DNA of 64,000 nucleotides from assembly GCA_949317995.1 (NCBI GenBank), contig OX439039.1, positions 18,901,282-18,965,281 of the forward strand, in the 5' to 3' direction. This document shows positions 1-64,000 of this stretch, piece by piece (the stretch's first letter is position 1; each line of letters begins with the position of its first letter). Source of the DNA: Acholoe squamosa (lineage: Eukaryota; Annelida; Polychaeta; Phyllodocida; Polynoidae). The notes under the pieces are model-generated. The model was given only the letters and a program-made list of their open reading frames with translations. It searched no databases and was not told the DNA's origin. Made by a program: the position numbers and the translations under genes.

Positions 1-2266
1 ATTTAAATTCCCTTTCATTCTGGTCACCAGGTTTCCATTTTTGGTTCTGCTACGCAAAGATGCATTGGGTGAATGTTGCAACCGCGAGCAGCCAGGTGCC
101 ATATGTACACCTGGGATAGAGATTGCTTGTCATATACTACTTATTGCTCCCAGTCAATGGCCACTGGGCCTTCGTGCGGGACTAAGCAGACCCCGTACCC
201 TTCTATATTGATAAGAATGTGACTACTGTTCCCATGGCATTCATACCTTACCTAATACATTGGTTGACGCATAGAAAGCACCGTGGCTCTACAAAGGAAA
301 CCCCTCCCTTCATGGGGTAAGAGCCCACATTGAAGAAGTTGTGAGTAGTATAGCGAAAGTGGCATTAAGAGCAGGTACAGGACGTGGAGTTGGGAGAGGG
401 TGTAGCAGTCTTAACTCATCGTAAGAGGGAAATTAACGGTTGTAAAATGTGTTGTGTCTGTCTGTCATTCTCTTATCACACCGGTCCTTGATGTTCATCA
501 TGCATCAAGTCATTTTCTGAATTTATCAATATTACCTACAGGTAGGATATATGCAGATATATACCTAAATAATCAGGATCCATGCATGCACAATCTGCCA
601 TCACAACACACCGGTATTGTGTCCACCCATCATGCTGACCACGTGAATAAAAAAATGCTGTTTTAGCAGATAAAAATAGCCAGGTGAGGTATGGGTATGT
701 GTACCTCTGTGTGCGCAGGTATGACACACCATGCGTGACGGGCGGCTGAGCAGGAACACCTTCACTCAACTGGCCGTGCCTTGGTACCATCAGCTGCCAC
801 GTGCCCCGGCCTTCCCCTTTTCACCTGCCTCCTGTCTTTCTCTTGACTTACCCCATTTCTTGCTTTCCCCAAATCCCCTTCCTTCTCCCGTCCTTTTGTC
901 TCTCTCACCCGTCCTTACCCCTCTTCCACTCAGTTCCCCCTAGGCTGGAAATCTGCCTGTAAATATACAAACCGCACAGGACCAGCGTATATTACCCCTT
1001 TCCCGCCCGCTTTCCACGTTTACGTTCTCACCGCTCCTTGCTCCTGCTTTGTACCTCCCCTCTCTGAGCAAGATCCCCCCCCCCTATACCTTCCTGCCCC
1101 CATGCTTTAGCCTTCCCATGGATCCACCCTTGCCCCCGCACCCCGCCCCCTCAACAAACGACGCCAATTATCGCCCGCCGCCAGCCGGGCACCAGCCTGC
1201 GTCTGTCAGCGTCTGAATGTCGTCTGCTCCGTGTAAAATGTCGTCTGGCTCCAATTCACATGGCGCCAAAGACAATGGACGCCTCATTCTCCAGGACCCA
1301 CTATGCTGTAGCTCTGCCCCACATCCATTTAGCGTTCCGGGATATACATGTACCGGTATTGGCCACAAGTTGGTCTGGAGCTGGTTCCGGCAACACACCC
1401 TGATAAGAACTGCTAAGATGGGACCAGCATGTCCCTGGAAGTGGGTGTTAACGAGGGACAAGTTACCCATCATGGTTTGTCTTATCAGTGGATTTTACCT
1501 CAACCAGCAAAATTCAATATGGCGGCTCCACTAGGCCTCCATACTGAGTCCTATATGACATGTTAGATATGCATATTGTCATACCCCAGCACTATGGCTT
1601 GATCCAAAGTCACAGCAATCACTGGGAGGATGCACATTTATCGGAGCACAGCGTGAAGTTTGATTTTTTTTTCTGAATAACCCACTGCGCACCCAGAGTT
1701 TATGAGTTAATAAAGTTTATATGACATAACTGCTGTCCCACTCAATGACTACAAATATTAAAACGTTTTGTGTAGCTTTGACTCCACCCTTTCCCCTAAT
1801 CTAGGGGAATGTAAATCTCCGTGCCTTATATGCCAGGTACTACGGTAATAAATTCAAAGGTACACTCGGTCAAAAGGAGGAGGGTATAGGAGGGGGAGGT
1901 GGTCCCCCCCCCCTTAAGCCACAGATTTGCAAAGTGATAAATTTAAAGACCTGATGATTTCTAGACAAATGCCAAAGCCCTATGAGGGGAAAGAAATAGG
2001 TTTCTCACAACCATTTGCAGGCTCACCCGAGAACAGAGACGCAACTCCATTAGGACTAAGGCAATGTCTGAAGAGTGTCTGGTTGTACCCAGGTTAAAGA
2101 AATGCATGGAGAGTACCTGGTCAGGGAGTGGTTCTTCCGGCGTGAATCACGCGGGACCCAGCGGTAGCGGCATCCGGCGCTGGGCGCTGGGACGCGAGCG
2201 ATGTAACCGCAACCAAAAGGCGCCAATCCTGGAGCATGTTGCTCCTATGGTAAAAAGAGCTGTCAG
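1..2266. other. Anonymous non-coding stretch
   Basis: No gene recognised. Open frames here reach at most about 105 codons, overlap on both strands and show no domain. The + strand is strongly pyrimidine-rich from about 798 to 1150, with C runs near 1074-1084. CpG-rich patches lie at about 1150-1235 and 2125-2220. The word CCATCATGCTGACCA at about 628 recurs exactly at about 46808 and belongs to a dispersed degenerate motif family described in the findings. Confidence 0.7.
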
Positions 2267-2268
2267 TA

Positions 2269-3433
2269 CACTGTAAGAAATGTGTGTTGCATTTACACGC
2301 TTTGTAACACACTTCTTTGCAGCATATTTTTACTCACTTATTTTTTTAACACACAACACGCTTTTGCCAAAAGTGTGTTAAGAAGTGTGTTCATGTCAAA
2401 AGGGTGTTACAACAAAAGTGTGTTGCAAAAAGTGTGTTCATGCATATAGTGTGTTCATAGAAAGTGTGTTGCTTCATAAAGTGTTTAGATATGAAAGTGA
2501 GTTAATATTTCTACAATGAAGGGGATGGATGGGGGGCATTTAGCCTTTATTTCTTCATATTTTCATTTTGGTGTACTTGTTCTTGTCCTGAGATGACATG
2601 AGGAAGGTAACCATGAGGCACACATACTTAATCTGGAAAGGAATAACAATATATTTTTGTAAGACTATAATTATGATACTTAAACTTCTACATTAAGATA
2701 TACTAATACATCAATAACATATCTTCTGATTTCTCTGTCTAGAAGTTAGAAAGGTGACTGAGTCTAGGCTCCCATACGTAAAAACGTCGTTATGTAGGTA
2801 CATTATAATGATAAAGAATTATATTCAAAATGCAGAATAGTCACACTTACCTATTCCTGGTATTTTGTAAATCACAAATCAGCATGAGAACTTGTCAGTG
2901 ACTGGAGCAAGCAGATTGTAGTTTTCTGAAATAGAAGAATTGGTGAATGAACACTGTATGCTACACTGGATAGTATGTTAGGCAGCATATTGATACAGCT
3001 TTTAGATAATTTCTCTATGTGAGTGTAAATCTATGATAAACCAACTTACTACACTCTTTTACAGCTTGTATAGCACTAGTGTTGAGGATGATATATAAGA
3101 ATACTTACCAGAAATAAGCAGAGAAGTGAAGACACTCCTCTCTCCAGCAGGTGCAGATTCAAACTGACTGTGTGTAACTGTTATAACTGACCTTTGGTTA
3201 GGTGAGGGGCAATTAATGGGTTACATAATACCACTGATAAGACTGAAGGATTAATAAAATGTGTGTTGATTTAACACACATTTCAGTACCTAAACACTTT
3301 TGAGAAAAAAGTATGTACGTGTGTTAGAAAAAGTGTGTTGATGCCCTCAAAGTGAGCAAAATGCTCAAAGTGGGTTGAATATCCATGTGTGTTACAATCG
3401 TGTGTGTTCCCGCAACACACATTATTTACAGTG
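2269..3433. mobile_element. Non-autonomous DNA transposon-like element, TIR CACTGTAA, TA flanks
   Basis: The left end reads CACTGTAAGAAATGTGTGTT (2269-2288) and the right end, reverse-complemented, reads CACTGTAAATAATGTGTGTT, so the terminal inverted repeats are about 22 bp with two mismatches. A TA dinucleotide abuts each end (2267-2268 and 3434-3435), as expected for a TA target duplication. Both subterminal zones (about 2290-2490 and 3255-3420) are packed with AGTGTGTT/AACACACT words, a pattern typical of transposase-binding subterminal repeats. The 700-bp interior has no long open frame, so it is non-autonomous. The TA flank suggests a Tc1/mariner-type mechanism, but other families also use CACTG termini and I do not assign it. 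Confidence 0.7.
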
Positions 3434-3435
3434 TA

Positions 3436-5058
3436 TGTACCCTATTTTCAAAAAGTCACACTCTGCTTCACCATTCAACTTGCACTCACCACATTAGTCT
3501 GAAAAGCCATCTGCCTTGTTTAAATCAGGTACCTACTCATGTCACACACTCTATAGTGTATTATACTGACTGACTTCTCCCAACTACGTAACTACTCAAA
3601 TCCCCTTTTTTAGCACCATACTTGAATGACCACTTGTGAGCAACAAAGGGGACAAGTTATAGCTACATGAAAAGGAAGGACTGGAAACGAGGGCATTTTT
3701 AGCCAACTCTTCCTTTAACTATAGAAGCAACACGCTCCTGATACAATTATAACCAATATAGGGCCACGTAGTATACCTGTGAAAGTATGGGGAAGGGGTG
3801 GTGGGTTGGAACCGTTCATGTAGGTATCAAGAGGATAGGCAGACTACAGATGTGCAGGTGTATACGTTAGGACAGGTAGGCACTGGGGTTGAGACAGAGA
3901 TGTTTGAGGAACCATGTATACCATCCATTATTAGTCAAAACCGGCATACATATAAGGATGCAGGAAAGACATGCAGATGGAAAGACGGGGAAATGATGTC
4001 TTGATGTGCAAAGTGTTTCGCACACACCGAAAACATTCAGTGAGTCTGGTTGCTGACTCCCCAACATTCATTTCATTTTACTTCTGTGATTTGTTTCCTT
4101 TTTTCCCTATTTCGTATACATGTACTGGTTTGCAGTCCAATCCATCGAAAAATGACATATGCACTAGGAGAGGTCTTATCCCCCATGCACTAAGACCCAC
4201 TTTCACAGATCGTGCCCGATTGCAAATTGCCCCGATTTGGATTTTGTATTAAATCATTATCAAGTACTAATTTGGTTGTATGATATTCGATGTAATTATT
4301 GGTTGACCTTTCATAAAAGAAGTTTAATTTGTGTTCAGTTTAGCAAAACCCTCTAATGATGTCTTAAACCGTTGTCAACAACTTTTTAAAGACTTTGAAG
4401 CCACTCTTATCTTATTGCCATTTTGTTAAATACATAAAACACATTATAAGCACGGCATATTATGGTTGAATATCATGTAGCTCAATGAAGAATATGGATT
4501 GTAATCAGCCTCAGGTGATCAGCGATTTAACACTAACTTATTGAACTGACCACAGGGCGTATATGAGTCTTAAACGGGATAAGTATACGACTCAATCCAA
4601 GAGCAAAAGAGGTGCAGACAGTGAGACAGACAGACAACTATAGGCCCCCCTATTATTCCCAATGTAGTCAAAAACTAAATAAAAGCCCCCTGCCGACACA
4701 GCCCCCTTCTCCCTTTGTGACTCCATGAATAAAACAAACGGAGCTGGCCATCTTGCCCCGGAGCTAGTCCCGGGCGATAATCAGGGTAAAAGTAACAAAG
4801 ACACACATAGCAGCGTCCGGTTACCCATAATCCCCTTTGTCTGCCACTCACAAAAACACATCCGCGCCAGATGATGAGAGGCGGACGGCAGGGGCAGGCA
4901 GTGGAACCTCACCATATGGCTGCGGCCTCATAACCATGGAAAGGTGACATAAGGGATTTAAAGTTTAAGACACAATGCCCTTTTCTCGCCATGATACACC
5001 AATGGAGCCTTGGCGAGTTACTCACCAGTGCTGCATTCAGGCATCATGCCAACCATAC
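3436..5058. other. Anonymous stretch with one CpG-rich patch
   Basis: No gene seen. Frames of 62-93 codons at 3385-4252 overlap each other on both strands and have no recognisable content. About 4735-4920 is GC- and CpG-richer than its surroundings. It contains GCCATCTTG (a YY1-like word), TAATCCCC (4830-4837, bicoid/OTX-like) and CCCTTTGTC (SOX/TCF-like), so it is a weak enhancer or promoter candidate. The last 50 bases (5007-5055) carry GCGAGTTACTCACCAGTGCT and GGCATCATGCCAACCA, part of a dispersed motif family. The big tandem array is inserted at this point. Confidence 0.6.
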
Positions 5059-5329
5059 GGTGCCACCACCCTAAATCGGACCACTTCCGGGTTTACTGGC
5101 CAAATAGTCCCTTCTGAACTTAGTTATTTTGAGGAATTTGGCCCCAAGGGAAGGGAAAGAGGGGCCAAACCCATTGTTATTTGGTATAAGAATGATGAGG
5201 AGGAGTGTTTCAATAGGCCCAGAATATTTTTTGTTCAAAACATAAATTCAGTGGAAGTTTATGGGGTGAAGGGGTCCTGATGTGTATTCATGCGCTAATC
5301 AGGCCTCACCATGCAAAAATCACTACCTG

Positions 5330-5343
5330 GTTACCATGGCAAT
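5330..5343. promoter_or_regulatory. X-box-like word in segment A, copy 1 (same at 6618-6631 and 7906-7919)
   Basis: GTTACCATGGCAAT fits the RFX X-box consensus (GTNRCC-NN-RGYAAC) at 13 of 14 positions. The same word occurs at the same place in each of the three A copies. It may be a transposase-related palindrome rather than a host site. RFX binding is inferred from the motif only. Confidence 0.4.
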
Positions 5344-5904
5344 TTGCGCAAAATCTAGCCTGACTTTGTTTATGTGGACCTATCTTATTTTTTTCTCCAT
5401 TTCATAAGCTAAAATATGGTGTAGGTTGCTAAGCACTGTGAGAATTTTAAGTATATTTAATATCAGATCAACGGTGGGAGACCTGTGATTTTTCGGATGG
5501 TCACAAGGCATTTGGGGTGGTGACACCTTAAAGGAAAAGCTGATTTTAATACATATGCCACTCAGGGGGGCATTTTTGAGGCCTTTTCACATTTTTTTTA
5601 ACAATAAGTGTTGTTTTTTTGTGCTGGACACCTCTTATATATGGGATTTGTGTCGAAAAATGATAGAATTTCAAGGAGTTTTGGCTTAAAAATGTCTAAT
5701 TTTCACAAAAATTAGACCTTGAAACTAACTCCCTTTTTTCTAGTCCTTACAGGCATTTTATAGGAAAATTTCACTTCCTAACTAAATCTGATGAAATGGG
5801 TAATTCTTTTTAACTTACCTATCATTTAAAGGAGCGAATATCATGACACTATATAATGGAACATTCCAGGGGTGAAATATCCCAGAATTCCATTGATTGT
5901 TATG

Positions 5905-5918
5905 GTTACCATGGCAAC
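5905..5918. promoter_or_regulatory. Consensus X-box in segment B, copy 1 (same at 7193-7206)
   Basis: GTTACCATGGCAAC is a full match to the palindromic RFX X-box consensus. A second full match, GTAACCATGGCAAC, lies at 6310-6323 and 7598-7611 near the end of each B copy. The whole array therefore carries seven X-box-like palindromes in about 3 kb. Confidence 0.45.
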
Positions 5919-8103
5919 ATAACAACATGTTTCCTCTCTAAGGGGCCTATTTTGGGTCAAATTTGGCTATTTTGGCCCCAAAAATGGCTGTTTTAGGGCC
6001 TTTTCACCAATTCTACTGACTTCCCTAATTCTCACAGTGCTTAGTGGCATATTACTGGAGAAAATGGATGTTCTGGGCTGTCTTCTAATGCATATTTGCC
6101 ATAACAAAGTCAGGCTAGATTTTTCTCTATGTCAGATTAAAAACTTGTAGCTAGAAAAACAATCTTTTTAGGGCAGTTTTGGTCTACGCACATCCCACCA
6201 CTGTCCCAAATGGCCCAAAATACCAATAAAATATGGTTTTTAGGTAGAATCTGGGGACAAATTATGATTGAGGGTCCTCAAAATGTTATGTTTATGAAGG
6301 AATCTTTTGGTAACCATGGCAACAACAAAACCAGCTTTTCTGTTAAGGTGTCACCACCCTAAATCGGACCACTTCCGGGTTTACTGGCCAAATAGTCCCT
6401 TCTGAACTTAGTTATTTTGAGGAATTTGGCCCCAAGGGAAGGGAAAGAGGGGCCAAACCCATTGTTATTTGGTATAAGAATGATGAGGAGGAGTGTTTCA
6501 ATAGGCCCAGAATATTTTTTGTTCAAAACATAAATTCAGTGGAAGTTTATGGGGTGAAGGGGTCCTGATGTGTATTCATGCGCTAATCAGGCCTCACCAT
6601 GCAAAAATCACTACCTGGTTACCATGGCAATTTGCGCAAAATCTAGCCTGACTTTGTTTATGTGGACCTATCTTATTTTTTTCTCCATTTCATAAGCTAA
6701 AATATGGTGTAGGTTGCTAAGCACTGTGAGAATTTTAAGTATATTTAATATCAGATCAACGGTGGGAGACCTGTGATTTTTCGGATGGTCACAAGGCATT
6801 TGGGGTGGTGACACCTTAAAGGAAAAGCTGATTTTAATACATATGCCACTCAGGGGGGCATTTTTGAGGCCTTTTCACATTTTTTTTAACAATAAGTGTT
6901 GTTTTTTTGTGCTGGACACCTCTTATATATGGGATTTGTGTCGAAAAATGATAGAATTTCAAGGAGTTTTGGCTTAAAAATATCTAATTTTCACAAAAAT
7001 TAGACCTTGAAACTAACTCCCTTTTTTCTAGTCCTTACAGGCATTTTATAGGAAAATTTCACTTCCTAACTAAATCTGATGAAATGGGTAATTCTTTTTA
7101 ACTTACCTATCATTTAAAGGAGCGAATATCATGACACTATATAATGGAACATTCCAGGGGTGAAATATCCCAGAATTCCATTGATTGTTATGGTTACCAT
7201 GGCAACATAACAACATGTTTCCTCTCTAAGGGGCCTATTTTGGGTCAAATTTGGCTATTTTGGCCCCAAAAATGGCTGTTTTAGGGCCTTTTCACCAATT
7301 CTACTGACTTCCCTAATTCTCACAGTGCTTAGTGGCATATTACTGGAGAAAATGGATGTTCTGGGCTGTCTTCTAATGCATATTTGCCATAACAAAGTCA
7401 GGCTAGATTTTTCTCTATGTCAGATTAAAAACTTGTAGCTAGAAAAACAACCTTTTTAGGGCAGTTTTGGTCTACGCACATCCCACCACTGTCCCAAATG
7501 GCCCAAAATACCAATAAAATATGGTTTTTAGGTAGAATCTGGGGACAAATTATGATTGAGGGTCCTCAAAATGTTTCGTTTATGAAGGAATCTTTTGGTA
7601 ACCATGGCAACAACAAAACCAGCTTTTCTGTTAAGGTGTCACCACCCTAAATCGGACCACTTCCGGGTTTACTGGCCAAATAGTCCCTTCTGAACTTAGT
7701 TATTTTGAGGAATTTGGCCCCAAGGGAAGGGAAAGAGGGGCCAAACCCGTTGTTATTTGGTATAAGAATGATGAGGAGGAGTGTTTCAATAGGCCCAGAA
7801 TATTTTTTGTTCAAAACATAAATTCAGTGGAAGTTTATGGGGTGAAGGGGTCCTGATGTGTATTCATGCGCTAATCAGGCCTCACCATGCAAAAATCACT
7901 ACCTGGTTACCATGGCAATTTGCGCAAAATCTAGCCTGACTTTGTTTATGTGGACCTATCTTATTTTTTTCTCCATTTCATAAGCTAAAATATGGTGTAG
8001 GTTGCTAAGCACTGTGAGAATTTTAAGTATATTTAATATCAGGTCAACGGTGGGAGACCTGTGATTTTTCGGATGGTCACAAGGCATTTGGGGTGGTGAC
8101 ACC

Positions 8104-9417
8104 ATACAGGACTGATACAGTCTGGAAGGGTTGGAATGATACACCGAAGTAGCACTGAGTTGCTATTGCTGCATCATGATGATACAAGAAGAGGGAGTCT
8201 TGATGTATCATGCAGTACTTAAAGGGTTAATGATACATGAAGAGGGAGTCTTAATGTATCATGCAGTACTTAAAGGGTTAATGAGATGACTACATGTCTT
8301 TCAGCTATAACACACAATAATACACAATAAGTGACAAAACGTAAGAGGGATTCATGTCACGGGGGTGTTTGGCAGACAGGGTAGGCCTTCCAACTTAACA
8401 TGGGACCCCATTAAGTTGAACCCCTTTTATTGAAACTCCCCAACCCCATCCCAACCCTTACAAACCCCTCCCTACCCTAACCCTCACGTACCCCTCCTAG
8501 CCTACTGCACATGGGGGTAGGGCAGCGTAAGCTGATTTCTTTTGACAGTTAGAAACCTTTGACTGGAATTTCACACAATTCTGTCACTATGAGTGTTTCC
8601 TGGTGCAGGGTGGATCATGCATTGAGTAGGGACAGGAAGAGTACCCTCACCCCTCTCCTCACACTGACTCACAAAGACAAGACTGAGTCCACCACATCGT
8701 GTCAATGGGGCCCCACTCTCGCCACCCACCCTCCCCCCATCTTACAATAATTACAGATTTGGACTTGTACAATTTGTGTTCACGACTTTTCTAGATTATA
8801 AAGGGAATGGACAATTAATATGCTTTTCAAATTCATGCAACTGTATAATTGCTTTGATTATAAGTGTATTTAGTGTAATTAAAAAGGAAAAGTCGGAATT
8901 TGACTGTTCATGAGCGTTTGAACATCTGTCTTCTTATTGTACGACCTTTCAAATTCTCATCTAGCATCATATTAACGTAATATTGACAGAATCAAACATT
9001 GCAGGGTAGTGTAATGGGTCTTTAATTGTATATGATTAGAGAACTTTTTGTTACATGCTTCAGCATCTTTACGATATCCATTAAAACTACAGTAATCTTT
9101 CATTAGTTGGTTATTCCGCCCACCTTACTTCTATATTAGGAGGTCATCCACATTAGCGATATGTGAGCAAGTTGCCAATCTGTAGTGTAATCTATTTTTT
9201 TCAGGGGTGTATGCTTATTCTGAGTAGATACCTGCGCCGGCGCCATAGCGAGCGGGCCGGATAAATTGTCAACCAACAGAATTCATAGGGAGTAAATGAC
9301 ACCTATCTGATAACTCTTATCAATGACAACTCGATGGTAACCAAATGGATGCTCCCATTGTACATCCCACACCGACGGTTGGGGATATCCCAGTGATGGC
9401 AAAGCAGCGTGAGCATT
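8104..9417. other. Anonymous stretch with a 51-bp tandem duplication
   Basis: The first part (8108-8180) continues the degenerate motif family seen left of the array (TGATACA, CACTGAGTTG, GCATCATGATGAT). At 8181-8231 and 8232-8282 a 51-bp unit is duplicated in tandem with few changes; each copy ends in TTAAAGGGTTAAT, a word typical of the CTTAACCC element family at 16706. From 8283 the DNA is anonymous. 8400-8510 is C-rich, with CCCTAACCCTC-like words that are too few and irregular to call telomeric. No gene is supported. Confidence 0.6.
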
Positions 9418-9885
9418 GATTCCACCAAAACCCTCAATTTTGTCGGGCCGATAGTGGGCCGATAGCATCGTTTTAGGGTATCGGCTCCCTATCGGCCCGA
9501 TTTTTTGTCGGGCCGATGGCAGCCCGATAGGAGAATTTTCAGCCTCAAATCTCACTCTTTTGACCTCTTCCACCAAGGAAAAATTGAAATCGTTCATGAT
9601 TATCGGGCCGATTTTGCATAGAGGCCAATGGGTACCCGATTTTTTCTAATCAGTTAGAAAAAATCGGGTACCTGTCAGGACCATCCCCGACGTCTTTCCG
9701 ATGGTTCCCGATGGTTTCCAATGCTTAAAATAGAGCTGTTCCACAGAACCCGATTTGAGCCCGATTGTTGCCCGACAGTTGTCCGATAGTGCCCGATAGC
9801 TGGCCGATAGTTCCCGATGCTGCCCGATGCGTCCCCGATGCAACCCGATGACAAAATCGGACAACTATCGGCTTCAGTGGAATCC
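9418..9885. mobile_element. Short element made of ATCGGG/CCCGAT words with inverted ends
   Basis: The left end GATTCCACCAAAACC (9418-9432) matches the reverse complement of the right end, GATTCCACTGAAGCC, giving imperfect 15-bp inverted termini. Both are followed inward by AATTTTGTCGG or GATTTTGTC. The 468-bp interior is dominated by CCGAT and ATCGG words on both strands, often spaced about 8-12 bp, together with inverted segments such as TATCGGCCCGA. This explains the 104- and 72-codon minus-strand frames, which I do not regard as genes. No target duplication is clear and the family is unknown. Confidence 0.6.
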
Positions 9886-10535
9886 AGGTTTATAGTTGAG
9901 CCACTTAGGGTACCATGTCCGATGCTAATATCTTATCCAATGAAAAAAAAAGAGACAAAGAAAAAGAGATAAAGAAAAGTGTAAAAATTGTAATCATCTT
10001 TCCCTTCTGGTGTGTTGCATATCTTTCCTAATTTTGTTGACGCATCGTTAAGTTGACTTGCCTTATACAAGGGGAGCTAAATACCATAGCACTGCAAACC
10101 TCAAGGTAACAACATGACGAAATCTACAGCGGTACAGAAAAACAACAGCCGACCCTCAGTCAGGTGACAAAATCGGTCAACCTGCGCCAATAAAAGTCGT
10201 GAGGGACGATATCCCTCCGCGTGGTAGTGACAACGCGTTCCGTCAGGTGGCGCGCTATGACGACTTCCGGGTCAGAGGTGGCGTTGAGCAGACGCTGATA
10301 ACGTCCGCCGTGGGAGGTAGTTTGAGATGACACGACGTCCCCTACATCGTGATGGCAGAATTTTAATGGTCCTTAATTGTGGGGTACAGCCGTGGAGGTT
10401 GTCACTGTTGTACGCCTCATTCACGACAGGCGTAGTAAGGGACGGGGGCGAGTGCATGGGGAGTCACATAAATGTATAAATGGGAGCTTTAAGATGGTCT
10501 GACACAATACGTTCTTCCCCCAATATAGCACATGT
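9886..10535. other. Anonymous stretch with a CpG-rich candidate regulatory patch
   Basis: No gene seen. About 10195-10300 is unusually CpG-rich. It contains ACTTCCGG (10263-10270, ETS-like on the minus strand), TATGACGAC and CCGTCAGGTGGCGC (10240-10253), which matches 12 of 14 positions of the CTCF core. The word ACTTCCGGGTCAG here resembles ACTTCCGGTCAG (minus strand) near 53650 and 54325. It is a candidate promoter or enhancer from motif content only. Confidence 0.45.
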
Positions 10536-10537
10536 AT

Positions 10538-10538
10538 A

Positions 10539-10604
<66 letters not shown>

Positions 10605-10640
10605 TTATATTTATTTATATATTTATATATTTATATATAA
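10538..10640. repeat. (TA)n microsatellite and AT-rich tail
   Basis: About 30 consecutive TA dinucleotides (roughly 10538-10600) run into TTTATATATTTA repeats up to about 10640. The tract ends roughly 170 bp before the minisatellite. Confidence 0.95.
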
Positions 10641-10808
10641 TCACCAAGCTAAAATCAACATTTTGCCACAAAGGCCAGTAGATCTGTAAAAGCAGATGGT
10701 GATCTGAGATCTGATGGGAGCTCTGTGTAGTGTCCGTGCTACTCTGATACATGTAGACTGCAAGCTTCATGATTGTTTCTCTAATACGGTAGGTTCCAAA
10801 GGAGTAAT

Positions 10809-12615
10809 AGCTGCATGCTCCATGCAGGAGGCTGTTCCCCAGTGCTGCATCCATGCAGGAGTCAGTCCCCAAATGCAGCATCCATGCAGGAGTCAGTCTC
10901 CAAGTGCAGCATCCATGCAGGAGTCAGTCCCCAAATGCAGCATCTATGCAGGAGTCAGTCTATAAGTGCTGCATCCATGCAGGAGTCAGTCCCACATTGC
11001 AGCATCCATGCAGGAGTCAGTCCCCAAATGTAGCATCAATGCAGGAGTCAGTCCTCAAATGCGGCATCCATGCAGGAGCCAGTCCCACAGTGCTGCATCC
11101 ATGCAGGAGTCAGTCCCCTAATGCTGCACCCATGCAGGAGTCATTCCCCCAGTGCTGCATGCTCCATGCAGGAGTCAGTCCCCCAGTGCTGCATGCTCCA
11201 TGCAGGAGTCAGTCCCCCAGTGCTGCATGCTCCATGCAGGAGTCATTCCCCCAGTGCTGCATGCTCCATGCAGGAGTCAGTCCCCCAGTGCTGCATGTTC
11301 CATGCAGGAGTCAGTCCCCCCAGTGCTGAATCCATGTGGGAGTCAGTCCCTCAGTACTGCACCCATGCATGAGCCAGTTCCCAAGTGCTGCATCCATGCA
11401 GGAGTCAGTCCCTCAGTGCTGCAGCCATGCATGAGCCAGTTCCCAAGTGCTGCATCCATGCAGGAGCCAGTCCCCAAGTGCTGCATCCATGCAGGAGCCA
11501 GTCCCAAGTGCTGCATCCTTGCAGGAGCCAGTCCCCCAGTGCTGCATCCATGCAGGAGCCAGTCCCAAGTGCTGCATCCATGCAGGAGCCAGTCCCGTGT
11601 GCTGCATCCATGCAGGAGTCAGTCCCAAGTGCTGCATCCATGCAGGAGCCAGTCCCCCAGTGCTGCATGCTCCATGCAGGAGTCAGTACCCCCAGTGCTG
11701 CATCCATGCAGGAGTCAGTCCCGTGTGCTGCATCCATGCAGAAGTCAGTCCCGTGTGCTGCATCCATGCAGAAGTCAGTCCCCCAGTGCTGCATGCTCCA
11801 TGCAGGAGCCAGTCCCAAGTGCTGCATCCATGCAGGAGCCAGTCCCCCAGTGCTGCATCCATGCAGGAGCCAGTCCCAAGTGCTCCATCCATGCAGGAGC
11901 CAGTCCCGTGTGCTGCATCCATGCAGGAGTCAGTCCCATGTGCTGCATCCATGCAGGAGCCAGTCCCCCAGTGCTGCATGCTCCATGCAGGAGTCAGTAC
12001 CCCCAGTGCTGCATCCATGCAGGAGTCAGTCCCGTGTGCTGCATCCATGCAGGAGTCAGTCCCCCAGTGCTGCATGCTCCATGCAGGAGTTAGTCCCCCC
12101 AGTGCTGCATCCATGCAGGAGCCAGTCCCGTGTGCTGCATCCATGCAGGAGTCAGTCCCCCAGTGCTGCATCCATGCAGGAGTCAGTCCCCCAGTGCTGC
12201 ATGCTCCATGCAGGAGTCAGTCCCCCCAGTGCTGCATCCATGCAGGAGTCAGTCCCCCCAGTGCTGCATCCATGCAGGAGTCAGTCCCCCCAGTGCTGCA
12301 TCCATGCAGGAGCCAGTCCCGTGTGCTGCATCCATGCAGGAGTCAGTCCCCCAGTGCTGCATGCTCCATGCAGGAGTCAGCCCCCAGTGCTGCATCCATG
12401 TAGGAGTCAGTCCCCCCAGTGCTGCATCCATGCAGGAGTCAGTCCCCCCAGTGCTGCATCCATGCAGGAGCCAGTCCCGTGTGCTGCATCCATGCAGGAG
12501 CCAGTCCCCCAGTGCTGCATGCTCCATGCAGGAGCCAGTCCCCCAGTGCTGCATCCATGCAGGAGCCAGTCCCCCAGTGCTGCATCCATGCAGAAGCCAG
12601 TCCTCCAGTGCTGCA
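10809..12615. repeat. 1.8-kb minisatellite, about 28-34 bp units
   Basis: The basic unit is GTGCTGCATCCATGCAGGAG followed by TCAGTCCCCCA, with about 58 copies. Variants swap GTCAG for GCCAG, vary the C run, use CCCGTGT or CCCAAGT before the next TGCTGC, or insert GCT to give TGCATGCTCCATGCA. The GCT-insert type is homogenised at about 11150-11310. Farther right it recurs inside a higher-order repeat: the block near 11660-11770 reappears about 311 bp later near 11970-12080. Because units are near 30 bp and lack stops in most frames, frames of 100-436 codons are open on both strands. Nothing supports translation. Confidence 0.95.
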
Positions 12616-15600
12616 TCTATGCATCGAATAGACCTAAAGGGTTGGGCACTGCTGCGATACCACTGCTGCACCATTGTTTTAAACAGGAAGGTTAAGAGTC
12701 TGGACATGAAGAATAGGGCAAAGAAATTTGACCCTGCATCTTCTTTAAGTTGACATCTTCCGCCAAGCTGGGCAGCCTATATTAACACAGTGCAGGTGAA
12801 GACAGCCTGTGTGACCCCTGGATCCTGGTGAGGACCCCAGGCCCTGGGGGAGGAGGCAGTAGGATAAGGCTGGCTGATCTTAAGGACCTGATCACAGAGG
12901 GGTAAGGGTGTTAGGGGAGCATGGGGAGGGAGAGTCACAGATCAGCAGTCAGATAGACGATGTGCATGACCACCCTGCACCTTGAGCAGCTTTACAGGTC
13001 TCCACCCCCCCCCCCAACCTTCACCCAAATATATATTGGCTTATGGCGACTTCATGAAGCTGGTATGTACCCACCAAGGTAGTTTCCTAATCTTACCTAC
13101 ACCTTAACACCCAACAGATATTATCTTGAGCTGTCTTTCTACATTATGATAAATTCACATTCTTTGTGTTATCTATTTCTTCCCCACTTGTCACCTGCTA
13201 GCGGAATTCGCTACCTAAACACAGATTGGGACATAATGGTGATATTATTCATATCAACATAAATCGTTTCAATACCCATCTAGGTACCACTGGAAAAGTT
13301 TTGACAAATAAATGATAGACAATAATCATTCATCACTCGGTTGCCAAAATCCTTTGAGGAAAACACAACAATCGTTTGTAATCCTGTGTAAGGATCCAGA
13401 CAGACAAAGATACAAGGTAACATACATGGCACATAGCGTTGAGAAAAGTCCTTTATCAAAGCCTTTAGTGTCTGTGTTGAAAGGCCATTGATTTGTGAGG
13501 ACTTATCTATCGGATTGTCCTCTTATCACTCCCATGGATCCTAAACCTGAGTGTAGATAGAGGTGGTCCTGGCTGACTTAGGACAACTAGCTGACAGGTG
13601 GATAAATTACCTGAAATGGGATAGGACCCATTTAATCCTATAAGGACAGCATGTGGCTTCAATGAACTATGCCCCCATGTCATCACATTATGCATGATAC
13701 TGCTTGGACGCAGCCCTGGTGAGTTACTCGTCATGACCGTAGGCTGTAGGTATGCCTCACTCAGATCAAATGGACCTTAATCTCAAAGAGTCAGCAGAAT
13801 CTACCATAGCACACCAGTCTTTTTTGCGCATCATGACAACTAAGTGAATGCAAGGTCTTGAGGCAACAATCAATGTTGCAGGGTTAAAGTCTAGTGTTAC
13901 AGGACCTGTGTAGATTTAGCCATATCAGACTTGCACACAGTCATACTAATTGTTATGTATAGCCCCAGTCCTCTGCCCAACCAGCCTGACCCTGACCCAG
14001 GCCCCATGAATAAGGAATCTCACAGAGATAGGATGAGCAATTAGAAAAAAAGGGTTCATGAATCTGGACTTGATGCTAATGGTAGTTGTAGCCCTCTGTA
14101 AACACAATACGCGTGATTCATGCATTTATTCCACCAGGGGGCACCACCTCTATCCGTGTCTGAGTGATAGGGCGTTTCACTTTATTTAAGACAATATTTC
14201 ATTAGTGAGATCTCCCCTAACCCCTGCCCACCCAAGGGGGACGCCACGATAACCAACCATACCCACTATTATTAATTAGCCTGCAAATCCAGACAAGTTT
14301 TTCTTAATTTGTGTATTCAATTAAGCGTGATAATTATGCATATGTGTTGACTGCAGGGTCCCAGGTTGGGGATTAAGGGTCACCGCGGCACACTGGGCAG
14401 TGGGGTGAAGGATTAGGAAGCTGGGTGGACTAATTACTCTAAATCCACCCTGGGAAGGTGATAATCTAAGGGGGGTTGATGGGGAGAGGGTGATGATATT
14501 AAAGGATGATGGGGGAGGGGGTGATGAGGCATGAGCAGACACCCTGACTTGTGATCCACACTGTGCAGGGAGATAACACTTTAAAGGTGACACAGAACTT
14601 TAAAACGCTTCAGTCAGCTTCAGCTATAAGTGTGAAAATTGGTTGGTGAGTCTCATTTCCAGGGTGGCATTCTCGAATCAAACGCACCTCATAGCATTGA
14701 TACACTCCTTAAAGGGTCGGAATGATGCTTTGATGCGCTACTGGTGAGTCAACTGACCAGCACTGCGTTAGGGGCATCATGCCAACCAAGTAACATAGCC
14801 CTAAATGTATCATGCACTCCTTCAGGGTTTGCCAGGATGCAGACAGCGCCGCCTGACGACATGATAAGACATGATTTATCAATTATCACTGTGAGGTTCA
14901 TGGCTCGGGTGTGGTCAGGATGATGGCCATGGACGGATGGTTGTTAAAAGGAGGGGGGATGCAAATATGAACAATCACTCTCCATGAATCCATGGAATAA
15001 TAGCGAACTCTGACTCTGGCCTTTACCCCTTTTAATTCTTGAAAAATGCAGGATAATAATTTATTTCCCCTTCTCTTCGGACTTTCTGATGACGTCTTGG
15101 AATATGAGGGTTGTTAAAATGGCATGTATTACATGCAGATTCTTAGGGGGCAGTTTGGTAATTCTTACCTCTCAATGCCGACAACCATGAATGAGCCAGT
15201 CACTCCCTTAGCTATCTGCCTCTGACTCTCTGTCTTTCTGTGAGTCTGCCTGCCTATCTGCCTGTCTGTGGATATGTCATTATACCATCAATATGTATTT
15301 GTTTTAGAGAACATTGCATTCAAAGCAATATTCTATATATATATACATGCAGACAGACATAACTTATAGGGCCTATAATCATAAAAATCTACTTGATCGC
15401 CCTCAAATGTGATCAAGATAACCAAAGGCATGATCGTTCCAGAAATTCATTGGCCTCCATTTCCTGATCAGTATCCTGACTTCTTCCGCCCACTTTTTAC
15501 AGTTAATCTTTTGACTGTCTGAAGACACAATTGACAGAATTGAATTATCCCAGAAAAGACCCCCTGATCAAAGTGGGTTTAGCTGAGTGCATTTTTTCCT

Positions 15601-16254
15601 AATTTGTGTTGCGGGTCTCTCTTCCTTTTTTACTGGTTGTGTCAGGGAAGACGTATGAGCAAGTCGTCCATCATATGGTGCCAGAGCTGCCAGGGTCAAC
15701 GAGGACTTGACAATGAGGGAGGACCTTGGGGATGAGCGCTGGGATTCTAAACCCTGGGGCTTACTGTCATGCTTTCTATGTCAAGTATAACCAACTGTGA
15801 CCACGACTTGTCTTGCTAAGGTCTATCTGGTGTTATCTGAGGAAAGTAGGCGTTGAATATGAATGTAACTCTATAGTAAATACAGTTCCTTATCTCGTGC
15901 AGACATATTAGCCGTAAGGATACATGAATTCTGTAAGCTATTGATAAGAAATACGATGCTAATTGTACTTGATTATATATAAATCTATGCACAATCAATG
16001 GATAGGGACTAACTGGCCGGTTAGTCCGTTTATATGTTTCTCACCTTCACCAAACAGGGTAGACAGAATTCAAAGTGGACGGGTTGAGAATAAATGTTAA
16101 AAGCAAACGAGAATAGACAAATCAGATAATGGAGACTTTGTATCCAGTTGTGAACAGAGACTAGTAGGGTATAGAATCAGTATGCAGTGCATCCCCCAGA
16201 CCACCACCACCATTCGGCAATTAAAATTCATTAAGGCATACGTCAGGAATGATT
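12616..16254. other. Anonymous stretch
   Basis: No gene recognised. The stretch holds a C run near 13004-13015 and a degenerate segment at 13625-13700 (ATAAGGACAGCATG and AACTATGCCC words) that resembles 25793-25855. At 14697-14790 TGATACACTCC, CAGCACTG and GGCATCATGCCAACCA match the dispersed motif family beside the big array. A perfect CTCF-like core is at 14131-14144. Near 14400-14540 the DNA is G-rich, and the overlapping minus-strand frame is compositional. Confidence 0.6.
14131..14144 (+). promoter_or_regulatory. CTCF-like core motif
   Basis: CCACCAGGGGGCAC matches all 14 positions of the bilaterian CTCF core (CCASYAGRKGGCRS). Under equal base frequencies a perfect match is expected about 0.03 times in 64 kb counting both strands. 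Occupancy and orientation-dependent function are inference. Confidence 0.45.
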
Positions 16255-16380
16255 AATTTACGTCACACGATCCGTCCCGACACCTACAGCGTCCGTGGCG
16301 TCAAATCAGCCAATCAGCGCGCGAGAACCCATTTGCTGCGGCGCACCGGAAGTGACCGTCGTTTGTCGGCGTATGAATAC
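16255..16380. promoter_or_regulatory. Promoter-like cluster: CRE, CCAAT, ETS words in CpG-rich DNA
   Basis: TTACGTCAC (CRE-like) near 16258, CCAATCA (16310-16316, NF-Y-like) and CACCGGAAGTGAC (ETS-like core CCGGAAGT, 16346-16353) lie within 100 bp in a CpG-rich patch. These three words together are common at animal housekeeping promoters. No coding exon is visible on either side, so it could be a promoter of an unannotated transcript, an enhancer or chance. Confidence 0.4.
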
Positions 16381-16705
16381 AAAGTAGCGGATTGAGATGC
16401 AGCAGAGGTGGTGATTATCCTTTGTCTGCGGCTTATCGGCGCTTATCGGGCAAACTGGAGGTAGCAAGGAGCGATTAGGGAGTTGATAGGGGGTGGTGGG
16501 AGAGAGTCAAAGCTTGGAGGTACATGGAATGTGCTATAATGAACCTTTACGTATTCCATGTATACATACATGTATGAGAAGTTTGCTAATGAGCTGTTAA
16601 CAGGTACACTAAACCATCTGATTATTAATTTGCATTCCTCCACTCATCTGCAGATGTTGGCACTAATGGAAGTTTTGATTTGTTTTCGCTTGTTTGAATT
16701 ATACT

Positions 16706-16930
16706 CTTAACCCATTGAGGGCTAGCATCGACTATAGTCAACACCATGGTAGGCCTAGCATCGACTATAGTCGATGCCATGGTAGGCCTAGCATCGACTA
16801 TAGTCGATGCCCATTATATAGGATTTGTATAGGAATTGAAAATAGGCTCGTCCTCTAGGAACTACACTTTTTTCAGAGGCCGTCCCCATGGTCAGGACAA
16901 CCATTTTTGCTCTGTCCTTAAAGGGTTAAG
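16706..16930. mobile_element. 225-bp MITE-like element with CTTAACCC inverted ends
   Basis: The left end CTTAACCCATTGAGGGC (16706-16722) pairs with the right end, whose reverse complement is CTTAACCCTTTAAGGAC, matching at 14 of 17 positions. Most of the left half (16722-16812) is a 33-bp tandem repeat of 2.7 units. Each unit has the self-complementary word GCATCGACTATAGTCGATGC (perfect in the last two units, decayed in the first) plus CCATGGTAGGCC. The right 75 bp resembles a degenerate segment at 31743-31817, so the family is dispersed. No coding capacity. Confidence 0.65.
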
Positions 16931-19900
16931 TCCGTTTTGCTTTTCCCAATATCTTTCAGCATTCCTCTCCAGCAACGTCCGATCGGTTGTCTAGAGGGCC
17001 TTGCCAAAAAAGGAAAGGTGAACCAAAACGTTTTCATATTGCTAAAAAAAGTATTCTCGTCAGATCAGGAAGGTAAAACATTATATGACATTAGGTAGAG
17101 GTGTAATTTGTCCATTCCCTATTTTCTTAATATACTTTTACTGATCAGTTCTTTGGCAATACTGTGAAAACGAGTTAGTCCTTGCACGAGTTAGTCCTTG
17201 CACGTTTCCATCAGTAATCTCTAAAAGCTTGATAGAGGTTCTTCCCCGTTTGCTTTTGCCAAGACCTTCCTGGGACAGAGAATCCTCAGATGGTGCCATA
17301 GGACATGGGCATTTCTTTAAATTGGTTGTTACCCGTCATATGAAATATAGAAAGGTTGAATACCTTAAGGCCCTTCCTTAATGCAGGAAAACAACAAAAC
17401 GATCAGGGACATATAATGATGTCCATACAAAAGGATAAGATGAAACATCCCGATGACACATCCGACTGAGCACTAAACATCCCTTCCTTTTGTCCCGCAC
17501 GCTTCACTCCATACCCATCAGCCCAAGTTAAAACATGTTTATGAGTGTTAAGCATCCCGAACCAAACCTTTCAGCATTAAACCTCATATCAAAATGATAT
17601 TAACATGTTTACACAAGGGCGCTTAGTTTCAATGTTAGTTTGTATTAGGGGTGTGTAGGATGGTAAGCCCCTATTACAATGCCTACACCAGGCTATCAAT
17701 GCATTCAGCATCCACGTGGCAGGGCTGATAGAGACTGTAAACCTGGCTGGTGTCAGGCTCAGTGTGTGTGTTTACATTATGATCCTGGCAGCATTGAACA
17801 ATCATGGCGACATTACTCTAATGTTACAGTGGCACATTACCCTCTGTGTGGACAAGGTTTTAGGGTGGGGAGATAATGTGGTGTTACCATAAAGGGGCAT
17901 GGGGAGCAGGCTTATGGGCCCCTTTAAGGTGAGTAGCGTATCTCAATAACCTGTACCCTTTTGTTGGTATGGTGCTCTAAGGGCCGATCAGGAGGTCTTG
18001 GCATGATGCACTGATGCAGGTTCAAAAAGTCAAGATGTCAGAAGATGAGGCATCCTGTTGTCCCTAAAGACTCCCAGTTATGGTGATATTTCAGTAGGCT
18101 GAATTCGGACGGTGTTACTTTTGAGTCTCCAGATCGAAAGTCCTGAATATTTTCCAAAACTGAAATGATGAGGAAAGTTAAACCCTAAAAGAGAACAGAG
18201 AATAGGACAAGAGAACCGAAAGAAATTTTAGGTCGCTCACCATGAAAAAAAGTCCATTGCATGTGCTCGTCCACATTGAATTATGCTAGATGTAAGATTG
18301 CAAAATACAAAGCTGCCCTTTTGTGGACTGCTTTATTTACAACATTTCCTGCTTCCACTCCAAGCGATTTCACACTTTGATGTTGAAAATAAACATAAGC
18401 TGAATACAACTAACATAATAATATATGTGTTTTACTAAATTCTGTTACCATATTGCCCTTATCTCATGATTGCTGTGTACAGCTACTTAACTTATATGCC
18501 TGTAGTTTCTAAGAGATTTGAAGAAAGGAATCATTTATTTCCTGACACACCACGGGCTGCCGTTTTACTGTAGTTGCCCCTAATTTGTAGGACGCGTCCT
18601 GACCTGACAATCAAATGTCAGCACTTTAATCCCTTTGACCTTTGTGACCTTCACTTTGACCTTTGTATCCTTCAGAAGAGCCTACCCCTACTACCGAGTG
18701 GGTAGTCACATAGGGGTTTGGGTTTTGGTTATTAACAATGGAAGATTATCTCTCATTCAGAACCTCTCCCCAATCTTCACCTGTACACCTGCACTCCGCG
18801 ATTTTACCATCAAAATATTCGTCCATTACTTAAAAGACCTTTAGTGTCGGAGGTGTGATTTGAGATTAAAAAATACACAAAGAGGAACTAGAATGTCCAT
18901 AAAGTAAAAACCACGAAGGATAATTTTATAGCAAGAAGCAGGTTCTGGGAAGGTAGGAATGTTGTAACCCTTTAACCTAATATAGAATGACAATTTGGCC
19001 TCATTTGTGTGACCTTTACAACTAAAAGGTTAAGCATGTCGTATTTGAATCTAATTATGCACATTACTTTACGAGGGCCAAACTGAGAGAAGACTCCTCG
19101 ACAGGCTGGGCCGCCATATGTATGATATAGATAAAGGCGAGGACACCACTGTAGGCAGACACTTCATTTCATGTCCCCCAGACAATCCCTTGGGCTGGGA
19201 CAAAGGAGTCTCTATCAGTGTACTTAGTTTCATAAAACATCCCCCTAAAACTCCTGAGGGGGATGCAGAGAGAAATCAAGAGGAAAGAAGGTGGATGCAT
19301 CGACTAAGCAGCATCACACCAAAGGGCCTCAATCTCTTAGATTAATCTAACACAGAGCCAACTCAGCATATATTACTCCGTTGATAAACAAAAACACAAC
19401 GCTGAGTCCGCAACTGTGAAAGGAATTATATGGCACTCATGACCATACGGACATTGTCCTACCACCTTTTAATCCACTGTTTTAGCCATGGTTGCAGACT
19501 TGTTGCGTCACCCTCAGTGATGCAACCCACCTAGGACCTGACCCCCTAGGTGGCCTTACAACCCCCAGAATTGAGCACTTGGGGTTTTTTTTCTAGATTA
19601 AAATTAAAATCTAATTCTCAACCACCCAAAACCTAAAACCTAATGGCCACCACCATTATGACATTAATCTGACCTATTGGACTACACAGACAGCCCAGCA
19701 TAAGAAAAAATTATTTTCAATAAATTTTCTTAAGCTCCACTAAAATTCAAGAATATTCTATAAACCTACTTTTGCTAGGTATAAAATATTCCCACATCGC
19801 GCCTGACGAGACATTTAGTTTGAAACCACACTTTCACAAAGCCACTACTGGCCTCAGTCTGTCTGTTAAAACCCCACTCACCCACTTGATCATTTATCCG

Positions 19901-20900
19901 TAAACTCTGCTAGGAGTCAAATTCTCAATCTACACCTAACATATGCTTGGAGAATGTATATGGAAACATTGCATCATGGGTAACACAGATCTGTAAGCTG
20001 CACCCCTATTGGTTAGCAGCCTGAGTTGTCATGGTGAGCATCAGTTGGATGCAAAGTCAAAATCTGACACTTTGTGGTAGCGTTTCAGAGGGGACAGTCA
20101 CCCACCGTTCTACTCTGCACATTACTTTAGGGTCAAACCAGCAGTTAGAGGAGATATTAGCCAGAAATCTGCTTAAGTTAGATCTTTTAGTGTAAATAAA
20201 TTGCACAAAATTACAAATAATTGTTTAGGTGAGTGCTAAGAAAAGAGGCGGTCGGCTAGCTGAAGCTGGTGTGTTCAATTAGCTTTGTTAACTACTTTGA
20301 CTGATTGATTCTGCCAAACAGTTGTGTGCTCTGACTAATTATCCAAGTAAAAACGTCTTAATTGATAAGAAGTATCTGTAAGGTGTGCTATCAATGAATC
20401 AAAGGTACCTGGGATTTCTTTCTGCGCAAAACGGACTGCTGTCAACTTATTCACTCAACATAGATGTGCTTGTCAGATAGGCCTAATTAAGGTCCAGATT
20501 AATGTAAAAATTAAAATATTAATGGTGTCCGTTTGAGACCCTGTTTTTGCGTATTGTTAAGGTGACAATACATTTTTGCAGAGCAAGGGAAAACCAGTTG
20601 ATAATGGCAAATGTACGTCTAACGTTTGATACAGTTTGCACAAAATGTAGTTATTAACATATCCTGGGAACTCCCATCCACTAACTACAATTATAGTAAA
20701 GCAGCAATGAGAGAGGGCGGATGAAAACCCGCTCTCCAAGGTATAAAGATTTATACATCTTGGAAGTTTATTTCTCTTCTTTCATACGATGGCCTACTAA
20801 TTGTTGATATCACTATACATCAGAAAGTCAATAAATAAGGAAGTCACAAATTGTGAGTATAGTATGCAGTGTGAGTGTTTGTACAAAGGAGTGATTAGCA
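16931..20900. other. Anonymous stretch
   Basis: No gene recognised. Frames of 60-75 codons are isolated and have no recognisable domain. A 16-bp tandem duplication (CGAGTTAGTCCTTGCA twice) lies at 17171-17202. AACCCTTTAA at 18967 and a nuclear-receptor-like site at 18636-18662 are the only distinctive words. Nothing else stands out. Confidence 0.6.
18636..18662 (-). promoter_or_regulatory. Triple nuclear-receptor half-site (AGGTCA), including a DR3
   Basis: Three TGACCT words start at 18636, 18645 and 18657, so on the minus strand AGGTCA is repeated in direct orientation with 6-bp and 3-bp gaps. The 3-bp gap is a DR3 arrangement. The outer copies are extended as AAAGGTCAAA, close to HNF4/COUP/ERR-type half-sites. 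Function is inferred from the motif. A fourth TGACCTTT lies near 19010. Confidence 0.4.
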
Positions 20901-20961
20901 GAGTATGCGGTGCCCAGGTGCCAGATCTACCTGCTATCAGGAAGCCCTGGTACGTCCACAG

Positions 20962-20988
20962 GAGCAGCTCACCCACACTGAGCTGCTC
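20962..20988. promoter_or_regulatory. Paired GAGCWGCTC palindromes
   Basis: GAGCAGCTC (20962-20970) and GAGCTGCTC (20980-20988) lie 18 bp apart. The word is palindromic about a central A/T. At least ten exact copies occur in the window, several as pairs. It may be a dimeric binding site or a remnant of a dispersed repeat. Confidence 0.35.
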
Positions 20989-21633
20989 ACCGAGATGATC
21001 GGGAAGCCATACAGCGCATGTAGACTTGGTCCTGGGTCTGAGGTATTTCTTTTTCCTCATCATATCTTACCCACATCCAACCTTGGTCCTTCACCAGGGA
21101 CATGAGTAGAGCGATGCTGGATAGAATTTGGAAAGTCGGCATGGCTGTATGCCTTTTAGCAGGAGGGAAAGAGGTCATGATGCCTCTTGGATTGGCCCCA
21201 GGGGGATTTAAGGAGCAGGGATGCAGCACTGTTACTCGCATTCCATAGAAATATCAAAGACACAGGGTGGCAAAGGAACATAAAATGAATTGATTGATAT
21301 AGTCTCCAATGGGATAAAATGGTTTCCATGTGCATTATAATGATAAGATCATTAAAACACTGGGTTTCATAGGCTGGCTTTAATGCACGAATTGTTTGAA
21401 CAAAGTCGGCCGATGGGGCCCAGTAGACTATTGGTGAAAGAGCTACTGAAACCCTCCGACGGAGAAACAACCAAAGACATATGGTATGAATTCAGTCATA
21501 TCGAAGTCAGGCGTAATTCACTATTCCATTTACCGATTACAGAAATATTAAGTCTCACATTGCCCTAACATGATGTATAGGCCTACATTAAGTCAGGCCA
21601 ATCTCAGACATTGACAAGTCTATGGTATGCTGT

Positions 21634-21673
21634 GAGCTGCTCAGTGCGATGAACTGCTGGGTATGAGCTGCTC
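21634..21673. promoter_or_regulatory. Paired GAGCTGCTC, 31 bp apart
   Basis: GAGCTGCTC occurs at 21634-21642 and 21665-21673, with a related GAACTGCTG between them. The spacing equals about three helical turns and is close to that of the pairs at 35895/35927 and 44964/44997. Confidence 0.35.
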
Positions 21674-21679
21674 CCTACA

Positions 21680-24600
21680 GGCTTCTCTGACCTCACAGCT
21701 GACTTATCCTCATAATAATGATCAGCAGAAACCCCCAGCATTCAGCCCTCATGCAGCTTGGGTGAGAGGAGGGGGTGGTATAGAGAGGCTAGGGGTCAGA
21801 TACCCCCACCATTTAGCTCTACATCCGCACTGACCCAGGAAATAGGGATAGGGCCATAGAGGCTGTGGCTGGAGTTCATGTGATTTTAGGTGTCGACATA
21901 AAGTAACATTTGACGATTGTGGGCGTCTTAGGCTATGTGGCCTCTTTGCTATGGTCTCTAATCTAAGATCACAGACAAATATCTGGGGATCTATCCCCTA
22001 ACAGATTGACACCAAGATCGCTAAAAGGGCAGAAAAAAAGTGGCGAACGGGTGCACTGGCATGGCAGTTATAGAGAAATGGGAAGGCAGTCTGTCCCGAT
22101 GAGTTGCTATGTAAATTGGCAGCCAAACTACCTATACCGTGTGGTTCTTTCTTAACATACATGTACTTGAAATGAAGTTAAAGACCTAAGAACATGTATG
22201 TGTTATTATTATTGTGTGCAGATATCTATTTATGGCCTCCCCCCCCCCTCAATTTAACTGCAGGGCAGGCCTGGTGCTAACAGCCCAACTCATTTGGAGT
22301 GAACACGTTTCTACGTTTCTATACAAATTCTACATCACATCATCATTGTGCATAAACCAGTTTTGTAGCTCTGTGAATTAGGTTGGGGCAGCCCAAATTG
22401 TATCCTTGCAGAAGCTAGAACTTCGGTAGGCCCAATACTGGAAAGCATTGCTTAGGAGAATATAGAAGTTGCAATGGTAATAGAACTTCCCAAAATATCT
22501 CTGCAAAAGGAAATATTTCCAACTGCAGACGCCATTTATAGTAAAGCTGGGGGGGGTGTTAGGGGCGTCATGGTAGTACCAGGGGTAGTATTAGTGGGGG
22601 GGTTAGGGTCACAATGACTTTATTTCATTTACAATTCATGGCTTAGTAAAGGCAAATATTGGCCCCATGCTGGTCCCCAATGACATGACCCCTCTGACCC
22701 CCTATGGACCCCCTCCCCTCGTCTGACCGCCTCCTACGGATTTGGACTGCATCCGTAAAGATTCCCTCTTATTGCAGTCTAGCATTCTGCTCCAACTACA
22801 ATAGTATCCTTTCAAATATGTTCACATCAATGTTGTAATATAGTGTTTTTAACAACTTGACAATGCCTATCGCATTCTTTTACTTGTCTAATATTCTAAA
22901 TGGAGAATAAATATTGAATCTAAATTGTCATCCGTCGTTAGGACACACACACTGAGAGGATATATTATATTACTTCATGTGTGAACATGACTGCATATCA
23001 CAGTTATATACTTTTGGCAATAGAATTATTGTAGAGTATTATTGTATGAAGAGAGGACACGAGTAAACTGGAGACAAGGCTGGAGATTGGCTTGGTCATA
23101 GGGTGGGTCACGTGACCCATGACGCCTCTATGGGTTATGGAGATGAGAACCTATTGGGTGGGTGTCCATGGGGGCAAAAATAAAACTGGTGTTTCAGCTC
23201 CACTCTTACCCAAATAGGCTACATTCAACAAGACTGATCATGATTCTTTTTCATTACAATTAAAGCACTGGATTTTGGTATATGATTTCCAGTATCTGAG
23301 CAATGTATCTGAGCAATGTTTTCCATCATATTCCCTTTTTACAAAAAATAATGCGTTTCAGAAATATGAATGTCTTTTTAAAGATATTACTTAAAACCTA
23401 GCCATTATTCCCTTTGGCCTATAATATCCACCCTGGTGTAATGGCTGACACACTAATGTAATATTGGGTAATATGACACCAAGCCTTTATGACATGCCCC
23501 CCTTCCCTCCATCATGTCCATATATCCTCCTGGGTGGGGCAGTGATTTAGAATCATGTTCTTCATGAATATCATGTCGTAGGGCTCTAGGGGTTGGACAT
23601 AGATGGGTCTGGTTTGTTGGTATAAAAAGTATTCCATAACTGTTGTGCTGGGTTTTAGCCACACAACACAAAGTGTCCATATATCAAACCTCTATTGAAA
23701 CCCATGAATGACCACAGAAGTGGCTACGAAATGTCCACACTTTGACCTCAAAGCCCCTCACATATTGTAGATATTTTGTGCCCTGTGGACAAAATGAAGC
23801 ATTACATACCCTCACTAGTCCTACACTAGATCGATGTACAGCTAGCTAAATGTAGTTACAGGTAACCCATTCAAGGCCTGTTAATATTGCATTTTGCATG
23901 TGTAAGAGGGGGTCGTGGGAGACGTAGAGGCAGCTCACACCGTGCCATATCAAATAGGTGAAAGTGTGAGCGTATATTAATGAATGTCAAAGAGAGGGAG
24001 GGATAGAGAGTGTTCGTAGGCAGTAAGTTTACGTCATCAACACATCGTCCATGACGTAGACGATTTGATGTTTTGGTTTCCCCTTTCCTGACGGTTTGGC
24101 CGGTGCCACTGTCAAATTTGAAGGATGGATTAAGCCCCTCCGGCCTCCAAGTCAGAGTTGTGATTGTAAGTACAATAGCTGACACGACAGGATATCAGCT
24201 GGTCCTGTATCAGAAGGAGCTGGCGATTGGCAGCCTAAAAGATTAGATAGTACTTATAGCTGAGGCAGTCTAGCCAAATTTGACATCAACCTCTTTGCGG
24301 ATCTCCCATAACCTGTAAATCACAGGCATATGGGTATTACCGCTTTAAGTAGTATACGGACGTGTCACTCTGTATCCGGTTATTTCACAGGTTAAAACAT
24401 ACTTTTGTCCTATCTTAGCTTTCTCCAAACTTGTCATGAAACTAACCATGATGTCTATGTGTAGAGGAACTGGCAGTAACAATGTACGTGAGTAGTATAC
24501 ATAGACGTCGGCTTACATCAGGCTTTTTGGTATGTAATTTCAAGGAAGTCTACATGGGGTACCATTATATCATTGATTTTGTCATCATGATGCTTAAAAC

Positions 24601-25325
24601 ACTATTTATGGTCCTTAAGGAGATATAAATACGTGGTTATTTCCCAGTAGGATTTGCTGACAGGTGATATTCGTTTCATCCAATTAACAGTCCTTATTAG
24701 AATCTAGATGGTTTATTATCTACACAGCTCTTCACTATTATCTTGTCAAATTTCCTGCCATAATCATATCCCAAAAATTAAGGTAACCTGTTTCTCTGTG
24801 GTTGTTCTTTCCTCATAATAACGATAAGATGGAACATGGCTGTTGGAAAGACATTTACATGCAGACTTTTGTCTGTAAATAGTGACGGCCTTACTCTCTA
24901 CTACATGGCCTTCCTCTTCTCCATGCCCCATAGATGTGACTAAAAGGCCCTAAGATGTACTACCATCTCCCCTACTCTACCCTCATCATAGTCCAACAGG
25001 CACTACCTACCTTTGTCTTCTACCTAAAAGAAGACCACGTCCCCAGCCCCATGTCACTGTCTTCTCGTAGCACCCATAAAGATCCCAATGAGGATAACAA
25101 CAGCAAATTACACCTTGTCAGACCTGGGCCTGAGGCGCTACTAAAGAGTGAGACTGTGCAACAAAGGAAGTAGTGGGTATAGGAGAATACAGAGAAAGTA
25201 TTGATATAGAGATGTGCAAACAAAACATATAGTGAAAACATAACTGGTAATGAGCACACAAATGTAAGAAGGACTAACTGATGATTTAATTGTACTTTAG
25301 ACAAGAGGATAGAGGCGGAATGGAT
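21680..25325. other. Anonymous stretch
   Basis: No gene recognised; small frames are scattered and unconvincing. C and G runs occur near 22233 and 22552. 24029-24060 holds TTACGTCAT and ATGACGTA (CRE-like) close together. The minus-strand frame at 23871-24185 has no recognisable domain. Confidence 0.55.
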
Positions 25326-25359
25326 TAAAATGATAGTAAGAAGATATAGTAAAAGACAA

Positions 25360-25505
25360 GGGGAGACAGAGAAAAGGGAAAGAGAGACAGAGAGAGATAA
25401 AGAGACAGAGACAGAGACAGATAGAAACAGACAGACAGATTCCGAGACAGATAGGGAGAGAGACAGAGAGAGAGCCAGAGACAGACAGACTGACAGAGAC
25501 AGGCT
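25360..25505. repeat. Degenerate (GACAGA/GAGA)n purine tract
   Basis: The + strand is almost entirely AGAC/AGAG words with GACAGAGACAGA blocks. The opposite strand is a CTCT/CTGT pyrimidine tract. This low-complexity tract causes the 234-codon minus-strand frame (25020-25724), whose middle is Ser/Leu repeats, and I reject that frame as a gene. Confidence 0.9.
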
Positions 25506-25540
25506 GTTGTTTGGTGCTGTTGCCATGTCGGGGTAGAAGG

Positions 25541-25690
25541 ACAGCATGCGCCCCCTCGTGGCCCCCGGTGTAATTACCGGTGTGGATCCGGAGGGAGATC
25601 CTGTTAAAGCCGGGCAGATCCCGTCTGCCGTATGGGACTTAATTACACGGCAGGAAGCCAGGGGGCAGCACCAGTCCCGAGGCAGTGAGA
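25541..25690. promoter_or_regulatory. GC-rich patch with CTCF-like cores and TAATTA words
   Basis: GCGCCCCCTCGTGG (25548-25561) is, on the minus strand, a 13-of-14 match to the CTCF core. AAGCCAGGGGGCAG (25655-25668, + strand) is a weaker 11-of-14 match. Between them are two homeodomain-type TAATTA words in GTGTAATTACCGG and CTTAATTACACGG, plus CCGGGCAGATCCCGTCTGCC. Content and symmetry look regulatory, but there is no comparative support. Confidence 0.4.
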
Positions 25691-28600
25691 GAGAGGAGGA
25701 ACTAACTAAGGCAACCTGACCCAACCATCTTAACTCTCACTCAATACCCAGTTTACATCCCCTCAAACTGTGTACACGCTCCAGCACATGAACCCCTTAA
25801 GGACAGCATAGTGACTTATGCACTATGCCCTTATGTAGTCATGATGAATGAACAAAAGACTATTAACTAACTCACAGCTTCTCTACTGGACCATCGTCCC
25901 AGTGCTGGAAAAATTAAATTTTCTGATCAGTCGTCACGATGCCCCAATGCACTGTCAATCAGGTATCCGACTGTGCTGTATTATGTAAATTATACCAACA
26001 AAGATAATATTACTCCATAGACCTTTCCTACAGGTTAACACACTGAACACCCTCCAGCCCCAGCAGCTCACTAACGTTCCCAGTCACAATCATACCCCCG
26101 ACCCATCACCCTGCCTTATGGCCATCTTCCCTACACCTCCAGCACCTAGCCTGAGGCCACCTATCTCTCACCTTCCAGGTATTCCTATTGTCATTGCCCA
26201 GGCCCCTCTCATCCATCCTTCCACTCAGCAGGCACTCACCTGCCTCCCAGCCTCCTATCCATCAATCAGGAGGCCTGAGGCAGACAGATGAGCAGTTAGT
26301 CCAATTCTGTTTTCCCCCCTAAATTCATCCCAGTCTAAATGACTTTTTAAAGCTCTTTTATTCACCCCAAGCCGCCCGCCGACTCAATTTACAACCTATA
26401 CCAACCTTTTGAATTAGTATTAGCCAGTAGCCCCTTCCCTCCCGCCTGATTTTTAATTTACAACTTTTAAGATGTAATGGTTTAATTTGCCTCCTAGTGC
26501 CTTTCCGAAGCCATTGCCGACACTGGAAAACATGGCATTAGTCTCCCTATTTTCCTAGACATTTAACAATCTAGTCTAAGCCAGCTCGTCGTCCCATGCC
26601 TCCCAAATCAAAGCAGGCAGGATTGTGTCCCGTTATCTTCCCTCTCCACCTCTTCCACTTGATAAAAGGAGCAACAAAACATTCAGCACTTCATGATAAC
26701 CCTTTGTACAGAGCAACACTTTTAGAAGGAATGGGCCAGCCATGATTATATCCCGGCTGCATACCTGGTATTATACAGCCCCATTCGTTGTCATCCTCTT
26801 GTCTTTCATACCCCCTCTCCTAACCACCCATCCCCATCACAGCCCTGCCTAGGAGGCTCCGTCTGTGGAGGATCTGGAACAAAGCCTCCAGGCTCCAGGT
26901 GAGTGATGTGACACGATGGATGTGGCACAGGTAGTGAATAGTAGGTGGGGGAGGTTTGGGACTGGAATTGGGGACGGGGAGAATGAGGGAAGAAGAGGGA
27001 GCGGTGATTGGAGGTGTGGTAAGTAGCAGAACGAAAAGGGGCGTATGGAAGAAGCTTGTGACAGGTCAGTAAAGAAATTAGAGGCGAAGAGAGAGGAGAG
27101 GGCTTGGTTCGGGTGGGGGGGGGGGGTGCTTTTCTTTTATATACTTTAATATGTGAACATCTACAATACTCTCTGGTGGAGAAGCAAATGAGAAAGGTGG
27201 AAGAAGAGAGAGTTAAATTAAGGAGTAATAAGGTGGAGGGGGCGTAGCGTAGGAAGGGCGAGGAGGAGGTTGCAGAGTGTGGGCGTTGGGGGCAGTGCAA
27301 AGAGTGGACGTGGGTGGGTGCAGGATGAAGAGATCAGACATAGGAGCCCTGCAGCCTTCGCTAGTGACTGAACACAATGTAAATGACCATTAGCAGTCGG
27401 TAAGGCCGTATGTCGCCAGCACGGCTTCAACTATCAATTGGTAGGATCCCAACACCCAGGAGGCTAGGTATGGGGGATAACAGTAAGCTTTAACCATTTA
27501 ATGAAGGTATGAAGCTGCACAGGTTATTGGTCATCAACTTTTTCCACCAAGATGCAATGATTGAGAGGGATAAGTAATTGAAATTGTTAACAAATGCATG
27601 TCAAGCCTTCGTTTGTAGTGGATTAATCGAGTAGTATACATGCCATATATTAAGTTATGATTGATTAACCCGCAAGTCCATTAAGACAAATGCTGCCCTT
27701 GTATGGTTAGCCCAGGGATCTATGGGTAGGGCTAGGAGGAGAGGGGAGGATACAGGAAGTTAAATGGCATTAGCCAGAGGACATAAACAGAGCCTTGGAT
27801 GCTCTGTGGAGGGGCTAAGGAGGATCTAAGTGATACACGAAGGGGCACGGGGTATTCACTATAAACATCAATGGTATTAGTAAATGGTAGCTACGTTTGA
27901 TACATGGGGATGAGAGACGTATACATGCGGATTTCATGGTGTTGTTGGAGCAGTATTGTATAATTGATGTTGCTATGTTTGATATTGTATTCGCCCATTC
28001 TAATAGCCAGTATAACTATAAGCCAGTTCGTTTTGGAGCTTCAATTGAGTGTATAGTGGCTAAAGAAGAAGGAGCGAAATTCACTAAATTGATTCAAGAC
28101 TTGCTAGCCGTTGTCCTAGCCTGATAGTGATAGCCTTAGTTCATTCACATTTTGTTGTGTTAATAGATCGATGTTAGCTCGGACTGCAAAAGGTCTACAC
28201 TTTGTGAATGGTAGAAAACATTCGAATTAATTTCAATTCAAAACGATCTTTCCATAATTTCTGACAGATTGATAAGGTGATTCTCGTCACTAATTGAGAA
28301 CGCTCTCTTTCTGCCATCAGCAAGTACCCATAATAGGGTAGTAAAGTTAACCTCTACACCTGAACCATTGGTAGAGCACCAATAAAACCTCCCAGAATCA
28401 CCACCCACCCCTCCCCTAATGCCGCCTTGATCAGGCTCCCTTAAAATTAAGGGGCTGCCGCTGTTGCATTTCTTAAGGCTTGACAAGCTGTTGAGAAAAA
28501 CAAGTGGGTGCTCTCTGACGGGGGTAATCGTGCTGCACCCTCCTACGAGGGAAGCTATCAACGCCCCTGACAGCCCCTCTCCCTCCTGGTTTCTCCAGGG

Positions 28601-28900
28601 GGAAGGGCTGAGTCAGATGCACTGATTAGGCCAAAGGTGATCCAAACTGATGAGGCAAGGGGTAGGAGATGTGGGCGCTGGGTGAGGGAGGGAGAAGGAG
28701 AGAGACATACTTTTGTACAGAGGACAAGGGTGTGGAAGGATCCAGAGAAAGAAGAAGAGGAGGCGGATGTCGCATGCAAACTATGCATTTATAATGTAGC
28801 ACAGAAAAGGTGTGTGCTATTTAACACAGAATAGTTTATAGGACAAGAAAACAGGGGGACACATATCCATTAATGTCATTGTTCCAGCATTATATCAGGA
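25690..28900. other. Anonymous stretch with a G-rich purine tract
   Basis: No gene supported. About 26935-27310 is purine- and G-rich on the + strand, including a 12-base G run (27115-27126) with G-quadruplex potential; it explains the long Ser/Pro/Leu minus-strand frame there. 25793-25855 resembles 13625-13700. The frame at 27897-28124 (75 codons from a TTG) has the most protein-like composition in the window, but it has no recognisable domain, no ATG until internal codon 14 and no clear exon partner. Confidence 0.5.
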
Positions 28901-29039
28901 CACAAATTAGTTAGATACCAAACATCCATCCTCTACCTGAAGACATCCAGGGAGGTGTACAGGTCCTAGAGCTTTGTGTTCTTCATCTATCCTTTCTTGA
29001 ACCTGTGGTTCACAGAGGATGGAAATTGATATTTCTAGA

Positions 29040-29165
29040 GGGCCCTGGTGGCATCTCCAGACGTTGTCTGGTTGATGTCTACGTCCTTGACGTCTGATTG
29101 GACGGGTGACGTCACTTGAGACGTTGGCACGTGACTTGTCAGCTGACGAGGTGACCACGGGGGAA
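29040..29165. promoter_or_regulatory. CRE and E-box cluster
   Basis: A perfect CRE, TGACGTCA (29107-29114), and an E-box, CACGTGAC (29128-29135), are embedded among several ACGTC/GACGT words within about 60 bp. The same combination recurs near 50644-50757, 53631-53655, 54323-54341 and 62597-62618. Confidence 0.4.
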
Positions 29166-29446
29166 CTGAAGAGCCCAAGAGGTGTCATCCCTAACTAAGG
29201 CGGGAGGGGCTGAGGGTGAGAGGGGACAGGGGGTTAAGAGAAATAGGCTGAAGATGGAGAAGAACAATGGAGAAATGGGTATAATTCTCAGTGGAGTCGA
29301 AGGAGATCTTCTAAATCCAGGGTCTAATTGGAGAGTGCCCCATCCCTTGCTGCATGAGTTAACATAACTTTAGCCCCTTGTGAAATAACTGCTATTCGCT
29401 GTGTTTGACAGTTCTAGATTTACAGGAAATGCAAATAAAGGTGAGG

Positions 29447-29450
29447 GAGG

Positions 29451-29508
<58 letters not shown>

Positions 29509-29522
29509 GAGAGGGAGAGAGA
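29447..29522. repeat. (GA)n microsatellite
   Basis: A near-perfect GA dinucleotide tract with a few interruptions near its right end. It generates the Glu/Arg and Ser/Leu frames on the two strands. Confidence 0.95.
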
Positions 29523-30127
29523 GCTGTCTGTTCTCTGTCTCCTGCTCCTCAGTACTTCTTGTAACCCTCGGGACGTCACATCTCTGGTTGGTCATTTGTG
29601 GTGAGGTGGGACAGACACAGACCATGGAAAAGGAAGCAGCAAGGCGTGAGGTCCCATCGGATGAATCATAGTAAAGTTTCCCACTTCTGACCTCTAACTA
29701 ACACACAGAGAAAAAGTATAGACAAGGTAAGAATTCCAAAAAGGAATATAATGTAACTTTTTTAAAGAAAGAAAAACATGAACGCAATCACTCATTGCAA
29801 TAGGTAGATAGCTCTCTCAATGGCTGTTCATTTCTTTTCACCTGGTCACAAAAAAGTAAAGAGATTCCTTTAATACATGCAGCTACTTATTACAGGACAT
29901 GAAACTCTCATTCATTAAAGCACATGATTAAAGAGGGTCCAGCTTATGTTGGTGAAGACTCAAACATGGTCAGAATGTTAGATGTAAGTAACTTGACTTG
30001 ACTTGCTCCTATGTGAAAAGGTAGTAAGTACTGGCTAAGATCTGCCTCTTCTGTAGAACTGGCTTTCCTTGTAGTGATGAATTTTCACTTGCATTGCTCA
30101 CAAGTGGTCATCACAGTGTGAACACCA

Positions 30128-30376
30128 GTATGGGTGATGCACATCACCCATACCACAAATGGTGGCATGCAACTGCATGGGGGGGGGGCATGTCTTCATC
30201 GGTTTTCATGCCTTTCTAAGAAATATTTGCCATTGTGGAGTTCAATATCCAGGTGTTTTGTGAAATTACACAATCTAGATCTAATTTAAACATCTACTGA
30301 GGGCTAGGTTCGCCATATGGATTACTTTAAAATGTGGTAAGGTATGGGTAATGCATCACACTGGTATGGGTAATGC
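30128..30376. repeat. Hairpin and repeats of GGTATGGGTRATGC
   Basis: 30128-30153 is a perfect inverted repeat with 12-bp arms (GTATGGGTGATG against CATCACCCATAC) around a 2-bp loop. About 190 bp downstream GGTATGGGTAATGC occurs twice in tandem, 22 bp apart (30341-30354 and 30363-30376). The words are related to the hairpin arms. Confidence 0.65.
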
Positions 30377-33300
30377 TAGAAGACTTTGAGCAAATAGGTT
30401 ACTCCCTACAGTATTTCTATTAGTAGCTGTAGCCACAAAACGATGAGTGTATGGTTATGTATGTAAGAATAGAACTGAGATTATTGTGAACTTTGTAGGA
30501 TGAAATGGTACTCCCAAAATGTTTCCCCTCCATGTGAAAGATCATGAGGAATAAATGGAATGGTCTCTTTTGTCAGAGACCTATTGGTCTATGCCTGTTT
30601 GAGCTTCTAAATTATCCCCAAAAACATCTGCATGTAATTAGCAGGTTCAATACACTAAAATAGGTCAAGTAATATTGTGTTTAATTGTTAGTGGATCGAA
30701 GGAATGGGGAGTATGTGACACTTGGATGGTACAATAATATCATATCAACATATTATGTGGCTTCGACTGGGAAAATGGGTATTAGGTTTTATCCTCAAAA
30801 CCTGAGAAAGCCCCATTCTGGGGAGAGGGAAATTTATGTACCTGATATATATTCACATGTTGTCTTATATCGCAGCCTGTAATTATCCAAGTGATGTAAT
30901 TAAAACTGTTGGAAAGCTGAACCTATCGGCTTTGAGAAGCTTAGCATGACCTTTACCAGACAGAAGGATTTTTTTTCTCTCAAACACTTCAAAATCTGAG
31001 TCAACCAACCTAACAGTTATAAAACTCGACTTAACCAGAATAATTGATGATAAAACTATACCAGTTTAATAAAGCCAAGACAGTTTTCTTTCAGAATAGG
31101 GTTCAAGCTCTTGACTTTGCAACAAATAAAAGTGAAAATAATCGTAAAAAATAAATTCTTTTTTTCTAATAGTTTCTTGATTGCAATAGATTTTGTGATA
31201 CAGAGCTATGATATATTCTTTAATCTTTATCATGAGAAAAGCTTGTAAATCATTGATTTTCCTCATTGCCCCTCGCATTGGAATATTTCCAACTAAAAGG
31301 GCTTTGGACTAGAACAAAATGGATAGCACCATTGGATTCCTTGGTATCGGTTTTCATGGGATGATTATTATAAGTTAATACGAGAAAACACAATGTAAAA
31401 TATTATCGAGATTGAAATCTGTGTATGATAGACAGAATTGCTGCATTATGGTGAAGGATTAGATCACAGAGTGGAACTTGGGTTACAGAATAAAGGGAAT
31501 AGGTACAAATATTGAATATCTGGATTTGGCAACACGATCTGATAAATTGCAGAAACTTTTCAATTATGCAGGATAAAAAGGCTAAATGCCTAGAACTTAA
31601 TTTGGCCCAAATCTGCTAGAGTTTCTTTACTATTGTATATTTCCCTGTGGCTGGTATACCTCTTGCAATATGCAAGGAGCGCACTAGATTGTAACTGATT
31701 GCAAAATGCAGAAACTTTGCTGTAAAAATTGCAATGTGGGATTTGACCTATACTTCCTTAGAGGTCGTCTCCATCACCAGAACAGGCATTTCTGCTCTGC
31801 ACTTACAAGGTTAGGCATCAATGTACAAGAAATATCATGGGATCGGAATTGTCACCATAATCATGCAAAAGACTAGGTCACATCTCCTGCATAAAGTTTG
31901 CAAAACATCTAGGGATGTACCCCATCAGGCAAAACCTGTTACTACATTGCACAGGTCATTCCCACCCCACCCTGCCCATTCCCATCCACAACACCCGTCA
32001 TCATCATTATAACAACAGCTGTAAAATACCCACTTTAAATACAAATAGCACCACACCTTTTATTGTGAGCATTGCGTGCATGGCAGCGCTGGGTGGGAGA
32101 GGTGTAAAGGTGGTAGACACTTAGTCACTGGGTGATGTAATTAAATTCCATGCCTGTCTCCCACCAGGCCAAATCTTCACAACTAGGTCTGATTTATACC
32201 CTATGGTGAGGTGTGGAGGCACAGATAGCCCTTATTGCAGGACACTGTGATTTAAAAAGCTGAACTCTCTTTCTGATAAAATATAGTAAATCCACTGACA
32301 AAGAACTTTGCAAAATCTTTAATTTCTAAGCGAGGTATACCATGCAGAGAGGATCCACTCCGAACCTGCAAGTATGGTGCAGCAATCAAATGTCGGAACC
32401 TTACTCAGCATCATTGTATCGGTGCACTTAAGGGCAAATTGATATAGAGATTTGAGGTTTCACGTCGTCCTTAAATGGCTAAGCTGTGGTGCCTCTGTCG
32501 TAGCTGCTGCCAGCGCCAATGCTGTATGGCTACTTGTCTTGTCTGTGACTTGTGGATGGTGACACCCTGAAGGTGCTGTGTCCAACACTTGTTCACGAGG
32601 AAGGCGAGATAAAAGAACCAGTGGTGCCCGTTCAACAGGGGCACTTTAGCACAACATACAAAGGTGATAGGGTGATTTAACTTGGATCCCAGTTGGAATA
32701 GGCCACGAAAAGAGCATATAGGGACAAATTATGTGACCAGTGAGTTGTGGTCTATTTTCTCTTCTCCTGTGAAGACTATGAATAAACTTTCCATATTGTT
32801 TATACCATCCAAGCACGAGGACTCGTGAACATTGTCATCACTATGGAATGAACCTTCATCTAAAACTCGAAAAAATATGAGATACATTTCCCATCAGCAT
32901 TGGTTATCAAATCCTGTGTACAAGAATACTCCAGCTATACTTATTATCAGACAACTAATTAGACGTATTTCATTTTCTGCAGGCATGCTGAAGCTTCTGG
33001 TCCTTTGAAATTATGCACATTTTGGCCAAGTATGAAGGACACGTAGTATTCAGTCCGTATCAGTAATATTGTATACAGATGGGTGCATCACCAGAAACCA
33101 GAGACATCAATCAGCTGTAAATTATCAACCTACTTTACATAACTCTGTTTAGGTAATGGTTGGGTTTTCTTGGATCATTTGAATATGATTCCAGCTAAAT
33201 GCATTCGAACAATACAAATGAAACCTGATGCTCTCATTAGTCATCCTCATTATTCCATGACTCTGTGAGGTTTGAAGTTAAGATGAACAGTTTCCAATCG

Positions 33301-33883
33301 AGGGACTTGCATGATGGCAAACTAAAAATATTTTCTCTTCATTAATTTAAAGTAATGAAGATAGAATATATTAAATTTAATACAGTAATGGATAGATCCG
33401 GCTTATTCATTTGATTATAAATGCTAAAATTCCAAATCTTTGAAATTGAGCCACAGTATATATGGCTGTAGTTGGAATGCATGGTAAAGTACAACAAAGC
33501 CCAACACGTTGGCTTTACTCTGGCCATAGACACGGATCCTTTTATCCCACCCTAAGCTCTGATGTATACGGAGATACCTGTTAAAAAGCCCATGGCTTCA
33601 CCCTACTTCCCATCTATTGTCTGCTACCCTGGGGTTGTCCCATCAGCCCAAGCCTGGCTGCAGTCCAGTATACCCGTAATGGCAACATAGTCATTTAAAA
33701 AAATGAACCCCTTTGTGATAATGATGCCTTTGGTTTGTTACCTCTGAATTGTAAACTCTCCAGTGCTGCTTTCATTCTACAGGTTGATACATTCCCTCTC
33801 ACCTGAGATGCATTGGTGTGTGAAGATGACAAGTGAATATTGCCTTCTAAGTGCAATGTTGCCTCTAAAGGGTTAAAGCTGCG

Positions 33884-33986
33884 ATTTGCATGTTGGAGTA
33901 ATCCCCCTCCTCCCTCCTCCTGAACCCCCGGGAATACCTCCCGGGTTGCTGGTTGTCAGGGTACAACCAGGCGGCACTTAATCCCC
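33884..33986. promoter_or_regulatory. POU octamer plus two OTX-type TAATCCCC words
   Basis: A canonical octamer ATTTGCAT lies at 33884-33891, TAATCCCC at 33899-33906 and again at 33979-33986, with CCCGGG palindromes between. The patch is GC-richer than its flanks. The combination is suggestive of a neural or anterior enhancer, from known binding preferences only. Confidence 0.3.
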
Positions 33987-34288
33987 ATTTTCTCCTCCAG
34001 GGCTGAAAAAGGTTTAATGTGGCTGGGAACGGTTGTTAGTAATTACAGTCACCAAATCCTGATTGCAAACAAGCTTAAATTTTGAGTATATAGAAGAGTT
34101 AAACTTTTTTGGTGTTTCTTTCTCTCTTACTAAAGAACTTTTCCCTGTACGGTGATTATTTCTATGAATTCGAATGTAAAATTTATACACTTTGTGAGGG
34201 TACCTCACTGCAGCTTTCTGGTTATAGCCTAAAAATCTAGGAATTTGAAATTCTCTCGTCGGGGTGTGCTATTAAAAATCATAGCCTA

Positions 34289-35010
34289 ATGGTCCAATTA
34301 AGGCACCTGGTTGCCTAAATTGACCTGTTGGTATCCTGAATTGGACCAATCTGCATTATTATTTTATCTATTTTCTTATATTTTCATTATATATGAAAAT
34401 ATATGAAATTAGGGAACATTTAATATATAATACCACATGTCCTCTTTTTATTTCCATCAATATCATGTGAATTTTCTCTGTACTGGAGTAAGAAAAACGT
34501 TACACTTTGGTTCAATTTAGAAAACTAGGCCTAGGGCAAACTGGGTGGTCATATTTAGGCAACTAAATGGGACCCAATGGTAGAACTATTGTCCAATTTA
34601 GGCAACTCAAGCTGGTCCAATTTAGGCAACTTTACATCTTTCTCATTGATAGTTTGTTTTCTAAAACATGACAATGGTTTTTATCAAATTTCATTCTAGT
34701 ATGAGAGTATGATATCACATCTAAAATTTTGAAAGGATTTTGAAAAAAAAATGTTGCCTAGCAACCAATAGGGCTTAAGTAAGCAATGATGCGAATAAGA
34801 TCAAGAGGTCTAAAAACATTTTTCACGGAACCATTTTTCACAGAAAATGTGGCTAAAATTATAAAAAAAAGCTATATTTTTTTTTAAAGTCACCAGAAAC
34901 TTTAGTGATATTTACTAAAAAAATGGCAGCATTGGAACCTAGTTCCTATTAATACCACTAGGGGGAAACAAGGGTGGTCCAATTTAGGAGCCACTCAAAA
35001 TTAGGCAACC
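34289..35010. repeat. Cluster of GGTCCAATTTAGGCAAC words
   Basis: The word or close variants occur in direct orientation near 34290, 34548, 34590, 34613 and 34976, and inverted (GGTTGCCTAAATTG) near 34309. A further GGCAACC lies near 35004 at the right margin. The right margin read in reverse (AGGTTGCCTAATTTT) resembles the left inverted copy, so this may be a non-autonomous element with subterminal repeats of about 720 bp. An RFX-like word GTTGCCTAGCAAC lies at 34753-34765. Ends and target duplication are not resolved. Confidence 0.5.
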
Positions 35011-35393
35011 TTCCCCTACTTGGCCAAGTTCTTATGTACAGCCTGGTGAAAGTGTATCGGTTAGCTTAGATATTGTTAGCTTGCGAATTGTTCATTGAGG
35101 TAGTACCACATGTCAATTGCACATGTTGTCCATCTATTGGGACAAAATAAGACTTTCCAACTCTCAGAAAACCCACCCCCACATTCTAGCAAAGTCTATC
35201 TAAGTGGGAGGAAGGTGACAAATCCGTATAAAGTTTTGATGAGAAAAATAATCTAATAATACTTGCTTCAAGAAAGGAAAGCCCTAAGTGCGTGTTGATT
35301 AGACAAGTGACAAGGTAATATCCTGAATTTATTTACAGCTCGCTCTCCCTGCATACAGGCAACATTGATTATGGTCTTTTCAAAGGCAGAAGG

Positions 35394-35576
35394 GGGCTTC
35401 CCTAGCCCACTTAAAAGGGTCTATATCTCCTCTTTACTATCCCTTCAGGATGTGTGTGGTGCACATATGCGTGGGCACTGACACATTCCTCTGTGAAATT
35501 GTGTAATGTAGTTCTCGCCATGAATATAACCTTAGCTGTCGAAATGGCGTTAAACATCTATTACTCACTCACTCAC
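35394..35576 (+). mobile_element. 183-bp SINE-like retroposon, copy 1, with 15-bp target duplication
   Basis: The insert begins GGGCTTCCCTAGCCCA and ends in a (ACTC)n tail. It is bounded by the direct repeat TTCAAAGGCAGAAGG at 35379-35393 and 35577-35591, as expected from target-primed reverse transcription. The 3' portion contains GAAATGGCGTTAAACATC before the tail. No clear tRNA, 5S or 7SL head is recognised, and the RNA origin of the 5' end is unknown. Two other copies are at 48646-48811 and 55871-56054. Confidence 0.8.
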
Positions 35577-35591
35577 TTCAAAGGCAGAAGG

Positions 35592-36095
35592 TCACGGTAG
35601 GATTTTTGAAACTTAAATAGATAACTCGGCAATATCTTGTCATTGCCTTATAGTGAGGTTTTGCAACAAAACAGTAGATCCCTATACTTGCTGAGTAGAG
35701 GGTAACGAGGCAATATCCTGGACGTGTTTAAACCTTCCCCTCCACCGACCCCAAATCTCTCTCCCACGATTGTTTTTCCACACCCCCCCCCCCACCCACC
35801 CAGGCCGGTGACAGCAGTATGCGGGGTAGCAGCATCGTGATAACGGGTTCAACTGGGGGGTGACAGAGAAGTAAATTACACAATTTCCGGTGTGGAGCAG
35901 CTCCGCCTGTTGGCAGCTCGTCCAGGGAGCAGCTCACAGCCAGGCGGGCGCCACCAGCCTGCAGCCAGCCAACCACATCTCCCCTCACCACACCTTTAAC
36001 ATGGTGTCACACAGAGACAAATCTCTACCCCTGACACCTCCTCTGACCTTCTGATGATAATTGTTTAATGACTAATGCACAATGGTGTGGACAAC
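35592..36095. other. Anonymous stretch with a GC-rich GAGCAGCTC patch
   Basis: No gene. 35830-36000 is GC-rich. It holds GAGCAGCTC at 35895-35903 and 35927-35935 (32 bp apart), GGTGACAG (MEIS-like), TTTCCGG and AACCACA (RUNX-like), so it is a candidate regulatory element. A C run lies near 35787-35798. Confidence 0.45.
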
Positions 36096-36097
36096 AG

Positions 36098-36168
<71 letters not shown>
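36098..36168. repeat. (GA)n microsatellite
   Basis: Interrupted GA dinucleotide tract, similar in length to the one at 29447-29522. Confidence 0.95.
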
Positions 36169-36170
<2 letters not shown>

Positions 36171-36641
36171 GAGAGAGGGGCGTACTTTGAGATGATATGG
36201 ACTAAAGTGCAGAAAAAAAAACATGATGCACAGAATCATGACTTCCGTTCTGTTGTTTTTTTTTCTTTTCTTTTAAATCAATGCCTCACTTTGAAGTAAA
36301 GTATATATTGCATATCACGAAGGCATTTGATGCCATAGAACGAGGAATCGTGCATTCATTCATAGATCAACTATGGATAAATATTTTCCCATAGGGTTCG
36401 GACGTGTGTACCTTGGGCCAAAAAAAAGGTGTTTCCAGTTACATGAACTTAAATGCTAGGGTCTGTAGGTCGGATTTTTTTCTTTTTTAATTTTTTTTTT
36501 GGGGGGGAGAGCTTTCCTTTACCTTGGAGGAGTCTTCCTCCTGTCCAATATAGACATGTTATATATCAATAGAAACGTAATTTAAAGACAAATTTGAGGG
36601 GATATGTATTATGTGGGCAAAATAAGCCAACACTATACTAA

Positions 36642-36999
36642 GGCCACACCAAATTAAAATATTGGTCTATGGAATTCCCGCACCTTATTTTCCAAAATAC
36701 AAATTTTATTTGTCTACAGATTCCTCTTGCATCGTTTTCTGGGAAATTGTAGATTTTCTTTTTACAAGGAGCTTACAAGAACAAACGATGCACATACAGA
36801 AACAGCAGACCACTCATTTAGTAAAAAAAGAACATTTTGGGCAAGACGCCCCCCGACCTAAAAGAAAAATGCCGTATCCTCATCTTTGATATGCAGAACC
36901 ATAGACAGATAGATATTCTTATAAAAATAAAATCAAAATTTCCTGCTCTATTTTCCAAAAATGAAAATCCATAGACCAACATTTTTATTTGGTGTGGCC
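36642..36999. mobile_element. 358-bp Harbinger-like MITE with TAA target duplication
   Basis: The left end GGCCACACCAAATTAAAATA and the right end (reverse-complemented GGCCACACCAAATAAAAATG) form inverted repeats that continue through TTGGTCTATGGA, about 32 bp with two mismatches. TAA flanks both sides (36639-36641 and 37000-37002). A 3-bp TWA duplication with GG-starting termini is the hallmark of PIF/Harbinger MITEs. The small frames crossing the element are not genes. Confidence 0.75.
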
Positions 37000-37002
37000 T
37001 AA

Positions 37003-40000
37003 GGGCTGAGTCATTTGCCAGGTGTCGGGGCTTGATGGATTTTGGGGGATCAGCAGATTTTTTCTGACAAAGCACTATTACTGTGGGAAACGTTAAAACC
37101 ATGAAAACATGCCTCTCTTCTTATAGAATTTGAAAAAAAACTAACCCTAATTATACTATGCCATAGAACTACTTTGCAAGGAAAATAAAGTAGTTGAGGA
37201 GTATGAATTTTTTGGCCCTCCTACACCTACTTTTCCTCATAACTCAAATAAATCAACAAGGTGTAGTATGAACATTAGCATATTGGTCAGCAGATAAAGC
37301 TCTTTCCAAAAAGTGGTCTGCCTGTTTTGCTAGGGTCGGTCGGGTAACTGTAAAACAAACCTTTTTTTTATTGGCCCTGGCCCTTTGAGGACAGCAGTGT
37401 TCATCTTTTACCACCAATGAGGATGTGTTACTTTCTTTCTAACTCACTGGGCTGATACACTCCCGAAGGCGTTTTAAGACTTCAGCATGAACATGGGGTT
37501 AAGGTCTATGTTTCAATAATTGCACCAAGGTTCCCCTCTTTATTTTACTGCTCAGTGTATAGCAGAACTGTGCAAGGGAAACACTCTAAGCAAGTCTCCC
37601 TTGAAGATATAAAGAGTTTCAAAGTAGATACTTTAGAAATATTCTAATAAAACAAAATTGCAAAAGTCCTACGTTGGAACATCCATTGGTCTAACTCTAC
37701 CCCCATGCTACTGCCTAAGGTTGGCTGGGGATGATGACATTCCATGATAGCCATTGTGTGAGGGTCTGAGTAGGGTGTGTGTTAGGGGGTAGAGGGGTGA
37801 GCAGCTCAAGCAGTCTTGTGTAGGGGTGGGGGGTGAGGAGGAGGAGCAATTCTGGTGCACCATTTGTCAGGTTGCTGACAGGTGGGAACAATGCAGGTTA
37901 CAGAGATACACCATTAGTCACACATACCTCCCTGATGGCCCCCTCACATGTCCCACACCGTTTGTCTCCTAACCACCCCACAGCCCCCATTCTGTATCAT
38001 TACAATACCACTGTTCTCAGGGATTATAACTGATAGACCATGCCAAAGGATACCCGAGTGGAGGCATATTGGGGCTAATTTCTGCCTGGCTGATAGCCTC
38101 ATCATTTTTCTCTTCAAATATATCAAGTTTTTCTTTTTTTCTTCTAATTCGTAACAGAAGAAACTTTAGATGAGCCAAACTTGCACGAGTACAAAAAATA
38201 ATCTGTACAGCCCCGTGTAGAGTAATCATGAATTCTGTGAGACTGATCAGAAATCTATTCTGTTCTTTCTGCTACACCTTTGAGGTGGAGGTCACAGTGA
38301 GCTTTATAGACAAGGGACAATTGGCGAGAGATGGATAGAGGGATCATAGCTGAGATGGAGAGGGTAATGTATGGAAGGAGGTGTTTGTGAGGTTGAGCCT
38401 GGTTGAGTAACAACTGTGATTGTTAGCCAGACACACAATTATGCTACAACATAACACATTGTATCAGTGTCGTTTTAGAGTTTTAAGCCATTATGATTGT
38501 GAACCTGATAGAGTTGTGCTTCAATACCTGGATGCAATGCCTTCCCAATGTTCCCAACCACCCCGATTGAGAACTAGAAAATAAGATTTATTATAACATA
38601 ACACATGCAGCTTTGTCTTTTCAGAACTTCCAATGTCAGTGATTGTGAAACAGAATATTGTACAACAACATTATAGTTCACATTGTGGGAATATCAGGCT
38701 TTCTGATAGCAGTGAATGAGTACCAGAAGAAAAACGTTATGTTACAACATAACACATGGAAGCAGGAATATATCAGAGTTAACCATCACTGTGATTGTTC
38801 CATGAGGATGGGCTGAAGGTGGCGGCAGGGATGAGACCCACTCCCTGAGGTATTCCTACATGTGTCGACGTGCAACAATTAACTTGTAGATCTGCTGACT
38901 CACCACCCCTATCCTGCCCAATCTACAGATCGACGACTATTATTTTAATGAATTCCAACCTCCCATAGACAAAATGATGAACTGGTTATAGATCCATACG
39001 GCGAGAAGGGGTGGCTTGAGTCCATAACTTAAAGATCGCATGTTGCCCGTGCATTGATGCAATCTTCCTATCCAATTGTTGTCCTGATGCAGTGTCAGTG
39101 CGTAACGCATTGCCTTCTCTCTGTGTACTACAACACTTGATGAACAGGAAGTGCTCAGCAAGGGAATATAGAATAGGCAACTTCAAAACAATGCCTCTCC
39201 AAATGGAGTATTTTTATATCAAGTTCAAATTTAACTCCTGAGTTTGAGTTTTTCATCTTTTATTTTCAATTTCTTGGTCTACCTACATGCGGATATGAAC
39301 TGATCATTCACGTAAAGTAAATGTACATGTTTTAGTAATTCATAATACCAGAATGACAGTTAGCCTTACCGTGCTGCAATGGCCTATAGAATGCTGGCTG
39401 CTCTCCCTAGAAGGTTAGAGGGATCTGGTGGTCCAAGATAAATCTTAGAGCACACAAAAAGTGGACAGTTTATTACCACTAGTTGGTGGCTCTGATCATG
39501 GCAGATAATATCTTCACATTCAATCCCCGCTCATTATTCATTTATTCACCCCTTTGTTGTAACCTTTGGTTAACCATTTTTAAGGGACACTTATTGAATT
39601 AATGTAATCTTCTTGCTATGATGCAATAAGGCCTTATAGGCCTTGTGAGCAGCCTTATAAGTTGATACACTCCTTAGACGTTAAGCACCCGGGACTTATA
39701 AATTAATAGGGCAACAGTGGAACAGTGGAACTAGTGCCAGAAGCATCTTGGTGCATGTCTCCGGTATTAAGGAACATGATTATGAGGTACAATGCTGAAA
39801 CTATTGATTAAATCATGGTTTGGTATCACCTAGCACAGAGGCTTTGTCTGAATACTATATACAGTTGCATACGTCTTATCGTTATTGAATAAGTTTGTAC
39901 AAAGCTTATCGTCGTGTCTAGATTATTAAAGAAAGACATTTTTAATTTTAGAACAGAAGAGAAATATTAAAGGAAAATGCCACCAGGCTACTTTAATGAT

Positions 40001-41780
40001 GACTTCTTTTGGTAGGCTTTTTATTCAATAAAACGAATCTAATATACTTATTAACACATCTGCTATTGTAAGGTGAGGAAGCAGGTCTCTCTGATGCAGC
40101 CTATGACGTTACAATAGACCAAATGCACCTGAATGCAGACAGCACAGCACTGCTTATCAACAAATAAATGCTGCTTGATAATTGTATTTTTGACAGTAGT
40201 TGTATATTCCATTTTGACTGAGTTATCCCATAAGATATACATGATATTGTACAATTTACTTCATAAAAAGAAACATGATTTGCAATAACCTCTGTGGTCT
40301 AACAATACACCATCTGGTGCATTTGGTCTCTTGTGACGTCATAGAATGCATCAGAAAAGCCAGCCATCTCCTTTTATAATAGCAGATGCGCTTAGAAGTG
40401 TGTCAGAATCTTTTTATTCTATAGCAAAGCTACGAAAAGAAGTCATGTTGAAAATAGGGTTGTCTTTCCCTTTAAAGCATGGTTGCATTTAATAAAGTCA
40501 CTGCCAGTGATTAGATTCTAACCGGCCAGAGGTCTTTGCTACTGGGACCAAGGGATGAGACATTGTAATGAACATTTTGTTTGCTCATACATACATGTGT
40601 TGGAAAAATCAAAACTCAATTTTCTGAGTAATCTCTCACTTTCACTCTATGATGAGACCAACAACTTTTCTCATATAGAAATGCAAGGAAATCGTTACTG
40701 TACATGCCATGTCCCCACTCACTCCATCATGCCTCAAACATACATCCCACACCATCCAATACCATAGGGAATGATTTAGGGCACTAACTCCATGACATTC
40801 ATATGTTTTGGCCTGATGATGTCATGACTTAGGGGACAGAGTAATTCCCACAGTAGAATGCCTCCAGCACGCACATAGTATTGTATATATGCACCAGGCG
40901 GGTCCCCTTCGATCCCTGGCTGGGATGAGTAATGGATTCTCTCACGTGCAGTACAGCAAGATCTACATCATGAATCCACCCTAGGACACAGGCAAAGTGA
41001 CATCAAATTACTCTGGTATCGGCTGTCCCCTGTAAAGATCAACTGCTCGTGTGTTCTCTCTCTAGCCTATGTACTGGAGCTTGAATTATTGTGACAATGG
41101 ATGGGTTGAATTTAATCTAAATTGTAAAGACACCACAGGACACATTTCATACACTAAAAGATAACACTAAGACACCATTGCCGTTCCTTAAACTATGTAG
41201 GCCTACTCAGAATCTGTCTCAGGAAGCCAACTATTAACAATTAGCAATATTCACACTCCCAGACACAAGTGGCATATAGCAACAGTTTGAATATTGTTGC
41301 TGAGGATGTGATCTGGGTGCCTGTGTATGGGGGCGGGGGTGTAAGACCCATGAGGGCAGTTAAGCAGAGTAAATCTGACATTCCTAAACAACAGCCATCA
41401 GTCACACAGAATCTGGAGGGAAAAGGGGGGTGTCATTGCCCCCCCCCCAGTCCCCACATGACACTCCCTCACCATTAGGTGCAATGACTTGGTCATCTCC
41501 CTAAGGAGTGATCCATAGTCACCACTTCATCCCCAGTCCCAACAATAGCCACAACTCTCTCAGTAGTCCTAGCCTCTACTAGCCCACACAACTCATACAA
41601 CACCACTTTTCTAGGGGTTAGTCATTTTACTTATCATGCGCTGCTACTGCTGGGGTTTAGGGCCTAACTTCCCTTTTGTATAGTTATGACTTTGGGAGCA
41701 CTGCAGCCTATGATTGGGAAGCCAGCGATTTCTACAGTATAGTTCAAGTAGGCTCAGTTCGCATGCAGCAAGGAGTTCAT
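37003..41780. other. Anonymous stretch with a 150-bp-spaced degenerate repeat
   Basis: No gene recognised. ACAACATAACACAT or a one-base variant occurs at 38446-38459, 38593-38606 and 38744-38757 (147 and 151 bp apart), with GTGATTGT or ATGATTGT words in each interval, suggesting a decayed tandem repeat of about 150 bp. TGATACACTCC occurs at about 37452 and 39663. A C run lies near 41440. Other frames are unremarkable. Confidence 0.55.
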
Positions 41781-42250
41781 AGCAAAATGGGAATTGGCCA
41801 CTCTGTAAGATCAATCTATGGGGTATACACCCAGGAGGCCATTGAATTTGGTCCTGTCGGAGGTGTCATTCCCAAAACGGAACTGACTGACCTCAGGGAA
41901 TCAATTCCCTGTTGGGTTGCCAAATGGTAATTGGTCCTAGAAGTGGTTGGGAATTGGTGAATGCTTCCCAATTGAGAACTAATTCCTTGCTAGTTCCTTC
42001 CTCCGATTCCCTGGCCTACCTAAGCATTTAGGTGGAACCAATCCTGGATCCAGTTCTCCCAACTTTTCACAAGGCCGTCTAATTTAGAACAATCAATTTC
42101 ATTACAGTAAAAGGTGGGAAGTTGTATCTCTGGGTGAAGAATCAGGGAGAACTGGAAGATGAGAATAAGTTCCCGATGTTTTCCCAACAGCCAACTGGTC
42201 CCTCTGTGGATGAAACAATCCAGGGACCTCTACCTGTTTTGTTGAGGTCC
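41780..42250. repeat. Region dense in GGGAA/TTCCC words, possible small element
   Basis: Words such as GGGAATTGG, TTCCCAATTG, CAATTCCCTG and AGTTCCC recur on both strands, and CAGGGAAT-CA-ATTCCCTG is a perfect 8-bp-arm hairpin near 41894-41911. The word-density pattern resembles the ATCGGG element at 9418. I could not identify termini, so its mobile nature is only a guess. It overlaps the frame at 41676-41930. Confidence 0.3.
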
Positions 42251-45200
42251 CCGGTTAGAACTCACACAACCTCTGACTCAAGTCAATCTCAGCTGAGCAT
42301 CAGGGGGGCTGGCAGGGAATGGGGCATGCAGGAGCAGGCGGGGTAAATCAGATGGTTTTATGAATAAAAGTAATCATAAATATTTGAGTCCATCTTGGGG
42401 GTGGGTGCTACCCCCAACTGATTAGCCGGTCGTCATTATGCGTGCCGACAATTAGCTCAGAAAGCGAGATGAGCAACTCTGAGCAGTCTGTTATACTGCG
42501 TGTCTGGGGGCATGGCGAGTGGTGAATTGAGCTACCCATTTAGTTATACTTTCTCTTCTGCGATGGTGAGCACTGGAAGATTAGAGGGTTTCAGACAAAA
42601 GTTCCATCAAAAAGTGATCAAAATCGATTACTCAAAAATTCATCTACAAATGAAAAAGGTATTATCAGTTTATACCATAATGACTTATGTATGAATTACA
42701 TCCTACATATATTCTTAAATTTTGCTGATTCTATGAGGCGCGGTATCACCCGTACTTGGATCATGGCCGCAGCCTGATAAAAGGTACTGAAAGCTGAACC
42801 TATTGAAATGTACTGGGAACTTCTCACGACAGGCTGCTCAGAGTTGGGCCTACTGATGCTGGGTTACAACTTACAGGGAGCTGCTCCCCCACCCCGTTAT
42901 CAATCCTCATGCCTGTCAGTCAGCACCGCCTACATCCACTTAGTCAAAAATTAGAATTATGCATTCTCCTACACCGCTGCAACGTGTTTTATGGCTGCAA
43001 TTTATGAAGTCGTATAATTGCCTGTGGTGGGTTATCATGGGGTAGAGGGTAGGCGGGGTAAGGCCGGTACATGGAGGCACAAGGCAATAGCGAGAGCTAG
43101 AGGGTCTTGCCAAAAGATGACGAGGAAGAACCTGTTTGAATTCTTTCAGAAAGAACTGAGGGAAACGTGCATAGGCCTACCTCGTGTTCGCAGTATTGCC
43201 AAATAGCTGCTCTTTCAATAGATTTAAAAATGGAAACCATGTACATCTTCCCCATGTTTTATACCTGTAAATAATGGTTTTAAATTAAATGATTTCTTGC
43301 TAGCGTATTTAGATGTTACTAGCCGACTTGGTTTCTGAAAGCAGTCAGACAAGGAGTGCAATTGAGTGAGGGGATTGGGTAAGTGGGACAGTAAGTCAGG
43401 GATTCAGTGAGTGAGAGTGCAATTGCATTAGGTACTCAGTGAGAGAGGACGAAGTGAGTGGATTATTGACTGACTGACTGACTGGCTGAGCAAGGGAGTG
43501 AGAGGGCGAGGGAGCATGGGAGCAAGGAATTGAGGGAGCGTGGAAGCGAGGGAACGAGGGAGCGCAGGAGAAATAAGCCATGTCTGTGAGAGGCTGTATA
43601 GATTAAATTGTATGAGTATTAATGAATAAAACATGTTTTGACCAGTGATTAGGTGTATGTACACGTGTACTGATATACAGTATGTGTAATGAGGCTCCAA
43701 CTTGTTGGAAGTACTAACAATCAACGGCAACTGTATAAACAACTGATAAGTGAGTGGGTGGCGGGGGACTAAGGGGATCACAAATCGGCACAGCTTTTCC
43801 CACCAGTATAATCAGATACAGAAACAAGTAAAACACCCCCACACATAGAGGGACTGGTCAGCCCCAGGCCACCTCCAATCCCTAACTATGAATACGAGTG
43901 TCTGCCCCTAGGGTCCGTAGGCCCCAACTGTATTTGAGGTGGGTGGATGGGTCACATTTTGCCCTGACTGTATTTGACCTAGGCAGAGAGAGGGTTGAGG
44001 GTAATGGCTGTATATGAGCTGGCTCTGACTAATAAGTTGTAATGTGTGCGAGGCATGCATACCCTGCCGGGACTGTATAATTCATACTGGTATTATACCA
44101 TGTAGTCTGAACCATGAAAGGTTATGTACCGAGCATAAGTAGATCTGGTGGAATGGGAATTTTGCCTGAACTAATCGGTAATAAATACATGGTAGATCAT
44201 TTTCATTTCAAAAAGTTTAAAGTCACTTACAAAGCAGTGGCATATTTATGGTTATCGTCATAATGACATGCTTGAAGTTGTAATCATAGTGATTGATTCC
44301 CTGATCACATAAAACTTGTATGATTCAGTTACTCCCGAGTAAGAGGTATATGCAAAGTGTGATTTCCCTCAGGCTTTTTTGGCATATTCCAATCATGGTG
44401 TATGAATATCAAAGCAATGTACCCTGAATTGCACTCTCCACTGCAAGATATTTATCACAACTTTATTTGATTTGAAATGACCCATACGAATTCAAAGTTA
44501 AAAGTAGTGTCAACTGTCTAGGGATGTCAGATGATAGTGACCTCACTCATAACAAGTAATACATTCATTTGGATTCGATAGTACGTGTTTTAAAGCTAAA
44601 GTATCCAGATCAAGGAGGAATTCCATAATCTAGTTCCTATTCATTTACAGGTTTTTCTATAAGGATTTGTAACGCCCTTGCATACATGCATCACACTTAC
44701 CTAGAAGGTTGATTCATTAAGATAATCAGAATTATTTGTCGGCTACTTCCTTGTTTAGTATAAATGCATGATAAAGGCAATTAAAGCCTTGAGGCATCAT
44801 GCCATCTCCGAGAGGACACCAGCTGATCATTCCCAGCCATGAAAGAAATGCTCATCTGATTGTCCCAGTCAGTATAGAAATGGGAAAGTTCCCTCCTTTG
44901 TATCATTAACGGCATGAAGAGCTGTTCTGTGTCAACCTTCACCTGTCCATTGATGCAGAACGCCAGCTGCTCAGGGGCAGCTCATGTAGGGGCAGGGAGC
45001 TGCTCCGTGAGAAGTATAAAGAATGGGGCTCTGACTCAGGTAACCTGACACCTTGCGGTACCCTGGAGGAAGATGCCTAGTGTGTAGAGCACAAGGTGAA
45101 AGTCACATTCACTTTAAGAGGGTCTATCTACATGTACCAGGCATCCATTTGAATCTAAATTATAGACCAATCATTGCAAGAGCTATTGCCCTAAACATGT

Positions 45201-47629
45201 TCTGTTCTATGTTCCACTTTGACTTCCTAACTGATGCGGAACTAGTCCTTGTAAAACTGCAGGTATGGCCAGGATGTGGCCAAATCACCATGTATGCAAT
45301 GGACAATGTGGAAGAACTCATAAGTACATGATTTCCACATCGTCTAGACTTGGTCACATTGTCTAGGATTCATCAGTGAATGGAGGTTTGCAGCATTTGA
45401 ATATAAGACTGGGATACTGACACCCTGTGATCTCAGAAACCCTAGATAGTGTTTAATATATTTAGCACAGACCCTTGATATTTGAGATGCACTGTGGCCA
45501 GACTTCAGCTACAGTGTCTGGAAATTTGAGCAAAGTAGGAGAGGGGATCAGCTGTGAAGGCGTGTCTGAAGGGAGGAGAAAAGGGTGGCGGGTGAGAGGG
45601 GGGAGGAGAGGGAGGGCGAGTAATGCTTTAAGAGTAGGACTGGGCGCCGATCTGTCTGCAGGCTAATGTTGTGGGTAAAGCGCGTTACGGTGTCAGTACT
45701 GTCCTTAGAGGATACTGGATACTGCAGGCCAGGGGTGGGAGGAACAACTGTTTGTTCTGATTAAGGAGCCAAGGTCTGGCACATTAACCCTTTAAAATTG
45801 CATACTTCTTGATACTATTTATGGATTTTAGCGAAAATCCCACTTTAGTGCCAGAATTCATACTCCATGCTGAACCTCATGGGTTGCTTCTCTCCTTAGG
45901 AGTAGGTATACATTCCAAGTACATTGCAATGTTAGTGAGTTACTCACAAGCACTGAGTTAAGGCACCATGATAACTAATGAGAAAAAAGGGTTTGTGGCA
46001 TAAGATGGTTGAGGTACACGTCTAGGCATTAGGAAGGTAAGAGGGAAGGGGTGAGTCAGGAAGAACACCCCTCCTACTGCTCTCTTATAGTTGTTTTTTT
46101 TTTCATACCTAGGACCTCTCGGTGTGAGTTGACAATAAACCTGTACCTTCTTGTGGGCTAATACCATAGCTTTTATAACTATTTTCCTTTTTACCAGATG
46201 CAAAGAATAGAGTATGGCACAGCGTCCTATAAACACCAACTCAGTAATGAAACCGAACCGTGCTGCAGTGTGGTGCAGGAATCTGTGAAAGGGACCTGTC
46301 TATCTCTCAACATTTAGTTTAGTACACTGTTATAGGAACACTTTTTGTCTCTGCACTTGTTAAAGGTCCGGTTGAGTTTGACACCACATTTTTTATGGCC
46401 GTCATTTTCTATTTTAGCCTAGAAAGCAAATAAAGTTATTTTTCCCTTTTGTGCTGACTTTAGCAATTCTCTAGTTTTTCTTTTGTTTATCTGAAATCCG
46501 CTAGCAAATACATGCATGCATTTAAGTTGGTAATTGTAATTACAGTGCTCCTGTTTTATGCCGTATTTTCATCCTAGCCATGAGAGGAAAATGACTGCAT
46601 TGATACACCTTAATCTTAATAAGAAATGTTCATGGGAATTATGAAGCAAACAACAAAGCATGCTTTTGTTTTAGCAGAACACTGGCGAGTAACTCGCCTG
46701 TGCTTCAAATAATTATTATGATGGGTGTATCAATACTGTCCAATACTGTGTCCCTATGATGTATGAATGTAGGACTGGCGAGTTACTCACACAAAACATC
46801 ATTCAACCATCATGCTGACCAATAGACAAATATTATCACAACACTAGGCGGAACTTAAGGGATTAAATAGAGACGGAGGGGAATGGGGGGGGGTGATAAT
46901 GGCCATCCTCCATTGTTCTAATTGCAACTAGTTCCTTAATCAAGCCAAACCAGCAGCTGCCGAGTGCAAACAATGACCACTTGTTATCATTATCGGCTAC
47001 CTTTTTATATCTAAATGACAAGAGCACCTTTTTATCTGCTATTATTATAGATGATACCATAGACATCCGCAAACCACAGCCGTTGGCTGCCTTAGAGGTG
47101 ATAAAAAAAGACAATGGTAAAGGATGGTCATGTTGGGGTCGTCAGACTAAAACTGTGTGCAATTATCCAGTCCAATAGCCAACATACATTATGTTAAGTT
47201 CACATTACCCTTTGACGGCAGTATAACGCTTTAATATCTTAATCCCAATTGATTAAGAAGCAATTAACCACAGCTTTAGTCTGTGGATTACCAGTTATCT
47301 ATTCCAGCATAAAATGGATCTGAACAAAGTTAATGATTACTTGACTTTCGCCATAATGCACCGATATAGTGTCATTTGGAATATAATGTATTGGGCGTTG
47401 TGTTGCCCGTTAGAGAACAAGCCTTAAAGCCTCAAATAAATCTCCATTATGACCATACTTTCATCCTTAGGGCCCCTTAGATCTCCTAATGAACCAGCAT
47501 GGTGTGAAAAGGTAGTGCACTCCAGCACTGCTTTTGTGCATAATGCCTTAAAGGTTTAAAAGGTCCTTCATCATGCAGGTGACAATTAAAAAGTTCTGTA
47601 GTACGACTAGGGGTGCCCAATATGATGTA
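42250..47629. other. Anonymous stretch
   Basis: No gene recognised. It contains GAGCTGCTC at 42878-42886 (with AGGCTGCTC 46 bp before) and the pair CAGCTGCTC 44964-44972 / GAGCTGCTC 44997-45005. GACT repeats and degenerate GGGAGCGAGG repeats lie at 43465-43572. Degenerate GCGAGT(T)ACTC words occur near 45930, 46685 and 46778. A G run is near 46885. Frames up to 117 codons at 43428-43781 reflect the GAGC-rich repeat. Confidence 0.55.
44964..45005. promoter_or_regulatory. Paired GAGCWGCTC-type sites, 33 bp apart
   Basis: CAGCTGCTC (44964-44972, also an E-box CAGCTG) and GAGCTGCTC (44997-45005) flank a GGCAGCTC. The surrounding 120 bp is GC-richer and also holds CTGACTCAGG (AP-1/MAF-like) near 45031. 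Confidence 0.35.
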
Positions 47630-47864
47630 TAGCCTTGTGTCCACATGGCGATAGAATTTGGGGCCAACAAAATTGCCAACGGCAAAAACGCTTTTATCGT
47701 CCATTCCCAACGATAAAACCAATTTTGTCGTCCATTCTTGACAACAAAAGTCAAACATGTTAGATATTACCGTTGGAAATGGACGACAAAAGTGGTTTTA
47801 TCTTTGGGAAAAAACGCTGAGTTTCGTCGTCACAAATTTTGACGCCCTGTGGACACACGGCTTA
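47630..47864. mobile_element. 235-bp foldback/MITE-like element
   Basis: The ends are inverted: TAGCCTTGTGTCCACATGGC on the left against TAAGCCGTGTGTCCACAGGG from the right. The interior is also foldback: CGTCCATT and CCAACGATAAAACC words on the left recur inverted (GGTTTTATC, AATGGACGACAAAA) on the right, with GTCGTCCATT repeated. No coding capacity. A target duplication is not clear. Confidence 0.6.
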
Positions 47865-48185
47865 TCGCACATATTGAACACATTAAGTCCCGTTATTAGT
47901 ATGGGTTAACTAGCAGGCTGCAGTGGCACCGGCTGCTTTATGTACCGAGTTCTATGATAAGGTATTTTTACATTGAGAGCCTGTTGGTCAAAGATGGGCG
48001 ATGAGGCTTTATCAAGCAGTGTTGGGGCACTCCTGACTTACCAGTTGGTGTACCGTTACAATACCGGATTGGTCGAAGCATCATCTGTATCATATTGGCC
48101 CAGTTCCCGAGTCCTCAATCCATGATTGCGTTAAGATACGGGGTTGCCGTACCTTCAATCTTTGATTGCGTTAGGATGCTCGGTT
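47865..48185. other. Short anonymous stretch with a 44-bp imperfect duplication
   Basis: Nothing gene-like. At about 48114 and 48158 the words TCAATC..TGATTGCGTTA are duplicated with a 44-bp period. They directly adjoin the tRNA-like repeat and may be its 3' part. Confidence 0.5.
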
Positions 48186-48189
48186 TCTC

Positions 48190-48445
48190 CACCAATGTAG
48201 TGGTTAGCGGAAAATGTCATGGAGAAACCGGGACTCGGACCTGGGACCCTCCAACTTCAAGGCGGAAGCTCTACCTCTGAGGTACATCCCCTTGCCTGAC
48301 ATTCTCTATCTTCCAACTACTTCTGGAGCAGTATTATGGGGGGCAGTGATTACCTGGTACCAAGCTCTTTAGAGATCCCCCTCGCAAGGCGAGACCACTC
48401 GGTATTTCCACCAGGTACAGGGAATTACTGCCCCTACACTATTAT
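48190..48445 (-). mobile_element. Composite repeat with tRNA-like module, copy 1
   Basis: On the minus strand this copy shares its whole length with 53931-54195. The order is a 5' structured module (GTACCTGGTGG ... CTCGCCTTGCGAG ... GGTACCAGG), a linker ending GATAGAGAATGTCAGGC, and a 72-base tRNA-like module at 48220-48291. That module has A-box-like (TACCTCAGAGGTAGAGC) and B-box-like (GGTCCGAGTCC) words. The tRNA-like part lies internally rather than at the 5' end, unlike a simple SINE. It is a retroposed pol III-type element by inference; no target duplication is recognised. Confidence 0.6.
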
Positions 48446-48645
48446 AGTGCTTAGGACATGGGAAATATACTCTCTTTTAAATATGGAAAATCGGAGTCGC
48501 TGTAGCTAAGTAGAGGGAGGGTCGTAGGGTGTGAGGAAAATGGAACTCATTCTCCACCGCTACGTATCACAAGGACATCCTCAAAACAACGGAAGAAAAT
48601 CTTTTCAGATTTCTATATTTTGAAAGAATTATTTAATGATCGAAA

Positions 48646-48811
48646 TTTTAAAGGGTCTAATTCTCATCTTTCCTATCCCCTCAGGATGTGTGTGGTGCAC
48701 ATATGCGCGGGCACTGACACATTCCCCTGTGAAATTGTGTAATGTCGTTCTCGCCATGAATATGACCTTAGCTGTCGAAATGGCGTTAAACATCTATTAC
48801 TCACTCACTAA
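48646..48811 (+). mobile_element. SINE-like retroposon, copy 2
   Basis: It matches the 35394-35576 element from TTTAAAGGG through GGCGTTAAACATCTATTACT to the (ACTC)n tail, but lacks the first about 18 bases (5' truncation). Target duplications are not obvious. The small frame overlapping it is also open in the copy at 55871-56054, simply because the repeat is the same. Confidence 0.75.
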
Positions 48812-50643
48812 TCTAAATCATTTAAAGCGCTATTGGTGTTGACTGAGACGAACGAGTCCCCACTTGCAGTGGAAGTTTCTTAATATTCGTGAACACTCTC
48901 AGCCCCAATTGTAAATGGGCTATAAAGACCACTGCACTGGGTACAGGGCAACCCACATCGGTGCATTGGATTTGTATTGACAGCAACTACCACTGCTTTT
49001 TCAAAAATAGAAGAAATCTACTGTGGAACCCATGACCGGTCTAACAGTGCAACTCCTACAACACACGTGCTTTGCGATCTGTTGCCCCTTGCTCTCAAAC
49101 TCTGAAAGGCATGCTTTGCCAAATAGAATGTACACTCTAATTACTGTGCTTGTCCACTAAGTAAGGACACTGATCTGAAAACATAGGAGACATACAGGGA
49201 CAAGTAAGGGTTCATTTGAATTTCACAGGCAGATATGTGACGGGATAATAACCTTAGATCCTTAAGGTAATTACCAACTCTGATAGCTACTGATACTAAT
49301 GGGTTTGTTAAGCTGGAAAGGTTTTTAAGTTGAATGTTGTTCATCAGCTAGCTACTTACTAAATAAACAATTATACCATGCATTTGTTTTGCCGGACGCA
49401 CGGTGGCACTTCAATATACTACTCACAATGGAATGGAATCTTAAGAGGCGAATCAACGTGAGGTAATTTCTTAAGGTACACACAACCCTATATGGCTGCA
49501 AATGCCAGTGAAGACTTGAAGGGTGCAGTCATAGTATGTTAAGAAATAACCTTCTGATGAAGTGAGGTGAAGGGTTGCCACTATATGAGCTTTTTTGTTG
49601 ATTACAGGAGCTTTCGACCTTAACTTCTAGATTTTATGTCTAAAGTTCTCTGCGCCATGGGGGCAAGTCACAAAAGCTAAACATGTATATGCTGTGTCAC
49701 TGTGATGATGAAGCCATGACGCAACAGTACACTTGTTCCAATGCCATCATTGCAAATACCACTTGATTACTAGCTGGCTCGGGGTTCATTTGGCATGATT
49801 GTGAATGAATATGAAGCTTGAAGACTGTGTAGATGACTACCTAAGAGTGAGGTAACACTTCTACCTAAGGTGATACCAGTATGGGTTCTATTATTATCAC
49901 TTGATAAGTTTTAATGCACACATACAGGGTAACACTCTGTGAGTAGACAGAAGGGATTAAAGTCTGTTGACAACTTCACAAATTTACTTTACTCGATGGT
50001 GGCAGTTTGAAGCCACGGGTTTGGTGATCAGTGCTTTCAGGTCAATATCCTGTCCCTGCCACTTTGGTAAGAACCAGTGCCCTAATCGCCAGTTCCTTTC
50101 AGAGAAGGGTCCTCTTTTGGCCCCTTGAGGACGTTCAGCAAGATTTCCTCTGGCCTTATGTCCATGTGCCTCCTAAGAGGCCTACACCACCTCACCGTGT
50201 TCGAGTCATACCATATCCTTCAGAAAAAGGCCTACAACAACCCCACAGGGCCAACATCATGCATTTACACAAACCCTGATGAATTATTCAGGGATATCTC
50301 ATTCGAATATATAGGTCTACCTAAAAGGACACAAGCACTTTAAGACTTGAGAAAATTTGGTAAAAATCCAACGGGACACTCTGAACACAACAGTGCGATT
50401 TAAAGAACCAGCTTGCAATGGACAGTCATTATCAATTCCAAATAACTGCATGTAGTGAATGCCATAGGAAAGCCAAGCACGATGGTGTCACTCCTACCTA
50501 GTGCCTCACCTAACGTAGCTGTGTGACATGTAAAGTTGAAGCCCTATCCCAACAAGTCACTCCCCTTCTCAAGCAGGGCTCAACTGGCTGCCTGAAGTTT
50601 TACCCCAAACCAGTCAAACTGTCAGGAAGGGAGAACCTAAAAC

Positions 50644-50757
50644 ATGACGTCGTCTACGTCATCTATGACGTATTGATGACGTAAACAGGAAGCCTCGTTC
50701 TGACAGATGACACCACGTGACCCCTTCACGAAGAAAAACAGGAAGTGCTTTTGGTTC
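50644..50757. promoter_or_regulatory. CRE-rich cluster with E-box and ETS-like words
   Basis: Four TGACG/CGTCA half-sites fall within 45 bp (ATGACGTCG, TACGTCAT, ATGACGTAT, ATGACGTAA), followed by CACGTGACC near 50714 and ACAGGAAGTG near 50748. Dense CpG in otherwise AT-richer DNA makes a functional element plausible. No exon is adjacent. Confidence 0.4.
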
Positions 50758-53601
50758 GCAAACGGAAATTGGCCGTCATGATACAATTTACTTTTTGGCG
50801 CATTGATATAGGCCCCTCTTCAATCCACAGACTCCTGGATGGACATGTGTCCCCGAGCTAGAACCTTAAAAAAAAATACTGTACATGTATAGTCTTTTTT
50901 CTTTTTAGTTTTGGTAAATGGTTTTGATGGCTAATCACTTTATTCCAAATTTAGTGTCATGGTTTAGGTATTAGTTACTTCTCATGAAAGTAGATCTACG
51001 TCAATGTATGTTACATAATGAATTATGATAAAGTTAATCTTAGATGTCATCCATTGGATGATAGATGTAAGCTCAAGAGGAGAAAGTCAATAATAGTATA
51101 ATAGAAATGGATAGAATCCCTTGACTTAAAACCCTATCAGTTTCTTCATGAGTACAATGTATACACATGAACTACTTTGTTGAAGTACAAGTCAAAGACA
51201 ACAACGGGAATTGTGTCCCTGAAGTTACTAATCCCAAGGCTGATATTGCAAACATCACCCACTGAACCTTCGTCTCTTACCATTTTATCACCCCAATGAC
51301 ATAGCATGGATTCCAAAATATATTTGGGTATTTTGGGGTCTGTTAATTTTGATTTGTCACTTTTTCATTAGTTCTGGCGATAATGACAAGTAAATTAGCA
51401 ATCTTCAATTATCTTTAGCATTATCTGCAGTCGATAATACTCCCTGAGAAGTAGGTCAGTGAGCTATGCTAAGAGGCAAAGCATGGATGAGATACTGACC
51501 CACGTTGTTCATTGTCTCCCCGGCCCCCATCCCCCTCCATTGACCAGTGCTATTGACCTGAGGCGCCTACCTGGCGCCCTACCTGTCTGGGCTGTCAGCC
51601 TGGCCATTGTTATCTGACGAGGAAGTGGGGGGGGGATGAGTGGGGGAGCAAGAGAAGGGGGGAGGGGGCCTGACCACTGGGAGCAGCTCGCACCCACCCA
51701 CCCATCCATCCACCCGAACCAGGGGTTTCTGCTCTCTGAGCTACTCCTCCCTTAGAGTCCACTACAGCACAAAGTGTCTTTTCCATCTCCTCTGTGTGTG
51801 TGTGGGTTTTTTTTTCGCTTTTATGCTATAAAAAGAGGTGCTCTATCCTTGTCCATTGCAAGTAAGATAAGTGTAAAACTTGCCTAAGGGTAAGACGCAC
51901 CTCCCTTTCCAACAATGAATACGATTTGGATGATGTTAAGTGAAGGGGTGCATATCAAACTCAAAGCCCCATCTGCATTTTGTCGTAACCTTTTAACCGA
52001 CAAAAAACTCGCTTCCCAACCCTGCTGTATCCTCCATCCCCTGGAAGTGCATCAAACCTTTAGGACCAGCATGATACACAAAGTGGAGGTTCGATATGTA
52101 ACTCATGCATCATGAAAACAGAAAGATGGTGTGTATTAAAGCACTATGTGGTCCTTAGGGTTAAGCAGGTTCTGACAGACTCTGCAGTTTGTTAGTGAGC
52201 AGCTCACCTAGCGGGGGTAGGTGAGTCATACGGAGCTACTCATCGTAGTTAGACAACACAACAACAACCCCACCTGATCTACCTGCTCACTCAGGATTGA
52301 GGGTAGGGACAATGTCTCCACACTACATCAATGCTTTTATATCTGTTCATTACAGGCAAAGTGGACATCGTCTTGGGTTTGGTTGTTTTTGAGAGTGGTG
52401 GAACTTGAAGGAAGATTTTCGTGTATGGATCTGATGCGTGTGGTCTCCATTGGAAGGGCTATAATAATGGCATAAAGTCAACCCTTTCCTTTCTACTCTT
52501 TGTCTTTATAATAGACGTCCAAAATTTTGAGATAATTATTTCATACTTCAGTACTAAGTGCCTTTAAAGATACATCCAGGAATAGGTACAAAACCGTGAT
52601 ACAGCGTTTTGACTCAGACCTATGAACACTGTGGAGAATGGAGTTGGGGGGAGGAGGTAAGGAGGGTGAGAGGATCAGGGGGGACCGTGGAAGGGGTGGA
52701 AGGAGAGGCTGAAGGAGGGGTTAAGAGCAGCAGGAGTGGTGGGATGAGGAAATGGCCTGCTTTATTGGTAATGAGAAAGGCATGAGAATATGGGTGGTAA
52801 AGAGGAGAAGGCACAAAGTATGGAGGAGAACTTAGGGAAGCTTAGGTTAGTTGGCAATGGAGAGATTCATGGAAAATCAAGGAAAATGTAATGGTGCAGA
52901 AGTGTTTTAATGTGAATTTTTGTTAGATATGAATAGCGTTTGGATAAAATTCCTGGCAGCAGCCTTCAGGTACAATGAAGCTAATGTACTAAGGTGATGG
53001 ACACTACCCTCCCGCTCCCTCCCTGAACCCCTTGTCAACACGAGCACCACAACCTGCCCAGGCTTAATTTGATGAAATTGCAAGAAAGGAGGGGGCCCCT
53101 CGGAAGCTGATTTCCTGCACAGGACTTTGAAGGATTCATGATCGTGGGTGAAGAGGAGGAACCTGAACCATCCCCCTCCCCTTGTCCTTCTCCCCTACCC
53201 CTAACTGCTCCCTTCTTATGCTAGGTCTCCAGTCACTGCTCAAGGAAATCGGCTTAAAATTAGACACTATTTGCCGTGTACAAAAAAAAGTCGATTGTTG
53301 TGTTGTCTTTATAAATGTGCAATTCATTTAGTTCCTCAAAGCTACAGAACACTGTTACTGCTATTGAAACGGGGCACAAATAACACTTCATTTGACCTTG
53401 CATTGGTTAATATCAATAATTAAACCCATTTGTTAAATGAATATCTATCTTCATAACAATAGACCCCCCAAAATGGGTAAAAGCAGGTACAGGAGGACAG
53501 AGTACAAAACTATCGGTGGGCTACAATGGGGTGAGTTGATGAAGCCCACTACCTGAGGTCAGGGGGCTGAGGTCAAAGCTGCCCCCCCCCCACCTTCTGT
53601 G

Positions 53602-53615
53602 CTGCCCCCTGGGGT
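53602..53615 (-). promoter_or_regulatory. CTCF-like core motif
   Basis: On the minus strand ACCCCAGGGGGCAG matches 12 of 14 positions of the CTCF core. It lies 20 bp from the CACGTGAC/CCGGAAGT cluster. Confidence 0.3.
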
Positions 53616-53630
53616 CTGACTCCTGCTGGT

Positions 53631-53700
53631 CACGTGACGACGTCTGACCGGAAGTCAGCCGTCGCGCAGACGCAAAACAGACCGTCAAATAATTAAGACG
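53631..53700. promoter_or_regulatory. E-box, CRE-like and ETS cluster
   Basis: CACGTGAC (53631-53638) overlaps TGACGACGTC and is followed by CTGACCGGAAGT, with ETS core CCGGAAGT near 53649. The same 12-mer CTGACCGGAAGT recurs near 54320, followed by TGACGTCACC. Nearby CGTCGCGCAGACG adds to the CpG density. Confidence 0.4.
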
Positions 53701-53878
53701 TGGTCAGAGACTGGAGGTGACAATGTGAGGATGGGGTCTGGGGGGAGATTCATGACCCCAATCTTCTCTAGTTGTTGTTGGTGTAGTTCTAGTTCTTTTT
53801 TCCTTTTTCTTTTTCCTGTTTGTGTTCTTCTCCAGGAGTATTGAAATAAGTTACAGTATAGAAAAAACAAAACAAATT

Positions 53879-53920
53879 ATCAGGATGAGCAGAGAGTATA
53901 TCAGGATGAGCAGAGAGGAT
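53879..53920. repeat. 21-bp tandem duplication
   Basis: The unit ATCAGGATGAGCAGAGAG plus three bases is present twice in tandem, immediately left of the tRNA-like composite repeat. Confidence 0.85.
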
Positions 53921-53930
53921 AGAAGTTAGG

Positions 53931-54195
53931 GAATACTAGTGTAGGGACAGTTATTCCCCGTACTTGGTGGAGATACCGAGTGGTCCAGCCTTGCGAGGAG
54001 GATCTCTAGAGAGCTCGGTACCAGGTAATCACTACCCCCTATTGTGTGTAACATACCAATCCAGGTGTAGTTGGAAGGTAGAGAATGTCAGGCCAGGGGA
54101 ACTAGCTCAGGGGTAGAGCTTCAGCTTCGAAGTGAGAGGGTTCCGGCTTCGAGTCCCGATTTCTCCATGACATTTTCCGCTGACCACTACACTAC
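53931..54195 (+). mobile_element. Composite repeat with tRNA-like module, copy 2
   Basis: Same architecture as the copy at 48190-48445. The tRNA-like part (54096-54167) is 72 bases with a good acceptor stem (GGGGAA against TTCTCC allowing G-U), a perfect D-stem (GCTC/GAGC) and a 7-base anticodon-type loop CTTCGAA (TCG in the anticodon position). The T-arm is imperfect (GGCTTCGAGTCC). The 5' module keeps potential hairpins such as CTCTAGAGAG and GTACTTGG/TACCAGG. It is too decayed in the T-arm for a functional tRNA; a tRNA-derived repeat is preferred. Confidence 0.6.
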
Positions 54196-54199
54196 ACAG

Positions 54200-55857
54200 G
54201 ACAGTTCAGCATTAAAGCAATATCATCAGTCATGGCTTTCCCATCGCCATGATTCAGCCTACTTCTCATACCTTTTACCTGATATCATTCTGCGAGTAGG
54301 TGACATCGTCCCCAGGCACTGACCGGAAGTGACGTCACCTGGGGGAGGCTGCATAGGAGAGCATACCTGGGTGTCCAGGTGATGACTCAGCAACAATTAG
54401 ATAGGTAGCTGTGTATGGGGGATGGGGGGGGGGGTCGCCAGACAAGTGCACAACAGCGCAGTGCCATCCCATCTTAGGCAGAACTTAAGGGCCTGGAGGA
54501 AGAATAGGGAGAGATGAGATTAAGATTTAGGTGCGAAGCAAGGGGTTTGTAGGAAGGGAGGAACCTTGGGAAGAGGGGGGGGGGAGAAAAGCAAAAAGAC
54601 AGATAGGTATAGACAGTCAACAAGTGGAGATATAGAGAAGTTGGGAGGAAAAGGAAATGACAGTGTTCTATGTGCAGGGGGAGGGGTAGTAAAGTGCAGT
54701 GGGTGGTAATTTCTCTTCACCCCCTTCACCCATTTCCTTCTCACCCCTATTGTTCCCTATCCTCTTGAATCTGGGTCATCTGCTGCTCAATTTAATCTGA
54801 GATCATTACTTGGCCTCATCAGGGGTGGTAGATTATTATTAAGGAGGTGCATAGTTAACAGTGCTCAACTAAAAAGAAATGAAGCCATGTACTATCCAGA
54901 TAATAATGATCAATAGTGGTATCTTGTGAAATAAGGGTCGTTTTGAAATTTGTAAATTATAGTCACTTTAATAACAGAAGGTGGGGTAGTGGAGTTCTGA
55001 AATTTCACTTGAACCCTGTCCTTTTCGCTAATTCAATTACGAAATCCATTTATTAATTTTGTTGAACATGAAATTAGACATCAGTGCATAAAGGTACTGC
55101 AGTAGTTCAGTAGCAATATGTGATACAGTGATTGAACTGCAACAGGCTTGGTTGCTAGTTAGAGAGTTTATAGATCTGAACTTCTGTTGTGAGTATGATG
55201 TTGTCCTTAATTTTAGATTGCAATGTCTAATTGGTAGCCCTGGCTTTAAATATTATGCTAATCAGTTTGTGAAAAAAAAACATCAATAAGAGCTCCATCA
55301 AACAATTTCTCGAATTCTTTAGCAGCATACGTAGGAGGTCCAGGATCTAGCTGTCTATGTATCAAAGATCCCTCAAGTATGACATAAACAATTGATCGAT
55401 GGCACCAAAATCCAAACCTAGACGCCTTTAATTGGCCGTTTATAATGTACAACAGCCATGCTGCCCACCACCATGTCACATTGGGATATAAGATCCTGAC
55501 AACAATTCAAGTCCTGTCAGATCCAAACCCCTGAGCAGAGCATCACCACTAAATGTTCATCTGTCATTATGATGTACCAAGCAACTGCATTTGTAGTTGT
55601 AGTATGCTGACCTGTCTTAAGTGCATGTTACACGAGAACACGCCCTTGCAGCAGAGAGTTTGGGTACTTGCAGGTTACTCGTCAAACTATATTCATGCAC
55701 CAAGAGAACGAAGGGTATTTAATTTACAGCCATATGTACTCACTGTGTGCTGCCGATAAAGGGCTACAGTTAAGGGTTACAGTCCCTGACCTGTACGATA
55801 AAAGCTGCACCAAGAGGCTGGTCACCTTCGACAACTGGGGAAAGGTCCAGACACTAT
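54200..55857. other. Anonymous stretch
   Basis: No gene recognised. ACCGGAAGTGACGTCACC (54322-54339) joins an ETS word to a perfect CRE and is a strong promoter-like composite. G-rich and purine-rich DNA occupies about 54420-54700 and explains the Pro/Ser-rich minus-strand frame. The rest is featureless. Confidence 0.5.
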
Positions 55858-55870
55858 ACATCTTGACGAG

Positions 55871-56054
55871 TGAGTGAGTGAGTGAGTAATAGATGTTTAA
55901 CGCCATTTCGACAGCTAAGGTCATATTCATGGCGAGAACATTACACAATTTCACAAAGGAATGTGTCAGTGCCCACGCATATGTGCACCACACACATCCT
56001 GAGGGGATAGGAAAGATGAGAATTAGACCCTTTAAAATGGGCTAGGGAAGCCCG
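55871..56054 (-). mobile_element. 184-bp SINE-like retroposon, copy 3, with 13-bp target duplication
   Basis: Full-length minus-strand copy of the element at 35394-35576, with tail (GTGA)n on the + strand and 5' end GGGCTTCCCTAGCCCA at the right. The direct repeat ACATCTTGACGAG flanks it at 55858-55870 and 56055-56067, the signature of a TPRT insertion. The overlapping 89-codon minus frame is incidental. Confidence 0.85.
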
Positions 56055-56067
56055 ACATCTTGACGAG

Positions 56068-57425
56068 GCTATATGGATCTTGTATTAATTAATAGACTTA
56101 ATTAGATAGAGAGACGGCTATTCACAGATAATAGTTGACTACAATACTTTTGGAACAGTGACTTTCTACTATAAAATCACAAAATAGTATATAATCAAAT
56201 ATGGTGCAGAAATGGCCCTGCTTCAGTTTGTACCCGACAGCTGAAAGCAGGCTAGTGTAGCCCTGACTAGTGTATACCATTTGCTAGACTGCAATGGCAT
56301 TGGGAGAGACTAGGGTTGGTGGAGATGCAGGGGGAGGCTGACCACCGGTAGAGGCGTCAGGACTGCAGTCAGGCGGTAAATTGGAGAAGAGAGGAGAGGG
56401 GGACAGTTCAAAGGGGATGGGACAGGTGAGTGGCCGTGGGGGAGAGGGGAGGGTTACAGGCGACACGGGATCAAGGTGTGTGGTCTTACTACTGCGTTAA
56501 AGATCCACCAGTCTGTGAGGAGGACAGAGAGCAGACTGAAGGGACAAAGAGAGCCTTGGTTGAGGATCGCAACATAATATTCAGACGTTCCTTGTTATTT
56601 TCAATACAGTCTTTTTATTTAATAAGGATTTGCTTTCAATAATTGGCCTATTTTCTTGCAACGCTGAGTAGGTCAAGTCTGCTCTGGCTGTTCAAATTCA
56701 ATTCAGCCCTACACGTTGCATTGGCCGATATGACATGATCAAAAACCGCGAATCTATTTGTTTCCCTACTGCTCCCAATGCCGTTAGATGATGACCTGCC
56801 CGTCCGTATGGGAGGTCCTCCAATGCATGCACCATGCCCCTGCATAGACCGGGCCTAACATTCCAGGACTATTGGACCCCTTATTACTGGAAGGAATGGA
56901 AGTGGGGGTAAATGGCATACCCCTGGACCTCCCCCATTCCTAACATTTGTCTGCATTTCATTGGAGCCACCTTAATCCCGAGATTAGCATTGGTCCCAGG
57001 GGCAAAGGTTAAATGCACACACATGAAATATTGGGGGTAGATTATGCAAATCAGAATGGGGTAAAAAGGCAGGGCACTGAGGTCATGGGTGAGGCGGGAT
57101 GTGGGGGCAGGGGTATGATCATGGGGTGGCTGGGGATTGTGAGGGCATGAATTGCCAGGAAAGCTATGACAAACCAGGCTTAGAGGTCCTCCGTGGAAGG
57201 GCTACAGCACAGAAAAAATGAGGAGAGGTCCAATCACATACAAGTATAGAGGGAGTTTTCCCCATAGCAGCAGTGTGGAGATGGGCAGGTTGATCTCATT
57301 CTACCCAATGTTGAGTGCTTTTCTGTTACATAACTGAATAGAAAAACTATGGAAGAACGGTGATTATTCCCTCTATGAGGGGTTAAGCCCTGTACACACG
57401 ATAGTGATCAATTAGACAACCGGGG
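56068..57425. other. Anonymous stretch
   Basis: No gene recognised. 56290-56460 is G-rich on the + strand, giving a Pro/Ser-rich minus frame. Nothing else is distinctive. Confidence 0.6.
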
Positions 57426-57429
57426 AAAG

Positions 57430-57890
57430 ACAAGGGACATCCAAGCACATAAAGGGAGACATTCAAACACAAGGAGGAAGATGGCTAAGCACAGACAGGG
57501 AGACATGTAAACTGAGACAGGGAGGCATCCAAGCGCAGACAGGGAGACATCCAAGCACAGCCAGGGAGACATCCCAACACAGACAGGGAGACATCCCAGC
57601 ACAGCCAAGGAGGCATCCAGGCTCAGCCAAGGAGACATCCCAGCACAGCCAGGGACACATCCAAGTACATCCAAGGAGACACCCAAGCTCAGATAGGGAG
57701 ACATCTAAATACAGACAGGGAGAAAGTCAAGCTCAGCCAGGGATATATCTAAACACAGACAGGGAGCCATCCACAGACCAATAAGGAGACTTCCAAGCAG
57801 AGACACATAGGGGGACCTTCCAGCACAGACAGGGTGCCAACCAAGCATAACCAAATAAGGACACTTTCAAGCACAGACAGGAAGACATCC
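57430..57890. repeat. 22-bp degenerate minisatellite
   Basis: The unit GGGAGACATCCAAGCACAGC plus two bases repeats about 20 times with an exact 22-bp step in the best part (57542, 57564, 57586) and drift elsewhere. The minus-strand translation is a Cys/Leu/Ser-rich periodic peptide (up to 98 codons), an artefact of the array. Confidence 0.85.
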
Positions 57891-58348
57891 TACCACTAGG
57901 TCGAGAGCCCCCACCCACGGACAGCTACGCCCGTAAGGTTGGGGAGCAAGTATGTCTGTTTTAACCAAGGTTACTTTGCCAGGTTGGCAGAGTAACTTTT
58001 TCACCACTGCTGTGAAAACAGTACTCAGTGTTTTGACCCCTATATTTGCCCAGTAGTACATATCTTGAGGTCTTTATCTTGCTGATTATCATGTCATTTT
58101 GACCAGGATCAGTGGAAATACAAGAAATCCAGATCCTATTTAAACTGTACACCATGACTGAAACCCAAATTGTCACTTTTGCCAGGGCAGAGCTGCACTG
58201 GAGATCTACCATCTCCTGCAGCAACATAGGTCTGGTTTATTTAATTTTCAATTAATTTGAGAACCCCAAAATCTGGGATAACAGTATCAAATTCAAGCGT
58301 TGTGACTTTTTGGCACACAAGAAGTATGTAATTCAGTCAGAAGAGGAA

Positions 58349-58499
58349 ACTGTCCCTTGACACTGGTAGGCTTTCTACAGGCTCACTCTCGAACTGAGGG
58401 AAGGGCCCCACAGTTCGAGACTCTACCATCTACCTACCACAGCCCTGCAGATTTCCAAGCAAAGACAAACGTAGAGATGGCGGACAGTCAAGGGACAGT
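58349..58499. repeat. 151-bp foldback with nested hairpin
   Basis: Perfect 13-bp inverted ends ACTGTCCCTTGAC (58349-58361) and GTCAAGGGACAGT (58487-58499) enclose a second perfect inverted pair, CTCGAACTG (58388-58396) and CAGTTCGAG (58411-58419). It may be a very small MITE or a structured transcript; no target duplication seen. Confidence 0.5.
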
Positions 58500-60857
58500 G
58501 TCATCATTATATTCCAAGTGCTTGTATCATACTCACTATCTCAAGATTCCAGGCAATATTGTATGCGTACATATTCTGAAATAGAAGGGCTTATGTGATG
58601 GTCAGATGAGGGATGAGTGAGGGTAAATAGAGCATCCATCACAACAATGAGGAGTCTAGTCACAATGCAGTATGTGGGGTGATTTAGTGAAGGATGTGCA
58701 CCAGTCTGAGAACCAATGAAATCACAAACTCAATATTATTTAGCAACACTTTATTTTATTGAAAGCCCTATATCTTGGCTAGTTAGAAAGGTTGATTCAA
58801 GTCACCAACTCCTAATGCTTCAGTTTTTATAGTCTATGGGGTAAAACCATAATTCTTTACCCTCACATATGTAACATTTTTAAACAAACAGTCATAAAAG
58901 CTGTTAAATATCATCTTATGTAAATCAGATTTCATGTCCGAAATGTAACAATACATGCCTTAAGGTGTAGCAAAAATGAAATCCCTGCACCAAGAACTTT
59001 TTATTACAGCTCATCGATAAATATGGAGATCAGTGAAAGTTTTAAATATGTAGTCTAGCATTCTTAACTTTTCCCTCATACATTTAAAAATAACTAGATT
59101 TTTATGAAAAACACACTCTATTATCTAGAGTGTCCCTACTTTCAAAAGATGTCACTATTTTCCAACAACATATATACATTCTGGTCCAGATCTCCAAGGG
59201 CACTTCTAAATAACAAAGAAAATAAAATGGTTACATATGTGAGGATTTGGATAAAGCAATACTTTTAAACATCACAGATCATCTGCATCACTATTTCTTG
59301 TAAATGACTTGTTAAATTAGTAGTTCAAATTAGTAGTCTAACACATTAGACTATATTATGGGTCATTTCCATCTCATTTTGAGTGCATGCCATCCTTATT
59401 GGGCAGCCTGTCCTCCTCAGAAACTTGCAGACTGCAAAAGATTGAATACAATTGTTGAACAACTAAGGTGAGTAATATCAAGCAATTATGCTCTAATAAT
59501 TACAGTTGATCAATCAGCAATGAGAGGTAGGACCAAAAAATTGTGTATAGAAAGAACCCCATAAATACTGAGTGGCAGTGTAGCCTTACCCTAGAATATA
59601 GCAACCATAAAAGATTTTTGAAAAAAAAATTTCAGGATTGTTACATTCACTACTATTTTAGTTTGGGGAACCATATGAGCATCTAATGGTGAATTATGTA
59701 TAGTCTGGGTGGGTCTGAAGTACACATTGTAACCGAAATTAACGAAACCTCACATACGTAACAAAATGCTGAGGAGGGGGGGGGGGTAAAAGGAATACTG
59801 CTGGCAAAGTACATACCAAAAGAGAGGTTATATGTGCTGAAATGATTGGTTGTAGGTCTAGGAGTAAATAAAGAATGGTAAGAGCAGGTAATCTCGCAAA
59901 ATAATGCACTTTTGGGGTGTGGGAGGTAAAAATATTGAAAAATAATCAACACTTCTCACCCCAGACAGGCTGGGGTGTCATTTCAAAATATCCAAACTGG
60001 ACCTAATGAACCCTAGCAGTAAAGGTAGGCCCTAATTTTACCAAATAACAATGATTTGGGGATAAATATACAGCAGAAATAGCTCAGGAAGGGCAATTTC
60101 CATTCCCCAGTGAAAACATTATGTATGTGAGGAAAATCAAGCCTTAAAGAGTATGGGGCTTCCTGGCCAAAATAAATTGCATTACCAAGCTGAGCTATGG
60201 CCAGTCTATGGCTTGGTACTTTCAATCAGAGGGAAATATAACCCAAAATACATCATTTCCATGCAATCAAAGACAATTCCAGACCCTCACATATATAACA
60301 CACACTATTTCATGAGAATTTAATTGAAATTCCTTACCTTTTTGAGAAATTTCTGTGTAAACAGAGCTGCAAAATCACAGAAGACTCTGCGCTTAGCTAA
60401 TTTGAGATCCTCTGAGTGACTTCCAGTTATCGGTCATTTCTGCCAGGGCAACTGGAAACATTTCCTTTCTCCTCCACATATTTTCTTATGAATACAGGAT
60501 TTCCACACCGATACCAAAAGACCCCTTCTGTGGCCTTACTATGCAGACTTGAGCCATGATTTTTGTTTTAATCATTCAATTCATATACATACTACACTAG
60601 AATAGACTAGAAATAAAGAATTATTTATTTAGATAGCCTACAGACATATAAAAGTGTACCTCACATACATAACGTTTTCCGGAGTTGAATTTTGGTTTAT
60701 GAGACCTAGCTTGTATCTGCAGCAAACCAGTACTTTCATTTATTTACCATCAAAACCCCCCTAAGGACCCTGCTCAACACAGGTAATAAGAACAGTGAGG
60801 ATACTATTTCAACATGGAAGTTTAAGGCATAAAAAACAGTGTTACGATATTATAACA
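58500..60857. repeat. Region with six CCTCACATAYRTAAC boxes
   Basis: The 15-bp box occurs at 58861-58875 (+), 59230-59244 (-), 59748-59762 (+), 60118-60132 (-, one-base variant), 60285-60299 (+) and 60659-60673 (+). Three neighbouring pairs start 369-374 bp apart. The first two pairs are inverted, as if terminal repeats of 384-385 bp units, but the sequence between boxes is not obviously shared. No gene frame lies here. The G run at 59777-59788 is a separate low-complexity item. Confidence 0.55.
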
Positions 60858-61473
60858 CATGTGTGAAAGACAGTTGAGGTAGGGACATGGCTAAAGTAAT
60901 TTTGATAGATAGCTGTGACCTCTCACCAAAGGCAAAATAGGTTTATCACACTCTAACACCTAACAATATATAGGTGGGAATGATGGAAAATTGGACAAAA
61001 AAAATGCATTTTTGGTGTATTGTCCAACTTCGAGCCTCCATTACTCGTCAAATTATAAGCTGATATACATAAATTTGCCCTCTACTTAAAGCTCCAGATG
61101 TTTTCTATCAGATGTGACTAAAATAATGAAGAATAGTGGTCTACATTTTTTACTGCAGCTCCCCAAAGCTAAAATCCTCTCAAAATAGGCCCAAACATTG
61201 CTCAGTGGATCTGCCCATGCAGTGATGCCCCTGCCATGCATGTATGCTTGGGGTAGATTCACCAGCTACGGACGTTCATTTGCACTTTAAAAGTGATACA
61301 TTTCTCATGGCATATTGTACAGACTTGGATATGTCCATTTTGTATTCAAATGGCACCAGTGCAAACCAATGTTCATACATGTGATAGTCATGTAATTTTT
61401 ACTGGTTCTATGTATTTGTGTTAGGAAAAACAATGTTCAAAGTTTGGGAACCCAAACATGATAATTTCACCTA

Positions 61474-62147
61474 GAGACGGACAGGTACTGATTGTCATGC
61501 ACCTAGAGTCGGACAAATGGCCTGTGTTGTAAAATAACCTGATATTTTACCTTATATTTCAACAGGGATAATAGAAAACGGAGTGAGTCATTTTCAACAG
61601 AAGTAAGCTTTAGCATAGTATCCAAGTCTGGACAAGCAGCTCATTTGATTCGTACTTTAGAAACTACCTTGGTAGTATAATACGGCCATACTTCAGCACA
61701 TGGGTGCCCTCTAGTGCATAGCACATTCATTATTTACTATTGCCTATACATTGTATATGGCGTCCGAGTTTTATTAAAATGGTGTCCAAGTTAAGTTGAA
61801 AATGTAGAGGATATTAAAATTGGATGTGTGGGCAAAAACAACCCTGTTGTCGTACATTTCTTTTGAATGAAAAGAAGGTGGGGGTATGTATGCTGTTACA
61901 TGTGTAGGTAGTTAAAGTCTAACTGTCCCACCAATTACATAGCAAGCTGTTCATATAAAGGGCCTTTTTCTCATTCATCTGAAGGATTTCAACTTCCAAT
62001 TCGTAAGATACATAACATGTTTGCAGTGTCAAAAGTCTATGAGGCGAGCAATTTTACCATTTCCAATGAGTTAGAACTGCCAAAATGATTAACTTGATTG
62101 TGCAATTCTTGGCTGTAGGTGTCCGACTTAATGTATGTGTCCGTCTC
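61474..62147. repeat. Inverted pair of GAGACGGACA/GAGTCGGACA boxes bracketing 674 bp
   Basis: The left side has GAGACGGACA (61474-61483) and GAGTCGGACA (61506-61515). The right side has the same two words inverted in mirror order (AAGTCGGACA and GAGACGGACA on the minus strand, at 62120-62129 and 62138-62147). They may be the ends of an otherwise unrecognised element. The interior is anonymous, apart from the CTCF-like core at 61704-61717. Confidence 0.4.
61704..61717 (-). promoter_or_regulatory. CTCF-like core motif
   Basis: On the minus strand GCACTAGAGGGCAC matches 13 of 14 positions of the CTCF core. Under equal base frequencies about one match of 13 or better is expected by chance in a window this size, so this is weak alone. 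Confidence 0.35.
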
Positions 62148-63560
62148 ATGGTTAATCTACCCTACTACTGAGACTGTAAACCAAGTAACCGTAGATAATT
62201 ATAACCCACAATATGTGACATGATCTGCGAAAAGGGCCCTTAGTGCAAGGTGCATTAAGGTCCCTATTCCAGTATTGTCCTATCACCTCCAAATGCTTGT
62301 CTAGTAAAATCCCACAAGCATCTTGCCTGGGCATTTTCTTATGATGCCCTCATTTCATGATGGCAAGTTGTTTGATACCAGTACACCATATAAATCTTCC
62401 TGGAGTGTTTCACTAGAAAGGGGCTGGTATGGGCTGGTATGATATGTCATTATGGCCTTATGTTTACGTTAAAGGGTTAAGATCAATTTCCACATAACAT
62501 TATACTACCACTGCTAACACGTGATTATCAGACGCCTCTCAGCCTGTCAAACCTTCCGGCTGTACCTGTGCCGTCATGAAGAGTGCATCCATCAGTCACG
62601 TGATGACGTGATGACGTACATGTCACGGTCCATTGAATTTAATCAGGCTTAAGGTCATGGTGCAGTACAAGAAGCCGCAGATTGGTGTCGCTCCAGTCGA
62701 CTGTTGTACTCAATTACATCAAGGATATATACTTCAGCACGATCTGGGCAGCCTGTGGACTACGCCAATTATTCCAAAAACTACCACAGATGACTAAGGT
62801 CACTTTGCAGCATTGAAGACTTTCTTTTCGAGGTATAATGTATATGATAAATATAATACTGCTTTTTGGGTCAGTTTCTTTTGATACAAGTCTGATATGT
62901 GATGCATTACCTATATATGTGGGGAGCTTGATGTGGGGAAAATAAATGAGGCAAAATATGTATGATCAAATAAGCTTCACGTTAGAATGTAATGGGGGGG
63001 GGTTGCTATCGAGAAGTCTTGCGAGCACTTCATTGGTGCATCATGACGACCCCTGCATCAGCGGCCCTGAAAGGGCAAAATGTAAAAAAAGGACTATGTG
63101 CTAGAATTACCTGATATGACAGACGACCAATGTTTGTATCTGATGTCATTCCAAGAGTATATCAAGACTGAAGATGCATGATTATACTTCATTTCAACCG
63201 TGTGAACATTAGAAAGCGCCACCCTCATTTGTTCAGTTTCCTTTTCTTTCGGGTTTCTTTCCTTGAACCAATATTACTTTTGACTCCGGTGAAAATGTCA
63301 CATATTTCTCCTATCCTGGAAGAGCGGAGGAAGTCGGCCATCGACCACAGACCGATACATCTCGTTGATTGGTGAAGTCAATGCTTGTGAGTGGAGGTGC
63401 AGGGGCCATGGGAATCTCCCCCCTGGGATGGAGCTAACTGCAGTTCTGGGGTAGGGCCCCTAGTCAAAACAAAGTCATAAATCTAAAAGGGGAAAAAACT
63501 TCCAGCTTGAGACGTTCTGCACCGCTATATGTGCTATTGGGATCCTGGAAGATAACAGTG
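62148..63560. other. Anonymous stretch with a CRE/E-box cluster
   Basis: No gene recognised. 62597-62618 reads as CACGTGATGACGTGATGACG followed by TA, combining an E-box with two CRE-type half-sites. TTAAAGGGTTAAG near 62470 is an end-type word of the CTTAACCC element. A G run lies near 62993. Frames of 60-65 codons are without content. Confidence 0.5.
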
Positions 63561-63864
63561 CACTGAAAACATGGAAGATCCGAAACTAGTCAGCGGTGCC
63601 CACTTTAGGTCCTCAAGTTGACGATACCTAAAACTACAGCTTTAGGTAGTCAAAATGATGACTTTAGGTCGTCATCCTGATGACCTGAGTCATCAGGATG
63701 ACAATACTGACAGTACAGAGTCGTCATATTGATGACTCAGGTCGTCAGGATGACGACTTAAAGTCGTCAATTTGACTACCTAAAGTTGTAGTTTTAGGTA
63801 TCGTCAACTTAAGGACCTAAAGTGGGCACCGCTGACTAGTTTCAGAACTTCTAGGTTTTCAGTG
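63561..63864. mobile_element. 304-bp foldback element
   Basis: The two halves are near-complementary along most of their length. The outer ends are CACTGAAAAC and GTTTTCAGTG. Inside, GAAACTAGTCAGCGGTGCCC (from about 63582) pairs with the segment ending CACCGCTGACTAGTTTC (about 63843). The arms continue through TAGGTAGTCAAA and TTTGACTACCTA to a core of TCATCCTGATGAC-type words. As RNA it would form a single long hairpin. It is a foldback MITE by structure, with no coding capacity and no clear target duplication. Confidence 0.75.
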
Positions 63865-64000
63865 TGGCAAATTGTCACTCTTTTGAATTAACCTCATGGA
63901 AGTACAGATGGTCGCCTTGTTAAAAGAATGCACTCTGCATTGTACAGTACCATTGTAATATTTCAACCCAATGCTGTATATGATCATCTGTCTTATCATC
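63865..64000. other. Window end, anonymous
   Basis: The last 136 bases show nothing recognisable. Confidence 0.7.

Follow-up and report, generated by a model that had tools for sequence, protein, structure and literature searches.

The window that we analyzed is a stretch of 64,000 nucleotides of the Acholoe squamosa genome, and at positions 5055..8107 it contains an A-B-A-B-A array in which three A segments of 469 bp alternate with two B segments of 811 bp, with TTAA at each joint and an exact period of 1288. The array is entered through an apparent left target site duplication, ATAC (5055..5058), which is present in a single copy at paralogous empty sites, and continues, with all A and B segments on the + strand, through A1 (5059..5527; long terminal direct repeat, or LTDR, 1, 469 bp, with the ends GGTGCCACCACCC ... 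GGGTGGTGACACC), a TTAA joint between LTDR and internal region (5528..5531), B1 (5532..6342; internal region, or INT, 1, 811 bp, with inverted ends and no frame of at least 110 codons), a TTAA joint between INT and LTDR (6343..6346), A2 (6347..6815; the shared LTDR 2), a second LTDR-INT joint of TTAA (6816..6819), B2 (6820..7630; INT 2, 811 bp), a second INT-LTDR joint of TTAA (7631..7634) and A3 (7635..8103; LTDR 3), and it ends at the apparent right target site duplication, again ATAC (8104..8107). An earlier note on this DNA had described A and B segments in a 1288-bp register, inverted outer ends and a TTAA at each internal A/B junction; we confirm all of these, with three A of 469 bp, two B that measure 819 bp once both bordering TTAAs are counted, an 18-bp inverted repeat on A, and TTAA at all four joints. 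The number of units is as assembled, and a monomer, A-B-A including its two TTAAs, would measure 1757 bp.

Per 469 bp, A1 differs from A2 at 1 position and from A3 at 3, A2 and A3 differ at 2, and there are 4 differences per 819 bp between B1 and B2. The termini of A form the 18-bp inverted repeat (17/18 paired in A2) with terminal bases GG...CC, and B has inverted ends of its own (GAAAAGCTG[A/G]TTTT, 13/14). With up to 3 mismatches allowed, the 18-bp A end occurs six times in the window, all within the array, against an expectation of 0.25. The array has no frame that runs for at least 110 codons from stop to stop, and a Pfam scan of 10 window ORFs returned no match. Elsewhere in the window, Rfam scores one tRNA match, at 48220-48291, with 31.8 bits (cut-off 29); ARAGORN found no tRNA.

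ATAC is found on either side of the array (5055-5058 and 8104-8107), an agreement that two random 4-mers would show with a chance of 0.005 (window composition) to 0.009 (flank composition). The left flank sits within a different dispersed repeat, and as an empty-site test we aligned five loci, out of 52 other flank-repeat matches listed, through the joined flanks. A single ATAC was the best fit in all five, with scores for one, two and zero copies of 70/64/64 (L096), 66/63/60 (L097), 62/56/56 (L099) and 65/59/59 (L100), and of 57/56/56 in L098, where the fit is better by one point only and is barely informative. Since these flank-repeat paralogs align best with one ATAC, the sequence comparison supports the claim of the earlier note that the identical flanks are a duplication, and ATAC looks like a genuine target site duplication.

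Our search of the host genome (1.48 Gb, 63 contigs) scored candidates best-first (the best 18 of 1829, 40 of 1095 and 40 of 495), and the resulting locus counts are therefore lower bounds that are skewed to close relatives. The 18-bp A end has 1085 exact copies genome-wide (511 + 574; reversed control, 0), and the recurring forms are A-B-A, A-B-A-B-A, longer arrays and solo A, with A-B-A-B-A present at at least seven loci, the window included. Among the loci compared, the 4-bp flanks are equal in 7 of 7 A-B-A-B-A loci, in 18 of 20 A-B-A (the exceptions being L019 and L058), in 11 of the 16 solo-size A read (three, L041, L065 and L069, have unequal flanks, and two, L071 and L073, have diverged ends) and in the one A-B-B-A-B-B-A-B-A (1/1). 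Tabulated with their flanks in this way, as the earlier note had suggested, the forms show that A and B co-occur elsewhere inside matched 4-bp flanks. The duplicated targets are mostly AT-rich (ATAC, ATAA, ATAT, TCAA, TTAA, TTAT, ACAT and others), and GG...CC ends are present at all loci compared, save for a truncated left end (L058) and the right side of an A-B copy (L037). We also met a three-unit array (n=3) carrying a 5.1-kb insert, and a larger multimer on contig C4, where the 12 listed B copies are spaced by 1288/1289 or 815. There are 26 exact B-TTAA-B joints genome-wide, those of the C4 array among them, in which A plus one TTAA is missing precisely; in L025, two INTs are joined with one 4-bp spacer lost. 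At a further locus, L060, an A end belongs to an element of 3.4 kb that is flanked by TAGT and in which no frame exceeds 93 codons.

The recurrence of these forms bears on the integrity of the assembly, where the true allele could be A-B-A, with two haplotypes stitched into A-B-A-B-A. The four sites at which B1 and B2 differ, and a pattern in A2 that is compatible with a join, would fit such an artefact, but for the structure as such it is very unlikely: A-B-A-B-A is present at seven loci and longer arrays at several, and these forms are reported for KolobokP in other species as well (PMC9587614).

KolobokP is an LTDR-INT-LTDR DNA transposon of animals recently described by Kojima & Bao in 2022 (PMC9587614), and we are highly confident that the window element is of the KolobokP type. 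In that description, the LTDRs are of ~450 or ~660 bp and have inverted ends of their own of up to 18 bp and of the form RR...YY; a TSD of 3-5 bp, with no strict target, surrounds monomers, solo LTDRs and multimers; (LTDR-INT)n-LTDR multimers lie within one TSD; and INT-INT joints retain one 4-bp spacer after LTDR excision, with the same tandem and multimer forms reported in other species (PMC9587614). The window family shares the LTDR-INT-LTDR order, with an LTDR of 469 bp, 18-bp inverted ends and GG...CC termini, the short TSD (on 7/7 dimers, 18/20 monomers and 11/16 solo-size A), the multimers, and the INT-INT joints with a single 4-bp spacer (26 here). Autonomous members encode, within INT and on opposite strands, a DDE transposase and an I-PpoI-like His-Me nuclease (PMC9587614), whereas the window array has no coding frame of at least 110 codons and falls into the non-autonomous class, where it is small, at 1757 bp against 1738-3261 bp for the non-autonomous families of Crassostrea gigas (PMC9587614). 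Its INT ends in TTAA, whereas that of KolobokP-1_MeMe ends in TATA (PMC9587614). The window copy is a non-autonomous dimer of KolobokP architecture, a lineage already published (PMC9587614). The proposals of the earlier note that this is a DNA transposon that duplicated 4 bp of its target, and that A is both a direct repeat and a unit bounded by inverted repeats, stand, as does its view that the architecture is unusual.

Coding KolobokP-like copies are also present in the host genome, where an I-PpoI-like nuclease and a transposase of the Mutator/Kolobok type lie close to TTAA-GGTGCCACCACCC ends. Running hmmscan on ORFs in loci already extracted identified PF20700 in L102 (E=3.3e-17, above cut-off; a second L102 piece is below cut-off) and PF05551 in L103 (E=2.4e-13) and L094 (E=6.3e-13), both above cut-off, and in L102 below it; the I-PpoI match was obtained by phmmer (E=0.0085), and a D, D, E and CxxH signature was read by eye in L102. 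Transposase relatives occur in spaced ladders, three on C13 (3945 bp apart, 33% identity) and two on C1 (4599 bp apart, 23% identity). L102, L103 and L104 have TTTAA-GGTGCCACCACCCTAAAA, with one substitution in L102, downstream of the transposase; of the 18 positions of the L103/L104 end, 17 agree with the A1 end and 16 with the other A ends. In L094, where the LTDRs are eroded, an exact A end is accompanied by 53 bp of A at 92%. Among the coding copies read (no intact one from end to end), none has an LTDR near-identical to A, and for this reason we infer, rather than observe, that the window family is moved by the same KolobokP transposase.

TRIMs and other LTR retrotransposons have direct terminal repeats, solo repeats and tandem copies with a common repeat, together with TG...CA ends, a primer-binding site and a purine tract. 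If A-B-A were a miniature LTR retrotransposon of this kind, A would be its LTR and the tandems and solo A would be products of LTR recombination, which would account for the near-identical direct terminal repeats of young copies, the solo A, the tandem forms and the short duplications. We regard this as extremely improbable: the termini read GG...CC, not TG...CA, and form an inverted repeat of 18 bp, inspection revealed neither a primer-binding site after A (TTAAAGGAAAAGC) nor a purine tract before A (GCTTTTCTGTTAA), DNA-transposon genes lie near similar ends in partner elements, and the precise absence of A between Bs is unexplained by LTR recombination.

The inverted ends of B, with TTAA on both sides, and the presence of A alone with equal flanks at 11 of 16 places also fit a chance composite of two unrelated TTAA transposons, in which A would be a MITE that inserted to the left and to the right of B before the whole moved as bacterial composite transposons do. 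That is very improbable, because no solo B was met among the B copies read, 9 of 9 further B copies, picked from 45 listed, have A on both sides, the incomplete B copies read still adjoin an A (in L037 and L026) or a second B (in L025), A-B-A occurs dispersed and with homogenized As, and the KolobokP lineage retains this architecture over seven phyla (PMC9587614). Bacterial composite (IS-flanked) transposons share an internal region between two mobile units with inverted ends, but KolobokP is eukaryotic and has its genes between the repeats and not inside them (PMC9587614). CMITE and CMITE-IN of corals share with the window family short TTAA elements and tandem arrays, and CMITE-IN also the placement of a TTAA element between two direct repeats (PMC2872659); CMITE has piggyBac-type CCYT ends, a length of about 100 bp and 23-bp direct repeats (PMC2872659), whereas here the ends have the form GG...CC and A is mobile in its own right. 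We rejected piggyBac or CMITE membership, as CCYT ends are absent (GGTG in A, AGGA in B). The exact 18-bp A end also occurs in two viral contigs, L001 and L002, which we treat as chance; L001 was rejected as a relative because it resembles the array only over 18-19 bp, the B end pattern has no match in the viral contigs, and a literature search with the end sequences returned nothing related, judged by titles.

How the dimer arose is informed by the likeness of units within and between loci. When the terminal As on the left and on the right were compared at 28 loci, 42 variant states emerged, of which 15 are carried by the two As of a locus alike (5 of these at two loci or more) and 27 are confined to one A of one locus; none of the 42 is limited to one side, left or right, in two or more of the 28 loci. 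Mean differences between As are 0.89 within loci and 3.05 between them (28 loci), and those between Bs are 1.18 within (17 pairs, 8 loci) and 14.4 between. LTDRs are homogenized within loci, and the absence of a left- or right-specific LTDR lineage in the 28 loci argues that the repeats become rewritten either during transposition or in the time between two transpositions; equally, their homogenization could go back to a replicative concatemer stage ahead of insertion. We quantify this likeness here, and a term search of the KolobokP description found no mention of homogenization (PMC9587614).

The earlier note had offered two origins, mobilization of the array as one unit or amplification of an A-B-A after insertion, and we favor the second, since the units of one locus match one another but are distinct from those of other loci; we put at roughly 80% the probability that a KolobokP-type A-B-A monomer inserted and was then amplified locally between one and the same pair of ATAC flanks. 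The monomer would have been inserted at an ATAC site by a KolobokP transposase that was supplied in trans and worked on the A ends, and a later unequal exchange between LTDRs, or alternatively re-integration of an A-B circle, would have added one A-B unit inside the flanks and so left A1-B1 and A2-B2 near-identical; such exchange, possibly nuclease-stimulated, would also homogenize LTDRs and produce some solo A. At A position 409 (column 416) A1 and A2 share a change, with A3 and 75 A copies elsewhere unchanged, so that the sign of a local A1-B1 duplication rests on one site; no private shared change of this kind is present at the six other A-B-A-B-A loci.

We consider it rather unlikely that the array itself was the transposed unit, cut at any left and right A end from a concatemer, for example one rolled off an A-B circle, such that A, A-B-A and A-B-A-B-A would each have acquired one duplication. 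The equal flanks in 7/7 A-B-A-B-A loci and the similarity of units within each locus are what such insertion predicts, and, among the loci compared, the nearest A-B-A relatives of L005 and L009 are as far away as 12 and 25 B differences, respectively, while the other 5 of the 7 have one within 3 B differences. Kojima & Bao, from LTDR excision footprints, leave a circular intermediate open (PMC9587614). Matched outer flanks do not discriminate between the two origins, because a crossover inside the array preserves them; exchange within an inserted monomer makes insertion of an array superfluous, and a private change common to A1 and A2 only is seen in the window.

Speculative, and in our view unlikely, is the idea that the KolobokP nuclease drives both tandem growth and LTDR homogenization. 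It would cut the INT-TTAA-LTDR joint, leaving TTAA overhangs as I-PpoI does, and repair of the break from the adjacent LTDR would rewrite both LTDRs to one sequence in each cycle. Against what we take to be the I-PpoI recognition site, the B-TTAA-A joint matches at 11/15, a weak resemblance that 3 of the 748 other TTAA sites in the window also attain, and the comparison was post hoc, with three joints tried (11, 10 and 9 of 15). The TATA, not TTAA, INT ends of KolobokP-1_MeMe count against this role (PMC9587614). If this held, nuclease cycling would give a DNA transposon the behavior of an LTR element.

To the known KolobokP kind, our analysis adds LTDR homogenization and the weak I-PpoI-site resemblance of the B-TTAA-A joint. 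It places an odd tandem repeat within a published, little-studied transposon lineage, and shows a path by which a transposon can become a satellite-like array. With 1085 exact ends and many near-identical copies, this large family is a test case for composite-like eukaryotic transposons, and serves the question of how such transposons keep two direct repeats alike.

Between the two copies of ATAC flanking the array at 5055-8107, the window reads A1-TTAA-B1-TTAA-A2-TTAA-B2-TTAA-A3, which bears out the A-B-A-B-A order, the TTAA at inner joints and the outer ATAC flanks described in the earlier note. The long terminal direct repeat A (469 bp) has inverted ends of 18 bp with one mismatch, while those of the internal region B (811 bp) measure 14 bp, also with one mismatch, and lie immediately inside the TTAA. 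Since two short perfect stretches (21 and 18 bp) occur in both A and B, in opposite orientation, the two may have common parts. Both also contain GGTWACCATGGCAA (window 5329-5342, 5904-5917 and 6309-6322, plus later units), an X-box-like motif. Elsewhere in the window, a minisatellite at 10819-12623 (31-bp unit, about 57 copies, consensus TCCATGCAGGAGTCAGTCCCCCAGTGCTGCA) has several frames open, and an open stretch at 19055-19342, by eye like a GIY-YIG/Penelope-like end, gave no Pfam match.

The source genome (1.48 Gb, 63 contigs) contains 511 plus 574 copies of the exact 18-bp A end, with 0 for the reversed control. The loci read take the forms A, A-B, A-B-A, A-B-A-B-A, A-B-A-B-A-B-A (C12:32104336-32113765, AGAA on both sides, with about 5.1 kb and a 5-bp overlap interrupting the second B) and A-B-B-A-B-B-A-B-A (L025, TCAA flanks in element orientation); L010/L026 is an array that breaks off within the second B, and on contig C4 a longer array has its far end beyond the stretch covered. 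Identical 4-bp flanks were found in 7 of 7 A-B-A-B-A, 18 of 20 A-B-A, 1 of 1 long array and 11 of 16 solo-size A loci, counts that describe a sample of close relatives rather than a census, as genome matches were ranked best-first. This confirms that A and B occur together elsewhere with matched flanks. The one A-B copy (L037) has TTAA on each side; of the five remaining solo-size As, L041, L065 and L069 have unequal flanks, while the ends of L071 and L073 have diverged. The tabulation leaves out L065, L069, L071, L073, L064 (where an A-B begins), L010, both the C12 and the C4 array, duplicate fetches of one place, and A or B pieces far from complete, namely the older copies nested in L051 and L017. 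Only some 20-45 bp of flank was covered for L062-L073, and 10 of 40 A matches gave no locus, part of these falling inside loci already covered.

Other arrangements were also seen. At C11:28729000-28735500, an A-B-A lies directly in ATAA bordering an older, partial, inverted A, and is an insertion at an existing end. Two inverted composites (C1:97917250-97919050 and C1:93653200-93655600) hold an unrelated core between two A copies, with left A ends pointing inwards and long inverted repeats in the core, through ATAA...TTAT; three further pairs of A ends on C1 are arranged likewise among the matches listed. A 3.4-kb element with TAGT flanks (C1:52959200-52962760) bears 344 bp of A with an A-type end at one side and just the inverted end at the other, and has no reading frame above 93 codons.

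The left flank of the window array is part of another dispersed repeat (53 matches listed, including the window). Host flanks joined with one ATAC fitted better than with none or two in all five paralogs fetched, which supports ATAC as a target duplication. The margin was 6 points in three of them (L096, L099, L100) but shrank to 3 points in L097 and a single point in L098.

Among the terminal As of 28 loci with at least two As each, we found 42 variant states, 15 of them in both As of one locus (5 of these in at least two loci) and 27 in a single A of a single locus; no side-specific state occurred in at least two loci. Mean differences were 0.89 within and 3.05 between loci for A, and 1.18 (17 pairs from 8 loci, 10 pairs being from L025) and 14.4 for B. 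The direct repeats are thus rewritten. The seven A-B-A-B-A loci are spread over different subgroups, and a comparison of 17 loci places an A-B-A relative at most 3 B differences away from five of them (L014 for L003; L015/L016 for L004; L017-L019 for L006 and L007; L021 for L008), while every A-B-A in that set is at least 12 B differences from L005 and at least 25 from L009. The earlier note left a choice between insertion of the whole array and amplification after insertion; the simplest reading is that dimers formed locally and repeatedly. In the window, a change at A position 409 is common to A1 and A2 and present in 0 of 76 other A copies, A3 among them; no such site was found in the six other A-B-A-B-A loci.

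Exact B-TTAA-B joints, lacking A and one TTAA, number 26 genome-wide. Crossing-over between (A-B)n units would preserve the A-B order and make no such joints, whereas precise excision of A can, and we therefore infer that A leaves precisely. That As instead inserted independently between Bs is argued against by their uniform orientation relative to B in the arrays read. In 9 of 9 B copies, picked from 45 listed and read at both edges, A flanks B on both sides. Seven B-TTAA-B joints at C7:5277772-5289773, the first five spaced 2487-2495 bp apart, suggest a higher-order satellite-like array.

One locus with an exact A end (L094) carries a 196-aa open stretch that alone gave no Pfam match and has 25 genome matches, itself included. 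On C13, three of these are spaced as a ladder with a 3945-bp step (33% identity, E=5.4e-24), and two on C1 are spaced likewise with a step of 4599 bp (23%, E=2.0e-4), a pattern to be expected if a coding element formed multimers. The next-best matches, L102-L104, have TTTAA followed by GGTGCCACCACCCTAAAA downstream, with one substitution in L102. A Mutator-like transposase (PF20700) was detected in L102 (62.9 bits, cut-off 26.5), and a homing endonuclease zinc loop (PF05551), encoded on the opposite strand from the transposase, in L103 and L094 (50.9 and 49.5 bits, cut-off 27); the PF05551 piece in L102 (19.2 bits) and the remaining Pfam names, which we disregarded, fell under cut-off. The sole phmmer match among solved structures was I-PpoI, a weak one (five sequences, best E=0.0085). 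Against the I-PpoI site, the B-TTAA-A joint scores 11/15, the other kind of joint 10/15 and a hypothetical A-TTAA-A joint 9/15, while of 748 other TTAA sites in the window 3 score at least 11, 16 at least 10 and 73 at least 9; the likeness is no more than a lead to where the nuclease may cut.

Architecture, sizes, ends, forms and genes equal those of KolobokP, an animal DNA transposon type, as far as the available part of its description extends (PMC9587614), the only paper naming it in the literature searched. On that description, the A/B family is therefore a non-autonomous KolobokP family, and the window copy is a dimer. For the origin of KolobokP multimers, that paper puts forward three routes, which are unequal crossover, passage through a circular intermediate, or crossover induced by the nuclease, and the window array fits these.
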